DNA of 64,000 nt from Methanolobus sp. WCC4 (lineage in GTDB: Archaea > Halobacteriota > Methanosarcinia > Methanosarcinales > Methanosarcinaceae): positions 434,001 to 498,000 of the forward strand of contig NZ_CP150629.1 in the NCBI RefSeq assembly GCF_038022665.1, written 5' to 3'. This document shows positions 1 through 64,000 of the stretch, piece by piece. Made by a program: the position numbers and the translations under genes. Position 1 is the first letter of the stretch. Every line of letters begins with the position of its first letter. Under the pieces are notes generated by a model that made no database searches, was not told where the DNA came from, and saw nothing but the letters and a program-made list of their open reading frames with translations.

Positions 1-5
1 ATCAT
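1..5 (-). CDS. Start codon of a gene running off the left edge
   Basis: On the minus strand an ATG lies at 5-3, preceded by an AGGTGA ribosome binding site about five bases upstream and an AT-rich stretch at 30-75 that could hold its promoter. The acs terminator lies just upstream, so this looks like a separate transcription unit. Only the first codon is inside the window, so no product can be named. Confidence 0.35.
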
Positions 6-80
6 GGTGCTCACCTATTAATATTATAGGTAGAGTATGGTTCATAACTATTGCTATTTTTAATAATAAATATCAGGTTC

Positions 81-114
81 AAAAAAGAAAATGAAAGGAG
101 GAGATCAGTCCTCC
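81..114 (-). terminator. Hairpin and T-tract terminator of acs
   Basis: Read on the minus strand, GGAGGA (109-114) and TCCTCC (97-102) form a six-pair stem whose loop contains the acs stop codon. A T-rich tract follows at 81-96. This suits archaeal termination at the end of acs. Confidence 0.6.
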
Positions 115-1994
115 AGTGTTGAAACGTCTCCGGGGTCCTGGCCGAGTTCCTGTGCTTTCAGAAGGCGGCGCATGATCTTGCCGCTTCGGGTCTTTGGAAG
201 TGATTCCACGAACTCGATCTCAGATGGCATGGCTATAGGACCGAGGTTCATCCTTACATGGTAGACGAGATCGGTCTTGAGCTTTGCACTTGCCTCGAAG
301 CCCATACGCAGGATGATGAACGCCTTGATGGAATCTCCCTTGAGCGGGTCGGGTTTGCCGATAACAGCAGCCTCTGCCACAGCCTCATGTGAGACAAGGG
401 CACTCTCCACCTCTGCACTGCCGATATTGTGGCCTGCAACTATCAGGACATCATCGGAACGTCCGAGGATCATGATGTATCCGTCCTCATCCTTAACAGC
501 AAGGTCACCGGCTGCATAGTAATTGCCGATGGTGCTCCAGTACTGGCGGTATCTCTCATCGTTATTGTAGACGGTCCTCATCATGGAAGGCCACGGTTCC
601 TTGATGACAAGGAAACCACCTGTTCCTGCCGGGACAGGTTCACCGTTCTCATCAACAACATCCGCAATGACACCGGGGACAGGTCTGCCTGCAAATCCGG
701 GCTTCATGGGTTCGCCAACTGCTGTTGTCAGCATGTGCATACCAGTCTCGGTCTGCCACCACGTATCAAGGATCGGACATTTCTCCTTACCTATGACACG
801 GAAGTACCACTCGAAAGCCTCCGGGTTGAGCGGTTCACCGACAGATCCCAGTATACGCAGGGAACTGAGGTTGTACTTCTCAGGCCATTCCTCACCCATC
901 CTCATGAACATACGGATAGCTGTAGGTGCCGTGTAGAGAATCGTGACATCGAACTCCTCCACCATGCTCCACCAGACACCGGGGTCCGGATAATCCGGTG
1001 TTGTCTCGGAAATCATTATCGTAGCGCCCATGGAGAGCGGACCGTAGACGATGTAACTGTGACCTGTGATCCATCCGGGATCTGCGGTACACCACATGAC
1101 ATCATTGTCCTTCAGGTCGAACATGTTCTTGGTGGTGTAGTAGGTGCCCACCATGTAGCCACCACATGCATGAACGATTCCCTTTGCAGGTCCGGTGGTC
1201 CCGCTGGTGTAGAGTATGAAAAGCGGGTCCTCAGAATCCATGACCTCAGGTTCGCACTCTTTCTCCACATCCTCCATGATCTCATAGAAATCAACCTCGA
1301 TCTCAGAGAAGAGCTCTATCTGGGGAGTCATCCTCCTGAGGACGACGATCTTCTCAACGGATGATGAATTGACGACAGCTTCATCCACAAGGGTCTTGAG
1401 GTCGATACGCTTTCCACGCCTGAGGGTCGCATCTGCCGTGATGACGATCTTTGCCTGCGCATCCTTTATCCTTGAATGCAGTGCATTGGCTCCGAAACCA
1501 CCGAAGACCACACTGTGGACCGCACCGATACGTGCACATGCAAGCATTGCAATGATCTGCTCAGGAACAAGAGGCATGTATATACATACCCTGTCACCCT
1601 TCTCAACACCAAGGGACTTCAGACCGTTGGCGAACCTCATGACCTCACGGTAGAGCTGGCGGTATGTGAGGATCTGTTCCTCTCCGTCATCGCCCACCCA
1701 GATAAGGGCCACCTTGTTCCTCTTACCGTTGAGCACATGCCTGTCAAGGCAGTTATGTGTGACATTGAGCTTTGCACCCGTGAACCATTTTGCATATGGG
1801 TGCTCCCATTCCTTCACTTTATCCCATTTCTCGAACCATTCGAGTTCCTCTGCAACGTTCTCCCAGTGTTTCTCCGGGTCTTTCAGGAACTCATTATAGG
1901 CAGTTTCATAATCCTGTATCCATGAATCCTCCTTTACAGAAGGATCAGGCAGGTAGCTTTTACTATCCAGCTTTACATCAAAATTCTCAGACAT
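105..1994 (-). CDS. acs: Acetyl-CoA synthetase (AMP-forming)
   Basis: Converts acetate, ATP and CoA to acetyl-CoA, AMP and diphosphate in the cytoplasm. The 629-residue length is normal for Acs. Visible motifs are the ANL-family phosphate loop YTSGTTGPAKG, the adenine-site motif TWWQTETG, and the C-terminal KTRSGKIMRR with the catalytic and acetylatable lysine. The start chosen is the second in-frame ATG because GGTGAT lies three bases before it; an ATG at 2012 would add six residues. A minus-strand TATA-like stretch near 2214-2224 suggests a leader of about 200 bases. In this group the enzyme would assimilate acetate, or activate it where acetate is a growth substrate. I cannot tell which here. 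Confidence 0.95.
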   Translation of the reverse strand: MSENFDVKLDSKSYLPDPSVKEDSWIQDYETAYNEFLKDPEKHWENVAEELEWFEKWDKVKEWEHPYAKWFTGAKLNVTHNCLDRHVLNGKRNKVALIWVGDDGEEQILTYRQLYREVMRFANGLKSLGVEKGDRVCIYMPLVPEQIIAMLACARIGAVHSVVFGGFGANALHSRIKDAQAKIVITADATLRRGKRIDLKTLVDEAVVNSSSVEKIVVLRRMTPQIELFSEIEVDFYEIMEDVEKECEPEVMDSEDPLFILYTSGTTGPAKGIVHACGGYMVGTYYTTKNMFDLKDNDVMWCTADPGWITGHSYIVYGPLSMGATIMISETTPDYPDPGVWWSMVEEFDVTILYTAPTAIRMFMRMGEEWPEKYNLSSLRILGSVGEPLNPEAFEWYFRVIGKEKCPILDTWWQTETGMHMLTTAVGEPMKPGFAGRPVPGVIADVVDENGEPVPAGTGGFLVIKEPWPSMMRTVYNNDERYRQYWSTIGNYYAAGDLAVKDEDGYIMILGRSDDVLIVAGHNIGSAEVESALVSHEAVAEAAVIGKPDPLKGDSIKAFIILRMGFEASAKLKTDLVYHVRMNLGPIAMPSEIEFVESLPKTRSGKIMRRLLKAQELGQDPGDVSTLED

Positions 1995-2343
1995 GCTATC
2001 ACCATTTGTCATTATTATCTATGATATTTCTTCCATGACCCCGAACTATCTCAGGGACATTCGGATCAATTCGTTTTGGCAACCGCATCATGTCATTTTG
2101 AAGAACAAACAAAGGTTCCCGCAGGAACCCCGGGACATGAGAGGGACCTTCTTGAAAAAGGCCTGTAACTTGAACAGGAAGGTTTCAATTATCACGTATA
2201 ATCATGATATTCATATATACCTGTTTTGGTCTCTTAAAAGCAGTTTACAGCGTGAACTGATTAACAAATGCAAAGCTGTGAGGCAAAAACAACATCAAAA
2301 GAGATATATGTGACTACAGGAAAAAACCGAAAATAAAAAAGAA
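1995..2343 (-). promoter_or_regulatory. acs leader and promoter region
   Basis: This 349-base stretch has no convincing gene. On the minus strand a TATA-like element (AGGTATATATGAA) lies near 2213-2226, followed by a long leader. The leader contains a perfect hairpin (GGTTCC, four-base loop, GGAACC) near 2112-2132. A long leader is unusual beside the many leaderless genes here, but I see no recognised riboswitch. A short plus-strand open frame in this interval has no supporting signals. Confidence 0.4.
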
Positions 2344-2694
2344 TTATGATGAGAGGGCCAGAATTGCCTCTGCAAGGTCACCGTTAGCATTCTTCAATGC
2401 TTCACGTGCCTGGTCCTCAGAGACACCTGTCTGCTCTGCAACGAGCCTCACATCATCATCGGGAATCTGCAATTCCCTGGCGACTTCTTCCGGAGTGCCG
2501 ACTACCTGATAGGTATCCACGCCCTGAGCGTTCATTATAGAGACATTGGCATCGTTAAAAACGATGTCCTTCTCAGGTGTCCTGATAATGACCTGTTCGA
2601 CATCATCGATATCGGTGATGTTGATACCCATCTGCTTCATCATCTGCTTGACCTTTGCGGGGTTCATACCCCTGCCACCAATTCCCGGAAACAT
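2344..2694 (-). CDS. nac: Nascent polypeptide-associated complex protein
   Basis: Archaeal alpha-NAC homolog of 116 residues, the usual length. A homodimer would bind ribosomes and shield emerging chains. Residues about 1-25 are the Gly/Met/Lys-rich tail with [13 protein letters not shown], residues about 30-70 form the NAC beta-barrel, and residues about 78-115 form a C-terminal UBA domain ([20 protein letters not shown]). The ribosome binding site GGTGAT sits four bases before the ATG. The next gene upstream on the same strand is the A-type Fe-S protein, about 50 bases away. Confidence 0.93.
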
Positions 2695-2743
2695 ATTATC
2701 ACCTGTTATGAATTACCCAGTAATGTTATCGTGAATAGGTTGC

Positions 2744-3073
2744 TTAGCAGCAGCCGCCACCGCATGATGAGGTGTTGCATCCGCCGCCGTTCTGGTTGTC
2801 GATGATGAAACCCTTTCCTGATGGACCGTCCACGTAGTCGATCTTTGCATCCTTAAGACCCTCTGAATCGTCCTTGTTCATGACTATCTTAAGACCTTTC
2901 TCCTCTACTACGATATCGTGGTCTTCGCTGATCTCATCCTCAAGTGACATTCCATACTGCACACCGCAGCAGCTCATACCTGCAACGAAAACCCTGAGAG
3001 CTACATCCTTCTTGTCCTGTTCTTCAAGCAGTGATTTCAATTCAGCTGCTGCATTGTCAGTTACTTCTACCAT
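2744..3073 (-). CDS. HesB/IscA-like iron-sulfur protein with Cys-rich tail
   Basis: Small A-type scaffold or carrier protein of 109 residues. Residues 1-90 match the HesB/IscA fold. The usual first cysteine region appears as GMSCCGVQYG (a Cys pair near residues 35-36), and the C-terminus is a dense cluster ending CNTSSCGGGCC. The canonical CGCG end of IscA is thus replaced by a longer Cys/Gly tail, so the ligand set may differ from bacterial IscA. It likely binds or delivers Fe-S clusters, for which a methanogen has high demand. Its promoter carries a TATA box next to an inverted repeat. Confidence 0.82.
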   Translation of the reverse strand: MVEVTDNAAAELKSLLEEQDKKDVALRVFVAGMSCCGVQYGMSLEDEISEDHDIVVEEKGLKIVMNKDDSEGLKDAKIDYVDGPSGKGFIIDNQNGGGCNTSSCGGGCC

Positions 3074-3159
3074 TATTGATACCTCATTATTTATTTGAAA
3101 TAGGTTGATTAACGAATTAGTAAAGGTGACTACCGGGTAATCCCTTATATGTGTTTTTG

Positions 3160-3187
3160 ATATATAAACTATTCGTACGTATACGAA
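3160..3187 (-). promoter_or_regulatory. TATA box and inverted repeat upstream of the HesB/IscA-like gene
   Basis: Minus-strand TTTATATA at 3160-3167 is a good TATA box. Directly upstream lies TTCGTA, four bases, TACGAA (3172-3187), a perfect six-base inverted repeat where an activator or a repressor blocking TBP/TFB could bind. The start codon is about 90 bases downstream. Confidence 0.45.
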
Positions 3188-3217
3188 CTTTCTGTGCCCA
3201 TCATGAAACCTGGAGGA

Positions 3218-4462
3218 TCATACAAACTCTACGTCGTCGTCAACCGGATTCTGCAGGACCTCGCCACTGTAGGCATTGACCTCCACAGAATTACGCTGAC
3301 CTTTTATCTCCCATATTGGCACATAGACAAGTTCATTCTGCAGGTTGATATCTGACTCTGCTGGCTTAAACTGTTTATGCTCAGAGATAATTGCATCCCC
3401 TTTGGTTGCATCGAAACGCAGGTCACGTGTGTATTCCTCTATGATCATATCAAGAAGCTGTCTTGTGGCTTCCTGCTCGGTGGTCACAGGTATCTTCACA
3501 TCATATTCCACATTCGGGACAGATACCGTACTCTGGATATCATCAAGGTGCATGGTCTCGACATTTCCGTTAAGCGCATTAAGGCAACCTGACCCATCAC
3601 CAGAGATATCGATGATCTTTGACCTGTAGCGGTGCTCGACATTCAGGGAATAACTGTACTTCCAGAACGGTACGAATTTCAGCACGGCGACATTGGCCCC
3701 ACGTACATGAGGAGTTGAAATGGAGAATGCACGTTCCTGTGAGATATTTACAGGTGCCGAGTGAAGACTCATGACAATATGATCATCCATTGCTCTGTTC
3801 ACGGGTGCCGCTGAAGTCACAGGCACCGGTGGTTCTTCACGGACCTCCTGCACAACAGGTTCAGGAACATTTGGTATGAACTCAACATCCTGCTCAACAG
3901 GTGGCTGCGCAGAGGACATGGCACCCGGACGATAGAATTTCACCTCAGCCACGCGTTCCGTATGCTGTACAGGTGGTTTTTCTGCAAGTGAGACTGCCGG
4001 TTCCTCGAATGCCTTCTCTTCAACAAGACTGGACTTGCCGGTTCCGAATATGGCATTGATGGCCTCCTGTGCAACCTCATCCACCTTGCTGACCGGCTTT
4101 TTGACAACTGTCTCAAGCAGGTCCAGTTCCGCAGTGGTACCTTCCATATCAGCAAGTACTGCCCTGCCGATCTTCAAAGCGATATCGTCGCGGCCCCAGA
4201 TACCTATACCCGAAGCTGCTGCCTGACCAATTATCTGATCAGACACATCACCGGCAACGACATAGAGACCATTCCCGCCTGATATCTGGCTTGCAAAATC
4301 ATTGATATCTGAGATATCAGGGTCGTCTGTAAGCTTGATAAAGGTCTTCAAACCATTCTTTTCCGCAACAAGGTCATACCTGAAAGATTCGGTAACATCA
4401 TAACCTGATGAAGTGAAAATATCCCTCAAAATTCGCACTAAGTCCTGTTTCATTATGATCAT
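3218..4462 (-). CDS. Conserved protein with Mrr-like nuclease-fold N-terminus
   Basis: A 414-residue protein of unknown function. Residues about 1-110 resemble the Mrr-type restriction-endonuclease-like fold used in archaeal regulators: a helix (LVRILRDIFTSSGYDV), DLVAEKNGLKTFIKL, then an alternating beta/alpha region. Residues about 120-225 are Pro/Glu/Val-rich and probably disordered. Residues about 225-410 form a second conserved domain with FVPFWKYSYSLNVEHRYRSK and VYVPIWEIKG. The FVPFWKY/VYVPIWE pattern is typical of an archaeal family without assigned function. Catalytic residues are not obvious, so the nuclease fold may only bind DNA. An ATG at 4453 is an alternative start. Confidence 0.6.
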   Translation of the reverse strand: MIIMKQDLVRILRDIFTSSGYDVTESFRYDLVAEKNGLKTFIKLTDDPDISDINDFASQISGGNGLYVVAGDVSDQIIGQAAASGIGIWGRDDIALKIGRAVLADMEGTTAELDLLETVVKKPVSKVDEVAQEAINAIFGTGKSSLVEEKAFEEPAVSLAEKPPVQHTERVAEVKFYRPGAMSSAQPPVEQDVEFIPNVPEPVVQEVREEPPVPVTSAAPVNRAMDDHIVMSLHSAPVNISQERAFSISTPHVRGANVAVLKFVPFWKYSYSLNVEHRYRSKIIDISGDGSGCLNALNGNVETMHLDDIQSTVSVPNVEYDVKIPVTTEQEATRQLLDMIIEEYTRDLRFDATKGDAIISEHKQFKPAESDINLQNELVYVPIWEIKGQRNSVEVNAYSGEVLQNPVDDDVEFV

Positions 4463-4553
4463 TATCCATTTTGCCGGTTAAGTAAAATAGTTTTCTGTAA
4501 ATAAAAATGAGAAAGTAATAGGAGCATGCTCCCTTTACAGGGACATGACAGGG

Positions 4554-5318
4554 TCAGAGAACACGTGTCGTGGTCTCAAGCTCTATACCCTTCTGGGTCA
4601 CCATGTATGAGATCGTACGGTTAGGAACGATCATCCCACGCATCTTGCGTATCATTATGGTGCGCTCGATCTCGCTTCCACGTTCCCTTATCCTGAACTC
4701 GATGACACCATCGCAGATATGACGCAGTGTGTTCTCGGTAACGGAGTCATGCATCCCGCCTGTCATCAGTATAAGGTGGATAGCTCCGGTCGCTTTACCT
4801 ATGGAAGAGATCATCTCTATGACCTCGACGACACTGTTGAGATTATAGGCACGCAGGAAGTATGATATGGAATCTATCACACCTCTGTATTTTCGGTCCC
4901 TTGTCTGCATCGCTGTGGCCTTAAGGAGACCCATGGAATCAATTCCTTTCTTAAGGAAATCCTTTGCAGACAGATCACTGGTGTACTCCTTTGGAAGAAC
5001 ATTGTAGAAACGGGGAACGTAAGCATCCACAAATTCAAGGGTCCCATCCTCCATGTACTTCTCTACATCCCATTTCATATCCTCCATCTCCTGGACGATC
5101 TCCTTTGCAGGATGCTCGGAGGTGAAATAGAATACATCCTCATCGTTCAAAAGCCCGCCATAGACGAATTGCTGGGCGAACATATCAGAATTGGCACCAG
5201 GCTCTGCAAGAATGAGTATCGTTGCTCCAGGAGGCACGCCTCCACCAAGTTGTACATCGAGTCCTCCTATACCTGTCGGGATCCTGTATCCGCCAGTACC
5301 ATCAAAACTATAATCCAT
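4554..5318 (-). CDS. KaiC/RadA-like protein with degenerate P-loop
   Basis: A 254-residue RecA-superfamily domain of the archaeal KaiC-like type. The N-terminal signature (RIPTGIGGLDVQLGGGVPPG) is intact. The Walker A position reads AEPGANSDMFA around residues 38-48 and lacks the GK[ST] residues, so ATP binding is probably weakened or lost. The true KaiC-like ATPases at 30.1 and 31.3 kb in this window keep GEPGTGKT. It may act as a non-catalytic regulatory partner. The ATG at 5318 is chosen because an AGGGGTG site precedes it; an in-frame GTG lies three codons upstream. It is divergent from hisI. Confidence 0.75.
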   Translation of the reverse strand: MDYSFDGTGGYRIPTGIGGLDVQLGGGVPPGATILILAEPGANSDMFAQQFVYGGLLNDEDVFYFTSEHPAKEIVQEMEDMKWDVEKYMEDGTLEFVDAYVPRFYNVLPKEYTSDLSAKDFLKKGIDSMGLLKATAMQTRDRKYRGVIDSISYFLRAYNLNSVVEVIEMISSIGKATGAIHLILMTGGMHDSVTENTLRHICDGVIEFRIRERGSEIERTIMIRKMRGMIVPNRTISYMVTQKGIELETTTRVL

Positions 5319-5415
5319 TAATTGCACCCCTGTGATAAGTCTATTATTTTGATACCAATTATATTAATAATGATAGATAATAGTATTTTATAGTATATAG
5401 CAATTAGTGATACCC
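5319..5415. promoter_or_regulatory. Divergent promoter region, KaiC-like gene and hisI
   Basis: This 97-base AT-rich interval separates two divergent starts. TATA-like sequences occur on both strands (for example TTTTATAGTATATA at about 5387-5400 for hisI). The plus-strand GTGAT at 5407-5411 serves as the hisI ribosome binding site. Confidence 0.45.
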
Positions 5416-5778
5416 ATGATAAAACCTGACGAGCTGAAGTATGATAACGGCCTCATACAGGCGATCGCACAGGACAATGATACAAAAGAAGTACTCATGT
5501 GTGCCTTCATGAACAGGGAAGCTGTGGAAAGGACGATCGATACCGGCATAGTCCACTACTGGAGCCGCAGCAGACAGAGCTTATGGAAGAAAGGAGAAAG
5601 TTCAGGCCACATGCAGAAGGTCATAGAGATCAGGGTGGACTGCGACATGGATGCACTCCTGCTTCTGGTAGAACAGGCTGGCGGAGCCTGCCACACTGGA
5701 TACAGGTCCTGTTTCTACAGGACAATTGACGACAAACTTGTCGGAGAGAAGGTGTTCGACCCCGAGGATGTCTACTAG
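5416..5778 (+). CDS. hisI: Phosphoribosyl-AMP cyclohydrolase
   Basis: Opens the adenine ring of PR-AMP in histidine synthesis. The 120-residue single-domain form is typical of archaea. The metal-binding DCDMDA motif (about residues 75-80) and the zinc cysteines in CHTGYRSCF (about residues 91-99) are present. ATG 5416 is preferred over the in-frame GTG 5407 because GTGAT then falls at ribosome-binding distance. hisH lies 16 kb away, so the his genes are dispersed. A hairpin (GAGTGT/ACACTC) follows the stop at 5779-5800. Confidence 0.95.
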
Positions 5779-5800
5779 GAGTGTGACTTTAGTTACACTC
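5779..5800 (+). terminator. Hairpin after hisI
   Basis: GAGTGT (5779-5784) pairs with ACACTC (5795-5800) immediately after the stop codon. T-rich sequence follows only further on (5819-5870), so this is a modest terminator candidate. Confidence 0.35.
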
Positions 5801-5967
5801 ATAATAAACATGCCAGATCCTATTTTATTTACTCTACATTAGCGGGCTTTGTTTTATTTTCAACTGTAACTCCAATTTCTCCAATTAAAGAGAGTTATTC
5901 TGCCATTCCTCCTTTTGAAGAAAACCTGCGGCCTGGCGACTTGATTATATAGTCAGGCAGCCTATTT

Positions 5968-7815
5968 ATGACCATGGAAGAGAGTATGGACAACAGGCAG
6001 ATAGTCGTCCCTGACACAAGTGCAGTCATCGATGGGATCCTTTCAGGAAGGATACGCAATGGTGAACTTGGGGACGTTGATATTCATATACCTGAAGCTG
6101 TTATGGCCGAACTGGAAGCACAGGCCAACAGGGGACTTGAGATAGGATACAAAGGACTGGAGGAGGTGCAGGAACTCCAGCGTTATGCAGAGAAAGGCAA
6201 CATCGGATTATTCTTCACAGGACTCAGGCCGAATCCCGATCAGGTCAGGCTCGCAAAGGGCGGCGAGATAGATGCCCTTATCAGAGGAACAGCAGAGGAA
6301 CTTAAAGCAAAGTTCGTAACCGGGGACAGGGTCCAGTCACTTGTTGCAAAGGCAAAGGGACTGGATGTGGACTTCGAGAAACCTCCAATGGAGGAGTTCG
6401 GTCCGCTGCTGGTGGATGAGTTCTTCACACCTGACACGATGTCAGTGCATCTGAAACACAAGGTGTCCCCAATGGCCAAGAGAGGGTCCATCGGGAATGT
6501 CAAATATGAGAAGATAAGGGACGAGCCCTGCACATACGGCGAACTCAAAATGATATCCAGAGAACTGCTGGAAAGAGCACGTTCCGACCTTGAATCTTTC
6601 AGTGAGATGTCGTTCAACGGTGCAACGGTACTCCAGATCAGGAACATGAGGATAGCCATATCCAACCCGCCTTTTTCAGATGACATAGAGATCACCATTG
6701 TAAGACCGATAGCATCTGTGTCACTTGAACAGTACCGTCTGAGCGATGTACTGAAGGAAAGGATACGAACCCAGAGAGGAATATTGATTGCAGGACCACC
6801 CGGAGCGGGAAAATCCACATTTGCAGCCGGGGTTGCTACATACCTGAACGACAAAGGATTCGTCGTCAAGACAATGGAATCACCACGTGACCTGCAGGTA
6901 CCTCAGGAGATCACACAATATGCACCTCTTGACGGCAGCCTTGAGAACACTGCTGATGTGCTCCTGCTTGTTCGTCCTGATTATACCATCTATGACGAGG
7001 TACGCAAGACAAAGGATTTCGAGATATTCGCGGATATGAGACTGGCAGGCGTGGGTATGTTAGGTGTTGTCCATGCGAACCGCGCAGTTGATGCCATCCA
7101 GAGACTTATCGGCAGGGTGGAGCTTGGTGTGATACCACAGGTTGTTGATACTGTGATATTCATCGACAAGGGAGAGATCGCCAAGGTGCAGGTGCTCGAG
7201 TTCACCGTAAAGGTTCCTGCCGGTATGATGGAAGCGGACCTCGCAAGACCGGTCATCCTTGTATCTGACCTTGAGACAGGAAAGAGCGAGTTCGAGATCT
7301 ACACCTACGGAGAACAGGTCGTTGTCATGCCCCTCGGAAATGAACAGCAGAGAAGCCCTTCATGGAAGCTCGCTGAAAGTGAGGTAAAGGACTTCATCAG
7401 CAGCTATGCAAGCGGACCTGTAGAGGTCGAGATGACATCTGATAACCGTGCCCTTGTCCATGTGAAGGACAAGGACCTTCCAAAGATAATAGGAAAAGGC
7501 GGCAAGACGATCGCTGATATTGAGAGGGCACTGGGCATTCATATCGATGTACGCAAGTTCGAATCAGGTGAGGAACGCAAGATGCGTGAGAACAGGGAAC
7601 ATCACCCGATAATCGAACGCTCGAAGAAGCATGTCATACTGAACATTCCTGATGCGTCCGGACGTGATGTGGAGGTCTATGCAGGCGAAGGATTCCTATT
7701 CTCAGCAACCATCGGCAGGCACGGAGACATCAAGGTGAGGGCGGATTCTGAACTGGCCTATGATATTCTGGATGCTATGAGAGAGGGAGAGGTCATCTGG
7801 GTGAAGGAGGTATGA
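5968..7815 (+). CDS. PIN domain-PilT/VirB11-type ATPase-KH domain protein
   Basis: A 615-residue archaeal protein. Residues about 10-150 form a PIN nuclease-like domain (VVPDTSAVIDG, EIDALIRGTA, FVTGDRVQ supply the acidic residues). Residues about 255-430 are a secretion-type ATPase with Walker A GPPGAGKST and the usual YTIYDEVRK and HANRAVDAIQR motifs. Residues about 495-545 form a KH domain (LPKIIGKGGKTIADIE). This combination is widespread in Euryarchaeota. Its role is not settled; RNA binding or processing driven by ATP is plausible. A TATA box at 5944-5951 lies 20-26 bases before ATGs at 5968 and 5974, so translation is probably leaderless from one of these. Confidence 0.88.
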   Translation: MTMEESMDNRQIVVPDTSAVIDGILSGRIRNGELGDVDIHIPEAVMAELEAQANRGLEIGYKGLEEVQELQRYAEKGNIGLFFTGLRPNPDQVRLAKGGEIDALIRGTAEELKAKFVTGDRVQSLVAKAKGLDVDFEKPPMEEFGPLLVDEFFTPDTMSVHLKHKVSPMAKRGSIGNVKYEKIRDEPCTYGELKMISRELLERARSDLESFSEMSFNGATVLQIRNMRIAISNPPFSDDIEITIVRPIASVSLEQYRLSDVLKERIRTQRGILIAGPPGAGKSTFAAGVATYLNDKGFVVKTMESPRDLQVPQEITQYAPLDGSLENTADVLLLVRPDYTIYDEVRKTKDFEIFADMRLAGVGMLGVVHANRAVDAIQRLIGRVELGVIPQVVDTVIFIDKGEIAKVQVLEFTVKVPAGMMEADLARPVILVSDLETGKSEFEIYTYGEQVVVMPLGNEQQRSPSWKLAESEVKDFISSYASGPVEVEMTSDNRALVHVKDKDLPKIIGKGGKTIADIERALGIHIDVRKFESGEERKMRENREHHPIIERSKKHVILNIPDASGRDVEVYAGEGFLFSATIGRHGDIKVRADSELAYDILDAMREGEVIWVKEV

Positions 7816-7906
7816 CCTCCTTACCTTTTTAGCTCCTTCATGAAAATTACTTCACTGTCATTTTCCAAAGCTATATATATTTGGAAATAATTAATTTTAC
7901 TCAGAA

Positions 7907-9472
7907 ATGGAAATTGACGTCAAATGTGACTACGAGATACTTCCAGACAATAATCTAGCTTTTAAAGTAAAGGTCACAAACAACACGGACCTGGTCATCT
8001 CCAACGTTCATGTAACAATTGATCACACCGAATCATTTTTCGAGTTGCAGGGAGAGAGCAGTCAGAGACTGGGGCTTATTCCACCCGCCATCACAAGAAC
8101 ATCGGAGTTCATACTAAAGCCACTTGGGTGTATCCACATGGATAACATCGAAGCAAACCTGACCTATCGGGACCACAGATGGGAAAAGCATACTATAACT
8201 GTCAGATCAGAAGAAGTTCATTGTATCTACCCATTCCTCCGTCCCAGACCAATGGCCAGAAATGAATTCCTGGAATATTTCAAAGCCTGGGACCCGATAG
8301 AGACCGGAATTAACTTTGAAGACATCGGTGTTGAAAAGATCACATCATCCCTTATACAGATGTCTCGAAACCGTTTCCATATTGTAGATGGAAGTAAGAC
8401 AGAACAGGGCAATGTCATCTATTTTTCAGCCGAGTCTACAGATAAAGAAGTCTGCTACCTGTTAAAGGCACTTGTCAGAGAGGAACACGGACAGACACAG
8501 GTCATGTTCAGGGCAGCATCAGACAGAACAAATGAGACACAGGAGTTCCTGAATGAGATCGTTCCTGAACTCAGGAAGTTTGTCAGTAACGTGAATTCTG
8601 CAAAAGACACCGGCACCATAAAGAAAGAACATGTTATCAGCATAGGGAATCCCGTTGTACATGAAACTGATAACCGTGCAGGCAGCAGGAACAGGCAAAT
8701 TAGCAGACGAAATAGTGTCCCCCCCGGAACCAGAGCAGGAACGAGACAGTCAGTAGGATCTGGTAGTATGAACCACAGAAGTGGTTCTGAAGAGGAAGAA
8801 GATGTTGCCAGAATGTATGATGCATACCTGAGAGAGGTAAAAGGCAAGACCATTGATATAGAAAAGAAAGAGGCTGTAGTCCTTCCAAGCAATACTCAAA
8901 GGACAGGGGATGAGGACAGAAAAATAAGAAAGTTCCGTGGAATGACATCTCCATCAAGGAAAAGAACGAAAGAGACAAAACCAGTAAGAAATAAGAAAAA
9001 ACTGGTCATAAATGCAATGGTCTCTCTTATTGTCCTGACCCTTCTCATGGGATTTGCTGTAAATAATCCTTTTATAATGGAAAGCCTCGGCGGTTCTATC
9101 CCTGCGGGACCTGTTCCTGCCGAATCTGTGACCATAGATTTCCTGAATGCAGTGAATAATAGTGACTTCCATACTGCTTTCAGCATGTGTCAGGGAAAGG
9201 ACTTCCTTGCAGTTGCGAGCGTCCAGATGATCTTCACAAACAGAGGGATCGAGGGAGGAAGCATCAGGCAGATAGAAGTCCTGTCAAAGGATGTTGCAGA
9301 TGACATTGCTGTTGTGGATGTCGAATGTACTGTTGCTATTTTAGATTCCTATGGAAAAGAGGAAGATATAGAGGTTATGCCAATTTTCTTCCTGTTGCAG
9401 GATTCGGAACAAGGGTGGGCGATCACACAGATATCGTTCACTGAACCATTTGTGACCCGGGCCGAAGAGTGA
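7907..9472 (+). CDS. Membrane protein: cytoplasmic conserved module, one TM, DUF4878-like external domain
   Basis: Function unknown, 521 residues. Residues 1-250 align without gaps to the next gene. Residues 1-105 look beta-rich and Ig-like (VKVTNNTDLVISNVHVTID), and residues 106-235 form a second domain. A charged linker with RMYDAYLREVK (302-312) leads to one membrane helix at about 366-385, preceded by Lys/Arg, so the N-terminus should be inside. Residues about 405-520 (SVTIDFLNAVNNSDFHTAFSM...) resemble the NTF2-like DUF4878 fold and would face outward. A TATA element at 7871-7880 gives a nearly leaderless ATG. It is the first of a tandem paralog pair. Confidence 0.72.
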   Translation: MEIDVKCDYEILPDNNLAFKVKVTNNTDLVISNVHVTIDHTESFFELQGESSQRLGLIPPAITRTSEFILKPLGCIHMDNIEANLTYRDHRWEKHTITVRSEEVHCIYPFLRPRPMARNEFLEYFKAWDPIETGINFEDIGVEKITSSLIQMSRNRFHIVDGSKTEQGNVIYFSAESTDKEVCYLLKALVREEHGQTQVMFRAASDRTNETQEFLNEIVPELRKFVSNVNSAKDTGTIKKEHVISIGNPVVHETDNRAGSRNRQISRRNSVPPGTRAGTRQSVGSGSMNHRSGSEEEEDVARMYDAYLREVKGKTIDIEKKEAVVLPSNTQRTGDEDRKIRKFRGMTSPSRKRTKETKPVRNKKKLVINAMVSLIVLTLLMGFAVNNPFIMESLGGSIPAGPVPAESVTIDFLNAVNNSDFHTAFSMCQGKDFLAVASVQMIFTNRGIEGGSIRQIEVLSKDVADDIAVVDVECTVAILDSYGKEEDIEVMPIFFLLQDSEQGWAITQISFTEPFVTRAEE

Positions 9473-9582
9473 TAAAATTCAGCCTGTAACTTCCTTACAG
9501 ACTAAGATCGCACACATCATATAACAGAAAGTCCTCATTTTTACATAAATAATAAATATAAAAACATTTTACATTTTATTGT

Positions 9583-11319
9583 ATGGGTATTGGCATTAAA
9601 CGCGGGTATGAGACCCTCCCCAACAATGATGTGATGTTCGGGGTCAGGGTAACCAATGATAGTGATCTTGTGATATCAGACGTACAGGTCATCCTTGATC
9701 ACAACGAGTCACTTTTCAGCTTACAGGGAGACAGGATACAGAAACTGGACAACATCCCGCCGACCATACCGAGGACTGCAAAGTTCATTTTGAAACCACT
9801 TGGTTGCGTCCACAAAGAGAACATCGAGGCAACCATCAGTTATCGTGACCATAAATGGGAGAAGCATATGGTCAGCATGCGGCCAAAGGAGGTACATTGT
9901 GTATGTCCTTTCCTGCGGGCAAAACCAACAACGAGGAAAGAATTCCTCAATCTCACTGAGAAGGGTCACTCCATAGAAACTGGAATGAACTTCGAAGGAA
10001 TAGGTGCCGAAGAGATAATCTCTTTTTTGATGCAGACATGTTCCACACGCCTCTATATTGTGGATAACTATCCTGTCAACGAAGGCAATATCATCTATTT
10101 CTCAGGTGAGTCCATAGGTGAGAAGGCATACTACCTGCTCACGGTCCTTGTTAAAGAGAACGAAGGACTCACTCAGATAATGTGCCGGGCGGTCTCGGAT
10201 AAGACCCACGGGATACATGGGTTCCTCAATGAGATCGTCTTTGAGCTGAAACACCTTGTCAATACAGTCAACTCAGCAAAGGAGATAGGGATCATAAGGA
10301 ACGAACAGGTCATCAATATCATCGATTCAGTGGTTCAGAGAACAAATTTCTCCACAGGACCCGGCAGCGGTTCTGTCAACATACAGGACAGCGTTGTGCA
10401 GAGAAGCGAGATCAGGCCGGGTCCACCATCTATACCTGCGGCTGCAGCAGTTCCAGCGGAAAATGAGGTGGTCGACCAGAAGTACGATGCATATATGGAA
10501 GAGATCAAGACCAGGAAAAAAGATGAGGAGCGGAGAAAGACAGTAGCCTCCGGTTCAGACCCGGGCGATCCAAAGAGCAGCAAAAAGAAGCTGCTGATGC
10601 CTCTCATGCTGGTATTCGCTGCATTTCTGGCAGGTTATCTGCTGGATAGCACACTGTTCATTGATGGTTCAGGCGATGACAACACAATATATCCTTCCAC
10701 ACAGGCATCCATTGTTGCGAGCACCCAGACAACTCAGGGAGAAGCTCCCAGCATGTACATAAAATACATTTATGGGAACAGGGCGAAGAACTCTGCTTCT
10801 GACATGTCCGATACCATCGACCTCCTGTGGGTGAAGGTCGGTCTGAACAGTGGCAGTGTGCCCATTGATATGACAGGGATGAGGATATTCGTGAGTGACG
10901 GGACGAATACCAATGAACTTGTCTATGCAGGAAGCGATGATTCCTTCGGTACTATGACCGAGTATTCTCCAAAGAACCTCAGGAGACTCCTCACCACTTC
11001 AGGGAACGCTGAGAACTATTTCACTGCTGAGGTAGTCCATGACAGCGACTCATCATTCTCGCAGACCAAGCCAATCATGAATGCAGGGGACCACATAGCA
11101 GCCCTTGTGTCAACGAGCTCTGACTCAGCCGCATCTGGCGGATACTACAAGCTCAGGGGAATTGATGTGTCCTCAGGACTTGAAAGGTCAGGACTTGATA
11201 TCGGACCGGGAACTACTGTGAGTATAATAATAAAGGGAGAAACAGGAACACTTGTAAGCACTGAAATAGTCACACCTTCATCTTACGGAACTGAGGAAAC
11301 GATATATCTCTACCCATGA
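9583..11319 (+). CDS. Membrane protein: cytoplasmic conserved module, one TM, archaellin-like external domain
   Basis: A 578-residue paralog of the preceding gene. Residues 1-250 match it position for position. Residues 245-280 hold two copies of an xDSVVQR motif, and YDAYMEEIK occurs at 301-309. One membrane helix lies at about 336-354 after SSKKK. Residues about 385-578 resemble the globular domain of archaellins: DTIDLLWVKVGLNSGSVPID, RIFVSDGT, PIMNAGDHIAAL, a PGTTVSIIIKGE strand and the final TPSSYG. The class III signal peptide and assembly helix of archaellin are absent; the domain is tethered by the new anchor. A sensor or adhesion role is possible but not shown. A TATA element lies about 28 bases before the ATG. 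Confidence 0.72.
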   Translation: MGIGIKRGYETLPNNDVMFGVRVTNDSDLVISDVQVILDHNESLFSLQGDRIQKLDNIPPTIPRTAKFILKPLGCVHKENIEATISYRDHKWEKHMVSMRPKEVHCVCPFLRAKPTTRKEFLNLTEKGHSIETGMNFEGIGAEEIISFLMQTCSTRLYIVDNYPVNEGNIIYFSGESIGEKAYYLLTVLVKENEGLTQIMCRAVSDKTHGIHGFLNEIVFELKHLVNTVNSAKEIGIIRNEQVINIIDSVVQRTNFSTGPGSGSVNIQDSVVQRSEIRPGPPSIPAAAAVPAENEVVDQKYDAYMEEIKTRKKDEERRKTVASGSDPGDPKSSKKKLLMPLMLVFAAFLAGYLLDSTLFIDGSGDDNTIYPSTQASIVASTQTTQGEAPSMYIKYIYGNRAKNSASDMSDTIDLLWVKVGLNSGSVPIDMTGMRIFVSDGTNTNELVYAGSDDSFGTMTEYSPKNLRRLLTTSGNAENYFTAEVVHDSDSSFSQTKPIMNAGDHIAALVSTSSDSAASGGYYKLRGIDVSSGLERSGLDIGPGTTVSIIIKGETGTLVSTEIVTPSSYGTEETIYLYP

Positions 11320-11353
11320 GGAAAGCGGCGAGAAAGAAGGAGAAATAGTTCTT

Positions 11354-11797
11354 TTACTTCTTTGACTTGCTGTCGAACAGTTCCTTTGCGCTCTCAGCAC
11401 ATGCGATAGCATCTTTCTTTATCTGGCACTCCCAGAAGACCATCACGTCCCAGCCTTCAGCTTCAAGAGCTGCTTTTTTCTTTGCGTCCCTTTCTTTGTT
11501 CTTCCTGAACTTCTCAGCCCAGAAATCGGTATTTGATCTGGGGAGAGGCAGGTCACAGTGTGGGCAGCGATGCCAATAACAGCCATGAACGAAGATGGCT
11601 ATCTTCTTTCCGGGATAGGCGATATCAGGCCTGCCTGGCACCTTCTTCCAGTGAAGACGATATCCCGGGATGCCTACTTCCCTCAGTGCCTTCCTGAAGA
11701 TGATCTCGGGTTTGGTGTTCTTCCCGGTGTTCGCGCTCATCACTCTGGATGTGGTCTCGGACTCGGGGATGGGGGCACGGCCGTCTCTGATATACAT
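11354..11797 (-). CDS. vsr: Very-short-patch-repair (Vsr) endonuclease
   Basis: Nicks DNA at T:G mismatches left by deamination of 5-methylcytosine. At 147 residues it has the family length. It shows SRVMSANTGKNTKPEI near the N-terminus, the catalytic GRPDIAYPGKKIAIFVHG stretch, the zinc-type YWHRCPHCDLP, and SNTDFWAEKFRKNKERD. It is divergent from a C5 cytosine methyltransferase that starts 86 bases away, the expected partnership. Vsr genes are sporadic in archaea and usually move with restriction-modification loci, so acquisition by transfer is likely. Confidence 0.93.
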   Translation of the reverse strand: MYIRDGRAPIPESETTSRVMSANTGKNTKPEIIFRKALREVGIPGYRLHWKKVPGRPDIAYPGKKIAIFVHGCYWHRCPHCDLPLPRSNTDFWAEKFRKNKERDAKKKAALEAEGWDVMVFWECQIKKDAIACAESAKELFDSKSKK

Positions 11798-11882
11798 GTT
11801 GTCAGAATATTTGTGGCGGAGGTATAAAAGGCAACCCTATTGGATCGAAGGTGTTATATTTCTAAAGGTCATTTCATGGAGC

Positions 11883-13508
11883 ATGACCAAAAGGCGACTG
11901 ACAGCGGCAGATTTCTTCTGCGGGGGCGGTGGATTCTCGGAAGGATTCAGACAGAACGGTTTTGAACTGCTCTTTGCCCTTGATAGCTGGCAGCCTGCCA
12001 TTGATACACATCATCTCAACCATCCGGATTGCAATGCGGTCAGGATGGATATCCTTGAACTCGATACCCCGGAGAAGATAGACGAATTCGTTCCTGACGT
12101 GGACGTGCTTATCGGAAGTCCTCCCTGTGTCTCGTTCTCCGGTTCTAACAAAGCAGGAAAAGCCGATAAGAGCCTTGGTATCCAGCTTATCGAAGCATAT
12201 CTAAGGATAATCGCGTGGAAGAAGAGCAAGGGCCAGCTAAAGTACTGGTTGCTGGAGAACGTCCCCAATGCAGGGAACTATGTTAAGGACAGATACACGT
12301 GGAAGGAACTCGGACTTCCGGGAAGCGGGGATGACCTTATTGTTGAGAGGAAAGAGGTGTTCAATGCAGCGTACTATGGCGCACCTCAGGCAAGGAAGAG
12401 ATTCGTTTGCGGGGATTTCCCTCTCCCGGAACCCACATGCAGTGATGAGTCCGAATTCACCACCACACGACAGGTGCTTGAGGCTTTGAGGAATCCTTTT
12501 GAGAAGGACCATAGCGGAACCATAAGCGACCCGAGCTATGACCTGTCCGTGCCGGCTGATTCACTGACCGACCATTTCTATGACACGCGTGTGGCTGAGT
12601 TCGAGTGGAAGAAGGCCAGAAGGATGAAGGAGGACCACGGATTCATGGGGAAGATGTCATTCCCTGAGGATCTGGACCGTCCGAGCAGGACCGTCATGGC
12701 TACAATGTCGGCGTCTACCAGAGAGGCCATGATACTTGATGCTGTGGGAGAGGATGGAGAACATATCGGGTATCGCCTGCCCACCATCAGGGAAATCGCC
12801 TCTTTCATGTCGTTCCCGATCACATACCAGTTCCAGGCCAACAATGAGAGTTCCAAGTACAGGCTTGTGGGCAATGCAGTATGCTCCCGCCTGTCCTCTG
12901 CACTTGCAAGGGCAATCCTCATAGAGGAAGGTATCGAGCCGCCTGAGAAGTTCATCCCGCTGCCGGATACAAGACCGAACGTGGACCTCAGGGGCACTAA
13001 GAGGAAGCTGAAGACAGAGAACAAGAAAAAAACTGATGCAAAGTTCGCGATCCACATCCCCTACATAAAGATAAGGGGATTCAGGGTGGAGCTTAGCAAT
13101 AAGGACTCCGATTTTGAAAAAGGCGATATCAAATGGTCCTGCATCCTGCATCAGGGAAGTGGCAAGAATGCCCTGAAGTGCAGCCCGGATGACTGTGACA
13201 TGACAGGGCTGGTCCAGCAGATTCCCGGTTTCGATGGGTTCAAAGAAGACGTTCATGAAATGTTCAGTGAACTGGATATGGACCATACGCATCTTCAGGA
13301 GGCCTATGTTGCCAGATGCGAGAGCGAGTACATCACACCGGAACAGGCACTGGACATGATGAAGGAACTTGTGGACAGGCATTTCCCTGAGGAGGATGCC
13401 TTTGTGGACAATTCCGACAGGATGATCGCTATAGACAGGGACAGGGTTCCTGTGAGGGTGATCGCGGGTATGTATGCCTGTGATTATTTTGTTGAGTGCC
13501 TGGATTAA
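11883..13508 (+). CDS. dcm: DNA (cytosine-5) methyltransferase with C-terminal extension
   Basis: Transfers methyl from SAM to C5 of cytosine. The 541 residues begin at the ATG just before the SAM motif I (ADFFCGGGGFSEGF). The catalytic loop is GSPPCVSFSG (motif IV), followed by LLENVPN (VI), QARKRFVCGDF (VIII) and RLVGNAV (X). The methyltransferase core ends near residue 360. The remaining roughly 180 residues (KIRGFRVELSNKD, ILHQGSGKNALKCSPDDCD) are not part of the standard core and may recognise DNA or a partner. An open frame extends back to 11670 over vsr but lacks homology, so I rejected that start. A hairpin terminator follows at 13535. Confidence 0.93.
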   Translation: MTKRRLTAADFFCGGGGFSEGFRQNGFELLFALDSWQPAIDTHHLNHPDCNAVRMDILELDTPEKIDEFVPDVDVLIGSPPCVSFSGSNKAGKADKSLGIQLIEAYLRIIAWKKSKGQLKYWLLENVPNAGNYVKDRYTWKELGLPGSGDDLIVERKEVFNAAYYGAPQARKRFVCGDFPLPEPTCSDESEFTTTRQVLEALRNPFEKDHSGTISDPSYDLSVPADSLTDHFYDTRVAEFEWKKARRMKEDHGFMGKMSFPEDLDRPSRTVMATMSASTREAMILDAVGEDGEHIGYRLPTIREIASFMSFPITYQFQANNESSKYRLVGNAVCSRLSSALARAILIEEGIEPPEKFIPLPDTRPNVDLRGTKRKLKTENKKKTDAKFAIHIPYIKIRGFRVELSNKDSDFEKGDIKWSCILHQGSGKNALKCSPDDCDMTGLVQQIPGFDGFKEDVHEMFSELDMDHTHLQEAYVARCESEYITPEQALDMMKELVDRHFPEEDAFVDNSDRMIAIDRDRVPVRVIAGMYACDYFVECLD

Positions 13509-13534
13509 GAACGGGTAATTCGTATCTTTTTATT

Positions 13535-13563
13535 GTGGTTCATCGAACCACGGTTATTTTTTG
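13535..13563 (+). terminator. Terminator after dcm
   Basis: GTGGTTC (13535-13541), a three-base loop, and GAACCAC (13545-13551) form a perfect stem followed by GGTTATTTTTT. It separates dcm from the nuclease candidate, which has its own promoter. Confidence 0.65.
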
Positions 13564-13674
13564 TTGCTATCTACGTTAAACGTTAGCTTATTGTATGTAC
13601 GTATTTTTTTAATACAATTTATAGAAAAATCGCTGAATTAAATTATTTTATAATGTAGTGCATCATATATACAG

Positions 13675-14343
13675 ATGCATATGTCCAACAGGATCTACGA
13701 TATGAGAACAGAAAGGACCATAATAGATCTCCTTGAGTCAAGACTCTATCCGGATATCTGCTCTGAACCGGTCAGATGGTACAATGACAGGTCCGATCAA
13801 TTGAAAGGCAAGGATTGTGACCTTTTTTTCAATGGACTCACGGCTGCATCCGTTGATGTGAAATGCGCCCATGATCATGTCAGGACGGATGTCTCAGAAG
13901 GATCCCTCCCCACTTTCGCTTTTGAACTGAGCTTCTGCAACGGCGGCAAAGAGATACCAGGCTGGTTATATGACACCTCAAAAGAAACACGATATTACCT
14001 GCTGTCATGGATATGGGCAAAGAAGGAGAGATATTTCGGGCCGGAGGATATTCTCAAACTTGAATGCTGTCTTGTTGAGAGACAGAAGATACTTGCTTTT
14101 TTAGCCAGGAGAGGATTGTACCCCGAAAATGCTGTTGAGATCAACAGGATGATCAGAAGAAGTGGCACAGATGGACGATACATGGACAGGGACCTGAGAG
14201 GCGAGTTCCCCTTTATCGACATGGATGGGGGCTTCCATATTTATTATTCAAAGGATGGTAAAGAGGAGAAGCCAATTAATGTGATCATCTACAAGAAGCA
14301 TCTGCTGGAACTTGCTGAGAAGAGCTTCACTTTGGATATGTAG
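13675..14343 (+). CDS. Predicted PD-(D/E)XK nuclease, candidate partner of dcm/vsr
   Basis: A 222-residue protein that I recognise only by motif. GKDCD (45-49) is followed 12 residues later by VDVK (60-63), giving the D...DxK core of a PD-(D/E)XK nuclease. Downstream LPTFAFELSF and YYLLSWIWAKKE form predicted strands and helices. The position just beyond the methyltransferase and Vsr genes makes a cognate restriction enzyme the simplest idea, but this is inference. A TATA element (TTATTTTATAAT, about 13642-13653) lies about 27 bases before the ATG, so the transcript is probably leaderless and separate from dcm. An ATG two codons in (13681) is an alternative start. Confidence 0.6.
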   Translation: MHMSNRIYDMRTERTIIDLLESRLYPDICSEPVRWYNDRSDQLKGKDCDLFFNGLTAASVDVKCAHDHVRTDVSEGSLPTFAFELSFCNGGKEIPGWLYDTSKETRYYLLSWIWAKKERYFGPEDILKLECCLVERQKILAFLARRGLYPENAVEINRMIRRSGTDGRYMDRDLRGEFPFIDMDGGFHIYYSKDGKEEKPINVIIYKKHLLELAEKSFTLDM

Positions 14344-14379
14344 GATGAACCTTTCGCAGTATCGTTCCTGTATTCCCGG

Positions 14380-14934
14380 TCACTTCCTTAGTTTCAAATA
14401 ATAATTCTTCTGCGTGGCAATTTCGTCTAAGATCGAATGGAGTGATCTGGACCTTTCTTTGATGTCTGGTCCTTTTGAGTTCTTTTTCGCTTCATCCAGA
14501 GCTTCTTTCAATTCCTCGATCTCTAAAACGGTTGATGCAATACAATAATATCTCTTTGAACGGCCTTCATTGAATTCCTGCAACATTTCCTTTAGCAGTT
14601 GTTCTCTGGCCTTTTGAGACATTTCAAATTCAGTCACCCCGTTCTTCCGAATAAAGGCAATATCATCTTCAAGTTTCTGATAACACTTGAACGAATCACG
14701 CTTTTTCCCAAGCTCCCTGTGTTTTTCCCATTTTTCACAGGTTTCACTCTCTTTGCAATCCCAGCAGAACTCAAGTTCTTTTTTCTTTATTCCACAGGTG
14801 ATAAAGGGACAACCTACGGCCATCCTTCCATCGCTTTTGCAGCCCAGGCACTGGCTTTTCGTATTCATGTGATAGTTTGGACAAAGCCTGCAGGAAAGCC
14901 CGCATATTCCTATTTCGGGGCATTTTATTTCCAT
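14380..14934 (-). CDS. DUF3795 family Cys-rich protein
   Basis: A 184-residue protein with an N-terminal cluster of cysteines: GICGLSCRLCP, QCLGCKSDG, VGCPFITCGIKKK and FCWDCKESETCEKW (residues about 10-68). This is the DUF3795 pattern, thought to bind zinc or an Fe-S cluster. Residues about 85-180 are helical and charged. The function is unknown. Such genes are scattered, often in accessory regions, and this one sits between the restriction-like locus and the toxin-antitoxin genes. Confidence 0.75.
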   Translation of the reverse strand: MEIKCPEIGICGLSCRLCPNYHMNTKSQCLGCKSDGRMAVGCPFITCGIKKKELEFCWDCKESETCEKWEKHRELGKKRDSFKCYQKLEDDIAFIRKNGVTEFEMSQKAREQLLKEMLQEFNEGRSKRYYCIASTVLEIEELKEALDEAKKNSKGPDIKERSRSLHSILDEIATQKNYYLKLRK

Positions 14935-15071
14935 GGGTAGTTAGTAAGTACGGCCTACTTTTAATATTTTTGTTAGCTCGGTGGAATTTATCTTAAACGT
15001 GATCAAACAAGGAAAACACAGAGAATACGCCGGAGTTTCTAATCGAGTAGTATCAGAAGGGGCTTTCGGAT

Positions 15072-15108
15072 GGATGAACACAATTTTGGATAGGATTTGT
15101 GCTCACCT
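15072..15108 (+). repeat. 37-bp hairpin repeat, copy A
   Basis: First of three 37-bp copies in the same orientation. The ends are imperfect inverted repeats (GATGAACACAA at 15073-15083, TTGTGCTCACC at 15098-15108). The sequence before it (from about 15018) also resembles that before copy B. Confidence 0.75.
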
Positions 15109-15170
15109 GTTCTCACGAAATTACTTCAATGAAAATCAATTTAATATACAATAACCGCTGATGATTAAAT

Positions 15171-15377
15171 ATGGAATACACAATCGTTCTTGAGCCAGCT
15201 GAGGAAGGTGGATACACTGCACGTTGTCTGGAACTCCCCGCAGCCATAAGTGAGGGCGATACCAGAAAGGAAGCAATAGAGAACATTAAAGAAGCCATTG
15301 AACTGGTGCTTGAAGTTACGGAAGAACAGGCAAAAGTATTTGGCGAAATCACTAAGGTTGAGATTGCAAGTGCCTGA
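15171..15377 (+). CDS. hicB: HicB-like antitoxin
   Basis: A 68-residue HicB-type protein with EYTIVLEPAEEGGYTARCLELP and SEGDTRKEAIENIKEAIEL, the typical beta-beta-helix domain. It would neutralise HicA by binding it. No C-terminal HTH or ribbon-helix-helix is present, so it is the short form and may not bind DNA alone. TTTAATATA at 15140-15148 lies 23-30 bases before the ATG. Its end overlaps hicA by eight bases, indicating coupled translation. Confidence 0.88.
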   Translation: MEYTIVLEPAEEGGYTARCLELPAAISEGDTRKEAIENIKEAIELVLEVTEEQAKVFGEITKVEIASA

Positions 15378-15582
15378 ACTACCAGCAATTTCCGGCCAGA
15401 AGACTATAAAAATACTGGTGAAACTCGGTTTTGTTGTAGTAAGGCAAAAAGGAAGTCATGTGTTTTTGCAGCGGGGGAATGATACCGTCACAGTTCCTTT
15501 GCACAACCCCCTTAAAAAAGGAACTTTGAAAAGCATTCTAAAACAAGCTAATGTTGACCTCGACGAGTTCATAAGAACCTGA
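15370..15582 (+). CDS. hicA: HicA-like toxin (mRNA interferase)
   Basis: A 70-residue HicA-type protein with a double-stranded RNA-binding-like fold. ISGQKTIKILVKLGFVVVRQKGSHVFLQRG contains the GSH motif whose histidine is catalytic in the family, followed by VPLHNPLKKGTLKSILKQA. I place the start at GTG 15370, with AAGGTTGAG as a plausible ribosome binding site; in-frame TTG codons just upstream are alternatives. Here the antitoxin gene precedes the toxin gene. Confidence 0.87.
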   Translation: MPELPAISGQKTIKILVKLGFVVVRQKGSHVFLQRGNDTVTVPLHNPLKKGTLKSILKQANVDLDEFIRT

Positions 15583-15689
15583 TAATAAGGAACATTAAGC
15601 CTTCACCAACAACACACACTTTTTTGAAAACATCTTCAGCTTGTCCATAACCACAAAAACAGCATTTACAGCAATTTCCAGCGAAGACA

Positions 15690-15727
15690 AGCTCGAAGAC
15701 ACGCGGGAGTTTCTGGTGGAGCAGTAG
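15690..15727 (+). pseudogene. Possible 3' remnant of a lost gene (with a related remnant at 15018-15054)
   Basis: A short open stretch reads EDKLEDTREFLVEQ then stop at 15725-15727. A related stretch near 15018-15054 reads ENTPEFLIE then stop. Both lie about 20 bases upstream of a 37-bp repeat copy, so the duplicated unit is about 95 bp: the end of a coding sequence plus the hairpin. I cannot identify the parent gene, and chance is not excluded. Confidence 0.3.
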
Positions 15728-15748
15728 TACCATAAGGAACTTTTGATT

Positions 15749-15785
15749 GGATGACTACATTTTTAGATGGGATTTGTAGTCACCT
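15749..15785 (+). repeat. 37-bp hairpin repeat, copy B
   Basis: Second copy, with the clearest inverted ends: GATGACTACA (15750-15759) and TGTAGTCACC (15775-15784). It lies between hicA and the hepT stop codon. Confidence 0.8.
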
Positions 15786-15819
15786 ATGAAGTTAACGACA
15801 GGTTCTAATCAAAAATATA

Positions 15820-16242
15820 TCATGAATCAGCAGTTAAATATCTTGCAACATAGCTGCCAAATTCATCGAAGTCTTCCAGCCTCTCATCCAGGAACATGTG
15901 CATTATGTCAATATCCACTTCTTCGTACATGTGGACCAGAACATTCCTGAAACCGGCTGCCTGAGCGAATTCTTCTGCAAACTCCTGAGGGATCACTCCG
16001 TTCTTGCCGAGTATAAGGAACACGCTTCTGTATACCTCGGGCCTTTCGAACCCCTCCTTTGAGATGATCATCTCACCAATATCGATCGCACTTTCAATGG
16101 CAAGCTGGAAGTTGCGCTCAACTGCACTGCGAAGTTCGTAATTGTGTTCAAGCTCATTGCTGCCTGCATCTACGGACTTCAGGTAGCTGACACACCTCTG
16201 CATGAAATCCAGTTTCCTGAGTATTTTATCCTCATCACGCAT
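15820..16242 (-). CDS. hepT: HepT-like HEPN toxin (RNase)
   Basis: A 140-residue HEPN/DUF86 protein. The RX4HXY motif of active HEPN RNases is intact (RNVLVHMYEEVD, about residues 98-109). HepT cleaves RNA, and its tyrosine in this motif is the site modified by MntA in characterised systems. The gene directly abuts mntA with no intergenic base, antitoxin first. It is probably co-transcribed from upstream of 16689. Confidence 0.92.
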   Translation of the reverse strand: MRDEDKILRKLDFMQRCVSYLKSVDAGSNELEHNYELRSAVERNFQLAIESAIDIGEMIISKEGFERPEVYRSVFLILGKNGVIPQEFAEEFAQAAGFRNVLVHMYEEVDIDIMHMFLDERLEDFDEFGSYVARYLTADS

Positions 16243-16689
16243 TCAGGCCAGCCCCTTTTCAGTAATTCTCTTGAGCAGGTTCCTGTTCATCCGGTCCTCA
16301 TAGTATTTCCAGTCCAGATACACTGACATGATGCGCTGTTCAACATCCATCTTCAGGCTGCTGTCCCTTTCAAATATCAGGACATTGGGCCTTATAACCT
16401 CAAAACTAAGTACAGGTGGAGTGTCATTGAGCACTACCACGTCTATCTTATCACTTTTCAGCAGGTCTGAGAGTTTCCCTATCAGGTCAATCCGTTTACG
16501 GATCCTTTCTTTCCCTGTCAATGTCTCAGAAAGATAGACACCGATGTCCACATCACTTAACGGACCTGCCGTATCCTCTGCCAGCGAACCAAAAAGATAG
16601 GCAAGCTCAACTGACTCTTCATCAGGGAAGAATCCTTCCAGAAGAGTAATGATCTCTTTTTTGTCATGACACGGAGCTCTTTCTATCAT
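16243..16689 (-). CDS. mntA: MntA-like nucleotidyltransferase antitoxin
   Basis: A 148-residue minimal nucleotidyltransferase. The signature GSLAEDTAGPLSDVDIGVY (G-S-x10-D-x-D) is intact, with a third acidic residue in KIDVVVLND. In known MntA/HepT pairs it blocks the toxin by adding AMP to the toxin tyrosine. The C-terminal helices (about 110-148) are of normal length. It belongs to the accessory block between the restriction-like genes and the HNH endonuclease. Confidence 0.92.
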   Translation of the reverse strand: MIERAPCHDKKEIITLLEGFFPDEESVELAYLFGSLAEDTAGPLSDVDIGVYLSETLTGKERIRKRIDLIGKLSDLLKSDKIDVVVLNDTPPVLSFEVIRPNVLIFERDSSLKMDVEQRIMSVYLDWKYYEDRMNRNLLKRITEKGLA

Positions 16690-16764
16690 AGTACCAACGG
16701 CAAAGGTGTTCTAAATTTTTCTATGTGTTTATAAGTAATAAAGATTGAGTGAGGGTGTAGTTGT

Positions 16765-16801
16765 GGGTGACTACATTTTGGGAGGGAAATTGTGGTCACC
16801 T
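16765..16801 (+). repeat. 37-bp hairpin repeat, copy C
   Basis: Third copy, in the gap between the HNH stop and the mntA start. GGTGACTACA (16766-16775) faces TGTGGTCACC (16791-16800). The upstream sequence shared by copies A and B is absent here, so the 37-bp hairpin is the minimal unit. Confidence 0.78.
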
Positions 16802-16840
16802 AATAAGAGTATACTAAAATATGCTGTAAGAAAAATAATC

Positions 16841-17611
16841 TTATAATAGGATTCTTTTCAATTCATCCATTGTCAACATTTCTTTTTTTCTGTGAACCAT
16901 CCTATGACAGTTTGAGCATAAAGGTACCAAATCTGTTTTAGGATCTACTTTTTCTTCTCCAGTATAAGATGAAAGTGGGAAAAGATGATGTATCTCAATA
17001 AAACCACTTCCGTGTTGACCATATCTTTCTTGAAAATCGAATCCACAGGCAACGCATTTTGTCCCGTGATATTTTAGTGCTTCAACACGTAGTTTGGGAT
17101 TCCTTTCAAAATATGTTTGAATCCTTGTTCTTTCTTTACCTTCTGCATATTTTTCTGCGACATGTCCTTCAGAAGGTTCTTTTAAGGTTTCAAAATCACC
17201 AGAATCGCTCAATCCTAGATCCAACGCCTGTAAGACGAAATGTGTTGGTTTATCTCCAGAATGTGAAATGTACTGGAATCTTCCGAGATGCTTAAATGCA
17301 GACTCCGGATATTCTTTTATGTGCTCCCTATAAAACACAATTAATTCAGCATCATTGTCTAAGTGGTTGATTATCTTGTGATCAGTTCTTCCCTTTAACT
17401 GCCCTTCAAAATTCAATATTTGACCATCAAAATCGTCACTATAAGCTGTCCTATCAGGGGTTTTGTTTTTAGTTACAAAGATCCAGACTGAAGAATGACC
17501 TTTCGGCTGAAATATGCCAGTATTTATGGTAGCATCAGTTATTTGAAATAGATCCTTAAGATCATTCCTTGAATATACAGAGAGAACATCAAGATATTCT
17601 GAACTTTTCAT
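16841..17611 (-). CDS. HNH endonuclease with N-terminal modification-sensing-type domain
   Basis: 256 residues. Residues about 10-130 resemble the DUF3427-like domain attached to restriction-type nucleases (SRNDLKDLFQ, SSVWIFVTKNK, YREHIKEYPES). Residues about 165-256 are a McrA-type HNH nuclease: KYHGTKCVACGFDF, then FIEIHHLFPLS, then DLVPLCSNCHRMVH, with both zinc Cys pairs and the catalytic His pair present. The architecture suits a type IV enzyme that cuts modified foreign DNA; the substrate is unknown. The gene is visibly more AT-rich than neighbouring housekeeping genes, which fits transfer. Confidence 0.8.
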   Translation of the reverse strand: MKSSEYLDVLSVYSRNDLKDLFQITDATINTGIFQPKGHSSVWIFVTKNKTPDRTAYSDDFDGQILNFEGQLKGRTDHKIINHLDNDAELIVFYREHIKEYPESAFKHLGRFQYISHSGDKPTHFVLQALDLGLSDSGDFETLKEPSEGHVAEKYAEGKERTRIQTYFERNPKLRVEALKYHGTKCVACGFDFQERYGQHGSGFIEIHHLFPLSSYTGEEKVDPKTDLVPLCSNCHRMVHRKKEMLTMDELKRILL

Positions 17612-17786
17612 GATAGACCCAATACATTATGGAATATTAATGTCTTTCTAAATTATTACAAATATTTGCACCAAAATTGTAGTGAAATATGATATCCAGC
17701 AAATGCTCTGTAATCAGATTTGTAAAACATCACCCCAATCCTAATATACTCTTTTCAACAATTTACAACTCAGGAGAATACCACTC

Positions 17787-19082
17787 ATGAAAGTATCCAT
17801 CATTGGTTCAGGCTATGTTGGCTCGGTCTCAGCGGCCTGTTTTGCGGACCTCGGGCATGAGGTCATCTGTATCGACATCGACGAGGAGAAGGTAAAACAG
17901 ATCAATGCAGGTATCGCACCCATCTGGGAAGAGGGACTGGATGATCTAATGGAGAGATACACCCAGAAGACGCTCATCGCCACATCTGACTATGATTATG
18001 CTGTACAGAACTCCGATGCTTCGTTCATCTGCGTGGGGACACCTTCAGGGGATGACGGGAGCATTGACCTCTCCATTGTGAAGGCTGCAAGTGCCAGCCT
18101 CGGGAAGGCTATAGCTAAGAAGGACGGCTACCATGTTGTCGTCGTCAAGAGTACCGTGGTGCCTGAGACCACCGAGAAGGTCGTACTCCCTATAGTCGAG
18201 GAATACTCCGGCAAGAAGGCTGGCAGGGATTTCGGTATCGCCATGAACCCCGAGTTCCTGAGAGAGGGCAAGGCTGTCTATGATTTCATGCACCCTGACA
18301 AGATCGTCGTGGGTGCTATCGATGAGAGGTCGGGATTCGTTGTATCAGAACTCTATCGCAAGCTGGACTGTGAGATCACACACACCAACCCGAGGACAGC
18401 CGAGATGATCAAATACGTCAACAACTCCTTCCTGGCTACCAAGATATCCTTCGCCAACGAGATAGGTAACATCTGCAAGCAGCTAGGTATCGACACCTAC
18501 GAGGTCATGGATGCCGTTGGAACCGACTTCAGGATAGAGCGCCAGTTCCTCAACTGTGGTGCAGGTTTTGGCGGATCATGTTTCCCCAAGGATGTCAAGG
18601 CCATCATAGGCAAGGCAAAGGATATTGATTATGAACCACTCTTACTGAGGTCCGTTGTGGATGTAAATGACAGGCAGCCCCTGAAGATGATAGAACTCCT
18701 GCAGAACAAGATAGGCGACCTGAAAGGCAAGAGAATAGCCGTACTTGGTCTTGCCTTCAAGAACGACACCGATGACATCAGGGAATCCAGGTCCATCCCC
18801 GTAATAGCTGAACTACAGCGCCTTGGAGCAGACATCACCGCATACGACCCCATGGCCGAGGAGAGTATGAAGAAACTCTACCACGACGTCCTTTACTGCA
18901 AGACCGCAGCGCAGGCACTGGAGGAAGCAGACGGCTGCCTCATCATGACAGAGTGGAGCGAGTTCAGGGAACTTGACAGGGAGTTCGATGCCATGGCTAA
19001 CAGGGTCGTCATCGACGGCAGAAAGATGATCAACCCGAAAAAGCTCAGTGTTGAGATCGATTATGACGGTCTGTGCTGGTAA
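17787..19082 (+). CDS. aglM: UDP-glucose 6-dehydrogenase (nucleotide-sugar dehydrogenase)
   Basis: Oxidises UDP-glucose or a related NDP-sugar to the uronate with two NAD, feeding surface glycans and protein glycosylation. The 431 residues show the N-terminal NAD fold (MKVSIIGSGYVGSVSAACFADLGHEV), the MNPEFLREG substrate motif, the GAGFGGSCFPKD motif with catalytic cysteine (about residues 255-266), and the C-terminal LGLAFKNDTDDIRESRS domain. The exact sugar (glucose, GlcNAc or ManNAc derivative) cannot be decided by eye; aglM is the name used when it serves N-glycosylation. Confidence 0.9.
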   Translation: MKVSIIGSGYVGSVSAACFADLGHEVICIDIDEEKVKQINAGIAPIWEEGLDDLMERYTQKTLIATSDYDYAVQNSDASFICVGTPSGDDGSIDLSIVKAASASLGKAIAKKDGYHVVVVKSTVVPETTEKVVLPIVEEYSGKKAGRDFGIAMNPEFLREGKAVYDFMHPDKIVVGAIDERSGFVVSELYRKLDCEITHTNPRTAEMIKYVNNSFLATKISFANEIGNICKQLGIDTYEVMDAVGTDFRIERQFLNCGAGFGGSCFPKDVKAIIGKAKDIDYEPLLLRSVVDVNDRQPLKMIELLQNKIGDLKGKRIAVLGLAFKNDTDDIRESRSIPVIAELQRLGADITAYDPMAEESMKKLYHDVLYCKTAAQALEEADGCLIMTEWSEFRELDREFDAMANRVVIDGRKMINPKKLSVEIDYDGLCW

Positions 19083-19105
19083 GCAGAACCGGCGGAAGGC
19101 TGGAC

Positions 19106-19372
19106 ATGAACGAGACTTTCACCCTGAATATCGGAGAGAGAAAGACTGTCAAGAACAGTTTCTTCGGAACATCACAGGATATGATGTACTGTGGCATGTC
19201 ATCGGAGAGCACTTTCTCGATCGGACTTCTTTTTTCAAAAGGTTATCAGGGTCATGCCCTGAACTTTTACTTCCCGAAAAAAACCTCCTCTATAGTACTC
19301 GATGGCAGGAAATACTATGTCGTTGATGTTAAACCTGAATATATCACACTTCAGAACTCCCAAATTATCTGA
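19106..19372 (+). CDS. Small protein of unknown function
   Basis: An 88-residue protein that I do not recognise. It starts MNETFTLNIGERKTVKNSFFG and is beta-strand rich (ALNFYFPKKTSSIVLDGRKYYVVDVK). It has no signal peptide or membrane helix, and two Met plus one Cys (QDMMYCGMS) near residue 30. GGAAGG lies before the chosen ATG. An upstream in-frame start at 19073 would overlap the preceding gene. It lies 23 bases after the sugar dehydrogenase and may be co-transcribed with it. Confidence 0.55.
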   Translation: MNETFTLNIGERKTVKNSFFGTSQDMMYCGMSSESTFSIGLLFSKGYQGHALNFYFPKKTSSIVLDGRKYYVVDVKPEYITLQNSQII

Positions 19373-19435
19373 AACAAAATAGAAGGATTTTAATATCTTG
19401 AGTAAAAAAGGTCAGTCCGGTTGGTGGCGGATCTT

Positions 19436-20095
19436 ATGAAAAACGAAAACCAGATAAAAGATGATATCAACGGCAGATTACACTCCCTTGACCAGAACGT
19501 AAGGAGTGTGGAAAAGAGATTGCGTGCAGTGGAGCGCAGGCTCTCTGTGGACGTGCCCCCGGAGGATACAATACCCGAGTACGAGACTAATTTTGAAGAA
19601 GCTATGGAAAGTACGAGGGAAGATATCACTTCCATTCTTACTGACATCGATGAACTGAAACAGGGTCTTCATGTCAACGAGACTCTTGAGAACAGGTTGC
19701 AAGAACTTGATTCACAGCTCACCGGACTGAACTCGCAGATAGCCATGCTTCAGGAAGAGAATTCAAGACTCAGGGATGAACTGGAACAGAATGAACCTGA
19801 CACAGGTCTTCAGGAAACCGAGGAACTCAAACTGGAGATCAGGAACGAGATATCACAACTGAACATGCGTCTTGAGAAAGCCGAGAATCATAACCGCATC
19901 AATATCGGTTCTGTGAAGGTGCCCGTAGAACTCTCAGGGATAATGGGGGCACTGATACTTGCGCTCACAGGATATCTCATAATGGTCGGGCGCTGGGACA
20001 TTATCCGGTCGGCCTACTTCTCATTCTCTATTGCGCTGGTGTTCGCCGTGGCAGTAACTATGAAGTTCTATGTGGCAAATCGTAGCAGAGCTTGA
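19436..20095 (+). CDS. Coiled-coil protein with two C-terminal membrane helices
   Basis: 219 residues, function unknown. Residues about 5-155 are heptad-rich and predicted coiled coil (RSVEKRLRAVERRL, LQELDSQLTGLNSQIAMLQEENSRLRDELEQ). Two hydrophobic helices follow at about 168-186 (LSGIMGALILALTGYLIM) and 194-213 (YFSFSIALVFAVAVTM). The short C-terminal tail ends in Arg/Ala. The coil would face the cytoplasm. ATG 19436 follows GGTGG at ribosome-binding distance; TTG and GTG codons just upstream are alternatives. Confidence 0.65.
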   Translation: MKNENQIKDDINGRLHSLDQNVRSVEKRLRAVERRLSVDVPPEDTIPEYETNFEEAMESTREDITSILTDIDELKQGLHVNETLENRLQELDSQLTGLNSQIAMLQEENSRLRDELEQNEPDTGLQETEELKLEIRNEISQLNMRLEKAENHNRINIGSVKVPVELSGIMGALILALTGYLIMVGRWDIIRSAYFSFSIALVFAVAVTMKFYVANRSRA

Positions 20096-20160
20096 GATTC
20101 CAGATTGAAAACGACAGATAACTAAAAAAGAGACCATCAGGAACTCAAGAACCTGAGATC

Positions 20161-20592
20161 TCATACTTTTCTTACTTTAACGAAGTACTCATTGCTATAG
20201 TCCAGATAACCTTCCTGCATCACCTTTACCGAAAGATAGCCTTCGGTTTTACCCTGCGGGAGAGAGATGTTCAGCAGTTTGTACCGGAACTCACCATCAT
20301 GGTCCGTGATACCTCCGGTTGCCTTCTCCTTACCGGGACCCCATACCACCACATTTGCACCACCGACAGGCTTCCCATCGTTGTTAAACACACTGACTAT
20401 CAGTTCAGGAGAATCAACGATCGTCCCGCTCATATTGAAGCTGCTACAATTGGAAGCCGCGAACATCGATTCAGGAACAAAGGGCGTGCTCATCACAGCA
20501 CTGAGGATGGCATACATACCTATCATACCGATGATCGTGAGCACAACGATCCTTATGGGAAGCCCCACGGAAGCAGATTCATCTGATAACAT
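20161..20592 (-). CDS. Pilin-like membrane-anchored protein with Ig-like domain
   Basis: 143 residues. After a short acidic start (LSDESASVG) comes GLPIRIVVLTIIGMIGMYAIL, a hydrophobic helix of the kind that opens archaeal type IV pilin-like proteins. Residues about 55-143 form a carboxypeptidase-regulatory/Ig-like domain (GKPVGGANVVVWGPG, TDHDGEFRYKL, YLSVKVMQEGYLDY). It would be anchored in the membrane and face outward. The neighbouring gene upstream has the same layout. Whether the N-terminus is cut by a prepilin peptidase is unclear because no canonical cleavage motif is obvious. Confidence 0.6.
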   Translation of the reverse strand: MLSDESASVGLPIRIVVLTIIGMIGMYAILSAVMSTPFVPESMFAASNCSSFNMSGTIVDSPELIVSVFNNDGKPVGGANVVVWGPGKEKATGGITDHDGEFRYKLLNISLPQGKTEGYLSVKVMQEGYLDYSNEYFVKVRKV

Positions 20593-20645
20593 GTGGATCA
20601 GGAACTAAAAATAGAAATGAAAGGAGATGCAAAAAGATGTCAGGA

Positions 20646-21134
20646 TCATGATGTCCTGACTATCATTACAGCATCTTTCTTCTCGAAATCGTAGAAACCA
20701 TCAGTGGATATACTGAGGTCCATCGATCCTTCATTCTGGTTAGCACCAAGGCTTACAGGCGAACTGCTTGTCGATGTGCTGAGACTGCAGTTCCCATTGT
20801 TGTCCGTGGTACCTGTGGCTACACCACCAAGGCCACGCAGGATAACGTTTGCATCCCTCACAGGGTAACCGTCGGGGTCTGACACGGATATCTTCACATC
20901 CACATCAAAAGGTGAGGTCGCTGTAGTGGAATCCACGATGACCGTGTTTCCGGGACTTACACCTGTAACCTGTTCTCCTGACTCTACGATCGTTACGGAC
21001 ATGTTCTTGGTTGGAGGAGGGATAATAGCTACAAGAGCTGCGAGTGCCACCATACCAACCACCAGCATGACAACAATATTGATAGGAAGCTCGATGGCCC
21101 TATCGTCATTGAAGAGTTTTTTTAAGTTTTCCAA
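20646..21134 (-). CDS. Pilin-like membrane-anchored protein with Ig-like domain (paralog)
   Basis: 162 residues, same layout as the adjacent gene. The N-terminus MENLKKLFNDDRAIELPINIVVMLVVGMVALAAL shares the (G/E)LPI(R/N)IVV core. Residues about 50-160 form an Ig-like domain with DPDGYPVRDANVILRGLGG and TTDNNGNCSL. The two genes lie 53 bases apart on one strand and probably form a unit expressing small surface proteins. The charged start then a helix resembles pilin precursors, but I see no proof of assembly into a filament. Confidence 0.6.
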   Translation of the reverse strand: MENLKKLFNDDRAIELPINIVVMLVVGMVALAALVAIIPPPTKNMSVTIVESGEQVTGVSPGNTVIVDSTTATSPFDVDVKISVSDPDGYPVRDANVILRGLGGVATGTTDNNGNCSLSTSTSSSPVSLGANQNEGSMDLSISTDGFYDFEKKDAVMIVRTS

Positions 21135-21321
21135 AAAACCACCGACACTTAGGAAAAATACATTAGATATAAATTTATTGATTTGCTCCTGAATTTTATA
21201 TTGTGCACAGAATAATTTAAGAATTTAACTTTTAAATATAACTTCTACACGAAACTTTTTTAGAAAATTATTTGAACTACCCACTTCATTGTATCGTGAA
21301 CACCACAAAAGAGTAAATTCA

Positions 21322-21663
21322 ATGGAACCAATGGACATATACACCTTCGGAAAGCACCTTTCTTCCATAGAAGTGGATAACATCTATGAGACAATGCACT
21401 TCAGAGCGAGGATAGAAGCCCGATTTGGTGAAGGTTTCATTGAAGAAATATATTCAATCATATTCGAAAAGACCCCTGTAGGGATTTTACAACAGAATGG
21501 GCAAAAGTTTAAAGTCCTGTATAGATATAGTGAAAAATACGACATTAGTGTGATCATTGGAATAAAAGAGCATGAACCTATCAAGTTCTCATTAGTAACA
21601 TGCTTCAAGGAATCATCCGGTAAAAGAGTGAGAGAAGATGAACGAACGCAGGATCAAGCGTGA
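21322..21663 (+). CDS. DUF4258-like small protein (possible toxin)
   Basis: A 113-residue protein. The core HFRARIEARFGEGFIEEIYSIIFEKTPVGILQQNGQ and KFKVLYRYSEKYDISVIIGIKEHEPIKFSLVTCF resembles the RelE/DUF4258 beta-sheet fold. Its end overlaps the following DUF2283 gene by 26 bases, an arrangement common for toxin-antitoxin pairs. Toxicity is inference. ATG 21322 is chosen; a TTG at 21289 and an ATG at 21331 are alternatives. Confidence 0.55.
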   Translation: MEPMDIYTFGKHLSSIEVDNIYETMHFRARIEARFGEGFIEEIYSIIFEKTPVGILQQNGQKFKVLYRYSEKYDISVIIGIKEHEPIKFSLVTCFKESSGKRVREDERTQDQA

Positions 21664-22015
21664 AGGTTCTTCTGATTATGACCTTCAGAATGACAGCTTT
21701 TTCGCATATTCAAAAGGTGTGAAATATAAGTCATCCATCGACATAGATGGAATCATACTGGACATCGGAGAAGATGATTCGATCACTGGTGTTGAAATAC
21801 TGGATGCTTCCAAAAAGTTCGGGATCTCAAAATATGATGTCCAGCACTGCAGGACACTTAATGTGCAAATCGATATTTCTGCAAAGGTCATCGACCTTAA
21901 GATTACCATGAATGTTGGCAAAAGGAATGCTGAAGTGCTCCGTGAAACAGCTGCTTCTACGATCAATATCCTGAATTTACCTGCCGGCTCGGAATCTCTG
22001 GCTGTCGGGATGTAA
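21638..22015 (+). CDS. DUF2283-like protein (possible antitoxin)
   Basis: 125 residues. The segment SSIDIDGIILDIGEDDSITGVEILDASKKFGIS is the DUF2283 signature, a small beta domain usually found next to DUF4258 genes. Here it is longer than the usual 70-residue form, with an added C-terminal part (VIDLKITMNVGKRNAEVLRET). It overlaps the preceding gene, so the two are translationally coupled. The pair is toxin-antitoxin-like by context only. Confidence 0.6.
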   Translation: MNERRIKREGSSDYDLQNDSFFAYSKGVKYKSSIDIDGIILDIGEDDSITGVEILDASKKFGISKYDVQHCRTLNVQIDISAKVIDLKITMNVGKRNAEVLRETAASTINILNLPAGSESLAVGM

Positions 22016-22085
22016 TTTATCTACTATTTGCAGTGCATGATACACATCGTTACATTCATGTACCAAAACCATTCTTTAATTCCAC

Positions 22086-22694
22086 ATGAAGAAGATAGTT
22101 ATCATCGATTACGGCCTTGGTAACCTCAGGAGTGTCCAGAAGGGACTGGAACACGCAGGTGCGAACGTGATCATCTCAAGTGACCCTGAAGAGATCAAAG
22201 GTGCCGATGGGGTCATCCTTCCTGGTGTCGGGGCTTTCAAAGATGCAATGAAGAATGTCGAGAAGGTCAGGGACACCATCGATGAATACGTAGCATCAGG
22301 TAAGCCGATGCTCGGCATCTGTCTGGGGCAGCAGATGATGCTCAGCACATCAGAAGAAGGCGGCCTCACAGAAGGGCTTGACCTTGTCAAAGGGAAGGTG
22401 CTCAGATTCCCGCACTCCGAACTCAAGGTCCCTCACATGGGATGGAGTGACATAAAGATCACACAGGAGCATCCTATTTTTGAAGGCATACCAGATGGCT
22501 CCTTCGTCTATTTCGTCCACTCATACTACGTGGACACCACAGAGAAGAACACTCTCATATCATGCGATTACGGCACACAGTTCGCAGCTGCGATCGTCAA
22601 CGATGCAGGCAATGTCATAGGAACCCAGTTCCACCCTGAGAAAAGCGGTGATGTGGGCCTTAAGATGCTGAAGAATTTCGTAGCCATGTGCTAA
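22086..22694 (+). CDS. hisH: Imidazole glycerol phosphate synthase, glutamine amidotransferase subunit
   Basis: Supplies ammonia from glutamine to HisF in histidine synthesis. The 202 residues contain the oxyanion strand IIDYGLGNLRSV, the nucleophile elbow GICLGQQMM (Cys79), and the catalytic His/Glu in GTQFHPEKSG. The length is normal. hisF is not in the window. The next gene starts 18 bases downstream. Confidence 0.96.
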   Translation: MKKIVIIDYGLGNLRSVQKGLEHAGANVIISSDPEEIKGADGVILPGVGAFKDAMKNVEKVRDTIDEYVASGKPMLGICLGQQMMLSTSEEGGLTEGLDLVKGKVLRFPHSELKVPHMGWSDIKITQEHPIFEGIPDGSFVYFVHSYYVDTTEKNTLISCDYGTQFAAAIVNDAGNVIGTQFHPEKSGDVGLKMLKNFVAMC

Positions 22695-22712
22695 AGGAAC
22701 AGGAATGATAAT

Positions 22713-24032
22713 ATGGATATCGAAGGCTACGCAAAACGGGGCTTAAGGAAAAACGACCCGGAACTGGAAGACAAGCTCACAGCCAGGATACTGGAAGTGA
22801 AGAACACAAGCCCTGAACATGCCCGCAAACTTGCACAGGCAACGATCACAGAGGCAAAGGCAACCCTTGTGCTCAAGGGAGACGTTCTTGAACCTACCGT
22901 ATCCGGCGTGACTATGGGAGAGTTCGGCGTCGGTTCCAGAGGTCTTGGCGATTTCTACACACATGAGAAGATAGCCGAGGTCATCGGCAAGACAAAGGCG
23001 GTCGTGGACACCACACACCTTGATGATTCCGGTGTTGTCACAACAGAAGGTGGCGAATACGTTATCCTCACCGTTGACGGCATGCACTCCAGACTCAGCG
23101 ATTATTCATTCCTTGCAGGATTCCACGTTGCAAGGGCAGCACTCCGTGATGTCTATGTCATGGGTGCAAGACCCGTGGCAATGCTCTCTGACATCCACGT
23201 GGCAGATGATGGTGATGTCGGCAAGGTCTTCGATCACATAGCAGGTATAACAGCAGTTGCAGAGCTCTCGAACATCCCTCTCATAACAGGCAGTACCCTC
23301 AGGATCGGCGGTGACATGGTGATCGGTGAACGTATGACCGGTGGTGTCGGTGCCGTCGGAGTCTCAACTGATCTTACAGCCCGTGAGCAGACACAGGTCG
23401 GCGATGTAATACTCATGACAGAAGGTGCTGGCGGCGGGACCATATCAACCACAGCACTCTACTATGAGATGCATGATGTGGTTGATGAGACCATCAACAT
23501 CAAGTTCCTGGAAGCCTGTGACAAACTGATCGATTCAGGTCTTGTAAAGCACATACACGCCATGACAGACGTCACAAATGGCGGGGTCCGCGGCGATGCA
23601 AAGGAGATATCCAGAACAGCTGGTGTCAAGCTCATATTCGAGGAAAAGGAGATGAGAAAGCTTGTCAATCCAACCGTCCTTGACATGCTCGAATCCCTTG
23701 AGATAGACTATCTTGGTGTCTCACTTGACGCACTGCTCATTATTGCTCCACAGGAGTATGCAGAGGACATCATGAAGACCATCCGAAGTGCCGATGTCGA
23801 TATAGCTGTCATCGGGGAAGTGGTCGAAGGCACAGGTGCTGAGGTCATAATCGACGGCGAGGCAAGGGATTTCACACCACGGTTCAGGGAATCGGCATAC
23901 ACACCTATCAAGAAGATGATAGGTGACGAGAACCCACGTGACTTCGATGAGATGAAAAAAGCAATTGACACTGCCGCAGTCAATGCGATCGAGAAGAAGA
24001 AACGTGTAATTGAGATGATAAAAAGAAAATAG
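22713..24032 (+). CDS. AIR synthase-related protein (PurM/HypE/SelD superfamily)
   Basis: A 439-residue ATP-binding protein of the superfamily that holds PurM, HypE and SelD. A helical extension (1-70) precedes the PurM-like domains. Landmarks are VVDTTHLDDSGVVTTEGG, VARAALRDVYVMGARPVAMLSDIHV, the Gly-rich LITGSTLRIGGD, and DVTNGGVRGDAKEI in the C-terminal domain. The substrate is unknown. The HypE C-terminal cysteine is absent (the end is IEMIKRK), so a carbamoyl-to-nitrile HypE role is unlikely. Its location after hisH may be incidental. Confidence 0.78.
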   Translation: MDIEGYAKRGLRKNDPELEDKLTARILEVKNTSPEHARKLAQATITEAKATLVLKGDVLEPTVSGVTMGEFGVGSRGLGDFYTHEKIAEVIGKTKAVVDTTHLDDSGVVTTEGGEYVILTVDGMHSRLSDYSFLAGFHVARAALRDVYVMGARPVAMLSDIHVADDGDVGKVFDHIAGITAVAELSNIPLITGSTLRIGGDMVIGERMTGGVGAVGVSTDLTAREQTQVGDVILMTEGAGGGTISTTALYYEMHDVVDETINIKFLEACDKLIDSGLVKHIHAMTDVTNGGVRGDAKEISRTAGVKLIFEEKEMRKLVNPTVLDMLESLEIDYLGVSLDALLIIAPQEYAEDIMKTIRSADVDIAVIGEVVEGTGAEVIIDGEARDFTPRFRESAYTPIKKMIGDENPRDFDEMKKAIDTAAVNAIEKKKRVIEMIKRK

Positions 24033-24036
24033 AGAG

Positions 24037-24064
24037 AAGAAAGGAAAGACCTTTCTTTTCTTAC
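24037..24064. terminator. Shared terminator between convergent genes
   Basis: AAGAAAGG (24037-24044), a five-base loop, and CCTTTCTT (24050-24057) form a perfect eight-pair stem. It is followed by TTCTTAC on the plus strand and purine-rich sequence on the other. It sits between the AIR synthase-related gene and the end of nfeD. Confidence 0.55.
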
Positions 24065-24073
24065 ATATTTTTC

Positions 24074-25417
24074 TCAGTCCTGGTTCTCAGGATTCTCTTC
24101 ACCGTCTTCGCTTTTTAGTTTCTCAACGACAAGGATCACACCGTCCTTCTCGAGTATCCTTACCTTGTCATCTTTCTCTATCATATCTGATGAGCGTGCT
24201 TTCCAGCGCTGTCCACGGTGGAGGATATAACCTTCCTGACCATCTCCTATTGTGTCGATGGCCAGTCCGGTGTCACCGATGAGTTCACCAAAAAGGGGTT
24301 TTTGCCTTCTGATCTCAAATACCTTGTATATTATGAACACAAGGAACAGCCCCAGAACAAGGGTTGGTGTCGCAATCGAAAGTATCAGCGTTCTCTGGAA
24401 TTCCGCAGGAGTATAGTTCTGCGGGAAATCCGTTGGTGCAAGCAGCACACTACCAGCTACCACACACACAAGACCTGCGATCCCGAATACACCGAAACCG
24501 GGAGCCTGGAACTCAAGCACCAGCAGGGCCACACCCACTATGATAAGGAACAGAGCACCTATATTCACATCAAAGCCCGTCCCTATCAGTCCAAGGGAGA
24601 TAGCTATCACACCAAAGAGCTCAGCTCCGAAGCCGGGATTCGATATGCCGAGTATGATAGCATAGACACCGAGTAACAGGAGCAGCGAAGAAACTATAGG
24701 GTCGGAGATGATGTTCAGGAAAGCGAGCTTCAGGGAAGCTTCGTAATAATCAATGGTTGCACCATCTGTCTCAAGCACCTTTCCTTTGACCTCCAGTCCA
24801 TCCACCTGCGAGAGCAGGTCAGCTATTGAAGGTGCGACATATTCAATGACACCATACTCAAGTGCAGTATCAGCATCAAGGTTCAGGTTCTTTGTGATGA
24901 ACTCCTCTGCAGCTGTCTGGTTACGGTCATGCTGCTTTGCATTCTCAGTTGCCCTTTTCACAAGAGCATTGATGATCTTCTCATCCTCGATCGGTTCACT
25001 TCCGCCGGATGTTATGCTCACGGGCTGTGCCGAACCTATGATAGTGTAAGGTGCCATAGCGGCAACGTCAGTACTTATGAGAATGAGGGTACCTGCAGAC
25101 CATGCTTTTGTGCTTTCGGGATAGACATAACCTATCACCGGAACATCGGTAGCTGCGATCTGCTCAATTATGTCGATTGTTTCATCCAGATTCCCGCCCG
25201 GAGTATTGAGCGTGATCACAAGGGCTTCGTAGTCATCATTCTCAGCGAAGGCTATGGCATCGGCTACCATATCATCCGTTACCGGGGTGATGGAATCCGA
25301 TATCTCGAGCACCAGTACCTTCTGCTCTCCGGCAGCACATGCTATTCCTGTGAACTGGGAAAGAAGAAGAATAAAAAAAAGAAAAGTGCTCAGGTATGAC
25401 CGGCACTTATTGACCAT
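24074..25417 (-). CDS. nfeD: NfeD-type membrane serine protease
   Basis: 447 residues. A signal peptide/anchor (about 8-28) is followed by a ClpP-like protease domain with NTPGGNLDETI and the serine motif AWSAGTLIL (Ser107). Four to five membrane helices lie between about 225 and 360 and an OB-like domain ends the protein (LIGDTGLAIDTIGDGQEGYI). The characterised archaeal homolog cleaves a C-terminal segment of stomatin, and the stomatin gene is 11 bases upstream in the same operon. GGTGGGATC precedes the chosen ATG; a GTG at 25432 is the alternative. Confidence 0.93.
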   Translation of the reverse strand: MVNKCRSYLSTFLFFILLLSQFTGIACAAGEQKVLVLEISDSITPVTDDMVADAIAFAENDDYEALVITLNTPGGNLDETIDIIEQIAATDVPVIGYVYPESTKAWSAGTLILISTDVAAMAPYTIIGSAQPVSITSGGSEPIEDEKIINALVKRATENAKQHDRNQTAAEEFITKNLNLDADTALEYGVIEYVAPSIADLLSQVDGLEVKGKVLETDGATIDYYEASLKLAFLNIISDPIVSSLLLLLGVYAIILGISNPGFGAELFGVIAISLGLIGTGFDVNIGALFLIIVGVALLVLEFQAPGFGVFGIAGLVCVVAGSVLLAPTDFPQNYTPAEFQRTLILSIATPTLVLGLFLVFIIYKVFEIRRQKPLFGELIGDTGLAIDTIGDGQEGYILHRGQRWKARSSDMIEKDDKVRILEKDGVILVVEKLKSEDGEENPENQD

Positions 25418-25428
25418 GATCCCACCTT

Positions 25429-26121
25429 TCACTCTTTCTTAGCGAAGGCCTTGGACATTGCAGCGATCTCTGCTATGTCACTGGAGTTCGACACAACGAT
25501 CAGATTCCTTTCCCTTGCAATCTCGGCATAGGTCTGCAATTCCCTGAGCTTCAGACTGATAGGCATCTCCTGATACAACTGAGCTGCCTGCTTCATCTTC
25601 TCAGCAGCCAGATATTCACCCTCGGAAAGGATGATACGGGAACGCTTTTCACGCTCTGCCTCTGCCTGCTTTGCGATCGCACGCAGCATTGTCTCATCGA
25701 TGCTGACATCCCTCAGGGTGACACCTGTAACCTTGATACCCCACGGATCGGTGGAAATATCAAGCTGCTCCTGGATGTTCCTGTTCACGTTCTCCCTGTC
25801 GGAAAGTACATCATCCAGCTCAAGCTGACCGATCACATCACGAAGTGTCGTCTGTGAGAGCATTGCGGTTGCGTACTTGAAGTTCTCGACCTCGTTGACC
25901 GCCTTGGAAGGTTCGATGACCTGGTAATAGATAACAGCATCAACCGCTACCGTTACATTATCCTTTGTGATGACAGCCTGCTTGGGCACATCGATCGTGA
26001 CGACACGCAGGTCGATCTTAACAACAGTATCGATGATCGGGATGATAAGGAAAAGGCCCGGACCTTTTATCCCGCTCAGTCTTCCCAGACGGAAGATAAC
26101 TACACGTTCATATTCATTCAC
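25429..26121 (-). CDS. Stomatin/prohibitin (SPFH) family protein, 5' end uncertain
   Basis: The SPFH domain is complete: NEYERVVIFRLGRLSGIKGPGLF, VDLRVVTIDVPKQAVITKDNVTV, then the coiled region EAEREKRSRIILSEGEYLAAEKM. It would sit on the membrane as an oligomer and be cut by NfeD. The first usable start is GTG 26121, which leaves out the membrane anchor. The same frame stays open upstream to about 26215 and encodes a typical anchor (IIIPLAIVAVFILSKAIKI), but contains no ATG, GTG or TTG before an in-frame TAA. GGAG occurs near 26203. So either an unusual start such as AUC/AUU is used, or a base is missing. Confidence 0.85.
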   Translation of the reverse strand: MNEYERVVIFRLGRLSGIKGPGLFLIIPIIDTVVKIDLRVVTIDVPKQAVITKDNVTVAVDAVIYYQVIEPSKAVNEVENFKYATAMLSQTTLRDVIGQLELDDVLSDRENVNRNIQEQLDISTDPWGIKVTGVTLRDVSIDETMLRAIAKQAEAEREKRSRIILSEGEYLAAEKMKQAAQLYQEMPISLKLRELQTYAEIARERNLIVVSNSSDIAEIAAMSKAFAKKE

Positions 26122-26600
26122 TATCTTGATAGCTTTTGACAGTATGAAAACTGCTACAATAGCTAAAGGTATAATAATATCTATAAATGCGATATGACCA
26201 CTCTCCTGAAGAAACTTGATACTATATTATATAAATGATACTTCTTAAAAATATACCGGTGACTCGCATAAAGAAAGCTCTGAAGAAGACGAGATAATCA
26301 GGAACGAAAAAGAATTACTTTATAGAAGGCTGGGTCTGAAGTACTTGTTTGAGGGGATGTACACGAAAGCATGAAAGCAGTTGTTATTACTTGAATAACA
26401 TTTCAGACCCAACAAAATATAGAACTCATTTATTGTTTATTAATGTGATTGATTTTGATGTTAATAATTTCAAACAATTTTTCCAAAACGATAGCATGCG
26501 CCGAATATATAAATAGTAGATATAAATATAAGTGCCTATTATTACTCCAGGGCACAAGCAAACACATAAATCCAACGTCTACTATCTAAGACTAGATACA
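26122..26600. promoter_or_regulatory. Divergent intergenic region, stomatin and RecJ-like genes
   Basis: This interval holds the stomatin anchor codons (26122 to about 26215), a minus-strand TATA element (26226-26238), an 81-base inverted-repeat element at 26331-26411, and plus-strand TATA elements (ATATATAAATA at 26505-26515 and a second at 26522-26530) upstream of the RecJ-like gene. No further gene is visible. Confidence 0.45.
26331..26411. ncRNA. Candidate structured RNA or small inverted-repeat element
   Basis: TGGGTCTGAA (26331-26340) pairs perfectly with TTCAGACCCA (26402-26411). Inside are GTAC...GTAC (26341-26362) and the hairpin TGTTATT-ACTTG-AATAACA (near 26382-26400). The result is a closed multi-branched fold of 81 bases in a non-coding gap. 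No tRNA features fit. It could be an RNA on either strand or a small mobile-type inverted repeat; I cannot decide. Confidence 0.35.
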
Positions 26601-28724
26601 ATGAGCGAGAAATGCATAGAATGCAACGGGAAAGGATATAGTGTCAGCGGCACATCCAGATGTCCCGAGTGCAAAGGGAGCGGGAAATCCAAATCCGTGG
26701 ACTTCATGAAACTATCAGAGAAGGACATGGCAAATTTCCTGAAAAATGGTTCATCCTGCAGCAATTGTGGAGGAAGCGGGGAGATAGAGGACAGGGAGAC
26801 CTGCACCAAATGCAATGGAAAAGGTGCTTTTTACAAGTGCAAGATATGTGGGAACGATATGAAAGGACTCTATCAGGGAAGCGAGGTATGTCAGGAATGT
26901 GCGAAGAAACAGATCGTCTACAAGCTTGATAACTCATGTACCATTGAGGAGCTTGAAGTCGGAAAGATGTATCATTCCATTGTCAGGAACATTGCAGATT
27001 TCGGTGTTTTCGTAGATCTTAACTCAAACCTCAGAGGACTTGTCCATTCAAGCAATATGAAGGGACCACTTGAACCGGGAGAAGAGGTAATAGTCGTTCT
27101 CAAGGAGATCAAGCCAAGGGGCAAGATGGACCTGGCACCGCGTATCCTGAAAGAATACCAGACAATAGAACTTGAAAAGCAGCTTCCTGTCAAAATGGCA
27201 AGCGAACTGCCCCAGATGGTAGGCAAGAAGGTAAAAGTAGAAGGCGAGGTCATACAGGTCAAGCAGACCGCAGGTCCTACTATCTTCACCATTGCCGATG
27301 AGACGGGACAGATATCAGGAGCAGCATTTGCCAGTGCAGGTGAAAGATCATATCCTGAGATAGAGTCTGATATGATGATTGCAGCCACCGGAGAGATAAC
27401 ATCCCGCGGAGGCAGTGTCCAGCTCGAAGTGCAGAGCATGAAAAGGCTTACCGGACCAAAGGAAGCCGAGATACTTGAGCGCATAGAGGCTGCCATTGAC
27501 AGAAGAGCAGAACCCTATGAAATAGAATATATGGTGGAAAGTGAGGTCCTTGAGAAACTCAGACCGATCATGAAGAAGGCTGCAAAGGAAATAAGGAAGG
27601 CGATCATTAAATCCACACCCATACTTCTACGCCACCATGCCGATGCTGATGGAATGACAGCTGCAATGGCAATTGAGAAAGCCATCGTCCCACTCATAAG
27701 AGAAGTCAACGGACAGGATGGCGAATATCACTTTTACAGACGTGCCCCTTCAAAGGCACCTTTCTACGAGGTGACGGACGTTGTACGTGACATCGGCTTT
27801 GCCCTTGAAGATGCAGCAAGACATGGACAAAAGATGCCACTTGTCATAAGTGTGGACAATGGGTCCTCCAACGAGAACGTAGCTGCAATGAAGCAGGCAC
27901 AAGTGTACGGCATCCAGATGATAGTCATGGACCACCACCAGCCCGATGATGTGGTCGATGAATACCTGTTAACCCATGTTAACCCGGCACACGTCGGGGG
28001 AGATTTCGGTATGACGGCAGGTATGCTCTGTACCGAAGTAGCACGCATGATAAATGTCAACGTTGAGAACGAGATCAAACATCTCCCTGCAGTAGCTGCT
28101 CTTGGTGACCGCTCAGAAGCTGAAGAGGCAAAGAGGTACATAGAACTTGTATCTGACAGGTATACCGAGCAAAACCTGAGAGATATGGCACTTGCCCTTG
28201 ACTTTGCAGCATACTGGCTTAAGTTCAGTCCTGGAAAAGGTATTGTTGATGATATACTGGACTTTGGTGACCATGTGATACACAAGAATCTGGTCAACGT
28301 GCTTTGTGAACAGGCAAATGAAATGATCGCTGAGCAGATAGATGTATGTATGGCACACGTGAAAGCACAGGACCTTCCAAACGGAGCTGTCCTGAACGTG
28401 CTTGATGTTGAGAACAATGCTCACAAATTCACTTTCCCACCACCCGGAAAGACATCAGGTGAGGTTCATGACAGGGTTTGCAGACAGTATGAAGGCAGAC
28501 CTGTGGTGACCATAGGATATGGACCTGACTTTGCGGTCATACGATCAAAGGGTGTTCTGATGAACATACCTCAGATGGTCAGGGAACTCCACGAAGAGGT
28601 AAAAGGCGGCGGGGTCAACGGTGGAGGACACCTTGTAGTAGGAAGTATCAAATTCGTAGAAGGCATGCGCTCAGAAGTGCTTTCAAAATTAGTAGAAAAG
28701 ATAGGAGCAGTAGGAGTGGAATAA
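26601..28724 (+). CDS. Archaeal RecJ-like DHH nuclease with DnaJ-type zinc finger, S1 and OB domains
   Basis: 707 residues from the ATG before CIECNGKGY. Residues about 3-100 hold four CxxCxGxG-type repeats (CIECNGKG, CPECKGSG, CSNCGGSG, CTKCNGKG) plus CKICG...CQEC. Next come an S1 domain (VGKMYHSIVRNIADFGVFVDL), an OB fold (GKKVKVEGEVIQVK), a DHH domain (LLRHHADADGMTAAMA, VMDHHQPDD) and a DHHA1-like end (GGGVNGGGHL). This is the archaeal DnaJ-finger RecJ group. Exonuclease activity on RNA or DNA is expected. An in-frame GTG at 26532 would add 23 unlike residues, so I reject it. Confidence 0.9.
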   Translation: MSEKCIECNGKGYSVSGTSRCPECKGSGKSKSVDFMKLSEKDMANFLKNGSSCSNCGGSGEIEDRETCTKCNGKGAFYKCKICGNDMKGLYQGSEVCQECAKKQIVYKLDNSCTIEELEVGKMYHSIVRNIADFGVFVDLNSNLRGLVHSSNMKGPLEPGEEVIVVLKEIKPRGKMDLAPRILKEYQTIELEKQLPVKMASELPQMVGKKVKVEGEVIQVKQTAGPTIFTIADETGQISGAAFASAGERSYPEIESDMMIAATGEITSRGGSVQLEVQSMKRLTGPKEAEILERIEAAIDRRAEPYEIEYMVESEVLEKLRPIMKKAAKEIRKAIIKSTPILLRHHADADGMTAAMAIEKAIVPLIREVNGQDGEYHFYRRAPSKAPFYEVTDVVRDIGFALEDAARHGQKMPLVISVDNGSSNENVAAMKQAQVYGIQMIVMDHHQPDDVVDEYLLTHVNPAHVGGDFGMTAGMLCTEVARMINVNVENEIKHLPAVAALGDRSEAEEAKRYIELVSDRYTEQNLRDMALALDFAAYWLKFSPGKGIVDDILDFGDHVIHKNLVNVLCEQANEMIAEQIDVCMAHVKAQDLPNGAVLNVLDVENNAHKFTFPPPGKTSGEVHDRVCRQYEGRPVVTIGYGPDFAVIRSKGVLMNIPQMVRELHEEVKGGGVNGGGHLVVGSIKFVEGMRSEVLSKLVEKIGAVGVE

Positions 28725-28778
28725 CTCCTACACGTTCATTTCTGAACTCCTTACTGTTTTGTTGTTATTTTTATTGGA
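28711..28778 (+). terminator. Hairpin and T-rich tract after the RecJ-like gene
   Basis: TAGGAGT (28711-28717) pairs with ACTCCTA (28724-28730) across the stop codon. A T-rich run follows (TGTTTTGTTGTTATTTTTATT, about 28757-28777). Confidence 0.5.
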
Positions 28779-28797
28779 TCGTCTTTCACATATCCGT

Positions 28798-29406
28798 TCA
28801 GTCAACACGTACTATACGTACAAGTGCGTGAACAGGTACCTCGGAAAGTGACTCAGAACCACTCTTGTCCACAAGAACAGCAATAGCCACAGGCTTTGCA
28901 CCTGAACTTCTGAGATGAGTGACAACATCGTTCATGGTGTTACCGGTGGTGATCACATCATCGATTATGACACATCTCTTTCCCTTGATGCCTGCAAAGT
29001 TCCTGCTGAAAGCCCCTTTTAGCTTACCTTCATCGTGCTCATTGTATGCATGGTAAACGGAAAGCTCGGTTCCCAGTTCCTCTGCTATCATGGTTGCAAG
29101 GGGAACACCGCTGAGACCTATACCTACAACAAGGTCGATACTGTTGTCTGTGCCTTCCACCGTATCAAGCAGCATATCACACATGGCAATCCCAATATGA
29201 CGGGTCCTGTATGCACTCTTTCCGATGCTGCGCCAGTTGACCGATATATCCTTGGGCGCGGAGGAAACATCTTCCTTCTTTGCACGGGTCAGAAGCCACG
29301 TGACAGTTTCCCGGGAAACGTTAAGTTCATCTGCAATTTGCCTTGTAACAAGACCGTTAGCCTGTAATTCAAGGGCTTTCTGGATAAGTTTATCAATATT
29401 CTTCAT
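28798..29406 (-). CDS. gfcR: PyrE-like transcriptional regulator GfcR
   Basis: 202 residues. An N-terminal HTH ([32 protein letters not shown], about 12-43) is fused to a type I phosphoribosyltransferase domain with the PRPP loop [13 protein letters not shown] (about 145-157). Haloarchaeal GfcR controls sugar-catabolic genes; the methanogen role is not known, and purine or pyrimidine control is an alternative. GGGGATCC lies just before the ATG. Direct repeats in its own promoter suggest self-regulation. Confidence 0.88.
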
Positions 29407-29425
29407 ATGGATCCCCTTATGATCG

Positions 29426-29460
29426 TATGTACCTTTTTATGTACCTTTAATATTCACCTT
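29426..29460 (-). promoter_or_regulatory. gfcR promoter with two direct repeats
   Basis: TATGTACCTTT occurs at 29426-29436 and again at 29438-29448 (plus-strand reading), 12 bases apart. A minus-strand TATA-like GAATATTAAAGG overlaps at about 29446-29457. The repeats cover the expected transcription start, so a bound regulator could block transcription. Confidence 0.45.
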
Positions 29461-29487
29461 GTAATCTGATATATTACAACAGAGATG

Positions 29488-29967
29488 TTATATTTTTCTT
29501 TTACGCCTTTTCTTAAGTGCCGAACCACAAACAGGGCAGACATCACCGCTGTCAAAGTATCTTCTGCAGCCGACACATTGCTTTTGCCACACAAGAACAT
29601 CCTTTATTCTTTTCTGGGCCACCGGCCTTACTTCTATACCCATCACCCTTGCAACATTCTGGACCGCATAGTCATCTGTCAGGAGCACGGAATTATCCTT
29701 ATACTCAAGTGCCTTTGCAAGTATATCTATATCAGTTGCAGAAAGCTCCTCGCAGTCCCGGGTCTTTTTTGCAATATTCATGACATCTTCACGGAAGTTC
29801 TCAGCTGGCATCTCCACCCGTGCCCCATTCTCCCGGGCAAGCTCAAAACGCATGGATGCCTCGTTGCTTTTTAACTCGTTTACCACCGACGGAATGGTTA
29901 TCATCCTGTGAGGTTCGATACCTGCTCCCATTATAAAGACTGCAGAATCTGCAATGTAATATTCCAT
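29488..29967 (-). CDS. nob1: Ribosome maturation endonuclease Nob1
   Basis: 159 residues. A PIN domain (YYIADSAVFI, SATDIDILAKALE, LLTDDYAVQNVA) supplies the metal-binding acidic residues, and a zinc ribbon follows (CVGCRRYF...CPVCG). The tail KKRRKRK is basic. Nob1 cuts the 3' end of 16S rRNA precursor. It is the expected length for archaea, and its target, the 16S gene, is in this window at 53.8-55.3 kb. Confidence 0.93.
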   Translation of the reverse strand: MEYYIADSAVFIMGAGIEPHRMITIPSVVNELKSNEASMRFELARENGARVEMPAENFREDVMNIAKKTRDCEELSATDIDILAKALEYKDNSVLLTDDYAVQNVARVMGIEVRPVAQKRIKDVLVWQKQCVGCRRYFDSGDVCPVCGSALKKRRKRKI

Positions 29968-30123
29968 AATAATAGCAGATACTTACTGAATATAGATTAA
30001 TTCTTTGTCAGTTCTGAAAATAGAAGGATGAACGAAGGAAATCCGAGCCAAAGATATTGAATATGACAGTGAATATATACTTTGGATGCTATTATTATAT
30101 CACCGAATAATTGGGTGATACCT

Positions 30124-30840
30124 TTGACACGAATATCCACTGGAATAACAGACCTCGATAAAAAACTGCAGGGAGGATACCCTGAAGGGGAATGCATCCT
30201 CATAACCGGCGAACCAGGAACCGGTAAAACGATCATTGGGATCCAATTCCTTTACAATGCCTGCAATGAAGGAAAAAGATGTGCGATCATAGCAACCGAG
30301 GAAACCCCTGATAAAATAGTGATACATGGTAAAGCACTCGGCTTTGACCTTGGACCTTTTGTGGAAAGCGGTCAGCTGTCCATGATACATTTCCTTGAGA
30401 CCAGAGCTCAGGATCTCGACGAAAGATACCGCAGGAGCTACACAGTACTGAACAATGATCTCAACAGTCTTCTCCACCAATTACAGGAAGATATCGACAT
30501 TATTGTACTTGACAACCTCGGAACTTTCTCGATCGGCGTGGAGCTGAAAGAGTTCAGGGATCAGGTCGATACTCTGGCCTACGTGCTCTCAAAGCAAAAA
30601 AGAACATCGATAGTGGTCATGGATGCCACCGCACACGAACTCAGCCACAGGATAGCAGAGTATTCCACTTACGGGACCATCAAGCTAACGACAAAAGAGA
30701 ACCCCTACACAGGTAAAATGGAAAGATACATGTACATACCAAAGATGAGGGGCACGAAAGTCACACTTGAACTCATAAACTATGACATCACATCTGAAGG
30801 TGTCAAACTGCTGTCATCAAAAGCCAACAGACAATTGTGA
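30124..30840 (+). CDS. KaiC-like RecA-superfamily ATPase (first of a pair)
   Basis: 238 residues, a single KaiC domain. It starts TRISTGITDLDKKLQGGYPEG and carries Walker A GEPGTGKTIIG (about 27-37) and Walker B IDIIVLDNLGTF. ATPase activity is expected; such single-domain proteins are thought to act in archaeal signalling. The start is TTG 30124, preceded by GGTGATA; no ATG is available near the conserved N-terminus. The sister gene at 31266 uses the same kind of start. No kaiA or kaiB is near. Confidence 0.87.
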   Translation: MTRISTGITDLDKKLQGGYPEGECILITGEPGTGKTIIGIQFLYNACNEGKRCAIIATEETPDKIVIHGKALGFDLGPFVESGQLSMIHFLETRAQDLDERYRRSYTVLNNDLNSLLHQLQEDIDIIVLDNLGTFSIGVELKEFRDQVDTLAYVLSKQKRTSIVVMDATAHELSHRIAEYSTYGTIKLTTKENPYTGKMERYMYIPKMRGTKVTLELINYDITSEGVKLLSSKANRQL

Positions 30841-31265
30841 CCGGGAAACAAATCATTGAACGGTCAGGTTTGATCAGATATATTCAGGAAAATAAGGGAA
30901 GGTCAGTCTCTTGTCTGGAGGATGAAATAATAACATTGCACAGACAAAGGCCCTCTTGAGATCACTGATCAACTAAACCTATATTGACATCTTACTCTTT
31001 TTTTAGCAAATCATTCTCACGGATACTTTTATCGTCCCCTCAGGAACAATACATTCCCAATAGTTGAGATAGCAGGATTCCCAATACAGTGTTACGATAT
31101 TGTTAGATACCTGCCTGACAATGATCAATGCTTCATCAACTCTGAAAATGGAAGGATCAAAACCGCATGATCAGAAGGAAAGATCTTATTGTTGAACAAT
31201 TGATATATCCATTGAGACCATTTTCAAAAGATCACTATAATCATAACTATCAATTGGTGACAACA
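30841..31265 (+). promoter_or_regulatory. Intergenic region between the KaiC-like twins
   Basis: 425 bases without a convincing gene. A T7 tract near 31000-31008 can end the first transcript. The segment from about 31140 (TCTGAAAATGGAAGG) resembles the sequence 110 bases before the first twin (TCTGAAAATAGAAGG near 30014), showing that the duplication included upstream DNA. GGTGA at 31256-31260 is the ribosome binding site for the second twin. Confidence 0.45.
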
Positions 31266-31976
31266 TTGACAAGAATATCTACTGGAATAACAGACCTTGA
31301 CAAGAGATTACAGGGTGGCTATCCTGAGGGAGAGTGTATCCTCGTAACCGGAGAACCCGGCACAGGTAAGACCATTGTTGGCATTCAGTACCTTTACAAT
31401 GCATGTCAGGAAGGAAAGAAGTGTGCGATGATAGCAACCGAGGAAACGCCTGAAAAGATAATAGTCCATGGGAAGGCACTGGGTTTTGACCTTGAACCTT
31501 TCGTAGAGACCGGGCAGCTGTCAATGATACGATTCCTCGAGATGAGAGCCTATGATATAGAGGAAGAATACAACAGAAATTATACGATACAGATCGATGA
31601 TCTCAATAATCTTCTAAACCTGATGCAGGAAGAGATCGACGTCATCGTACTTGATAACCTTGGAACCTTCTCAATTGGTATCGAACTGAGAGAATTCAGG
31701 GATAAGGTGGATGCTCTGGCATACCTGCTTTCAAAACAAAAAAGGACATCACTTATAATGATGGATGCTACAGCACACGAGCTCACCCACAGGATCACAG
31801 AATACTCAACCTATGGGACCATTAAAATGATGACGAAAGAGAACCCGTATACCGGTAAAATGGAAAGGTATATGCATATCCCGAAGATGAGAGGCACGAA
31901 AGTATCCCTTGAGCTCATAAACTATGAGATCACATCAGAAGGTATCAAACTGCTGTCATCGAAGGCCAACAGATAA
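31266..31976 (+). CDS. KaiC-like RecA-superfamily ATPase (second of a pair)
   Basis: 236 residues, very similar to the preceding gene over its whole length. Walker A GEPGTGKTIVG and Walker B IDVIVLDNLGTF are intact, and the C-terminal YTGKMERYMHIPKMRGTKVSLELINYEI matches its twin. The start is TTG 31266, five bases after GGTGA; an ATG at 31167 would add 33 residues without counterpart in the first twin. nadE begins 43 bases after its stop and may be co-transcribed. Confidence 0.87.
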   Translation: MTRISTGITDLDKRLQGGYPEGECILVTGEPGTGKTIVGIQYLYNACQEGKKCAMIATEETPEKIIVHGKALGFDLEPFVETGQLSMIRFLEMRAYDIEEEYNRNYTIQIDDLNNLLNLMQEEIDVIVLDNLGTFSIGIELREFRDKVDALAYLLSKQKRTSLIMMDATAHELTHRITEYSTYGTIKMMTKENPYTGKMERYMHIPKMRGTKVSLELINYEITSEGIKLLSSKANR

Positions 31977-32019
31977 GTAGGATCGGGACCAGTAATTACT
32001 GAACGACAGGGCTGATAGA

Positions 32020-32799
32020 ATGGACATTGAGAAAGCTAAGGACACCATCGTTGAGTTCATCAGGGAAAAGACAAGGGAAGCAGGCGTAAAGGGTGCCGTT
32101 GTGGGCATCAGCGGAGGCATAGACTCTGCCCTCACAGCCTATCTCACAGTTGAAGCATTGGGAAAGGAAAATGTTCTTGGCATACACATGCCTGAATTGA
32201 ACCTGACACCCGCAGAAGATGTGCTTGATGCCACAGAAGTTGCAGAGAGGCTTGGAATAGAGTTCAAGACAGTAGATATATCAGAAGTACTTTCAGGATT
32301 CATGCACACGATCCCTGAGAGCTCTGAATCAAATTCACATGCAAACGGTAATCTCAAGGCAAGGATACGCATGTGCGTCCTTTACTATTATGCCAACATG
32401 ATGTCAAGGATGGTCATGGGAACAGGGAACAAGACTGAGATCCTCCTGGGATATTTCACGAAATACGGAGATGGCGGAGTTGATATCGAACCGATAGGTG
32501 ATCTCTACAAGACCGAGGTCAGGGAGATGTCAGCACTTGTAGGAGTACCGGAGGACATCATTACCAAAGCCCCATCCGCAAGGCTCTGGGCAGACCAGAC
32601 CGATGAGGATGAACTTGGTATCACCTATGAACTGGTGGACAGGTTCCTTGCTCTGTTGCTTGAAGGCGAAACACCACAGGTTGCCCAGAACACGATAGGG
32701 ATCACAGGCAGCCAGAGGGATTCCGTTGTCAAACGCATCAATGTGAATCTGCACAAGCAGAAAGCTCCTGCTGTAGCAGAACTTAAGTCACTACGATAA
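32020..32799 (+). CDS. nadE: NH3-dependent NAD synthetase
   Basis: Makes NAD from deamido-NAD, ATP and ammonia. The 259 residues contain the PP-loop SGGIDS (31-36), GTGNKTEILLGYFTKYGDGGVDIEPIGDLYKTEVR, and the C-terminal SQRDSVVKRINVNLHKQKAP. No glutaminase domain is present, as usual for the archaeal form. It is convergent with tiaS, with a 41-base gap. Confidence 0.96.
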   Translation: MDIEKAKDTIVEFIREKTREAGVKGAVVGISGGIDSALTAYLTVEALGKENVLGIHMPELNLTPAEDVLDATEVAERLGIEFKTVDISEVLSGFMHTIPESSESNSHANGNLKARIRMCVLYYYANMMSRMVMGTGNKTEILLGYFTKYGDGGVDIEPIGDLYKTEVREMSALVGVPEDIITKAPSARLWADQTDEDELGITYELVDRFLALLLEGETPQVAQNTIGITGSQRDSVVKRINVNLHKQKAPAVAELKSLR

Positions 32800-32840
32800 C
32801 AATAGCATTAAAAAATAAAGACATTTGATAAATTTGATAA

Positions 32841-34145
32841 TTATCTGCCCGGGAAAACGGGCAGATCCTCATTTTCAAACCTGATAAGCTGTTTTGCAAG
32901 ATGCCTTCTGGCACAGGGCGGCACTTCATAGAAGCCGACCCCTATTGCCCTTTTTAGTTCAGACCTTTCTGTTTCCATGGAACTGGTGCCACATTTCCTG
33001 CATCTGTAACCCTGTCCTGCACCTGCTGACTTCATTCGTTTGCCACAGGAAGGGCATGCAGGGTTGGATACCTCATATTTTTTAGCAAGCTCCAGCACCT
33101 TTATCTTCTCGATATTCACGGTCCTCTCAGTAACACTGCCATAGACAACTACCCTGTCACCAGGGATCAGTTCCCTGATCAGTTCCCTGAAGTTCTTGGT
33201 AGGCTCGAATGCTGCGCAGTCGATGGTCTGCCCCTGGTCGTCCTTCAATGAGAATATCGTATGGCCACCCCTGATGGTCTTCGGAACGGATCCAACCTCG
33301 CCTTCGAGGATGTAAGAATGCATTTCCTTGATATCACCGATCCCTGACACAGGGATCAGATGCATATCCGTGCCCTGATCGGTACGATATATACATACAC
33401 GCTCTACAGGCTCAGATACCACAAAAGAAGCTGCATTTTCTACAGAAGACCGGTCCTTTCCCCTTATACCGTAAAGTACAGGATCCCCTGCGTGTGGCAC
33501 ACATACCACCATGTTGTTGGCAAGGTCCACAGTATCCCATGTATCGGGATATGTCTGTCTGTCCGCTTCAAAGAGAGAAGCTTCATCCACACTTCTGGGA
33601 GTTCCCCATGCATCCTTTTCCCTGTATGCCAGGTATTCATAGGTGTGGTCCCAGTCAGGGTTGAGCATTGCACCACATGCCGAAAGAGCACCGATCAAAC
33701 CGCGACCGTTCTTGAATGCCTCAAAGCGAAGTCCGAGTACTGAAGCTAGTTCCTTTGCCTCATATATAGTGAGCACTTCTTTTACAGCACGCCTGAAAAA
33801 TCCACTGAGCTCATCCCGAACGGCTTCGAACCTGTCATCTGTGATGAATACAATACCCGGATTGGTATTCTCGTTATCCAGACATGCCATGGAAGCAACC
33901 TTTTCTGTAACATGGTCCATCACCCTTTCCGGGTCGTCACATTCCACGAACAATGCAACAGAAGCATTCCCACGGGTCTTATATGGAATAGTAGGATTAA
34001 GGCGGACAAGTATCGGCTCTGCTATTGTATCGGCAAAGGATGAGATCTCATCCCTTATAAGGGCACAGAGGTAAGTGGTACACATACCTTCTCTGGAATC
34101 AGTATCATCCAGGCCTATGATCAGTCTGGTTCTCTTATCGCTCAT
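32841..34145 (-). CDS. tiaS: tRNA(Ile2) agmatidine synthetase TiaS
   Basis: Attaches agmatine to C34 of tRNA-Ile(CAU) so that it reads AUA. 434 residues from MSDKRTRLIIGLDDTDSREG. The DDTDS motif and PYKTRGNASVAL belong to the catalytic part, FKNGRGLIGALSA follows, then an OB domain (GHTIFSLKDDQGQTIDCAAFEP) and a zinc ribbon (CPSCGKRMK...CRKCG). An upstream ATG at 34172 adds nine residues. A hairpin (CTGCCCG/CGGGCAG, 32845-32864) lies in the last codons and may aid termination. Confidence 0.94.
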   Translation of the reverse strand: MSDKRTRLIIGLDDTDSREGMCTTYLCALIRDEISSFADTIAEPILVRLNPTIPYKTRGNASVALFVECDDPERVMDHVTEKVASMACLDNENTNPGIVFITDDRFEAVRDELSGFFRRAVKEVLTIYEAKELASVLGLRFEAFKNGRGLIGALSACGAMLNPDWDHTYEYLAYREKDAWGTPRSVDEASLFEADRQTYPDTWDTVDLANNMVVCVPHAGDPVLYGIRGKDRSSVENAASFVVSEPVERVCIYRTDQGTDMHLIPVSGIGDIKEMHSYILEGEVGSVPKTIRGGHTIFSLKDDQGQTIDCAAFEPTKNFRELIRELIPGDRVVVYGSVTERTVNIEKIKVLELAKKYEVSNPACPSCGKRMKSAGAGQGYRCRKCGTSSMETERSELKRAIGVGFYEVPPCARRHLAKQLIRFENEDLPVFPGR

Positions 34146-34204
34146 TGGACAATAGCAGATATGGCCTATCATTGTTAAATGATTCTCTGGTCACAAAGGA
34201 AACA

Positions 34205-36007
34205 TCACTCATCTTCGATCACAGGCAGAAGTACATGTAGTTCGGCTCCCTTACCAGCCTCACTTTCAGCCCATATGGAACCACCATGTGCCTCAACGAT
34301 ACTCTTGCAAAGATACAGACCAAGACCATTTCCACCATAACGGCGGGTTAGAGAACCGTCTGCCTGATAGAACCTTTTGAAGATATGGGGCATCTCTTCT
34401 CCGGAAATGCCTATGCCAGTATCCTTTACAGTGACCCTGATCATTTTGTCTTCCATAGATGAACTGACAGTGATCATGCCATCAGAGGGCGTGAACTTAA
34501 AGGCATTCTCCAGTATGTGCGAGAATACCTGTTCAAGGTATGTTGAATTTCCACATATATACGGGAGTGAGGAATTGTATTCCCTGTGTAAAGACGGAGA
34601 CTCCTCACCTTTGAATGGATCTATCTCATCGATCACTCTGTCAAGAAGAGAGACTATATCTATAGAATCAAGATGGTACTGGATATTACCTGAGTGGATG
34701 TTCTGCATGTATAGAAGAGAGTCTATCAGTTTCTCTAGCCTGCTGGCGTTCTGCAGGATCATCCCCATACTTCTTTTCTGGTCCTCATCAAGAGTTCCGA
34801 GATGTCCTTCAAAAAGTAATTCACTATATCCTTTTATGGGTATGAGAGGGGTTTTCAGTTCATGGGTGATATTGGCCATGAACTCATCTTTCATCCTGTC
34901 AAGGGATTCGAGCTCTTTATTGGTTCGGGAAAGCTGTTCCGCATATGCTTTGATCTTAGCTTCGTTCTGTTTCCCCTGTATAAGTTTCCATGTTCCTTCC
35001 ATAAGGAGTGTGATCTGCCTTACGTCAGAACTATTATAATCAGCAGCCTTGTTCCCCACACCGGCAACCATGACGACCTTACCATTATCTAAAATGGGAA
35101 TTCCCAAATGTCGCAGGATATCTATATGACCTTCAGGTACCCCTCTTTTAAAATTAGTCGTATTGGCATAATCATTGGTGATAATGACTGTACGCTGTCT
35201 TATAGGTTCACCCCACAGACCCATTTCCTCAAAATGATATGTCTTAACCGGATCATCAATACTGCAGAGTTTCATGGAACCCTTTGACCAGGCATACATA
35301 TCTACAACAGAATCTTTCTCGCTCACAAAACCGACATAACCGATCTGGCTCTCTGTGAGTTCCACTGCCTTTTCAAGGACAAAATTCATGACATCATCTA
35401 CCGTGGAACCTGTGAACCTGTTCAGTTCAAGGAGGGCCTCAAGTCTCAGTTCATCAAGGAGAAGAGCCTTTTCTGCACATTTCATCTCAGTTATATCCTT
35501 GAGAATGATAATAGTACGGTCACTGGATATTTTAGTAGAATTTAATTCGATGTCCTTTACAGAACCATCCTTACATTGGATTATCCATTCACCGGGATCG
35601 GCAACTGAGCCGTCGTCATCAGACTTATCACCAATGCCCCATAAACAAAATGCATTCTTCTTACATTCCACATCAGGACAGGAGAGCTTCCATAACTCTT
35701 CCATGGAAGGAATGTCTTCAAGTGTGTAACCAAATATCTCTGTGAACTTATGGTTCATATAAACAGGTTCATAGTTTCCATCCAGGATCAATAATGATAA
35801 CGAAGAATATTCCACAGCCTTCCTGAAAAGCAATTCATTCTCCTCTGTTTCTTTCCGGAATAGTTCTAATTCGGTGATATCAGCAGTGATAAAACTGACA
35901 TTTGAGAACACAAAAGCTGACAAAGAAGAGATGAACTTTTTAGTATCCGTTCTTATTCTATGCGGAATGAATGATAACGGATCGTTCCAAAAAAAGACCT
36001 TTCGCAT
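34205..36007 (-). CDS. Sensor histidine kinase (PAS-GAF-HisKA-HATPase)
   Basis: 600 residues, cytoplasmic by sequence. A PAS domain (about 70-185, AVEYSSLSLLILDGNYEPVYMN) is followed by a GAF domain (about 200-350, QIGYVGFVSEKDSVVDMYAW), the phosphoacceptor helix NITHELKTPLIPIKGYSELL, and an ATPase with DTGIGISGEEMPHIFKRF and GGNGLGLYLCKS. GGAAGGGAAT sits just before the chosen ATG. The frame extends 53 codons upstream but those residues look non-coding. No response regulator is adjacent, common for methanogen kinases. Confidence 0.9.
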   Translation of the reverse strand: MRKVFFWNDPLSFIPHRIRTDTKKFISSLSAFVFSNVSFITADITELELFRKETEENELLFRKAVEYSSLSLLILDGNYEPVYMNHKFTEIFGYTLEDIPSMEELWKLSCPDVECKKNAFCLWGIGDKSDDDGSVADPGEWIIQCKDGSVKDIELNSTKISSDRTIIILKDITEMKCAEKALLLDELRLEALLELNRFTGSTVDDVMNFVLEKAVELTESQIGYVGFVSEKDSVVDMYAWSKGSMKLCSIDDPVKTYHFEEMGLWGEPIRQRTVIITNDYANTTNFKRGVPEGHIDILRHLGIPILDNGKVVMVAGVGNKAADYNSSDVRQITLLMEGTWKLIQGKQNEAKIKAYAEQLSRTNKELESLDRMKDEFMANITHELKTPLIPIKGYSELLFEGHLGTLDEDQKRSMGMILQNASRLEKLIDSLLYMQNIHSGNIQYHLDSIDIVSLLDRVIDEIDPFKGEESPSLHREYNSSLPYICGNSTYLEQVFSHILENAFKFTPSDGMITVSSSMEDKMIRVTVKDTGIGISGEEMPHIFKRFYQADGSLTRRYGGNGLGLYLCKSIVEAHGGSIWAESEAGKGAELHVLLPVIEDE

Positions 36008-36217
36008 ATTCCCTTCCTGAAACCTGTACCAGTGATAACAACAAACAAGCACACAGAACCGTCTTTTGATCCAGTGAGTTGTATATACAATAACATAGTT
36101 CCAGAACATCAAATAAATAATTTTCCAGAATCCGGCCCTATAAACAATTTCCGAAGAAATATACAATGACTGATCGAGATATACTTATATAGATGTGCAA
36201 ACAATGCCTATTTAGTC

Positions 36218-37186
36218 ATGACAAAAGAGATCCTTATACATCAGATAATTGATGTATTACAGCAAGCAGGCTTCATTGTATCCAAGAGATGCAATATTCG
36301 ACCCAGGAGCTTTGATCTTGCAGCAAGGAAAGGCGAAACACTCCTTTTTTGTAAAGTATTGTTCAACATAGACGGCCTGAACGAAGAAACTGCAAGGGAG
36401 ATGAAGAGCCTTGCAAGGTACCTTGGAGGGACTGCAATGCTCATTGGTGCAAAGACCCGCGACCAGATGCTTGAAGATAGTGTCGTATATATGCGCTATG
36501 ACATCCCTGCGGTCAACGTCCAGACCCTATATGATTATTTTGTAGAGGATGTACCGCCTCTCGTCTCAGCCGCTCCCGGCGGGCTTTATGTATCCATTGA
36601 CGGAGATGTGCTCAAAGAAGCACGTAAAAGAACAGCAATGTCACTGGGAGCACTTGCAAGTGAACTGGGAGTATCCAGAAGGACCATTAGCAAGTATGAG
36701 GAAGGTGGCATGGATGCATCTATCGATGTGGTCCTCCAGCTTGAGGAACTGCTGGATGTTGCACTGGCAAGGTCCATAGACATTCTTCGTTGCTTTGAGG
36801 AAAAGGCAAATGTGGAAGTACCGAAGGAGAATAACACGGATACACAACCTGATGATGGCATACTCGGTATGCTCTATTCACTGGGATACCAGGTGATGTC
36901 AACGAATCAGGCACCTTTCAAGGCAATCTCAAAGGATACATCCGACACACTTCTCACAGGGGTCAGCACCTACAGCAGTGCAATGATCAAGCGTGCAGAC
37001 CTCATGAGCAGCATATCCTGTGTAACCCGGACAAAATCGGTATTCATTATCAACGGGCAGATCAAATCAGAGACAGTTGAGAATACGATCCTTATCGAAA
37101 AAGCAGAGCTTGACAAGCTGGCAGGCGCTGAAGAACTGGCAGAGCTGATCGATGAGAGGACCAAGAAACACAACATCAATATATAG
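36218..37186 (+). CDS. HTH transcriptional regulator with nuclease-fold N-terminus
   Basis: 322 residues, an archaeal family annotated as putative HTH-type regulator. Residues about 1-115 form an Mrr-like fold (LIHQIIDVLQQAGFIVSKRC, FDLAARKGETLLFCKVLF) probably without catalysis. Residues about 128-185 are a Cro/C1-type HTH (LKEARKRTAMSLGALASELGVSRRTISKYEEGG). The C-terminal domain (about 210-322) is a further conserved module. Targets are unknown. A TATA element at 36186-36192 lies about 29 bases before the ATG, suggesting a short or no leader. Confidence 0.83.
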   Translation: MTKEILIHQIIDVLQQAGFIVSKRCNIRPRSFDLAARKGETLLFCKVLFNIDGLNEETAREMKSLARYLGGTAMLIGAKTRDQMLEDSVVYMRYDIPAVNVQTLYDYFVEDVPPLVSAAPGGLYVSIDGDVLKEARKRTAMSLGALASELGVSRRTISKYEEGGMDASIDVVLQLEELLDVALARSIDILRCFEEKANVEVPKENNTDTQPDDGILGMLYSLGYQVMSTNQAPFKAISKDTSDTLLTGVSTYSSAMIKRADLMSSISCVTRTKSVFIINGQIKSETVENTILIEKAELDKLAGAEELAELIDERTKKHNINI

Positions 37187-37241
37187 ATATGATACCCAGA
37201 TCCAAAACGCTAATATATAGAGATCCCTTTTAGAACTAACA

Positions 37242-37850
37242 ATGACCACCAACATCGCAGTACTTGTTTCAGGAAGAGGATCGAACCTCCAGTCCATAAT
37301 CGACAATATAGAGAACGGATGCATTGAGAATGCAAATATATCCGTTGTCATAAGCGATGTTGAAGATGCCTATGCACTTGAACGTGCACGCAAACACGGC
37401 ATAACCGATGTTTTCGTCGACCCTTCTGACTACTCCAATAAGCAGGAATTCGAGAAAGAGATACTCGAGGTCCTGAAAGACAACGATACCGACCTGATAC
37501 TCCTTGCAGGCTATATGCGTCTTGTGGGAAAGGACCTGATATCAGCATACCGCAACAGGATAATAAATATCCACCCTGCACTGCTCCCATCCTTTAAAGG
37601 ACTTCATGCCCAGCAGCAGGCTTTTGATTATGGTGTGAAGGTAAGCGGATGTACCGTTCACTTCGTAGATGAAGGAATGGATACAGGACCCATAATAATA
37701 CAGAGATCGGTACCTGTCCTTGAGGGAGATACAGCCGATGACCTTGCAGCGCGCATACTGGAACAGGAGCACAAGGCATACCCTGAAGCTGTCAGGCTTT
37801 TCGTAGAGGGTAAGCTTAAAGTGGAAGGTCGGATAGTAGTACACACGTAA
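37242..37850 (+). CDS. purN: Phosphoribosylglycinamide formyltransferase
   Basis: Transfers formyl from 10-formyl-tetrahydrofolate to GAR in purine synthesis. 202 residues with the start VLVSGRGSNLQSIID and the catalytic block NIHPALLPSFKGLHAQQQAFDYGV...GCTVHFVDEGMDTGP, where the Asn, His and Asp are present. A folate-type formyl donor fits the glyA and folD genes just downstream. A TATA element lies at about 37211-37217. Confidence 0.95.
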   Translation: MTTNIAVLVSGRGSNLQSIIDNIENGCIENANISVVISDVEDAYALERARKHGITDVFVDPSDYSNKQEFEKEILEVLKDNDTDLILLAGYMRLVGKDLISAYRNRIINIHPALLPSFKGLHAQQQAFDYGVKVSGCTVHFVDEGMDTGPIIIQRSVPVLEGDTADDLAARILEQEHKAYPEAVRLFVEGKLKVEGRIVVHT

Positions 37851-37956
37851 ATTAGCATATTAAGCACATATAACATACTTACATATTCAACCGCATAATT
37901 CCCTGCACGTCAGGAATCCCATTAAATATCGATATTGAATCTAACAGTTGGTAACT

Positions 37957-39192
37957 ATGTCTTACGTCTCAGAAATTGACCCGGATATTGCAGAAGCCTT
38001 AAGGCTTGAAGCGAACCGTCAGGATTACAAATTGAACCTGATAGCATCAGAGAACTATACAAGCCGTGCCGTTATGGAAGCACAGGGCTCTGTAATGACG
38101 AACAAGTATGCTGAAGGATACTCAGGAAAGCGCTATTATGGCGGTTGCGAATTCGTTGATATCGCAGAGGACCTTGCCATAGAAAGAGCAAAGGAGATCT
38201 TCGGTGCAGAGCATGTGAACGTCCAGCCACACTCAGGTTCCGGTGCCAACATGGCATGTTATTTCTCAGTCCTCAAACCAGGGGACACCATCATGTCAAT
38301 GGACCTCACACACGGTGGACACCTTTCACACGGAAGCCCTGTGAACTTCGCAGGACAGCTCTATAATATAGTACCATACGGTGTTGACAAAGAGACAGAA
38401 GCACTCGACTATGATGCACTCATGACCATGGCAAAGGAGAAAAAGCCACAGATGATCGTCTGCGGTGCCTCTGCATACTCAAGGACGCTTGACTTCAAGG
38501 CGTTCAGGGACATAGCTGATGAGGTAGGAGCATACCTGCTCGCAGATATCGCACACATTGCAGGTCTTGTAGCTGCAGGTGCACACCCAAGTCCTGTGCC
38601 TTACGCTGATTTTGTCACAACCACAACCCACAAGACCCTCAGAGGTCCAAGGGGTGGAATGTCAATGTGCAGGGAAGAATATGCAAAGGATTTGAACAAG
38701 TCCGTATTCCCTGGACTTCAGGGAGGACCGCTCATGCATGTGATAGCTGCAAAGGCCGTTGCGTTCAAGGAAGCACTTGGAGAGCCGTTCAAGGCAGACC
38801 AGTTCCAGACCGTTAAGAACGCAGATGTCCTTGCAAAGGAACTCCAGGACAGGGAATTCGATATCGTCTCCGGCGGCACTGACAACCACGTTATGCTTAT
38901 CAACCTCAACAAGTTCGACATGACCGGAAAGGAAGCTGAAGCAGGAATGAGCAAGGCAGGAATCGTACTCAACAAGAATACCATCCCATTCGAGACAAGA
39001 AGTCCGTTCATCACAAGCGGAATAAGGATCGGTACTCCTGCTGTAGCAACAAGGGGAATGAAGGAAGATCAGATGAAGGAGATTGCAGGCTACATTGCAG
39101 AGGTCATAGGCAACCTCGATAACGACACGGTCCTTCACGGCATCAACTCCGATGTTGAGCAGCTTTGCAGCGGATTCCCGGTGTACAAGTAA
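37957..39192 (+). CDS. glyA: Serine hydroxymethyltransferase
   Basis: Interconverts serine and glycine with transfer of a C1 unit to tetrahydrofolate (or a pterin analog). 411 residues with [41 protein letters not shown] and the PLP lysine motif [17 protein letters not shown] 37957 follows GGTAACT; an in-frame TTG at 37948 is less likely. folD follows 48 bases later, so one operon is likely. Confidence 0.96.
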
Positions 39193-39240
39193 TAATCAAG
39201 TGAGATCTGTCCTGTAAAGGAAAATACACAGGTGTTTGCA

Positions 39241-40101
39241 ATGGCAGAAGAGAACTACGATTCCAGGAAAATAGATGGGAGAAGCCTGTCAAAGAAAGTG
39301 GAAGAGCAGGTAAAGCAGGAAGTTGACGAGCTGAAGGTAGAGAATGGAATCACTCCCGGACTTGCAACCATACTTGTCGGCGAGGACCCTGCATCCAAGA
39401 TGTATGTACGCCTCAAGCATAAGGCATGCGAGAGGGTCGGCATACATGCAGAGGACCACAATATGCCTGAGACCACCACACAGGAAGAACTCATGCAGCG
39501 TATCCGGGAATTGAACGCCAGGGAGGACATACATGGGATCCTCCTGCAGTTACCTCTTCCAGGGCACCTTGATGATAAGACCGCAATGCTTGCCATCGAC
39601 CCTGCAAAGGATGCCGATGGTTTCCACCCATGTAACATGGGTAAGCTCCTGATCGGGGAGGAAGGTCTTGTGCCATGTACCCCGAAAGGCGTCATCAGGG
39701 CACTTGAAGAATACGAGGTGAGCATTCAGGGCAAGCATGCAGTAATTATAGGACACAGCAACGTTGTGGGCAAACCAATGGCTGCAATGCTCATAAACAG
39801 GAATGCCACAGTTTCCGTATGTCACGTATTCACCGACGACCTGAAGAAGTTCACACTGGATGCCGATATCCTTGTTGTTGGTACCGGTGTCAAGCACCTT
39901 ATCAAAGCAGATATGGTAAAGGAAGGTGCGGTTATCTTTGATGTAGGTATCACCGAAGAGGAAGGAAAGGTCTACGGTGACGTTGATTTTGATAATGTTG
40001 TGAAGAAGGCTTCACTCATAACCCCGGTTCCCGGAGGCGTTGGTCCTATGACCATTGCTATCCTCATGGAACATGTGCTTATAGCAGCTAAGAACAGCTG
40101 A
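39241..40101 (+). CDS. folD: Methylene-tetrahydrofolate dehydrogenase/cyclohydrolase
   Basis: Oxidises methylene-H4F to methenyl-H4F and hydrolyses it to 10-formyl-H4F. 286 residues with [27 protein letters not shown] (catalytic Lys in the YVxxK-type region), [10 protein letters not shown], and the NADP fold [15 protein letters not shown]. GlyA, FolD and PurN together give a complete route from serine to purine formylation. ATG 39241 follows AGGTG; a GTG at 39232 is an alternative. Confidence 0.96.
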
Positions 40102-40200
40102 TAAGCACACTTATATTTTATAAATTGAATACTATTTTGTCCGAATTCTACTGTTATTTCGGGCCTATCTAACCCTGAATTAATACCACCTGGTTGAACA

Positions 40201-41436
40201 ATGGTTGTTGATGTTGATATATACGGCTTGAAGGTTGGTGACGAACACCCCGTAAGACTCATGGGTGTCATAAACCTGAGCAAGGAATCCTTTTACAAGG
40301 GTTCGGTTGTTAGTAACGATTCTCTCCTTGATGTAGCACAAAAGATGGTAGACGATGGTGCCACCATACTTGACATAGGTGCCAGGTCCACATGGCCTCT
40401 TGCAAGTCCTGTCATTGGCGAAGAAGAGGAATTAAGCCGTATGGTCCCTGCACTGGATATCCTGAAGGACAATGTCGATGCACTCATTTCCGTAGACACT
40501 GTTTATGCCAGTGTTGCAAAGGAATCACTTAAGCACGGTGCTGATATCATCAACGATGTCTCAGGTTTCACAACCAACCCTGAGATGATGGACATAGTTG
40601 CAGAATACGATTGTCCTGCTGTTGTCATGGCATCAGAGGAAGTCCCCGGTGACCCCATAGGCATGGACGCTATCATGCAGTCCCTTGCAGATATCATCAG
40701 CAAGGCCGATGCCAGAGGAATAGATACTGACAAACTTATCCTTGACCCTGCTATAGGGAAATGGATTCCTGAGAAGGACCCAATCTTTGATTTTGAGACG
40801 ATCGACCAGTTCGAGAGCCTGAAGGTATTCGAAAGACCGATACTTGCAGCAGTATCAAGAAAATCGTGTATCGATGCTGTGCTTCACAAACCAGCAGATG
40901 AAAGGCTATATGGAAGCCTTGCTGCAACTGCCATCGTGGTGCATAAGGGTGCCCACATCATAAGGACACATGATATCCCTGAGACAAAGGATGTCGTTGA
41001 GGTTGCTGCTGCCATGAGGAAGAGACAGCCATTCGTAAAGGATGGTGACTTCGAGGTCACTGTCACAGACATAGTTCACCCGGATGATGCGGAGTACCTT
41101 ATGAAAAGCATGGGTGTCACAGGCACCGGTGCAAAGGTCATGAAGAACAAGACCGTGAGCAAAGTGGTACGCGTGAACAATATCACCACCACCGAGGCAC
41201 TGATAATCAAACAGGAGATACTGGCAAGGGGCGGGGATGCAGCCCTTGAGCGCGATGCAGTATCCCACGAAACAGAGAAGACGGATGTACTCATAATAGG
41301 TACTGTATTACAATTCGAGAAACTGGTATACAAGCTCTCGTTCCAGGCGCGCAATCTCCCACTCATTGCGGAGATGATAGCAGAGGCCCTTGAGAATGAT
41401 ATGGACGTGGAGCATGGCTACCTGAGGGAACTATGA
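40201..41436 (+). CDS. Dihydropteroate synthase-related pterin-binding protein
   Basis: 411 residues. Residues about 15-275 form a DHPS-like TIM barrel with LMGVINLSKESFYKG, GATILDIGARSTWP, ISVDTVYASVAKESLKHGADIINDVSG, and a modified phosphate region (LDPAIGKWIPEKD). Residues about 285-411 are an extra domain (DFEVTVTDIVHPDDAEYLMK...GTVLQFEKLVYKLSF) not found in bacterial DHPS. It may join a pterin to an arylamine or simply bind a methyl-pterin. It overlaps metV by four bases (ATGA), so both are made together. Confidence 0.82.
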   Translation: MVVDVDIYGLKVGDEHPVRLMGVINLSKESFYKGSVVSNDSLLDVAQKMVDDGATILDIGARSTWPLASPVIGEEEELSRMVPALDILKDNVDALISVDTVYASVAKESLKHGADIINDVSGFTTNPEMMDIVAEYDCPAVVMASEEVPGDPIGMDAIMQSLADIISKADARGIDTDKLILDPAIGKWIPEKDPIFDFETIDQFESLKVFERPILAAVSRKSCIDAVLHKPADERLYGSLAATAIVVHKGAHIIRTHDIPETKDVVEVAAAMRKRQPFVKDGDFEVTVTDIVHPDDAEYLMKSMGVTGTGAKVMKNKTVSKVVRVNNITTTEALIIKQEILARGGDAALERDAVSHETEKTDVLIIGTVLQFEKLVYKLSFQARNLPLIAEMIAEALENDMDVEHGYLREL

Positions 41437-42044
41437 TAATCTCGTCTGCAAAACCCTTTGAAGAAATACTTGAACTATTGAAGGATGAAGATGATATCTT
41501 CATCGTAGGCTGCAATGCCTGTGCCGCAAAACTGCATGTTGGCGGCGAGCCCGAAGTGCTTGAGATGGAAAAACGTCTTGAGGATGCAGGAAAGAATGTG
41601 GTCGGATGGGTGATCCCGAGTGCTGCCTGCAGTGTGGCCTCATTCGATTCACTTATTGAAAAGAACCCTGCTATAAAGGATGCAAAGGCAATCCTCGTGA
41701 TGGCCTGTGGCAGTGGTGTTTCCATTGTTTCCGGCGTTGCGGACGTACCCGTCTACCCCTCTAACAACACTGAATCACTTGGCGGTCGTTCTCGTGGAGA
41801 AGTTATCCCTGAACTCTGTGCCATGTGTGGGGATTGTACAGTTTACTATTTTGGCGGGATCTGTCCAAAAGGACAATGTCCGAAACAACTTCTGAACGGG
41901 CCATGTGGAGGAGCTATTGATGGGAAGTGTGAGGTAGACCCTGAAAAGGACTGCGTCTGGGAGCTTATCTACTGCAAGCTTGAGAAGAGTGGAAGGCTTG
42001 ACCTGCTGGAGAAGGTGTGGCCAGTAGAAGAAGTAACTGAATGA
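41433..42044 (+). CDS. metV: MetV-like methylene-tetrahydrofolate reductase subunit
   Basis: 203 residues, Cys-rich. The N-terminal half (FIVGCNACAAKLHVGGEPEV, WVIPSAACSVASFD, ILVMACGSGVS) and the C-terminal half (LCAMCGDCTVYYFGGICPKGQCPKQLLNGPCGG) match the MetV/methylene-H4F reductase C-terminal family, which binds Fe-S and zinc and partners MetF in acetogens. metF lies 1.7 kb downstream, separated by two membrane-protein genes. The pair would make methyl-H4F from methylene-H4F. Confidence 0.87.
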   Translation: MIISSAKPFEEILELLKDEDDIFIVGCNACAAKLHVGGEPEVLEMEKRLEDAGKNVVGWVIPSAACSVASFDSLIEKNPAIKDAKAILVMACGSGVSIVSGVADVPVYPSNNTESLGGRSRGEVIPELCAMCGDCTVYYFGGICPKGQCPKQLLNGPCGGAIDGKCEVDPEKDCVWELIYCKLEKSGRLDLLEKVWPVEEVTE

Positions 42045-42072
42045 ATGCATCAATGATAAGCTCACAGAGTCA

Positions 42073-42177
42073 GTGAAGAATTCGAAAACCAAAGACAAAC
42101 AGTTGCCTTCAGTGAGTTTTTTGAAATTATTGCTCATAGTACTCATGGTCTGTTTGTTAAGTGGAAGAAGAAGATAG
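42073..42177 (+). CDS. Possible small single-helix membrane peptide
   Basis: A 34-residue frame from GTG 42073 reads NSKTKDKQLPSV, then a hydrophobic run FLKLLLIVLMVCLLSG, then RRRR and stop. Charge flanking is membrane-protein-like. There is no clear ribosome binding site and the gap is otherwise empty, so this is a weak call. Confidence 0.2.
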   Translation: MKNSKTKDKQLPSVSFLKLLLIVLMVCLLSGRRR

Positions 42178-42324
42178 ACGTATTTCATATTTTATTTCTG
42201 CTATTTTTTGATCATACCAGACCGGACTTTGCTCAGTTGAAAGTTCTGGCCATAAAATATTAATAAATTGCTAAATATTTAGTAAATACTCTCACATAAA
42301 TATTGAGAGTTATATTGGAACCCA

Positions 42325-43068
42325 GTGTACCAACAAATACAAGGTCATGACGAACTCGTATCAAGTCCTGATATCATAGCCAGAGATTACATGGCCTTGT
42401 ACCCCCAAAACAATATCCTTACCAGCTATGCGTATGGAAATGCAAGGACAGATAAAATGGACATTGAGCACGAGTTCAAACAGAAGATGCATGTGGATGT
42501 CCTCTTTGATAGCAGCATGTTAAAAGTTCTTGGAGCTATGGTAGCAGCAACATTGATACTGTATATCCTGTGCTTCCAGTCACCCGAATGCAGGATACTT
42601 ATCTATCTCACCTGGTACGCGGGATTTATCGTTCTACTGCTGAAAGAGCGCACTGTTGTCGAGCTGACATCTCACATGATAATCGTCCACAGACCTCTTT
42701 TCCATCCTCTCATCATAGATAGACAGAACATAACAGATGTGCAGGTCAAAAAGAACACGAACTATCCATTCCGATGGGGACTGTACATGATCGCATTGAT
42801 CATTGCAGGATCCCTTGCTTATGACTCCTTCTACGACATCCTGTCCGGGATACATGGAAGGACTATAACAGGAGAGATACTTGTCATCCTATCAGAATCC
42901 ATCTTCGTTTTCCTGATAATAGTCGTCTTCATTGGAATGCGAAGAAAACTTCCACACCCCACTGTTCTGAGAATAGATACTGACAAACAATACTTCTTTT
43001 TCTATCCGAAGGAAACGGAAGAATTCAGAAAGAGGATCGAAGCACAGGATATGGTTCAACATGGATAA
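42325..43068 (+). CDS. Membrane protein with PH-like domain (first of a pair)
   Basis: 247 residues, function unknown. Two membrane helices near residues 70-108 (MVAATLILYILCF and YLTWYAGFIVLLL), a short domain (VVELTSHMIIVHRPLFHPLIIDRQNITDVQVKKN) resembling the bacterial PH-like fold, then two more helices (WGLYMIALIIAGSLAY and ILSESIFVFLIIVVF) and a soluble tail. The start is uncertain: GTG 42325 or ATG 42391. It overlaps the next gene by eight bases. Confidence 0.6.
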   Translation: MYQQIQGHDELVSSPDIIARDYMALYPQNNILTSYAYGNARTDKMDIEHEFKQKMHVDVLFDSSMLKVLGAMVAATLILYILCFQSPECRILIYLTWYAGFIVLLLKERTVVELTSHMIIVHRPLFHPLIIDRQNITDVQVKKNTNYPFRWGLYMIALIIAGSLAYDSFYDILSGIHGRTITGEILVILSESIFVFLIIVVFIGMRRKLPHPTVLRIDTDKQYFFFYPKETEEFRKRIEAQDMVQHG

Positions 43069-43681
43069 TATGGATAAAAATGAGAGCTTCAAAGCAAAAA
43101 TGAGTGTGGATATCATCGGTGATCTCAGACTACCCGCGATAATAATCGTTCCACTTATCTCACTGTTAGCTCTGATGGTTCTGGGTGTTGATACACTGAT
43201 ATTTGATATAGTTTACATATCCGTCTGGTATCTATGCCTCCTTGCAATCGTTCTACAGGATATTACCAACGTTGAAGTGGACAAAAGAACGATAACAGTT
43301 CATAGGTATCTTTTCAAACCTACGATAATAGAGAAAGAAGATATCAACACAATAAAAGGCAGGGATAATATCCCACGAAAGTACTATATATTCATCAATA
43401 TCTTCATGCTGGCTTGCTTAGCTCTTAATTTTTATTTTGCATATAATGGTATCGAGAGAGATCTACTGAGAAATATATCAATGGGAGAAACAATATTTTC
43501 AGTTCTTTCCCATTCCGTAATAGTAGTTTTTTGGTTCATTTTGTTCTTCAATGCAGAAAAGAGATTCAGGTATCCCGGATTTCTTGAGATCGGAACCAGC
43601 AACGATAAATTCAGATTCTATACGCATAAACCTGAAGAGCTTAAAAAAACTCTTATCGACCAGGCAAATACAATTAACTGA
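43061..43681 (+). CDS. Membrane protein with PH-like domain (paralog)
   Basis: 206 residues, same plan as the preceding protein: KMSVDIIGDL, two helices, NVEVDKRTITVHRYLFKPTIIEKEDINTI, two helices (YYIFINIFMLACLALNF and VLSHSVIVVFWFILFF) and a tail ending KFRFYTHKPEELKK. The two are clearly duplicated. They interrupt the metV-metF order. They may be unrelated to folate or may recruit the enzymes to the membrane. Neither possibility has support in the sequence itself. Confidence 0.65.
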   Translation: MDNMDKNESFKAKMSVDIIGDLRLPAIIIVPLISLLALMVLGVDTLIFDIVYISVWYLCLLAIVLQDITNVEVDKRTITVHRYLFKPTIIEKEDINTIKGRDNIPRKYYIFINIFMLACLALNFYFAYNGIERDLLRNISMGETIFSVLSHSVIVVFWFILFFNAEKRFRYPGFLEIGTSNDKFRFYTHKPEELKKTLIDQANTIN

Positions 43682-43753
43682 GGAAACTCCTGAAAGAAGA
43701 CTCGATCGCCTTCTGCGATGATCTTAAAACCCAGACATACATATAACTCCCAG

Positions 43754-44638
43754 ATGTCCGGTACCTTCAAAGACAAACTCCTATCTGACGATTTTCTAAT
43801 TACAGCAGAGGTCAGTCCCCCTAAAGGAACAGACCTCAGCGAAGCTATTTCTGATGCAGAGGTCACAAGAGGTTGGGTCGATGCACTCAATGTCACCGAC
43901 AACCAGCGGGCTGTAATGCGTATGAGTCCCCTTGCAGTTAGCAGGGCACTTATTGACGCAGGACATGAGGTAATTATGCAGCTCACTTGCAGGGACAGGA
44001 ACAGGCTTGCACTCCAGTCGGACCTTCTCGGAGCATATGCAATGGGCATCAGGAACATCTGTGTGATGACAGGGGACCATACCACAAAAGGCGACCATCC
44101 AAAAACAAAACCCGTCTATGACCTGGACTCGGTACAACTCCTCACGATAATCAAAAAAATGAAGGATGGCTACGACCTTGCAGGCAACCGGATAGATGAT
44201 GCGCCACAATTCACAGTGGGTGCGGTCACCAACACCGACCCATCAAGAACGGCGCAGATGATGAAGCTCAGGAAGAAGGTAAGATCGGGCCTTGATTTCA
44301 TACAGACCCAGGCAGTCTACAATATAACACAGTTCGAAGCTTTCATGGGATCTGCCAGTGATATCGATACACCGATAATTGCCGGAGTGATCCCTTTAAG
44401 ATCTGCCGGAATGGCACGCTTCATGAACCAGAACGTACCCGGTATCAACGTTCCCGATGAATTGATAGAACGGATGGAAAGTGCCGAAGATCCTATAGAT
44501 GAAGGCATGAAGATCAGCGCAGAGACCATCATACAATTGAAGGGTTTATGCCGGGGAATCCACCTTATGCCGATCGGCAAACATGACAATACACCGAAGA
44601 TACTCGAAATGGCTGGTATCAGGAAGAAAGAGCAATGA
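43754..44638 (+). CDS. metF: Methylene-tetrahydrofolate reductase
   Basis: 294 residues with ITAEVSPPKGTD at the N-terminus, DALNVTDNQRAVMRMSPLAVSRALIDAG, QLTCRDRNRLALQSDLLGAYAMGIRNICVMTGDH and DFIQTQAVYN. This is the MetF flavin TIM barrel. It makes 5-methyl-H4F, probably with MetV. ATG 43754 gives the usual N-terminus; ATG 43718 would add 12 residues. Its last four bases overlap the start of thiC. Confidence 0.92.
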   Translation: MSGTFKDKLLSDDFLITAEVSPPKGTDLSEAISDAEVTRGWVDALNVTDNQRAVMRMSPLAVSRALIDAGHEVIMQLTCRDRNRLALQSDLLGAYAMGIRNICVMTGDHTTKGDHPKTKPVYDLDSVQLLTIIKKMKDGYDLAGNRIDDAPQFTVGAVTNTDPSRTAQMMKLRKKVRSGLDFIQTQAVYNITQFEAFMGSASDIDTPIIAGVIPLRSAGMARFMNQNVPGINVPDELIERMESAEDPIDEGMKISAETIIQLKGLCRGIHLMPIGKHDNTPKILEMAGIRKKEQ

Positions 44639-45882
44639 TAAAAACGCAGATAGACAATGCAAGGGATGGCACCCTCACACCTGAAATGCTGGAAGTTGCA
44701 AAAAAAGAAGGAATAGATGAAGAACTCGTCATGGAGAGGGTAGCAAGCGGAAGCCTCGTGATAATGACACGCAAGGGTTGCCCCCCCATTGCTATCGGCA
44801 AGGGTGCAAGCACGAAGATCAACGTGAACCTCGGAACATCTTCAGCTTCCATAGACCCGGATTCCGAGATGGAGAAAGTAAAGGTGGCCCAGAGGTACGG
44901 TGCTGCCACGATCACAGACCTTTCCATGGGCGGGGATATCTCAGCCATAAGGAAGATGGTCTTTGAGAACACAGAACTTCCTGTTACCACTGTTCCTATC
45001 TACCAGACAATTGTTGAATGCGGGATGGACAATGTCACTGTGGATGACATACTCTCATATCTCAAAAAACATGTTGAAGAAGGGGTCAGTTCAGTGCTCA
45101 TCCACTGTGTTGAGAGGAGGATGCTCGAGACACTCAAAGGCACCGGCAGGGTCATGGGAATGGTATCCAAAGGAGGATCATTTACCAGCAGTTTCATGCT
45201 TCTCAATGACTGTGAGAATCCCTTCATAGAACATTTCGATGAGATAATGCAGATACTCCGGGAGAACGATGTTGTCCTCTCCCTCGGAAATACAATGAGA
45301 AGCGGTTGTGTCCATGACCTTAAGGACAGTGCCCAGTTGATGGAGATAGAAATCAATGCAGCACTTGCAAAGAGGGCGAACGAAGCAGGCGTTCAGGTCA
45401 TCATCAATGGAATGGGGGGACACATACAGGCATCTGACATTCCGGATTCTGTGAAGTTATACAAGGATGCAGCAGACTTCCCGCTCTTCGTGGCCGGTCC
45501 GCTTCCAACTGACATAGGTGTTGGTTACGACCATATATCAGGAGCGATTGGTGCAAGCATGGCAAGCGGAGCAGGTGCGGATTACCTTTGCTACATCACC
45601 CCGGCGGAGCATCTCTCATTACCTGACCCCCAGCAGGTAAAGGAAGGACTCATAGCATTCAGGATAGCAGCACATGTTGGGGATTCCATGAAATATGGAT
45701 TGAGCGACAGGGATCTGATGCTTGCTACGAGAAGGGCTTCCTTTGACTGGAAAGGACAGGCGGAGGTTGCCATCGACCCTGACAGACCAGCACAGATGTG
45801 TCCTGAAGAGGGACCATGTTCCATGTGTGGGGATTACTGCGCCATCAAGATTATGAAGAGCTATCTTACAGGAGAGGACTGA
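44635..45882 (+). CDS. thiC: ThiC-family radical SAM enzyme
   Basis: 415 residues. Motifs include RKGCPPIAIGKG, KINVNLGTSSASID, ATITDLSMGGDISAIR, GNTMRSGCVHDLKD and PLPTDIGVGYDHISGAIG. The C-terminal cluster is CSMCGDYC (Cx2Cx3C), close to the Cx2Cx4C site that holds the 4Fe-4S cluster in ThiC. It rearranges AIR to the thiamine pyrimidine. A paralog of ThiC (BzaF) makes 5-hydroxybenzimidazole, the cobamide base of methanogens, and this gene could be that one. The sequence alone does not decide. Confidence 0.88.
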   Translation: MIKTQIDNARDGTLTPEMLEVAKKEGIDEELVMERVASGSLVIMTRKGCPPIAIGKGASTKINVNLGTSSASIDPDSEMEKVKVAQRYGAATITDLSMGGDISAIRKMVFENTELPVTTVPIYQTIVECGMDNVTVDDILSYLKKHVEEGVSSVLIHCVERRMLETLKGTGRVMGMVSKGGSFTSSFMLLNDCENPFIEHFDEIMQILRENDVVLSLGNTMRSGCVHDLKDSAQLMEIEINAALAKRANEAGVQVIINGMGGHIQASDIPDSVKLYKDAADFPLFVAGPLPTDIGVGYDHISGAIGASMASGAGADYLCYITPAEHLSLPDPQQVKEGLIAFRIAAHVGDSMKYGLSDRDLMLATRRASFDWKGQAEVAIDPDRPAQMCPEEGPCSMCGDYCAIKIMKSYLTGED

Positions 45883-46658
45883 TGCAGACCAGCACCCCCT
45901 CCCTGCAAATGTTCGGCATAAGGACACCGATCATAAAACCGGGAGACAATATTGCCAGCATTATCATCGCCTCCCTTAAAGAACAGGGAATGGAATTCCA
46001 GGATGATGATGTGCTCATCATAGCGGAATCACCGCTGGCAACAGCCGAAGGAAGGCTTGTTCGTCTTGAGGACATCAGTCCGGGAGAGAAAGCAACAGAG
46101 CTTGCAGAACAGTACCAGCTTGATGCAAGGGAAATGGAACTCATCCTTCAGGAATGTGATGAGATATTCGGTGGCGTTCCCGGGGCTGCACTCACTATCA
46201 CCAAGGGTACACTTGCTCCAAATGCCGGTATTGACGGTTCCAACGCACCTGAAGGATACGTCGTACTTCTTCCTGAGAATGCACAGGAGAGTGCAGCAAG
46301 GATACGCAGTGAGATAATGAAGCACTGCAATTGTAAGATAGGCGTTATCGTCGGTGACAGCCGTACCCAACCCCTGAGGCTGGGGTGTGTAGGTATCGCC
46401 CTCGGTACCTCCGGCATGGTTCCGGTGGAGGATGCCAGAGGTACTCTGGACCTCTTTGGAAAGGAAATGACAATTACCCGAAAAGCAGTTGCAGATAACC
46501 TTGTATCTGCTGCCCAGTTACTCATGGGAGAAGCAGGGGAAAGCGTTCCTGCTGTGGTCGTGAGAGGTGCACCTGTACATATTGTTGATGATGACATCGA
46601 TATGCCCATATTCACAAGGGACGAGTGTATGTATTACAGCAATATCAGGAAAGCATAA
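45882..46658 (+). CDS. cofE: Coenzyme F420:L-glutamate ligase
   Basis: Adds glutamate to F420-0 with GTP. 258 residues with IRTPIIKPGDNIASII, DVLIIAESPLATAEGR, TKGTLAPNAGIDGSNAPEG, IGVIVGDSRTQPLRLG and the LMGEAGE end region. The ATG overlaps the thiC stop (TGATG) and GGAG is nearby, so translation is coupled. A start at 45909 (before FGIRTP) would match shorter homologs. Confidence 0.9.
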   Translation: MQTSTPSLQMFGIRTPIIKPGDNIASIIIASLKEQGMEFQDDDVLIIAESPLATAEGRLVRLEDISPGEKATELAEQYQLDAREMELILQECDEIFGGVPGAALTITKGTLAPNAGIDGSNAPEGYVVLLPENAQESAARIRSEIMKHCNCKIGVIVGDSRTQPLRLGCVGIALGTSGMVPVEDARGTLDLFGKEMTITRKAVADNLVSAAQLLMGEAGESVPAVVVRGAPVHIVDDDIDMPIFTRDECMYYSNIRKA

Positions 46659-46876
46659 TTACATTTTTAATTTATTTTTAGAATATGTGCACCATGTATG
46701 TAGATTCTTATACATTATAGGGGCTAATGGGCTGCTTGGAAAAAATGTCAAGTTTGCATACATATCCTGAATAATATACATTATGCTATAGTTCATGTAT
46801 ATTTCACAAAATATTAATACTAACAGCTTTAAGAGGTTTTGTTTTTAAAATAACACCTTTGAATCAGTGAAAGTAC

Positions 46877-48352
46877 ATGGGCGACCTTATCAAAGAGTCT
46901 TTTATTGCAATATTATTGCTTATCACAACACTCTATCTCTGGGATACCGGGAGAAAGAACAGGGATATATCCGGCAGTGGGTGGAATATGATACTTGCAG
47001 GATTCGGATTCCTGACACTTGGTTATGTGGTCGACGCCTTTGATGATATCTGGTTCATTGAACAATATGTAGAAAGTACCATTGTTGAAGAGGTACTGGA
47101 AAACCTCTTAGGGGAACTTGTCAGTTTTGTACTGATAGCATATGGGATCATCACATGGATACCCACTATCGCAAGTAACAATGTCCTTGAAAAGGAAGTT
47201 CAGGAACGTCGAATTGCCCAGGATGAACTTGGAAGGAAGACATCAAAACTCACAGGACTTCTGAACTCCATCCCCGATATGGTATTCTTCAAGGACATGG
47301 ATGGGAAATATCTTGGATGTAACCCTTCTTTTTCGGATTTTGTCAGTTATTCCGTTGAGCACATAATTGGCAGGACCAGCCATGAGATATTCCCTAAAGA
47401 AAAAGCTGATATGCTACACAGGCAGGACCTTGACGTGATAAGCTCCGGACAGGTCATGAAATACGAGACCTGCGATGAAACTGAGCATGGAAAAAAGTAC
47501 TATGAGACAATAAAGGCACCATTGTATGATGATGAAGGAACATACATAGGCCTTGTTGGTATAAGCAGGGATATCAGCAGCCATAAAGAAGCTGATGAAC
47601 TCACCATGGCTATCACAGAGGCTGAAGCTGCAAGCAATACAAAGAGCGAGTTCCTTGCTACAATGAGCCATGAACTGAGAACACCCCTTAATTCAATAAT
47701 TGGTTTTTCTGATGTCATGTTGAGTGGAATGGCAGGAGAAGTTAGCGAAGTTCAGGAAAAATACCTGAAGAACATAGCTGTCAGCGGGAAGCATCTTCTT
47801 GAACTCATCAATAACATACTCGACCTGTCAAAGAGCGAAGCGGGAAAAATGGAACTTGACGCCGAACATTTCCTGATGGATGATGCGATTAACGAAGTAA
47901 TGGCTGTCATGACCCCTATCGCCCTTAAGAAAAAGGTGGTACTTGAAATTAATAATAAGTCCCCCATGACAATTATCAATGCTGACAAGCTCAGGTTCAG
48001 GCAGATAATATACAATCTTGTGAGCAATGCCATCAAGTTCACGCCAGAGGATGGTTCTGTCAAAGTGCTTGCAAATATCCCAGATGGAGTTATCCACATC
48101 GAGGTAACAGACACTGGCATCGGCATCTCAGAGGAAGACCAGCAATACCTGTTCCAGCCTTTCAAACAGATAGACCATGGTATCGACCGGCGCTATGAGG
48201 GAACAGGGTTGGGCCTTGCACTTGTCAGGAACTTTGTGGAACTCCATGGTGGAAAGATATGGGTGGAAAGTAAGATCGGAGAAGGATCTACTTTTGTATT
48301 TGAGATCCCTGTCGTGGCGAAGGATAACTGGACCATTGACCAGAAAGACTGA
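46877..48352 (+). CDS. Membrane-anchored PAS histidine kinase
   Basis: 491 residues. The N-terminal part has three hydrophobic helices (about 9-25, 38-55, 78-98), then a PAS domain (about 125-245, LLNSIPDMVFFKDMDGKYLGCN), HisKA with TMSHELRTPLNSIIGFSDVML, and HATPase with DTGIGISEEDQQYLFQPF and GTGLGLAL. It autophosphorylates and signals to an unidentified regulator. No receiver protein is adjacent. The PAS ligand is not predictable. Confidence 0.9.
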   Translation: MGDLIKESFIAILLLITTLYLWDTGRKNRDISGSGWNMILAGFGFLTLGYVVDAFDDIWFIEQYVESTIVEEVLENLLGELVSFVLIAYGIITWIPTIASNNVLEKEVQERRIAQDELGRKTSKLTGLLNSIPDMVFFKDMDGKYLGCNPSFSDFVSYSVEHIIGRTSHEIFPKEKADMLHRQDLDVISSGQVMKYETCDETEHGKKYYETIKAPLYDDEGTYIGLVGISRDISSHKEADELTMAITEAEAASNTKSEFLATMSHELRTPLNSIIGFSDVMLSGMAGEVSEVQEKYLKNIAVSGKHLLELINNILDLSKSEAGKMELDAEHFLMDDAINEVMAVMTPIALKKKVVLEINNKSPMTIINADKLRFRQIIYNLVSNAIKFTPEDGSVKVLANIPDGVIHIEVTDTGIGISEEDQQYLFQPFKQIDHGIDRRYEGTGLGLALVRNFVELHGGKIWVESKIGEGSTFVFEIPVVAKDNWTIDQKD

Positions 48353-48370
48353 AATGCCCTTTACTTACAT

Positions 48371-49807
48371 CTATTGTTCTGCCTCTTCCAGCCCGTAGGC
48401 CTGCATTATCATATGATACTCCATTGGCGACACCCTTGAATAGAACGCTCTTTTTATGATCTCGCTAAGTGATGGATGAATGTCCATTGCATACATTATC
48501 GGACCTGCATCCTGACTTTCGGTGTACATTAGAGGGATTATCTCATGAATAAGCACTGAAGCTTCGGGTCCTATTATATGTGCACCAAGGATCCTCTGCG
48601 TCTGAGCTTCGAAGATGACCTTCACGAACTCATCACCCAGGGACATTGCCACGCCTTTTGCAGTCTCCTGGAAACGGTAGAGACCCATGACTATATTATC
48701 TTCACCATATTCTTCCACTGCCCGTCTTTCTGTCATTCCCACTCCTGCGATCTCAGGGTGTGAGAATACCGCATAAGGAACCGCATGGTAGTCCGCTTTC
48801 ATCTTCTTCTTCAATATGGCATTATAGTACACGACAGTTGACTCATGATTGGCCACATGCTTGAAAAGGTACGTTCCATTGGCATCACCGAATGCCCATA
48901 CATTCTCCATTGAGGTTTCAAGGTATTCATTTACCTTTATCCACCCACGTTCGTCGGTCTCAATGCCTCCTACCCCAGGTTTGAGGATGTCCGTATTAGG
49001 ACTCCTGCCAGTTGCAACCAGTATTGCAGACGCAGTTATCTCCTTTTCCTCACCAGTCTCGCGGTCCTTTGCGATCACCGTCTTGCCCTCTGGTGATGAA
49101 CTGACTTCAACAACCTCGTAGTTGGTGAGGATATCCATATACTCTGACATCATCCTCTTTGCAAGGACCGATACTTCCGATTCCTCTTCAGGAATTATCC
49201 TAGGATTCCTCCCGATGATGGTCACCTTTGAGCCCATGGAGGAAAAGAAATGACCGTATTCGGCTGCTATATAGCCTCCTCCGATGATAGCGATGCTCTC
49301 CGGGAGTTCTTCCAGTTTGAGCACATCATCACTTGTAAGGTGATCCACCTCATCCAGTCCTTTGACCGGAGGGATAGAAGGCTTTGAGCCTGTACACAGG
49401 AAGATCATCTTAGCTGTTATTGTCTCATCGCCAACCTTCATGGTGTAGGGAGAGACGAATTCTGCAGCCTCGTTATAGAAATCCATTCTCTGGAGATGAG
49501 TGTAACTATGCCTGATGCTTTCAATGTCTGCTGATATGGAGGTTCGCATCCTTTCCATTACTGCCTTGAAATCTATGTTCTCAATTGAGGCCTTGATACC
49601 AAAATTACCTGCCTTTCCTATATTCCTGACAAGTTCTGCAGGATAGAGAAGCATCTTTGATGGTATGCAGCCCCTGGTAAGGCATATGCCACCTGGTTCA
49701 TCCTTGTCGATCAGCGCAACTTTCATATCAGGATCTGCATCCAGTATTGCACCGATATAGTTCATCCCCGACCCTGAGCCTATTACAATAAGATCATATT
49801 CCTTCAT
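48371..49807 (-). CDS. FAD-dependent pyridine nucleotide-disulfide oxidoreductase (dihydrolipoyl dehydrogenase-like)
   Basis: 478 residues from MKEYDLIVIGSGSG. The redox pair is CLTRGC (Cys42, Cys47), the NAD fold IAIIGGGYIAAEYGHFF, the FAD-site ATGRSPNTD, and the C-terminal DIHPSLSEIIKRAF has the active-site His. No lipoyl partner genes are adjacent, so it may act on another disulfide, as mycothione or mercuric reductase-like enzymes do. A longer frame to 49924 starts with residues that look non-coding. Confidence 0.87.
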   Translation of the reverse strand: MKEYDLIVIGSGSGMNYIGAILDADPDMKVALIDKDEPGGICLTRGCIPSKMLLYPAELVRNIGKAGNFGIKASIENIDFKAVMERMRTSISADIESIRHSYTHLQRMDFYNEAAEFVSPYTMKVGDETITAKMIFLCTGSKPSIPPVKGLDEVDHLTSDDVLKLEELPESIAIIGGGYIAAEYGHFFSSMGSKVTIIGRNPRIIPEEESEVSVLAKRMMSEYMDILTNYEVVEVSSSPEGKTVIAKDRETGEEKEITASAILVATGRSPNTDILKPGVGGIETDERGWIKVNEYLETSMENVWAFGDANGTYLFKHVANHESTVVYYNAILKKKMKADYHAVPYAVFSHPEIAGVGMTERRAVEEYGEDNIVMGLYRFQETAKGVAMSLGDEFVKVIFEAQTQRILGAHIIGPEASVLIHEIIPLMYTESQDAGPIMYAMDIHPSLSEIIKRAFYSRVSPMEYHMIMQAYGLEEAEQ

Positions 49808-49964
49808 TTGATTCCCCGTATTATCGTATATCCTGAATATTAGAAACTTAGCACTGTTACAAGTTATAATTAATGCATGCCACATCAAACATCCTGCATG
49901 TATGTAAAAAAGCCAGCTGCTCACAGGAAGGATCTTGCCCGATTAAATATGGACTTCAATTTAT

Positions 49965-50056
49965 CAGATACCAGTGACTTCAATTCTTAAAGGGTAGAGT
50001 GTGAACTGAATAACAAGATACTAAAAAAGGAAACAAGGGCTATTGAGCCCTTTTTT
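49965..50056 (+). ncRNA. Candidate plus-strand small RNA with terminator
   Basis: A TATA-like ATTAAATATGG at about 49942-49952 is followed about 90 bases later by a hairpin with a T6 end (GGGCT 50037-50041, AGCCC 50046-50050, T6 50051-50056). No reading frame ends there on that strand, so a short non-coding transcript is possible. Evidence is limited to these signals. Confidence 0.25.
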
Positions 50057-50221
50057 GAACAAGAGAGAAACAACTTACCAAGAGTCGTAATGATATATAG
50101 GTGCTTTTGAGTATATAATTCGTACAATATAATATGCAAAATAAAATGAGTAGCAATTAGTATAATAATTATTTAGAAGAAATCAGAGTGATAAAATCAA
50201 CGTAATTCCCAAAATCAAGAA

Positions 50222-50280
50222 CCAAAAAAACAGAATTACAGAGCAGTTGCTCTGAAGTGATAAAAAGCTAGTAAAAAGAG
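50222..50280 (-). terminator. rRNA operon terminator
   Basis: Downstream of 5S on the minus strand are CTCTTTTTACTAGCTTTTTATC and later a T7 tract. A perfect short hairpin (AGAGCA/TGCTCT) lies between. Archaeal rRNA operons end at such T-rich tracts. Confidence 0.6.
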
Positions 50281-50299
50281 ATAGGTTGTATGAGTGAGT

Positions 50300-50420
50300 T
50301 GGCAGCGTTCTATAGTTCCCAAAGACTCTCGTACTTAAGTACAGTATAGGACGCAGGCGGACTTATCTTCTGTGTTCGGGATGGGTACAGGAATTGCCCC
50401 GCCGCTATGGCCGCCAAACT
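50300..50420 (-). rRNA. rrf: 5S ribosomal RNA
   Basis: About 121 bases. The 5' strand GTTTGGCGGCCATAGCGG pairs at the end with the 3' strand, and the conserved CCCATCCCGAACACAGAAG is present. Ends are placed by the terminal stem and may be off by a few bases. It is the last gene of the operon, with tRNA-Cys between it and 23S. Confidence 0.95.
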
Positions 50421-50444
50421 CTCTCATGATGAAGGTAAACGTAA

Positions 50445-50516
50445 AGCCAAGATCCGGATTCGAACCGGAATGGAATCGCTCTGCAGGCGATTGCGTAGCC
50501 GCTCCGCCATCTTGGC
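50445..50516 (-). tRNA. tRNA-Cys (GCA)
   Basis: 72 bases. The acceptor stem GCCAAGA/TCTTGGC closes the cloverleaf, the anticodon loop CTGCAGA holds GCA, and the T arm is CCGGTTCGAATCCGG. The discriminator is U73, the identity base for tRNA-Cys. No CCA is encoded. It lies between 23S and 5S on the same strand. Confidence 0.95.
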
Positions 50517-50567
50517 AATGAGCGATTGATGAACGGATTCATACTATTTATACATTACCTTAGATAA

Positions 50568-50610
50568 CGTGTATATTAACATGCACATATCAGATTTCGC
50601 CTGGACAAAG
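50568..50610 (-). other. 3' arm of the 23S processing stem
   Basis: This segment pairs with 53545-53585 on the other side of 23S. CTTTGTCCAG and TCTGATAT...TGCATG...ATATACACG are found in both, with small interruptions, giving a long stem suitable for the archaeal splicing endonuclease. Confidence 0.75.
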
Positions 50611-50619
50611 CAAGACGGA

Positions 50620-53535
<2,916 letters not shown>

Positions 53536-53544
53536 TCCATCTCA

Positions 53545-53585
53545 CTTTGTCCAGTGAGCGTCTGATATATGCATGCATATACACG
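53545..53585 (-). other. 5' arm of the 23S processing stem
   Basis: Pairs with 50568-50610 (see that entry). It lies in the spacer between tRNA-Ala and 23S. Confidence 0.75.
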
Positions 53586-53659
53586 ATATCATTGCGGCCG
53601 TCGTTGCTTCGACCGCTTCATCCTTCCCCGGAGACATTACTCTCCAGGTGCACTATTAA

Positions 53660-53732
53660 TGGACTTGCAGGGATTCGAACCCTGGGCCTTCGCCTTGCAA
53701 AGGCGACGATCTTCCAACTGATCTACAAGCCC
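53660..53732 (-). tRNA. tRNA-Ala (TGC)
   Basis: 73 bases in the 16S-23S spacer, the usual place in Euryarchaeota. GGGCTTG/CAAGTCC form the acceptor stem (with one G-U pair near the end), the anticodon loop TTTGCAA holds TGC, and the T arm is CAGGGTTCGAATCCCTG. The discriminator is A73. No CCA is encoded. Confidence 0.96.
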
Positions 53733-53788
53733 ATAGAAGATTCACTTAGAATCTTACCTTGTTATCTCGGATCTGACAGTTTTTCGAT

Positions 53789-53800
53789 TTCTGACCGGTA
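53789..53800 (-). other. 3' arm of the 16S processing stem
   Basis: The 12 bases at 53789-53800 are an exact inverted match of 55432-55443. A further three pairs follow after a one-base bulge. The two lie on either side of 16S, as expected for the pre-16S bulge-helix-bulge stem. Confidence 0.75.
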
Positions 53801-53831
53801 AGTGGTGATGGACTTTGTGTCCATCATGCTT

Positions 53832-55304
<1,473 letters not shown>

Positions 55305-55558
55305 TTGTTGATCACACACAAAGGATTGTATTATGGAAGTCATTTAAGGAATCATTAGGAAAGAACTCTCACTAGAGATTCTTTACACATGCACATTAGT
55401 TGGTTAATTCCTTCATTTAGTAGTTATACACTACCGGTCAGAATTAACCGAACTGCCAAATCCAACGTCGGACAGAAACAGCTTCTGTCCCCACTAATAA
55501 GGCGGTGATCGTAAGTGTTCCGCGTGATTCACGCGGACTCCTTCAAAGGACATCATCG
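55305..55558 (-). other. Pre-rRNA leader with hairpins and 16S stem 5' arm
   Basis: Between the candidate promoter and 16S the minus strand carries three structures. One is a nine-pair hairpin TCCGCGTGA/TCACGCGGA at 55519-55537, at the predicted transcript start. A second is the eight-pair hairpin GGACAGAA/TTCTGTCC (55470-55490). The third is the 5' arm of the 16S processing stem at 55432-55443. Confidence 0.6.
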
Positions 55559-55589
55559 CATATATACCTTTCGAATCATGTGATTCGAA
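55559..55589 (-). promoter_or_regulatory. Candidate rRNA promoter with 20-bp palindrome
   Basis: Minus strand: a TATA box (GGTATATATGCG, about 55557-55568) directly follows a perfect palindrome TTCGAATCA-TG-TGATTCGAA (55570-55589), which overlaps the BRE position. A second TATA-like element (GCTTTTATAG) lies upstream at about 55725-55735, so tandem promoters are possible. Confidence 0.6.
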
Positions 55590-55821
55590 GACAAAGGATG
55601 GACCTTTGAGACACCTGCCTTGATGAAATGAAATTATTACTTCATCGAATGTTTCTCACGAGCAAGTTTTCCGGTACGGGCACCGCACCAGTGGGCTCGT
55701 CGCGAGCACCTTTACATAACAGGCTTACTATAAAAGCGTTGCGGAGAAAGCGACCTGAACCGAAATCACATTCAACAAAATATCTCAAGATATCCACAGA
55801 AAGCCTGATGTACTACGGAGG

Positions 55822-55831
55822 ATATTTATAA
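55822..55831 (+). promoter_or_regulatory. TATA box for the leuA/cimA-like gene
   Basis: TATTTATAAC lies about 32 bases before the ATG at 55859; GTGAT at 55850-55854 is the ribosome binding site. The same AT-rich block could also serve minus-strand transcription into the rRNA operon. Confidence 0.5.
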
Positions 55832-55858
55832 CATAAGTTACAAGGCGAAGTGATTAAT

Positions 55859-57422
55859 ATGAATTCAACCGTAGAACTGAGGGATCGCTTTTTACAGCGA
55901 TAAACCGCTTATAGATAAACACAAGACTATTTTTGACACGACACTACGCGACGGTGAACAGACACCTGGCGTATCACTCACCAACGATCAGAAGCTCAAG
56001 ATCGCCCGTCAACTGGACAAACTTGGGGTGGATGTGATCGAAGCTGGTTTCCCGGTCTCTTCGGAAGGCGAAAAGCAAAATGTAAAAGCCATAGCCAGCG
56101 AAGGACTGAGTCTCGATGTCTGTGGTCTTGCCCGCGTCCTTACCAAAGATCTGGATGCATGTATAGATTGTAATGTCGATATGGTACACACCTTTGTATC
56201 AACCTCTGATATCCAGAGGATACATACTATAAAGAAGAGCAGGGAAGAAGTGCTCTCAATGGCAGTGAATGCCGTTGAACACATCAAGGACCATGGCGCT
56301 AAATGCATGTTCTCAGCAATGGATGCCACAAGGACCGACCTTGACTATCTTATAGAAGTGTACGAGGCCGTAGAAGGAGCTGGCTGTGACATAATAAACG
56401 TACCTGATACAGTAGGCGTAATGTCACCATCCTCCATGTACGAGCTTGTAAGGAATATCGACGCTCACGTGAACATACCTATCGATGTCCATTGTCACAA
56501 TGACTTCGGAATAGCAGTTGCTAACAGCCTTATGGCAGCAGAAGCCGGAGCAAGCCAGATACAGTGTACAATAAACGGAATCGGAGAACGCGCAGGTAAC
56601 GCAAACCTTGCTGAGGTGGTGATGAGTCTGCATTCCATATATGGAGCAAAGACGAACATCAATACCGAATACCTGCTTGAGACCGCAAAGATGGTGGAAA
56701 GCTACACCGGCATACACATGCCTGCAAACACACCAATTGTGGGTGACAACGCATTTGCCCACGAATCCGGAATACACACCCATGGAGTGCTTGAAAAGTC
56801 CGACACCTTCGAACCCGGCATCATGACCCCTGAAATGGTGGGCCACAAGCGCCGCATAGTTGTAGGAAAACATGCAGGAAGGCATGCGGTCAAGAAGTCC
56901 CTTGAGGACATGGGAATCGAGACGAACGATGAACAACTTGATGAGATCCTGTCCCAGATAAAGGACATAGCTAACAAAGGCAAGCGTGTATGCGATGCTG
57001 ACCTTCACGCAGTCGCATCATCAGTCCTTGGAAGGAACCTCGGAAGCGAGACCATCGTCCTGAAAGAGTTCTCGGTCATGACAGGCAACCTCATAACGCC
57101 AACAGCTGTGGTCAGAGCCACCATAGGAGACCAGGAAGCGATTGCCTCCAACTATGGAGTAGGACCCGTTGACGCAACCCTCAGGGCTGTCGAGGAGATG
57201 ATCGGCGGATACACAAAGGTCAAGGTACGTGATTTTGCCCTTGAGGCCATAACCGGCGGAAGTGATGCACTTGCAGAAGTAACCATATCCGTTGAGGATG
57301 GAGAAGGGCACGTATCCAGTGCACAATCTGCAAGCACGGATATCGCAACCGCATCCGTGGACGCACTTATAGCAGCTATCAACCTGCTTCTTGATCAGAA
57401 GAAGACCAGGGGAATGGAATAG
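55859..57422 (+). CDS. 2-isopropylmalate/citramalate synthase family, apparent frameshift near start
   Basis: About 520 residues if repaired. Condenses acetyl-CoA with a 2-oxo acid. The catalytic start TIFDTTLRDGEQTPGVSL, the metal site HCHNDFGIAVANS and the NGIGERAGNANLAE motif are intact, and a C-terminal LeuA-type regulatory domain (about 390-515) is present. The frame with this block has no ATG, GTG or TTG before a TGA at about 55878. The signals (GTGAT, ATG 55859) start a frame that stops at 55901. Removing one T from the run at 55889-55893 joins them. LeuA, CimA and AksA cannot be told apart here. Confidence 0.85.
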
Positions 57423-57439
57423 TTCAAATTAGTGATATG

Positions 57440-57484
57440 AACCGTGGATTCACGGTTCCTGTTCTTCTTTTTAAACCTTTTTTC
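57440..57484 (+). terminator. Terminator after the leuA/cimA-like gene
   Basis: AACCGTG (57440-57446), a four-base loop, and CACGGTT (57451-57457) form a perfect stem, followed by T-rich CTTCTTTTTAAACCTTTTTT. Confidence 0.65.
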
Positions 57485-57547
57485 TGAATATCCTCCACCT
57501 GACCTTACAGGTTCATATCTATATAATAAGGAAATAATTGACTACAC

Positions 57548-58306
57548 ATGAACTACGAAGTAATTGATTCTCATTGCCACCTGGACTTCCCGAAGTTCAA
57601 CAGGGACAGGCATGAGACAATTGAAAGGGCAAGAAGCAGCGGCGTGGTCGCAATGATCAACTCCGGCATAGACTACAGGACCAATGCCGAATCCCTTGAA
57701 CTCGCTAAGAAGTACGAGTTCATCCACGCCACCCTCGGGCTCAGCCCCCAGATGGTACCTGATGCCAATGAAGAGAAGCTAAAACAGATACTGGCACAGA
57801 TAGAACGCAACGTCGACAGGGCAGTGGGAATAGGTGAAGCAGGCCTGGACTTCTATTACTGTACAACGAATGCCGGAAGGAAAAGACAGGAAGATATATT
57901 CAGGAAGGTCATCGATATCGCCGACAGGTACAACAAGACCCTTGTGATACATGGCAGGGATGGCGAGGACCTTGCACTGGAAATGACAACGGATCTCGAC
58001 AGGGTGGTCTTTCACTGCTACGGAGGATCACTGGAGACAATGAAGAACATAGTCGATGCAGGACACTACGTATCAGTGCCAACACTTGTCTGTTTCTCAG
58101 AGCAGCATAAGGCAATAGCAAAGAACCTCTCCCTTGAACACATGCTAATAGAGACCGACAGTCCTTACCTCTCACCGAGGAAAGGCAGGAATGAACCGGC
58201 TTTCGTCCTTGATTCCGTCCCCATTATAGCAGGATTGAAAGGAATGGATGAGAACGATGTCGCAATGGCGACAGTACAAAATACACGCAGGGCATTTGGG
58301 CTCTGA
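57548..58306 (+). CDS. tatD: TatD-family metal-dependent DNase
   Basis: 252 residues. Metal ligands appear in DSHCHLDFP (9-17), GEAGLDFYY, VIHGRDGED, HCYGGSLE and the TDSPYLSPRKGR motif near residue 205. Members hydrolyse DNA or act in tRNA or quality-control steps. A TATA box at 57518-57528 lies about 25 bases upstream of the ATG, so the transcript is probably leaderless. The metallo-beta-lactamase gene follows 38 bases later. Confidence 0.9.
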   Translation: MNYEVIDSHCHLDFPKFNRDRHETIERARSSGVVAMINSGIDYRTNAESLELAKKYEFIHATLGLSPQMVPDANEEKLKQILAQIERNVDRAVGIGEAGLDFYYCTTNAGRKRQEDIFRKVIDIADRYNKTLVIHGRDGEDLALEMTTDLDRVVFHCYGGSLETMKNIVDAGHYVSVPTLVCFSEQHKAIAKNLSLEHMLIETDSPYLSPRKGRNEPAFVLDSVPIIAGLKGMDENDVAMATVQNTRRAFGL

Positions 58307-58344
58307 CCCCACAAAGATCACTTATCAAAAACAGGAGAATTAAC

Positions 58345-58983
58345 ATGCAGGTCAAACACTTCAACATCGGCCTTTACGATGCCAATTCATACCTCATCAA
58401 CGGGAAGATACTGATAGACACAGGAATGAGCACAGAAGGACTCATCACTGCCATCTCAGAGAATATAGATATCAAGGACCTTGAACTCATAATACTCACA
58501 CACTGTCACTACGACCACACGGCATCAGCACAGGCAATTGCTGACATGAGCGATGCAAAGATAGCGATTCACAAGGATGACGCACCACTCCTGAAAAATG
58601 ACAGGGTAAGCGCCTCAGCGATGTTCGGATACAAGGCACCGGAGATCGAACCTGACATGTTACTTGATGAAGGTGACAGGATCCCCATAGGCGAAGATGA
58701 GGAACTGGAAGTCATTCACACACCAGGACACACACCAGGAGGGATATGCCTTTACGAAGCAAAGTCCAGAAGCCTTTTTTCAGGGGATACGGTGTTCCCG
58801 AACGGAAGCATTGGAAGAACCGATTTTGAAGGCGGTAGCCGTTCACAGTTGACGGGATCCATAAACAAGCTCATACAACTCGATGTCAATACACTTTACC
58901 CCGGACATGGAGAAGTGACATCCGATGATGTTAACAGGCAGATAGGACTTTCCCTGAAGATGTCCAAAAGCATACTTTTCTAA
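58345..58983 (+). CDS. Metallo-beta-lactamase fold hydrolase
   Basis: 212 residues of the glyoxalase II-like MBL fold. The zinc motif is THCHYDHTAS (about 52-61), with further ligands in HTPGHTPGG, FSGDTVFP and YPGHGEVTSDD. The substrate is not predictable. AGGAG lies a few bases before the ATG. It sits between tatD and the radical SAM gene with short gaps, so they may share a transcript. Confidence 0.87.
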   Translation: MQVKHFNIGLYDANSYLINGKILIDTGMSTEGLITAISENIDIKDLELIILTHCHYDHTASAQAIADMSDAKIAIHKDDAPLLKNDRVSASAMFGYKAPEIEPDMLLDEGDRIPIGEDEELEVIHTPGHTPGGICLYEAKSRSLFSGDTVFPNGSIGRTDFEGGSRSQLTGSINKLIQLDVNTLYPGHGEVTSDDVNRQIGLSLKMSKSILF

Positions 58984-58992
58984 GGACACAAC

Positions 58993-60855
58993 ATGAAACA
59001 TAATAATAAGGAGAAGAAAGGCAGAAGAACCGATACCTCAAGGTTCCTCCCCATGAGCCTCGAAGAAGCAAAGAAGAAAGGCTGGGATGAACTTGATGTT
59101 ATCATAGTCACAGGCGATGCCTATGTGGACCACCCCGGATTCGGTACAAGCATTGTAGGCAGGGTGCTTGAGGATGCAGGATACAGAGTAGGGGTCATAT
59201 CCCAGCCAAAGTGGGATGACGTTGAGGATTTCAAGAAACTCGGAAAGCCACGTCTCTTCTTCGCCATAAGTGCAGGCAACACCGACTCCATGGTCAGCAA
59301 CTACACTCCATCAAAGAGGCTGCGCCATGATGATGCATACTCCCCCGGAAATAAGCCGGGACTTCGCCCTAACAGGGCCACACTGGTCTATTCCAACCGC
59401 CTGAGAGAAGCATACCCCGACGTACCCCGGATAATCGGAGGTATTGAAGCCTCCCTGCGCCGCTTTGCCCAATATGATTACTGGTCCGACAAGGTTCGCC
59501 AGTCCATCCTTGCAGATGCCCCGGCAGACCTCCTTGTTTACGGCATGGGAGAACTCCAGATACGGGAGATTGCAGACAGACTTGACAAAGGAGAGCCTGT
59601 TTCCGGAATAAATGATATCGACGGAACCGTCTGGAAAACAGACATTAAGACATGGAAAGCCAAACGAGAAGAGATCCTAAAGGACCGTATAGAGATCGCA
59701 CCATACGTTGAAGTCTCAAAGGACAAGGAACTCTATGCAAAGACATTCAAAACAGTCTATCAGGAGCAGGACCACATAAGAGGGCACGACATAATACAGG
59801 TGCATCCAAAGACCGTCATCATCCAGAACAAGCCCATGCGCCCCCTGACAACTGAGGAACTGGACCATGTCTATGAACTTCCATTCACCCGCGAGACACA
59901 TCCTTCATACAAAGAGAAGGTACCTGCTCTTGACATGGTGAAGTTCTCCATCAACACCCACAGAGGATGTTTTGGAGCATGCTCTTTCTGTGCCATTGCC
60001 CTGCATCAGGGAAGAATGATACGCAGTCGCAGCATCGAGTCCATACTCAGGGAAGCTGAAGGCTTCAGGGAAATGAAAGGGTTCAAAGGCACGATCAACG
60101 GACTTGGCGGCCCTTCTGCCAATATGTACGGAATGGACTGCAAGAACTGGGAAGAGAAGGGAGTCTGTAAAAACAAGGTCTGTATCTATCCAAAAGCGTG
60201 CCCTTCACTTGACACCAGCCACAAGAAGCTCATCGAACTCATGCGAAGTCTCAGAGAACTGCCCGGTATCAAAAAGGTATTCGTTGGTTACGGAGTGCGT
60301 TACGATCTTGCTCTACTTGATGAGGAGTACATGGAAGAACTATGCGCCCATCATGTCAGCGGACAATTGAAGGTCGCACCGGAACATTACACCGACCATG
60401 TGACCGATGTAATGAAAAAACCTGACAGGGAGATCTTCGAGAAATTCGAGCAGAAATACAATGAGATCAACAAGAAGCTCGGCAAGGACCAGTACCTTGT
60501 GGCGTTCCTGATGTCCAGCCACCCCGGATGTACCCTTAAGGACATGATCGATACCGCCGAATACATCAGAGATACAGGCAGGTACACACGACAGGTACAG
60601 GACTTCACACCAACTCCCATGACATCTGCAACGTGTATGTTCCACACAGGAATTGATCCCTTCTCCGGGAAGAAGATATACGTGGCAACCTCACCCAAGG
60701 AAAAGAGCATTCAGAGAGCAATGTTGCACTACAAGGAACCCGGAAACTACAACCTTGTTTACGAGGGATTGAAACGTGCAGACAGACTTGACCTTGTAGG
60801 TAATTCATGGAACTGCCTTATCAGCAGGAAAAAAGGTGGAAAAAGAGGCTGGTGA
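58993..60855 (+). CDS. YgiQ-type radical SAM protein
   Basis: 620 residues. The cluster motif is HRGCFGACSFCAIALHQGR (CxxxCxxC) near residue 320, within the domain order of the YgiQ family: N-terminal nucleotide-like domain (VIIVTGDAYVDHPGFGTSIVGRVLE), radical SAM core, C-terminal QDFTPTPMTSATCMFHTG. Four more cysteines lie between 378 and 402 (MDCKNWEEKGVCKNKVCIYPKAC). Its substrate is unknown. It starts 9 bases after the MBL gene. Confidence 0.9.
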   Translation: MKHNNKEKKGRRTDTSRFLPMSLEEAKKKGWDELDVIIVTGDAYVDHPGFGTSIVGRVLEDAGYRVGVISQPKWDDVEDFKKLGKPRLFFAISAGNTDSMVSNYTPSKRLRHDDAYSPGNKPGLRPNRATLVYSNRLREAYPDVPRIIGGIEASLRRFAQYDYWSDKVRQSILADAPADLLVYGMGELQIREIADRLDKGEPVSGINDIDGTVWKTDIKTWKAKREEILKDRIEIAPYVEVSKDKELYAKTFKTVYQEQDHIRGHDIIQVHPKTVIIQNKPMRPLTTEELDHVYELPFTRETHPSYKEKVPALDMVKFSINTHRGCFGACSFCAIALHQGRMIRSRSIESILREAEGFREMKGFKGTINGLGGPSANMYGMDCKNWEEKGVCKNKVCIYPKACPSLDTSHKKLIELMRSLRELPGIKKVFVGYGVRYDLALLDEEYMEELCAHHVSGQLKVAPEHYTDHVTDVMKKPDREIFEKFEQKYNEINKKLGKDQYLVAFLMSSHPGCTLKDMIDTAEYIRDTGRYTRQVQDFTPTPMTSATCMFHTGIDPFSGKKIYVATSPKEKSIQRAMLHYKEPGNYNLVYEGLKRADRLDLVGNSWNCLISRKKGGKRGW

Positions 60856-60915
60856 TCAGAATCCCCTGAGCCTCATCTATTTTAAAATACTATTCAAAAA
60901 AGAAAATTAAAATGG

Positions 60916-61977
60916 CTATCCCATAGCCATTTCCAGCAGGTCGATAACATCCAGGACCTCAACCCTCGGGCCACCACGTTTGAGGTTGGTGCGGCACAGA
61001 GGACATGCGGTTACCAGATAGTCGACATCCTTTGGGATCTCTTCGACCCTGTTCTTTGAAAGCTCAAGTGATAGTTCAGGATAACCTTTGAGAACTCCGC
61101 CACCTGCTCCACAGCATTTTGACTTTTCCCTGTTGCTCTTCATTTCCTCAAGGTAGCATATGGACTTGATTATCTCCCTTGGTGCATCGAATACACCATT
61201 GCACCTTCCAAGGTGACATGGGTCGTGATAGGTAACTTTCAGGTCCAGTTTCTTCAAATCCATCTCAGCAAGACGATCAGCAAGGAACTCGGTCACATGG
61301 ACTACCTCTATGTTATCCGGATAATCGTTCTTCAGTGTGGTGAAGCATCCCGCACAACCGGTTATTATAGTGTGGGCACCGGTCTTCCTGATCTGCTCCA
61401 GGTTCTTTGACACCAGTTCAGCTGGGTCAGAACCGGTTCTCAGAAGAGGGGAACCACAGCATACTTCTTCCTTAAGAGCTGTAACACCGAACTTCTTCAG
61501 TATATCAAAGGTCTTTTTCGTGATCTCGGGATACCTGTATGAAGCAAGGCAGCCTGCAAAGAACACATAGTCTGCCTTTTCCGGCAGCTCATCCTTAGAA
61601 TCACCGAGCCATGCCATCCTGTCCTTTACTTCTCCGAGAGGATTGCCCTTTTCAAGAGCTTCGGCACGCAGGAGCTTCTGGGCATCGGTCATCTTACCCT
61701 GTAGTACAAGCTTGTGCCTGACATTCTCTATGACCTTTACCGGAGATGCACCTGAAGGACACATCTGCTCACACAGTCCGCATGTAGTACAGGTGTTGAT
61801 GCTGTCAAAAACACTTTCATCGGCTTCCATACCCTGGGCGAGTCCATGGGCCACAAGCATGCGTCCCCTTGAACTGGAGGATTCCCAACCGCTGACATCA
61901 AAGACCGGACATACAGACCGGCATGTTCCACAGCGTACACATTTCAGTATTGAACGCATATCTGAATCGTTCATCAT
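60916..61977 (-). CDS. glcF: Iron-sulfur subunit with CCG domains (GlcF/LutA/HdrD-like)
   Basis: 353 residues. Two 4Fe-4S motifs (CVRCGTCRSVCP and CTTCGLCEQMCP) precede two CCG domains (FAGCLASYRYPE...CCGSPL...TGCAGCF and HDPCHLGRC...KCCGAGGG...CPLCRTNL). It would carry electrons from the FAD subunit encoded three bases upstream. Lactate, glycolate or another 2-hydroxy acid is a likely substrate for the pair. Confidence 0.9.
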   Translation of the reverse strand: MMNDSDMRSILKCVRCGTCRSVCPVFDVSGWESSSSRGRMLVAHGLAQGMEADESVFDSINTCTTCGLCEQMCPSGASPVKVIENVRHKLVLQGKMTDAQKLLRAEALEKGNPLGEVKDRMAWLGDSKDELPEKADYVFFAGCLASYRYPEITKKTFDILKKFGVTALKEEVCCGSPLLRTGSDPAELVSKNLEQIRKTGAHTIITGCAGCFTTLKNDYPDNIEVVHVTEFLADRLAEMDLKKLDLKVTYHDPCHLGRCNGVFDAPREIIKSICYLEEMKSNREKSKCCGAGGGVLKGYPELSLELSKNRVEEIPKDVDYLVTACPLCRTNLKRGGPRVEVLDVIDLLEMAMG

Positions 61978-61980
61978 TTT

Positions 61981-63363
61981 TCAGACCCCCATCTTCCCGG
62001 GATTAAGTATCCCTTTGGGGTCAAGTGCCTTCTTTATCAATATCATTACATCAAGGCCTTTGCCCAGTTCAAGTTCAAGATACTCTGACCTTGCACTGCC
62101 GACCCCATGCTCGGCTGTGACCGTCCCGCCGACACTTATAGCTGTGCGGTGGATCTTGTCTGCGGCTTTTGTCAGTTTAGCCCATTCCTCATCACTGAGC
62201 ACATCGATACACATCCCGGTGTGGAGGTTCCCGTCACCGATGTGTCCGTACGTCATGATAGGAAGATCGAACTCCTTAGAGATCTCACTGACCTTGTGCA
62301 GCATTCCCGGCAGTTCCTTGATCGGGACACCGACATCCTCACCGACATATACACGGGTTCGGAGAGGGTCAAGCCTTGAGACTGCTGCCCCTACAAGTCT
62401 TCTTGCAGCCCATATCTCATCCCTTTCTTTCTTATCTGAGGCTGCCCTGATGCTTGTTGCAAGGTTGCTGCATGCATCCTTTATCATCTCTATACCTTCG
62501 CGGACCGTGTCCTCTGTCCCGTCCACCTCGAACATCAGTATAGCACCGGCCTTTGGCAAACCGATGTTAGGATCGTAGGTGTTGATGGCCTCTATGATGT
62601 TCCTGTCAAGGATCTCACATGCGGAAGGAACTATTCCTGATGACAGGACCTTTACCACTGCCTTTCCTGCAAGTTCAGGATCCTCGAAAGATGCAAGCAA
62701 CACAGAACGTTCTTTCGGAAGCGCCCTTACCTTCAGTATAGCCTTTGTAATTATACCAAGGGTTCCTTCTGAACCCACGAAAAGGTCTGTAAGTGAATAA
62801 CCTGCAACTGATTTTGTGACCTTTGTACCTGTATTGATCACGGTGCCGTCCGCCATGACGACCTCAAGACCCAGTACATAGTTCCTGGTGGTGCCGTATT
62901 TCACAGACCTCATTCCGCTTCCGTTATTAGCGATAAGTCCTCCCAGGGTGCACATTGCGGAACTTCCCGGGTCAGGAGGGAAGAAGAAACCATATGGTTC
63001 AAGTGCATCGTTCAGTTTTTCCTGGACTATTCCCGGTTCGATGGTAACCTGAAGATTATCAAGGTCCATCTCAAGTATCCTGTTCATGGATGACATATCA
63101 AGTACGATACCGCCTTCCACAGGAACAGCACCGCCAGCCAGGCCGGTACCTGCACCCCTTGCTGTCACAGGGATCTCTTTTTCGTTCGCAAGACTGACTA
63201 TCTTCGATATCTGTTCAGTACTTGCAGGCCTGACAACATAATCAGGCATGCCCCTCACCTGAGAGGCGTCACATGAATAACAATAAAGCTCTGCTGCTGA
63301 TGCGGAAACCCTTTCGTCTCCCACAATATCCTGCAGCTTTTTAAGTAACTCGGATCTTTGCAT
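61981..63363 (-). CDS. glcD: FAD-linked 2-hydroxy-acid dehydrogenase subunit (GlcD/D-LDH-like)
   Basis: 460 residues. The PCMH-type FAD domain shows ARGAGTGLAGGAVPVEGGIVLDMS and GGLIANNGSGMRSVKYGTTRNYV, and the C-terminal cap ends with YGHIGDGNLHTGM and TAEHGVGSARSEYLE. It matches D-lactate/glycolate oxidase subunits and lies in one operon with the Fe-S subunit. It is divergent from arcS. The physiological substrate in a methanogen is uncertain. Confidence 0.92.
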   Translation of the reverse strand: MQRSELLKKLQDIVGDERVSASAAELYCYSCDASQVRGMPDYVVRPASTEQISKIVSLANEKEIPVTARGAGTGLAGGAVPVEGGIVLDMSSMNRILEMDLDNLQVTIEPGIVQEKLNDALEPYGFFFPPDPGSSAMCTLGGLIANNGSGMRSVKYGTTRNYVLGLEVVMADGTVINTGTKVTKSVAGYSLTDLFVGSEGTLGIITKAILKVRALPKERSVLLASFEDPELAGKAVVKVLSSGIVPSACEILDRNIIEAINTYDPNIGLPKAGAILMFEVDGTEDTVREGIEMIKDACSNLATSIRAASDKKERDEIWAARRLVGAAVSRLDPLRTRVYVGEDVGVPIKELPGMLHKVSEISKEFDLPIMTYGHIGDGNLHTGMCIDVLSDEEWAKLTKAADKIHRTAISVGGTVTAEHGVGSARSEYLELELGKGLDVMILIKKALDPKGILNPGKMGV

Positions 63364-63448
63364 GGAATCGTTTTTTAAGAGGGATGGGAAGATTTATACT
63401 TTTTGGTGAGGGCAAACCTTTACATCAGACTACAACTATTAAGCAGCA

Positions 63449-64000
63449 ATGACACAATACTTTGAGGTAGAGCAGCGGGATGGCGCTGCAAGGATAGGGA
63501 AACTCATGTTAAAAGAGACTATCCGGACCCCTTACATATTAGATACAAGAAGCCTTGGTTCCTCTGAGAGCCCCATAATAGATAGCGGTTCACTATGGAA
63601 ATATGCAGACAGAGAAGAAGCTGAGAAGAAGCTGACAGAGCTCCGGGAAAGAGCCGGTGATGATGCATTGATAATCCTCCCTCATCAGGACCTCACCCCT
63701 GATGCGCCACGTGACCTTGCAATGAAGCTTGCAGAAAGTTCAGAGTTTACAAGCACCGGAGCCACAGGGACCATATACATTCCCGGGCAGGAAGTAAAGG
63801 AACACGACCTCTATGTAATGGAGGGAGCAGGCTGCTTCGAGAACAATGCAAGGACCTTTCTCAATACACTGATCGGAATGAGAGATACGGTAGCATCCGA
63901 TACAGCCATCTATGCACCTAACATATGCACCCCTGAGAACCTTGCACTGCTCGTTTACCTTGGCGTTGATGTCCTTGACAATACAAGAGCGATCATCGCG
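63449..64000 (+). CDS. arcS: Archaeosine synthase (ArcS/TgtA2), N-terminal part
   Basis: The first 184 residues are in the window; the gene runs off the right edge. It starts MTQYFEVEQRDGAARIGKL, with TPYILDTRSLGS, IIDSGSLWKYADREE and IYAPNICTPENLALLVYLGVDVLDNTRA, which matches the TGT-like N-terminal domain of ArcS. It modifies preQ0 at position 15 of tRNA toward archaeosine. A TATA-like TTTATAC at about 63392-63400 lies some 50 bases upstream. Confidence 0.85.
   Translation, partial: MTQYFEVEQRDGAARIGKLMLKETIRTPYILDTRSLGSSESPIIDSGSLWKYADREEAEKKLTELRERAGDDALIILPHQDLTPDAPRDLAMKLAESSEFTSTGATGTIYIPGQEVKEHDLYVMEGAGCFENNARTFLNTLIGMRDTVASDTAIYAPNICTPENLALLVYLGVDVLDNTRAIIA

Follow-up and report, generated by a model that had tools for sequence, protein, structure and literature searches.

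ESCRT loci of the Meth_adaptin type are already known, having been published by Makarova et al. in 2024 (PMC11188069). In these loci, an appendage protein is joined via a transmembrane (TM) linker to a GOLD domain, and described examples are the appendage-TM-GOLD protein WP_013898578 and the appendage-Zn-ribbon protein WP_013898571 (PMC11188069). In eukaryotes, the appendage (ear) fold serves as a hub for protein interactions (PMC11188069), and appendage domains have this role in vesicle coats. The stator proteins ArlF and ArlG, for their part, reuse the archaellin beta-domain on the outer side of the membrane (PMC8667602). Here, we describe a gene of Methanolobus sp. WCC4 whose product pairs an ear with an archaellin domain. 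Literature searches on archaellin with adaptin and on archaellin-domain fusions yielded no such protein, and the repeated origin of the pairing hints at a connection, so far undescribed, between structures of the cell surface and adaptor proteins of the cytoplasm.

The fused gene occupies positions 9583–11319 (+) of the window, that is, the whole stretch of 64,000 nucleotides that was analyzed, and encodes 578 amino acids from an ATG start to the stop codon at 11317..11319 (+). Its product begins with a cytoplasmic appendage (adaptin-ear-like) domain of residues 1–232 (9583..10278, +), assigned from an AlphaFold2 (AF2) model, Foldseek and homology to the ESCRT locus, followed by a linker with two DSVVQR repeats at residues 248 and 269 (10324..10407, +), a motif recognized by a genome-wide count. 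A TM helix at residues 337–355 (10591..10647, +), with a hydropathy of 2.04 and a KKK on its N-terminal flank, gives an N-in/C-out orientation; this agrees within one residue with the single helix that the sequence-only reading had placed at 336–354. The C-terminal part, residues 388–578 (10744..11316, +), is an archaellin outer domain, predicted to be extracellular and free of N-glycosylation sequons. Six relatives have the reversed order, in which a signal peptide-like segment and the ectodomain precede the TM helix, positively charged residues and the ear; this order supports a topology with the ear inside and its partner outside. We tentatively regard the WCC4 protein as a single-pass membrane adaptor with a cytoplasmic ear and an archaellin domain outside.

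Upstream of the fused gene lies a tandem paralogue of 521 aa (7907..9472, +), composed of an appendage domain, a TM helix at residues 367–385 and an NTF2-like ectodomain at about 396–521. It shares 48% identity with the fused protein over residues 2–326, and its NTF2-like segment is also present in fused relatives. The conserved neighbor further upstream encodes, according to Pfam, a PIN-T2SSE-type ATPase-KH protein (5968..7815, +), and the gene order HisI, PIN/KH ATPase, appendage gene is kept in 12 Methanolobus genomes. A KaiC/ArlH-like ATPase at 4554–5327 (−) adjoins HisI at a position that is conserved in the genus, with ArlH scores well under the cut-off. Directly 3ʹ of the fused gene, window positions 11354–13508 encode a Vsr-like endonuclease and a DNA cytosine methyltransferase, the latter also being found at the equivalent site in M. 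profundi.

The identity of the C-terminal domain, which the sequence-only reading had likened to the outer domain of archaellins at 385–578, was borne out by profile and structure searches, in which archaellins came first and no other fold scored better. Residues 374–574 matched the NCBIfam flagellin profile NF006325 with an E value of 4e-17. Against Pfam Arch_flagellin, the WCC4 copy reached an E value of 3e-6 and 28.0 bits, just below the cut-off of 29.5 bits, which was passed by the four relatives checked (L077, L079, L069 and L120). Compared with 31 archaellins from the genus and the family, the WCC4 tail is 36–49% identical over about 200 aa. The AF2 model of residues 370–578 had a pLDDT of 86, and its best PDB match was archaellin 7ofq_B (E 1.6e-11); all of the top 24 PDB matches were archaellins or ArlF/ArlG, led by archaellins of Methanocaldococcus, Oxiplasma, Methanococcus, Halobacterium and Pyrococcus. 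Taken together, profiles, identity and model establish residues 388–578 as a true archaellin outer domain. The alignments start at position 37–53 of the Pfam profile, indicating that the signal peptide and the N-terminal helix are missing, as had been proposed, with an unrelated TM helix and linker in place of the archaellin helix.

Compared with the ArlB-type archaellins of Methanolobus, the fused protein has an outer domain 36–49% identical to theirs and the same C-terminus, SSYG...LYP, whereas it lacks the class III signal peptide, the polymerising helix and the sequons that these archaellins carry and has an extra cytoplasmic domain that they do not. As the polymerising helix is gone, the fused protein is not expected to serve as a filament subunit. 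ArlF and ArlG also match the model of the WCC4 archaellin domain structurally, but they are short, encoded in the arl operon, and retain at the N-terminus a short TM helix of the pilin type but have no cytoplasmic domain, whereas the fused protein is long and encoded away from arl genes; its archaellin domain is nearer to filament archaellins than to ArlF/ArlG.

Archaellin tails were found in 7 of the 27 genomes surveyed in the genus, whose named members are Methanolobus, and in one Methanoperedens, while archaellin matches were present in all 27, indicating that the tail is dispensable for archaella. The carriers are WCC4, G101 (M. bombayensis), G039, G061 (M. profundi), G072, G085 and G087. 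Most of the fusions in the first four genomes lie at the conserved locus of HisI and the PIN/KH ATPase (in G101, the contig stops at the fused gene), and those in G072, G085 and G087 lie at a second locus. Every tail was cut at the same junction, where the end of the N-terminal helix meets the beta-domain. An assembly chimera was rejected, as the fusion recurs in unrelated assemblies and has orthologues in three species. In the M. profundi fused gene, the frame is broken within an A-rich run (L069:9330-9430) that separates the ear from the TM helix; this reads as a frameshift and is possibly a sequencing error.

In a tree of 84 archaellin domains, common descent of all seven Methanolobus tails was rejected by the AU test (p 0.0002), as was a single clade of the G072/G085/G087 and G101/G039 tails when long-branch rows were left out (p 0.0026). 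Joining the WCC4 and M. profundi tails to G101/G039 gave AU p values of 0.16–0.42, and these two tails may belong there, their placement being uncertain owing to long branches. Together with an independent case in Methanoperedens, the trees and AU tests show at least three captures of tails from filament archaellins. This upholds the reuse of a filament subunit domain in the earlier proposal, whose sensor, anchor or cap for the archaellum or a pilus stays a suggestion. Recent gene conversion with resident archaellins was excluded by a dS of 1.2–2.8 between tails and the archaellins of the same genomes; an older exchange between them is possible.

Considering that archaellin genes are multicopy, the tails might have been added by illegitimate recombination without any specific role, an explanation that we regard as unlikely. 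Consistent with it, the distribution of tails is patchy, and G039 has its tail in common with G101, whereas the scaffold of G039 falls among tail-less relatives in the trees. The Methanoperedens case (L120) fits as well: the fused protein of 540 aa has a tail 78% identical to a filament archaellin of the same genome, and its gene is followed by a 5ʹ fragment of arlF that runs into an FGE remnant ORF, indicating that a piece of the arl operon, with the 3ʹ part of an archaellin gene and the 5ʹ end of arlF, was inserted into an ear-TM-FGE gene. As the fragment has decayed little, this insertion appears to be recent, and we therefore claim no selection for the L120 tail. The Methanolobus tails speak against a mere by-product. 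Among the matches listed, all archaellin-domain matches in Methanolobus frames longer than 330 aa were on the appendage scaffold, and no other scaffold of the genus had acquired such a tail. G072, G085 and G087 are monophyletic in the appendage, NTF2 and archaellin trees, and the dN/dS over the tail of this second-locus trio was 0.21–0.29; in these three species, the tail was inherited together under purifying selection. Synonymous sites of the WCC4 copy itself are saturated. The WCC4 copy keeps its full ORF and C-terminus intact despite a very long branch.

The near-complete loss of sequons is likewise at odds with a by-product. At least one N-glycosylation sequon was present in the domain of all 77 archaellins examined, compared to none in six of the seven Methanolobus tails, including that of WCC4, and one in the seventh (Fisher p 2e-8, with no correction for relatedness). 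Outside the archaellin domain, the ectodomain of most fused proteins still has sequons, but not that of the WCC4 copy or of G101. Sequon loss is not a general rule, since the Methanoperedens tail keeps several. In Halobacterium, truncation of archaellin N-glycans causes filaments to cluster (PMC11239922), so that a bare archaellin domain could be sticky; by analogy, bare archaellin domains may favor contact with filaments.

The AF2 model of the ear, with a pLDDT mostly of about 90 up to residue 231, shows an Ig-like sandwich (about 1–107) followed by an alpha/beta platform (about 111–232). Foldseek matched this model to the beta2-adaptin appendage 1e42 (E 7.8e-10) and to alpha-adaptin, gamma-COP appendages and BBSome domains, over about 230–247 columns. 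TM-scores were moderate (0.33–0.57), probably owing to a difference in the angle between the two subdomains. As modeled, the ear has an adaptin-appendage-like fold, an Ig-like sandwich and then a TBP-like platform. The domain described at the outset as an unrelated cytoplasmic module of 250 residues is indeed cytoplasmic; however, its folded part spans residues 1–232 and is of the appendage type rather than unrelated. The two-subdomain fold is thus predicted for the ear as for the appendages of AP2, COPI and BBSome (Foldseek E down to 8e-10), a likeness of predicted fold, as the ear sequence had no match among Pfam families or PDB sequences; the adaptor core and clathrin of eukaryotic adaptors are absent from the ear protein.

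Homology was found within the genome. Over its full length, the ear aligns with a Zn-ribbon protein encoded at 2.283 Mb (pairwise E 2e-15), which adjoins a Vps4 AAA ATPase, a Snf7-like protein, an SPFH protein and a second appendage protein, and this WCC4 locus at 2.278–2.285 Mb is of the Meth_adaptin ESCRT type (PMC11188069). DSVVQR occurs nine times in the WCC4 genome, compared to zero for the reversed control; eight occurrences are in appendage-family genes, two of which are at the ESCRT locus, and the ninth is in a PEGA-repeat, Zn-ribbon-like protein. The latter (L148:3918-5426, about 1.850 Mb) is a membrane protein ending in DSVVQRS and a Zn-ribbon-like Cys cluster, possibly another partner of the appendage family. 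Like the Meth_adaptin proteins, the fused protein has an IG+TBP appendage region and a TM linker to an extracytoplasmic domain, and the ESCRT locus of WCC4 has homologous sequence with the DSVVQRS linker motif; unlike them, it has no Zn ribbon and carries archaellin, not GOLD, as its ectodomain.

This homology and the common linker motif, together with the appendage-TM-GOLD proteins of Meth_adaptin loci, for which a similar role was proposed (PMC11188069), would suit a cargo receptor whose ear recruits Vps4, ESCRT-III or SPFH proteins to sort or shed archaellin-containing membrane. The distribution of the machinery makes such a receptor improbable. Vps4 is present in 13 of the 27 Methanolobus genomes and in three of the seven with a fusion; it was not found in the other four fused genomes, two of which are single contigs (G039 and G072), and the Zn-ribbon appendage partner is missing from the same four. 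In WCC4, the fused gene, at 0.444 Mb, is outside the ESCRT locus. ESCRT as an obligatory partner of the fused protein is ruled out by the Vps4 distribution.

We favor, with reservation, an envelope adaptor, in which the ectodomain would dock on the filament or S-layer and the ear would recruit cytoplasmic partners. The archaellin domain would sit in the pseudoperiplasm and might use the surfaces by which archaellin domains contact each other to dock on subunits of the archaellum, on ArlF/ArlG or on the S-layer, while the ear might bind short peptide motifs of its partners; in this way, the protein would tether a cytoplasmic assembly to the archaellum or envelope or set its position there, or vice versa. 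In favor of this adaptor, we count the identity of both domains and the topology, the homology to the ESCRT locus, recurrent capture at one junction and onto one scaffold, maintenance of the tail in three species, sequon loss, and the S-layer and type IV pilin domains found at the equivalent place in relatives. Against it, no arl gene adjoins the fused gene, the Methanoperedens tail keeps sequons, and archaella can do without the tail. As the FGE-sulfatase, OpuAC and TPM ectodomains of many relatives are unrelated to surface lattices, lattice docking is not a family-wide rule. The lost helix is the part needed for secretion and polymerisation, which makes the domain polymerisation-incompetent; such a domain could instead read or limit archaellin assembly and signal via the ear, whose fold is the eukaryotic interaction hub mentioned above (PMC11188069). 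We consider this sensor or antagonist very unlikely, as Pfam searches found no catalytic or known signaling domain in the WCC4 protein and no arl gene adjoins the fused gene.

A family of such envelope adaptors, with the ear and a filament or S-layer domain on opposite sides of the membrane, would constitute a physical route from archaeal surface structures to an adaptor-like cytoplasmic system. To our knowledge, the archaellin domain is otherwise reused mainly in the ArlF/ArlG stator, and its separate captures, all onto the same scaffold, amount to natural experiments on what non-polymerising archaellin domains can do. A broader proposal, which we find rather doubtful, is that Methanosarcinales and their relatives have a general envelope-adaptor system, in which ear proteins bear parts of the surface structures of the same cell (archaellin, type IV pilin, S-layer domain) as docking heads and couple filaments and the S-layer to cytoplasmic adaptor or ESCRT-like machinery.

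Relatives of the ear protein are found in Methanosarcinaceae, Methanoperedens, ANME-2 and Methanophagales. The appendage-linker-TM scaffold forms a large modular family that is related to proteins of archaeal ESCRT loci and whose ectodomains are exchangeable; it carries NTF2-like, FGE-sulfatase (10 of 36 relatives scanned), OpuAC, TPM, PQQ-propeller, S-layer, type IV pilin and archaellin domains; other Methanolobus members have the NTF2-like domain alone. A Methanoperedens appendage protein (L116:5992-7434) spans the membrane with the N-terminal helix of an archaeal type IV pilin (Pfam Pilin_N, E 2.5e-8). In two family members (L117:5977-8481 and L121:5990-7405), the TM helix is followed by an S-layer domain (PF07752), and the former has an FGE-sulfatase domain in addition. 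The ectodomains of two more appendage proteins (L085:8912-10387 and L122:5992-7500) appear cupredoxin-like by eye, with no match in Pfam. Finally, just 3ʹ of the archaellin gene cluster, a lipoprotein-like ORF (L086:12173-13126, about 1.747 Mb) contains the same NTF2-like domain.

Follow-up and report, generated by a model that had tools for sequence, protein, structure and literature searches.

Most of what is known about gene-cassette systems comes from the integrons of bacteria and from dif modules. The attC sites of integrons carry R' and R'' boxes of the form RYYYAAC and GTTRRRY; dif sites have an 11-6-11 architecture, and the chromosomal dif site lies near the replication terminus. Mobile insertion cassettes consist of a passenger gene between IS ends and contain no transposase; their ends correspond to those of an autonomous IS that duplicates its target. 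Integrons were described in archaea in 2022, with cassettes that generally lie in one orientation and attC sites that fold (PMC9668308). In dif and pdif modules, toxin-antitoxin and other genes are reported to be shuffled between short, partly palindromic sites (PMC13141974). The PATEs of Haloquadratum have near-terminal palindromes and no target duplication, and deletion of the core leaves a single palindrome (PMC3119063). By mode of working, integron cassette arrays, dif modules and PATEs are the nearest counterparts of the palindromic site described here, termed S, which belongs in full to none of them. Literature searches on Methanolobus islands, archaeal cassettes and mobile Fic proteins returned no account of the S system, most subscription papers and all bioRxiv preprints being outside their scope.

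The window analysed is a 64,000-nt stretch (G000:C1:434001-498000) of the single-contig, 2.85-Mb genome of Methanolobus sp. WCC4. An initial annotation of this stretch reported three 37-bp hairpin repeats in the same orientation that flank hicBA and mntA-hepT. All three copies are indeed present on the plus strand, far above chance, and the gene identities are borne out by Pfam (Table 1). Copy 2 matches the 36-nt consensus at 35/36 positions and copies 3 and 1 at 30/36 each, the next-best place in the 64-kb window being copy 3 on the opposite strand (22/36); a shuffled-window control for the S pattern gave 0 matches. Folded as single-stranded DNA, copies 2, 3 and 1 reach z values of -3.5, -4.5 and -1.2, respectively. 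The two remnants of a fic C-terminus in Table 1 both align with fic residues 278-298: the one before copy 1 at 52% identity in tblastn with an E-value of 0.68, weak alone, and a flank comparison z of 11.4; the one before copy 2 at 82% identity, with an E-value of 0.012 and a z of 11.9. Since these remnants precede copies 1 and 2, the window hicBA has the 3' end of a dead fic unit on either side. The interiors of the two copies are identical at 12/15 positions, and the genome itself has no fic match at 1e-30. Orthologues of copy 3, the mntA-side sites, occur in six congeners.

Table 1. Features of the S-bordered region, in positions of the window
Feature	Position	Strand	Remarks
PIN/KH-domain ATPase gene C0	5968..7815	+	conserved left hotspot border; 19/21 loci
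Vsr-like and cytosine DNA methylase genes	11354..13508	- (Vsr-like), + (methylase)	variable island; PF03852, PF00145
DUF3795 gene	14380..14934	-	cassette gene upstream of copy 1; PF12675; cluster C18, 5/21 loci
Remnant of fic C-terminus	15003..15065	+	ends 8 nt before copy 1
S site, copy 1	15072..15108	+	next to hicB; most decayed copy, with 3 mismatches in the arms; 3' site of a dead fic unit
hicB-like antitoxin gene	15171..15377	+	hicBA cassette between copies 1 and 2; PF15919, E 5e-7
hicA toxin ORF	15298..15582	+	domain at residues 34-85; PF07927, E 4e-20
Remnant of fic C-terminus	15677..15742	+	ends 8 nt before copy 2
S site, copy 2	15749..15785	+	between hicA and hepT; 3' site of second dead fic unit
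hepT toxin gene	15820..16242	-	mntA-hepT cassette between copies 2 and 3; PF01934, E 3e-30
mntA antitoxin gene	16243..16689	-	PF18765, E 2e-20
S site, copy 3	16765..16801	+	upstream of mntA, 77 bp from mntA start
HNH endonuclease-like gene	16841..17611	-	beyond copy 3; PF01844, E 3.5e-6
C6 gene	17787..19082	+	right hotspot border; 16/21 loci

The S family has the consensus RGGTGACYACA-N15-TGTRGTCACCY and a site length of 35-37 bp. With up to 3 mismatches, the pattern GGTGACTACA-N15-TGTGGTCACC is found in 24/27 Methanolobus genomes, against 2/27 for a reversed control pattern. Of 48 distinct sites, 42 have a 15-nt and 6 a 16-nt interior; the 10-bp arms are 95-100% conserved at every position but the seventh, which is C or T, and a purine stands immediately outside the arms in 99% of half-sites. 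The arms contain a GTGnnCAC dyad. The middle of the repeat had initially been described as conserved; across the family it is the arms that are nearly invariant, and the 15-nt interior varies and is weakly conserved. The interior polarity score of 158, compared with at most 85 in within-site shuffles (only L031 and L034 dropped), is only a hint, because orthologues inflate it. Scoring was confined to sites with at most 3 mismatches in the arms and an interior of 14-17 nt, apart from an N13 site in L071 that was added for the count of fic adjacency. Collapsed sites occur in L057 and L071 just after a methyltransferase gene, where GGTGACT is joined straight to TATGGTCATC and the middle seems lost.

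The number of copies in Methanolobus genomes with S ranges from 1 to 6, always at a single locus: the matches of a genome share a contig and fall within about 10 kb (two contigs in G022), and at up to 3 mismatches the WCC4 genome has no copy outside this hotspot. The label of a REP/MITE-like family therefore has to be dropped, given the lack of off-hotspot copies in this genome and the intact genes that the units carry, and a genome-wide REP/MITE, dispersed and non-coding, is out as an identity for S. Exact matches outside Methanolobus in the contig database (one per record) were taken as chance, as were single sites in G149 and G012:C33; the control pattern also matched 2/111 genomes. Searched for in the genome and its relatives, the copies were not scattered at random without a link to mobile genes. 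The companion suggestion that the repeats mark or move accessory cassettes fits better: S borders accessory genes in 24/27 genomes at one hotspot, and a discrete unit of fic between two S sites (S-fic-S) occurs at unrelated loci in three further genera.

Multiple S copies of a genome cluster beside the PIN-ATPase gene, 0.7-4 kb apart. In the 21 loci mapped, this gene (C0, whose orthologue matches Pfam PIN, T2SSE and KH) and C6, which we take to be UDP-glucose dehydrogenase-like, lie on either side of the variable part (counts in Table 1). The S-bordered accessory units comprise fic, mntA-hepT, hicBA, a class I methyltransferase, a DUF3427/PLD helicase, DUF3795 and TetR-ABC-ABC (TetR and ABC genes named by eye); glyoxalase, GyrI-like, Vsr with cytosine methylase, and HNH genes are further island units at S. 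The Vsr-like/cytosine methylase pair is also present in L058 and L064. S stands at the unit edges whatever the gene direction, and not on both sides of every unit, several mntA-hepT copies being without it. The arm motif GGTGACC supplies the TGA stop of the neighbouring DUF3427 helicase gene in several genomes (L062:10193-10197, L073:8428-8432, L067:8532-8536), and hicA of G040 ends inside an S site likewise (L056:7623-7627). A transposase-like ORF, identified by eye, lies inside the G016 island (L057:11028-12182).

Both neighbours are known for 46 sites; 18 of these have a 3' end on each side, 14 have a 5' end on each side and 14 are mixed, a distribution that argues against a terminator and against a simple operator. 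In archaea, termination depends on T tracts, and the sites are not followed by a regular T run. A role of S as a bidirectional transcription terminator or RNA hairpin, for which one could cite that the hairpins fold and that many sites directly follow stop codons, is thus very improbable, the 14 sites between two 5' ends being a further objection. At gathering scores, cmscan found rRNA and tRNA only in the window and no other RNA family; a complete archaeal rRNA operon and two tRNA genes lie on the minus strand at 50297-55305.

The island resembles integrons and archaeal CALINs in having small accessory cassettes at one locus and palindromic sites with conserved ends and a variable centre, and in cargo that includes toxin-antitoxin, glyoxalase and GyrI-like genes. 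The GyrI-like gene at L056:9550-10008 also matches Pfam Cass2, an integron-associated effector binding protein and typical integron cargo. The S arms, GGTGACYACA and TGTRGTCACC, differ from attC in having no R' or R'' boxes, and S differs from integron sites in its 35-37 bp length with 10-bp arms, and in the presence of a site on each side of fic. No IntI was found beside the array in the window region, in which respect the island would resemble CALINs (PMC9668308). The common cassette orientation that the integron report uses as a criterion is not seen here, as neighbouring S-bordered cassettes lie in both orientations (PMC9668308). The placement of toxin-antitoxin and other genes between short palindromic sites recalls dif/pdif modules (PMC13141974). 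The 10-15-10 layout of S, with an interior of 15 or 16 nt, differs from that of dif. In 8/9 few-contig genomes the distance between the hotspot and the best orc1/cdc6 match is about 100-150 kb, and in G008, if circular, it is about 0.3 Mb. As the hotspot is near orc1 rather than opposite it, S is ruled out as the chromosomal dif site at the terminus.

The fic gene has S on both sides in nearly all cases. We examined 13 intact fic genes, ten from Methanolobus and three from other genera, and 12 of them have S directly on both sides; the L063 copy is without a detected 3' S. An intact fic adjoins 25 of the 60 sites and a fic remnant another 9; the remaining 26 have no trace of fic. Six rows (L031, L034, L054, L077 and L079) were dropped from the fic-adjacency, interior-comparison and neighbour-orientation counts, because the same sites are present in L065, L168, L167, L170 and L169; L167-L170 were added by hand to the first two counts and not to the third. 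The sites are partly dependent, many being orthologues. In nine intact Methanolobus units the neighbour genes differ, and the 60-nt flanks outside the unit are near random in most pairs, those inside being alike per lineage. Interiors of the fic type also occur without fic at L072:7460, L072:8184, L068:9376, L071:9403 and L169:5426, with L068:9376 and L071:9403 counting as one since they are orthologous.

Outside Methanolobus, fic orthologues were found in three other genera of the family, two at 63-68% identity and a third besides. They are flanked by 35-nt palindromes with the layout of S and shifted arms of the GGTGWCCACH type, so that fic accompanied by S extends to four genera. The S-fic-S unit measures 979 bp in each of G110, G113 and G129 and is 78-81% identical end to end; the 150-nt flanks share 23-29% identity, and the change falls at the palindromes (50-nt windows). 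The three units lie at unrelated loci with different neighbours and show no target duplication, and the pair of sites around fic is present in 1/8, 1/11 and 1/1 genomes of the genera of G110, G113 and G129, respectively. A mobile unit shows just this combination of patchy occurrence, fixed ends and differing surroundings. An empty-site comparison for the G110 unit within its genus met broken synteny. More distant Fic proteins (two checked, 37-38% identity) are without such palindromes. Directly beyond the G110 unit lies a hicB-like gene (L164:8453-8629, by eye), which may be compared with the hicBA genes that adjoin fic remnants in the window and in L058. A transposase-like ORF (L165:10344-11285, by eye) is located 1.6 kb from the G113 unit.

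These units raise an alternative in which S-fic-S would be small, transposable and non-autonomous, like a mobile insertion cassette or a passenger-bearing PATE. A transposase in trans would use its palindromic ends, lone S sites would be scars of repeat-mediated deletion between the ends, and the other genes would be mere neighbours. The discrete 979-bp unit at three unrelated loci speaks for it, as does the tally of 34/60 sites beside fic or its remnants with 5 more of fic-type interior. Like PATEs, the units are archaeal, have palindromic ends and show no target-site duplication, and deletion of PATE cores leaves terminal-only elements (PMC3119063). Deletion between palindromes, by which PATE cores are lost, could likewise have produced the sites without fic (PMC3119063). 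Plain repeat-mediated deletion between the arms could in general account for fic removal. PATEs are recognised by palindromes near both termini, no terminal inverted repeats and ends related to IS605-type transposons; S palindromes, in contrast, stand at the very ends, an intact gene is carried, and the copies of each Methanolobus genome lie at one locus. In S-fic-S the identity stops right at the palindromes; those of PATEs are near-terminal (PMC3119063). S-fic-S shares with mobile insertion cassettes a gene between repeated ends without a transposase, and differs from them in lacking a target duplication. No S occurs elsewhere in the 27 Methanolobus genomes and hence no autonomous partner with like ends, several S positions have no fic trace and their interiors move too, and the arms are conserved in genomes without fic. 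On this evidence we consider a purely transposable fic unit unlikely.

The exchange of interiors is evident from several comparisons. The fic genes of G040 and G022 are 93% identical at 4-fold sites and have both flanks in common, yet their 3' interiors agree at only 6/15 positions, and the G040 interior (G040:12927) recurs at 13/15 at an unrelated G022 junction (L060:9542). Among further pairs, the interiors of G040:7593 and G016:7173 agree at 14/15 with no flank in common, and that of the TetR-side site agrees with G022:2703 at 12/15; shuffled interiors give an expectation of 0.055 pairs with at least 12/15 among 861. Pairs of S sites with like interiors surround single cassettes in the case of the window hicBA (12), G022 TetR-ABC (12), G016 C30 (12) and the G002 methyltransferase (12.5). 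The 5' interior travels with fic (14-16/16 within Methanolobus; 11-13/15 between genera, 37/45 in all) and has a TATA-like centre. The 3' interior does not follow fic, with 4-5/15 between genera versus 53% identity at 4-fold sites, in pairs that are non-independent.

The arms behave differently from the interiors. In five orthologous mntA-side sites, the variable columns number 2/20 in the arms, 8/15 in the interior and 18/40 in the flanks (arms versus the remaining 26/55, Fisher p 0.0024), and a fic search of two of these genomes, G023 and G041, found no fic. The arms are thus kept in genomes without fic, so they matter to the cell or the system even there, and their conservation by descent suggests a role in the host, for example as a binding site for a protein. 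No other observation favours a binding protein as strongly, and this constraint keeps alive the alternative that S is an operator or boundary element, at whose arms a host protein would bind and control fic and the neighbouring toxin-antitoxin genes, with cassette turnover by ordinary recombination and transfer. The GTGnnCAC dyad and the strongly conserved, TATA-like 5' interior at fic agree with such a role. We nevertheless give it a low probability: 18/46 sites lie between two 3' ends, where a promoter is not expected, the sites are confined to one locus, interiors move between junctions and flanks stay, and unit edges coincide with S in unrelated contexts.

Taken together, S is a real genus-wide feature that forms the palindromic borders of an exchangeable island, the fic unit of which also occurs alone in relatives. 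Recombination at S sites is well supported by sequence comparison, and the initial proposal of a recombination site fits both the accessory-gene borders at the hotspot and the S-fic-S unit at unrelated loci in three genera. Our main reading, with a probability of about 0.5, is that S is the recombination or end site of an exchangeable gene-cassette island in Methanolobus, integron-like or PATE-like. At S, the island genes, fic first, appear to be gained, lost and swapped in the form of cassettes. In the proposed mechanism, i) cassettes (fic with S on each side; mntA-hepT, hicBA, methyltransferase, DUF3795, TetR-ABC and others) would be joined and removed at S, ii) a trans-acting recombinase or transposase would bind to the palindromic arms, and iii) the variable interior would be carried between sites. 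Copies 1 and 2 of the window would then be the leftovers of two dead fic units around hicBA, and copy 3 the site beside mntA.

A dedicated enzyme, presumably a recombinase or transposase, would act at S; no recombinase tied to S was found. Pfam searches of the WCC4 genome returned no serine recombinase and matched four tyrosine recombinases, one of them with a score under the family threshold. Each of 12 genomes searched has at least one tyrosine recombinase, with a patchy distribution and none shown to be universal. The 31 of these enzymes compared (best loci only) fall into many groups, the largest of which is present in 7/12 genomes and has a seemingly truncated member in G000. No tyrosine recombinase lies beside the array in the window region. 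The L097-type enzyme was rejected as the agent, being present in 13/45 relatives only. L098 (G000:C1:66257-66613) is a zinc-ribbon-type tyrosine recombinase that seems truncated, and relatives of its type occur in or adjoining the hotspot stretches of L056, L064 and L066. As for carriers, the single exact S match in viral contigs is a terminator-like perfect hairpin that was judged a chance hit, and no viral relative of the S-linked Fic was found; the 1245 plasmid records that match Fic are all below 60% identity, none covering 80%. Neither a same-species pair of before and after states nor a circular form was seen.

A bolder version, which we hold as tentative and somewhat doubtful, is that Methanolobus and, sporadically, its relatives have a cassette exchange system unrelated to integrons and Xer/dif. 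Here a dedicated archaeal recombinase would act on 35-37-bp palindromes with freely varying interiors and gather toxin-antitoxin, defence and detoxification genes at one hotspot, with fic as the most mobile cassette. If the cassette reading is true, the problem that integrons and dif modules solve would have a second solution in this genus-wide island of archaeal cassettes with a site of its own, and the gathering of toxin-antitoxin and defence genes at one place would be explained. The system would be testable in methanogens. Finally, the fic unit, which has the same length in three genera, would be very small for a mobile unit that carries a gene.
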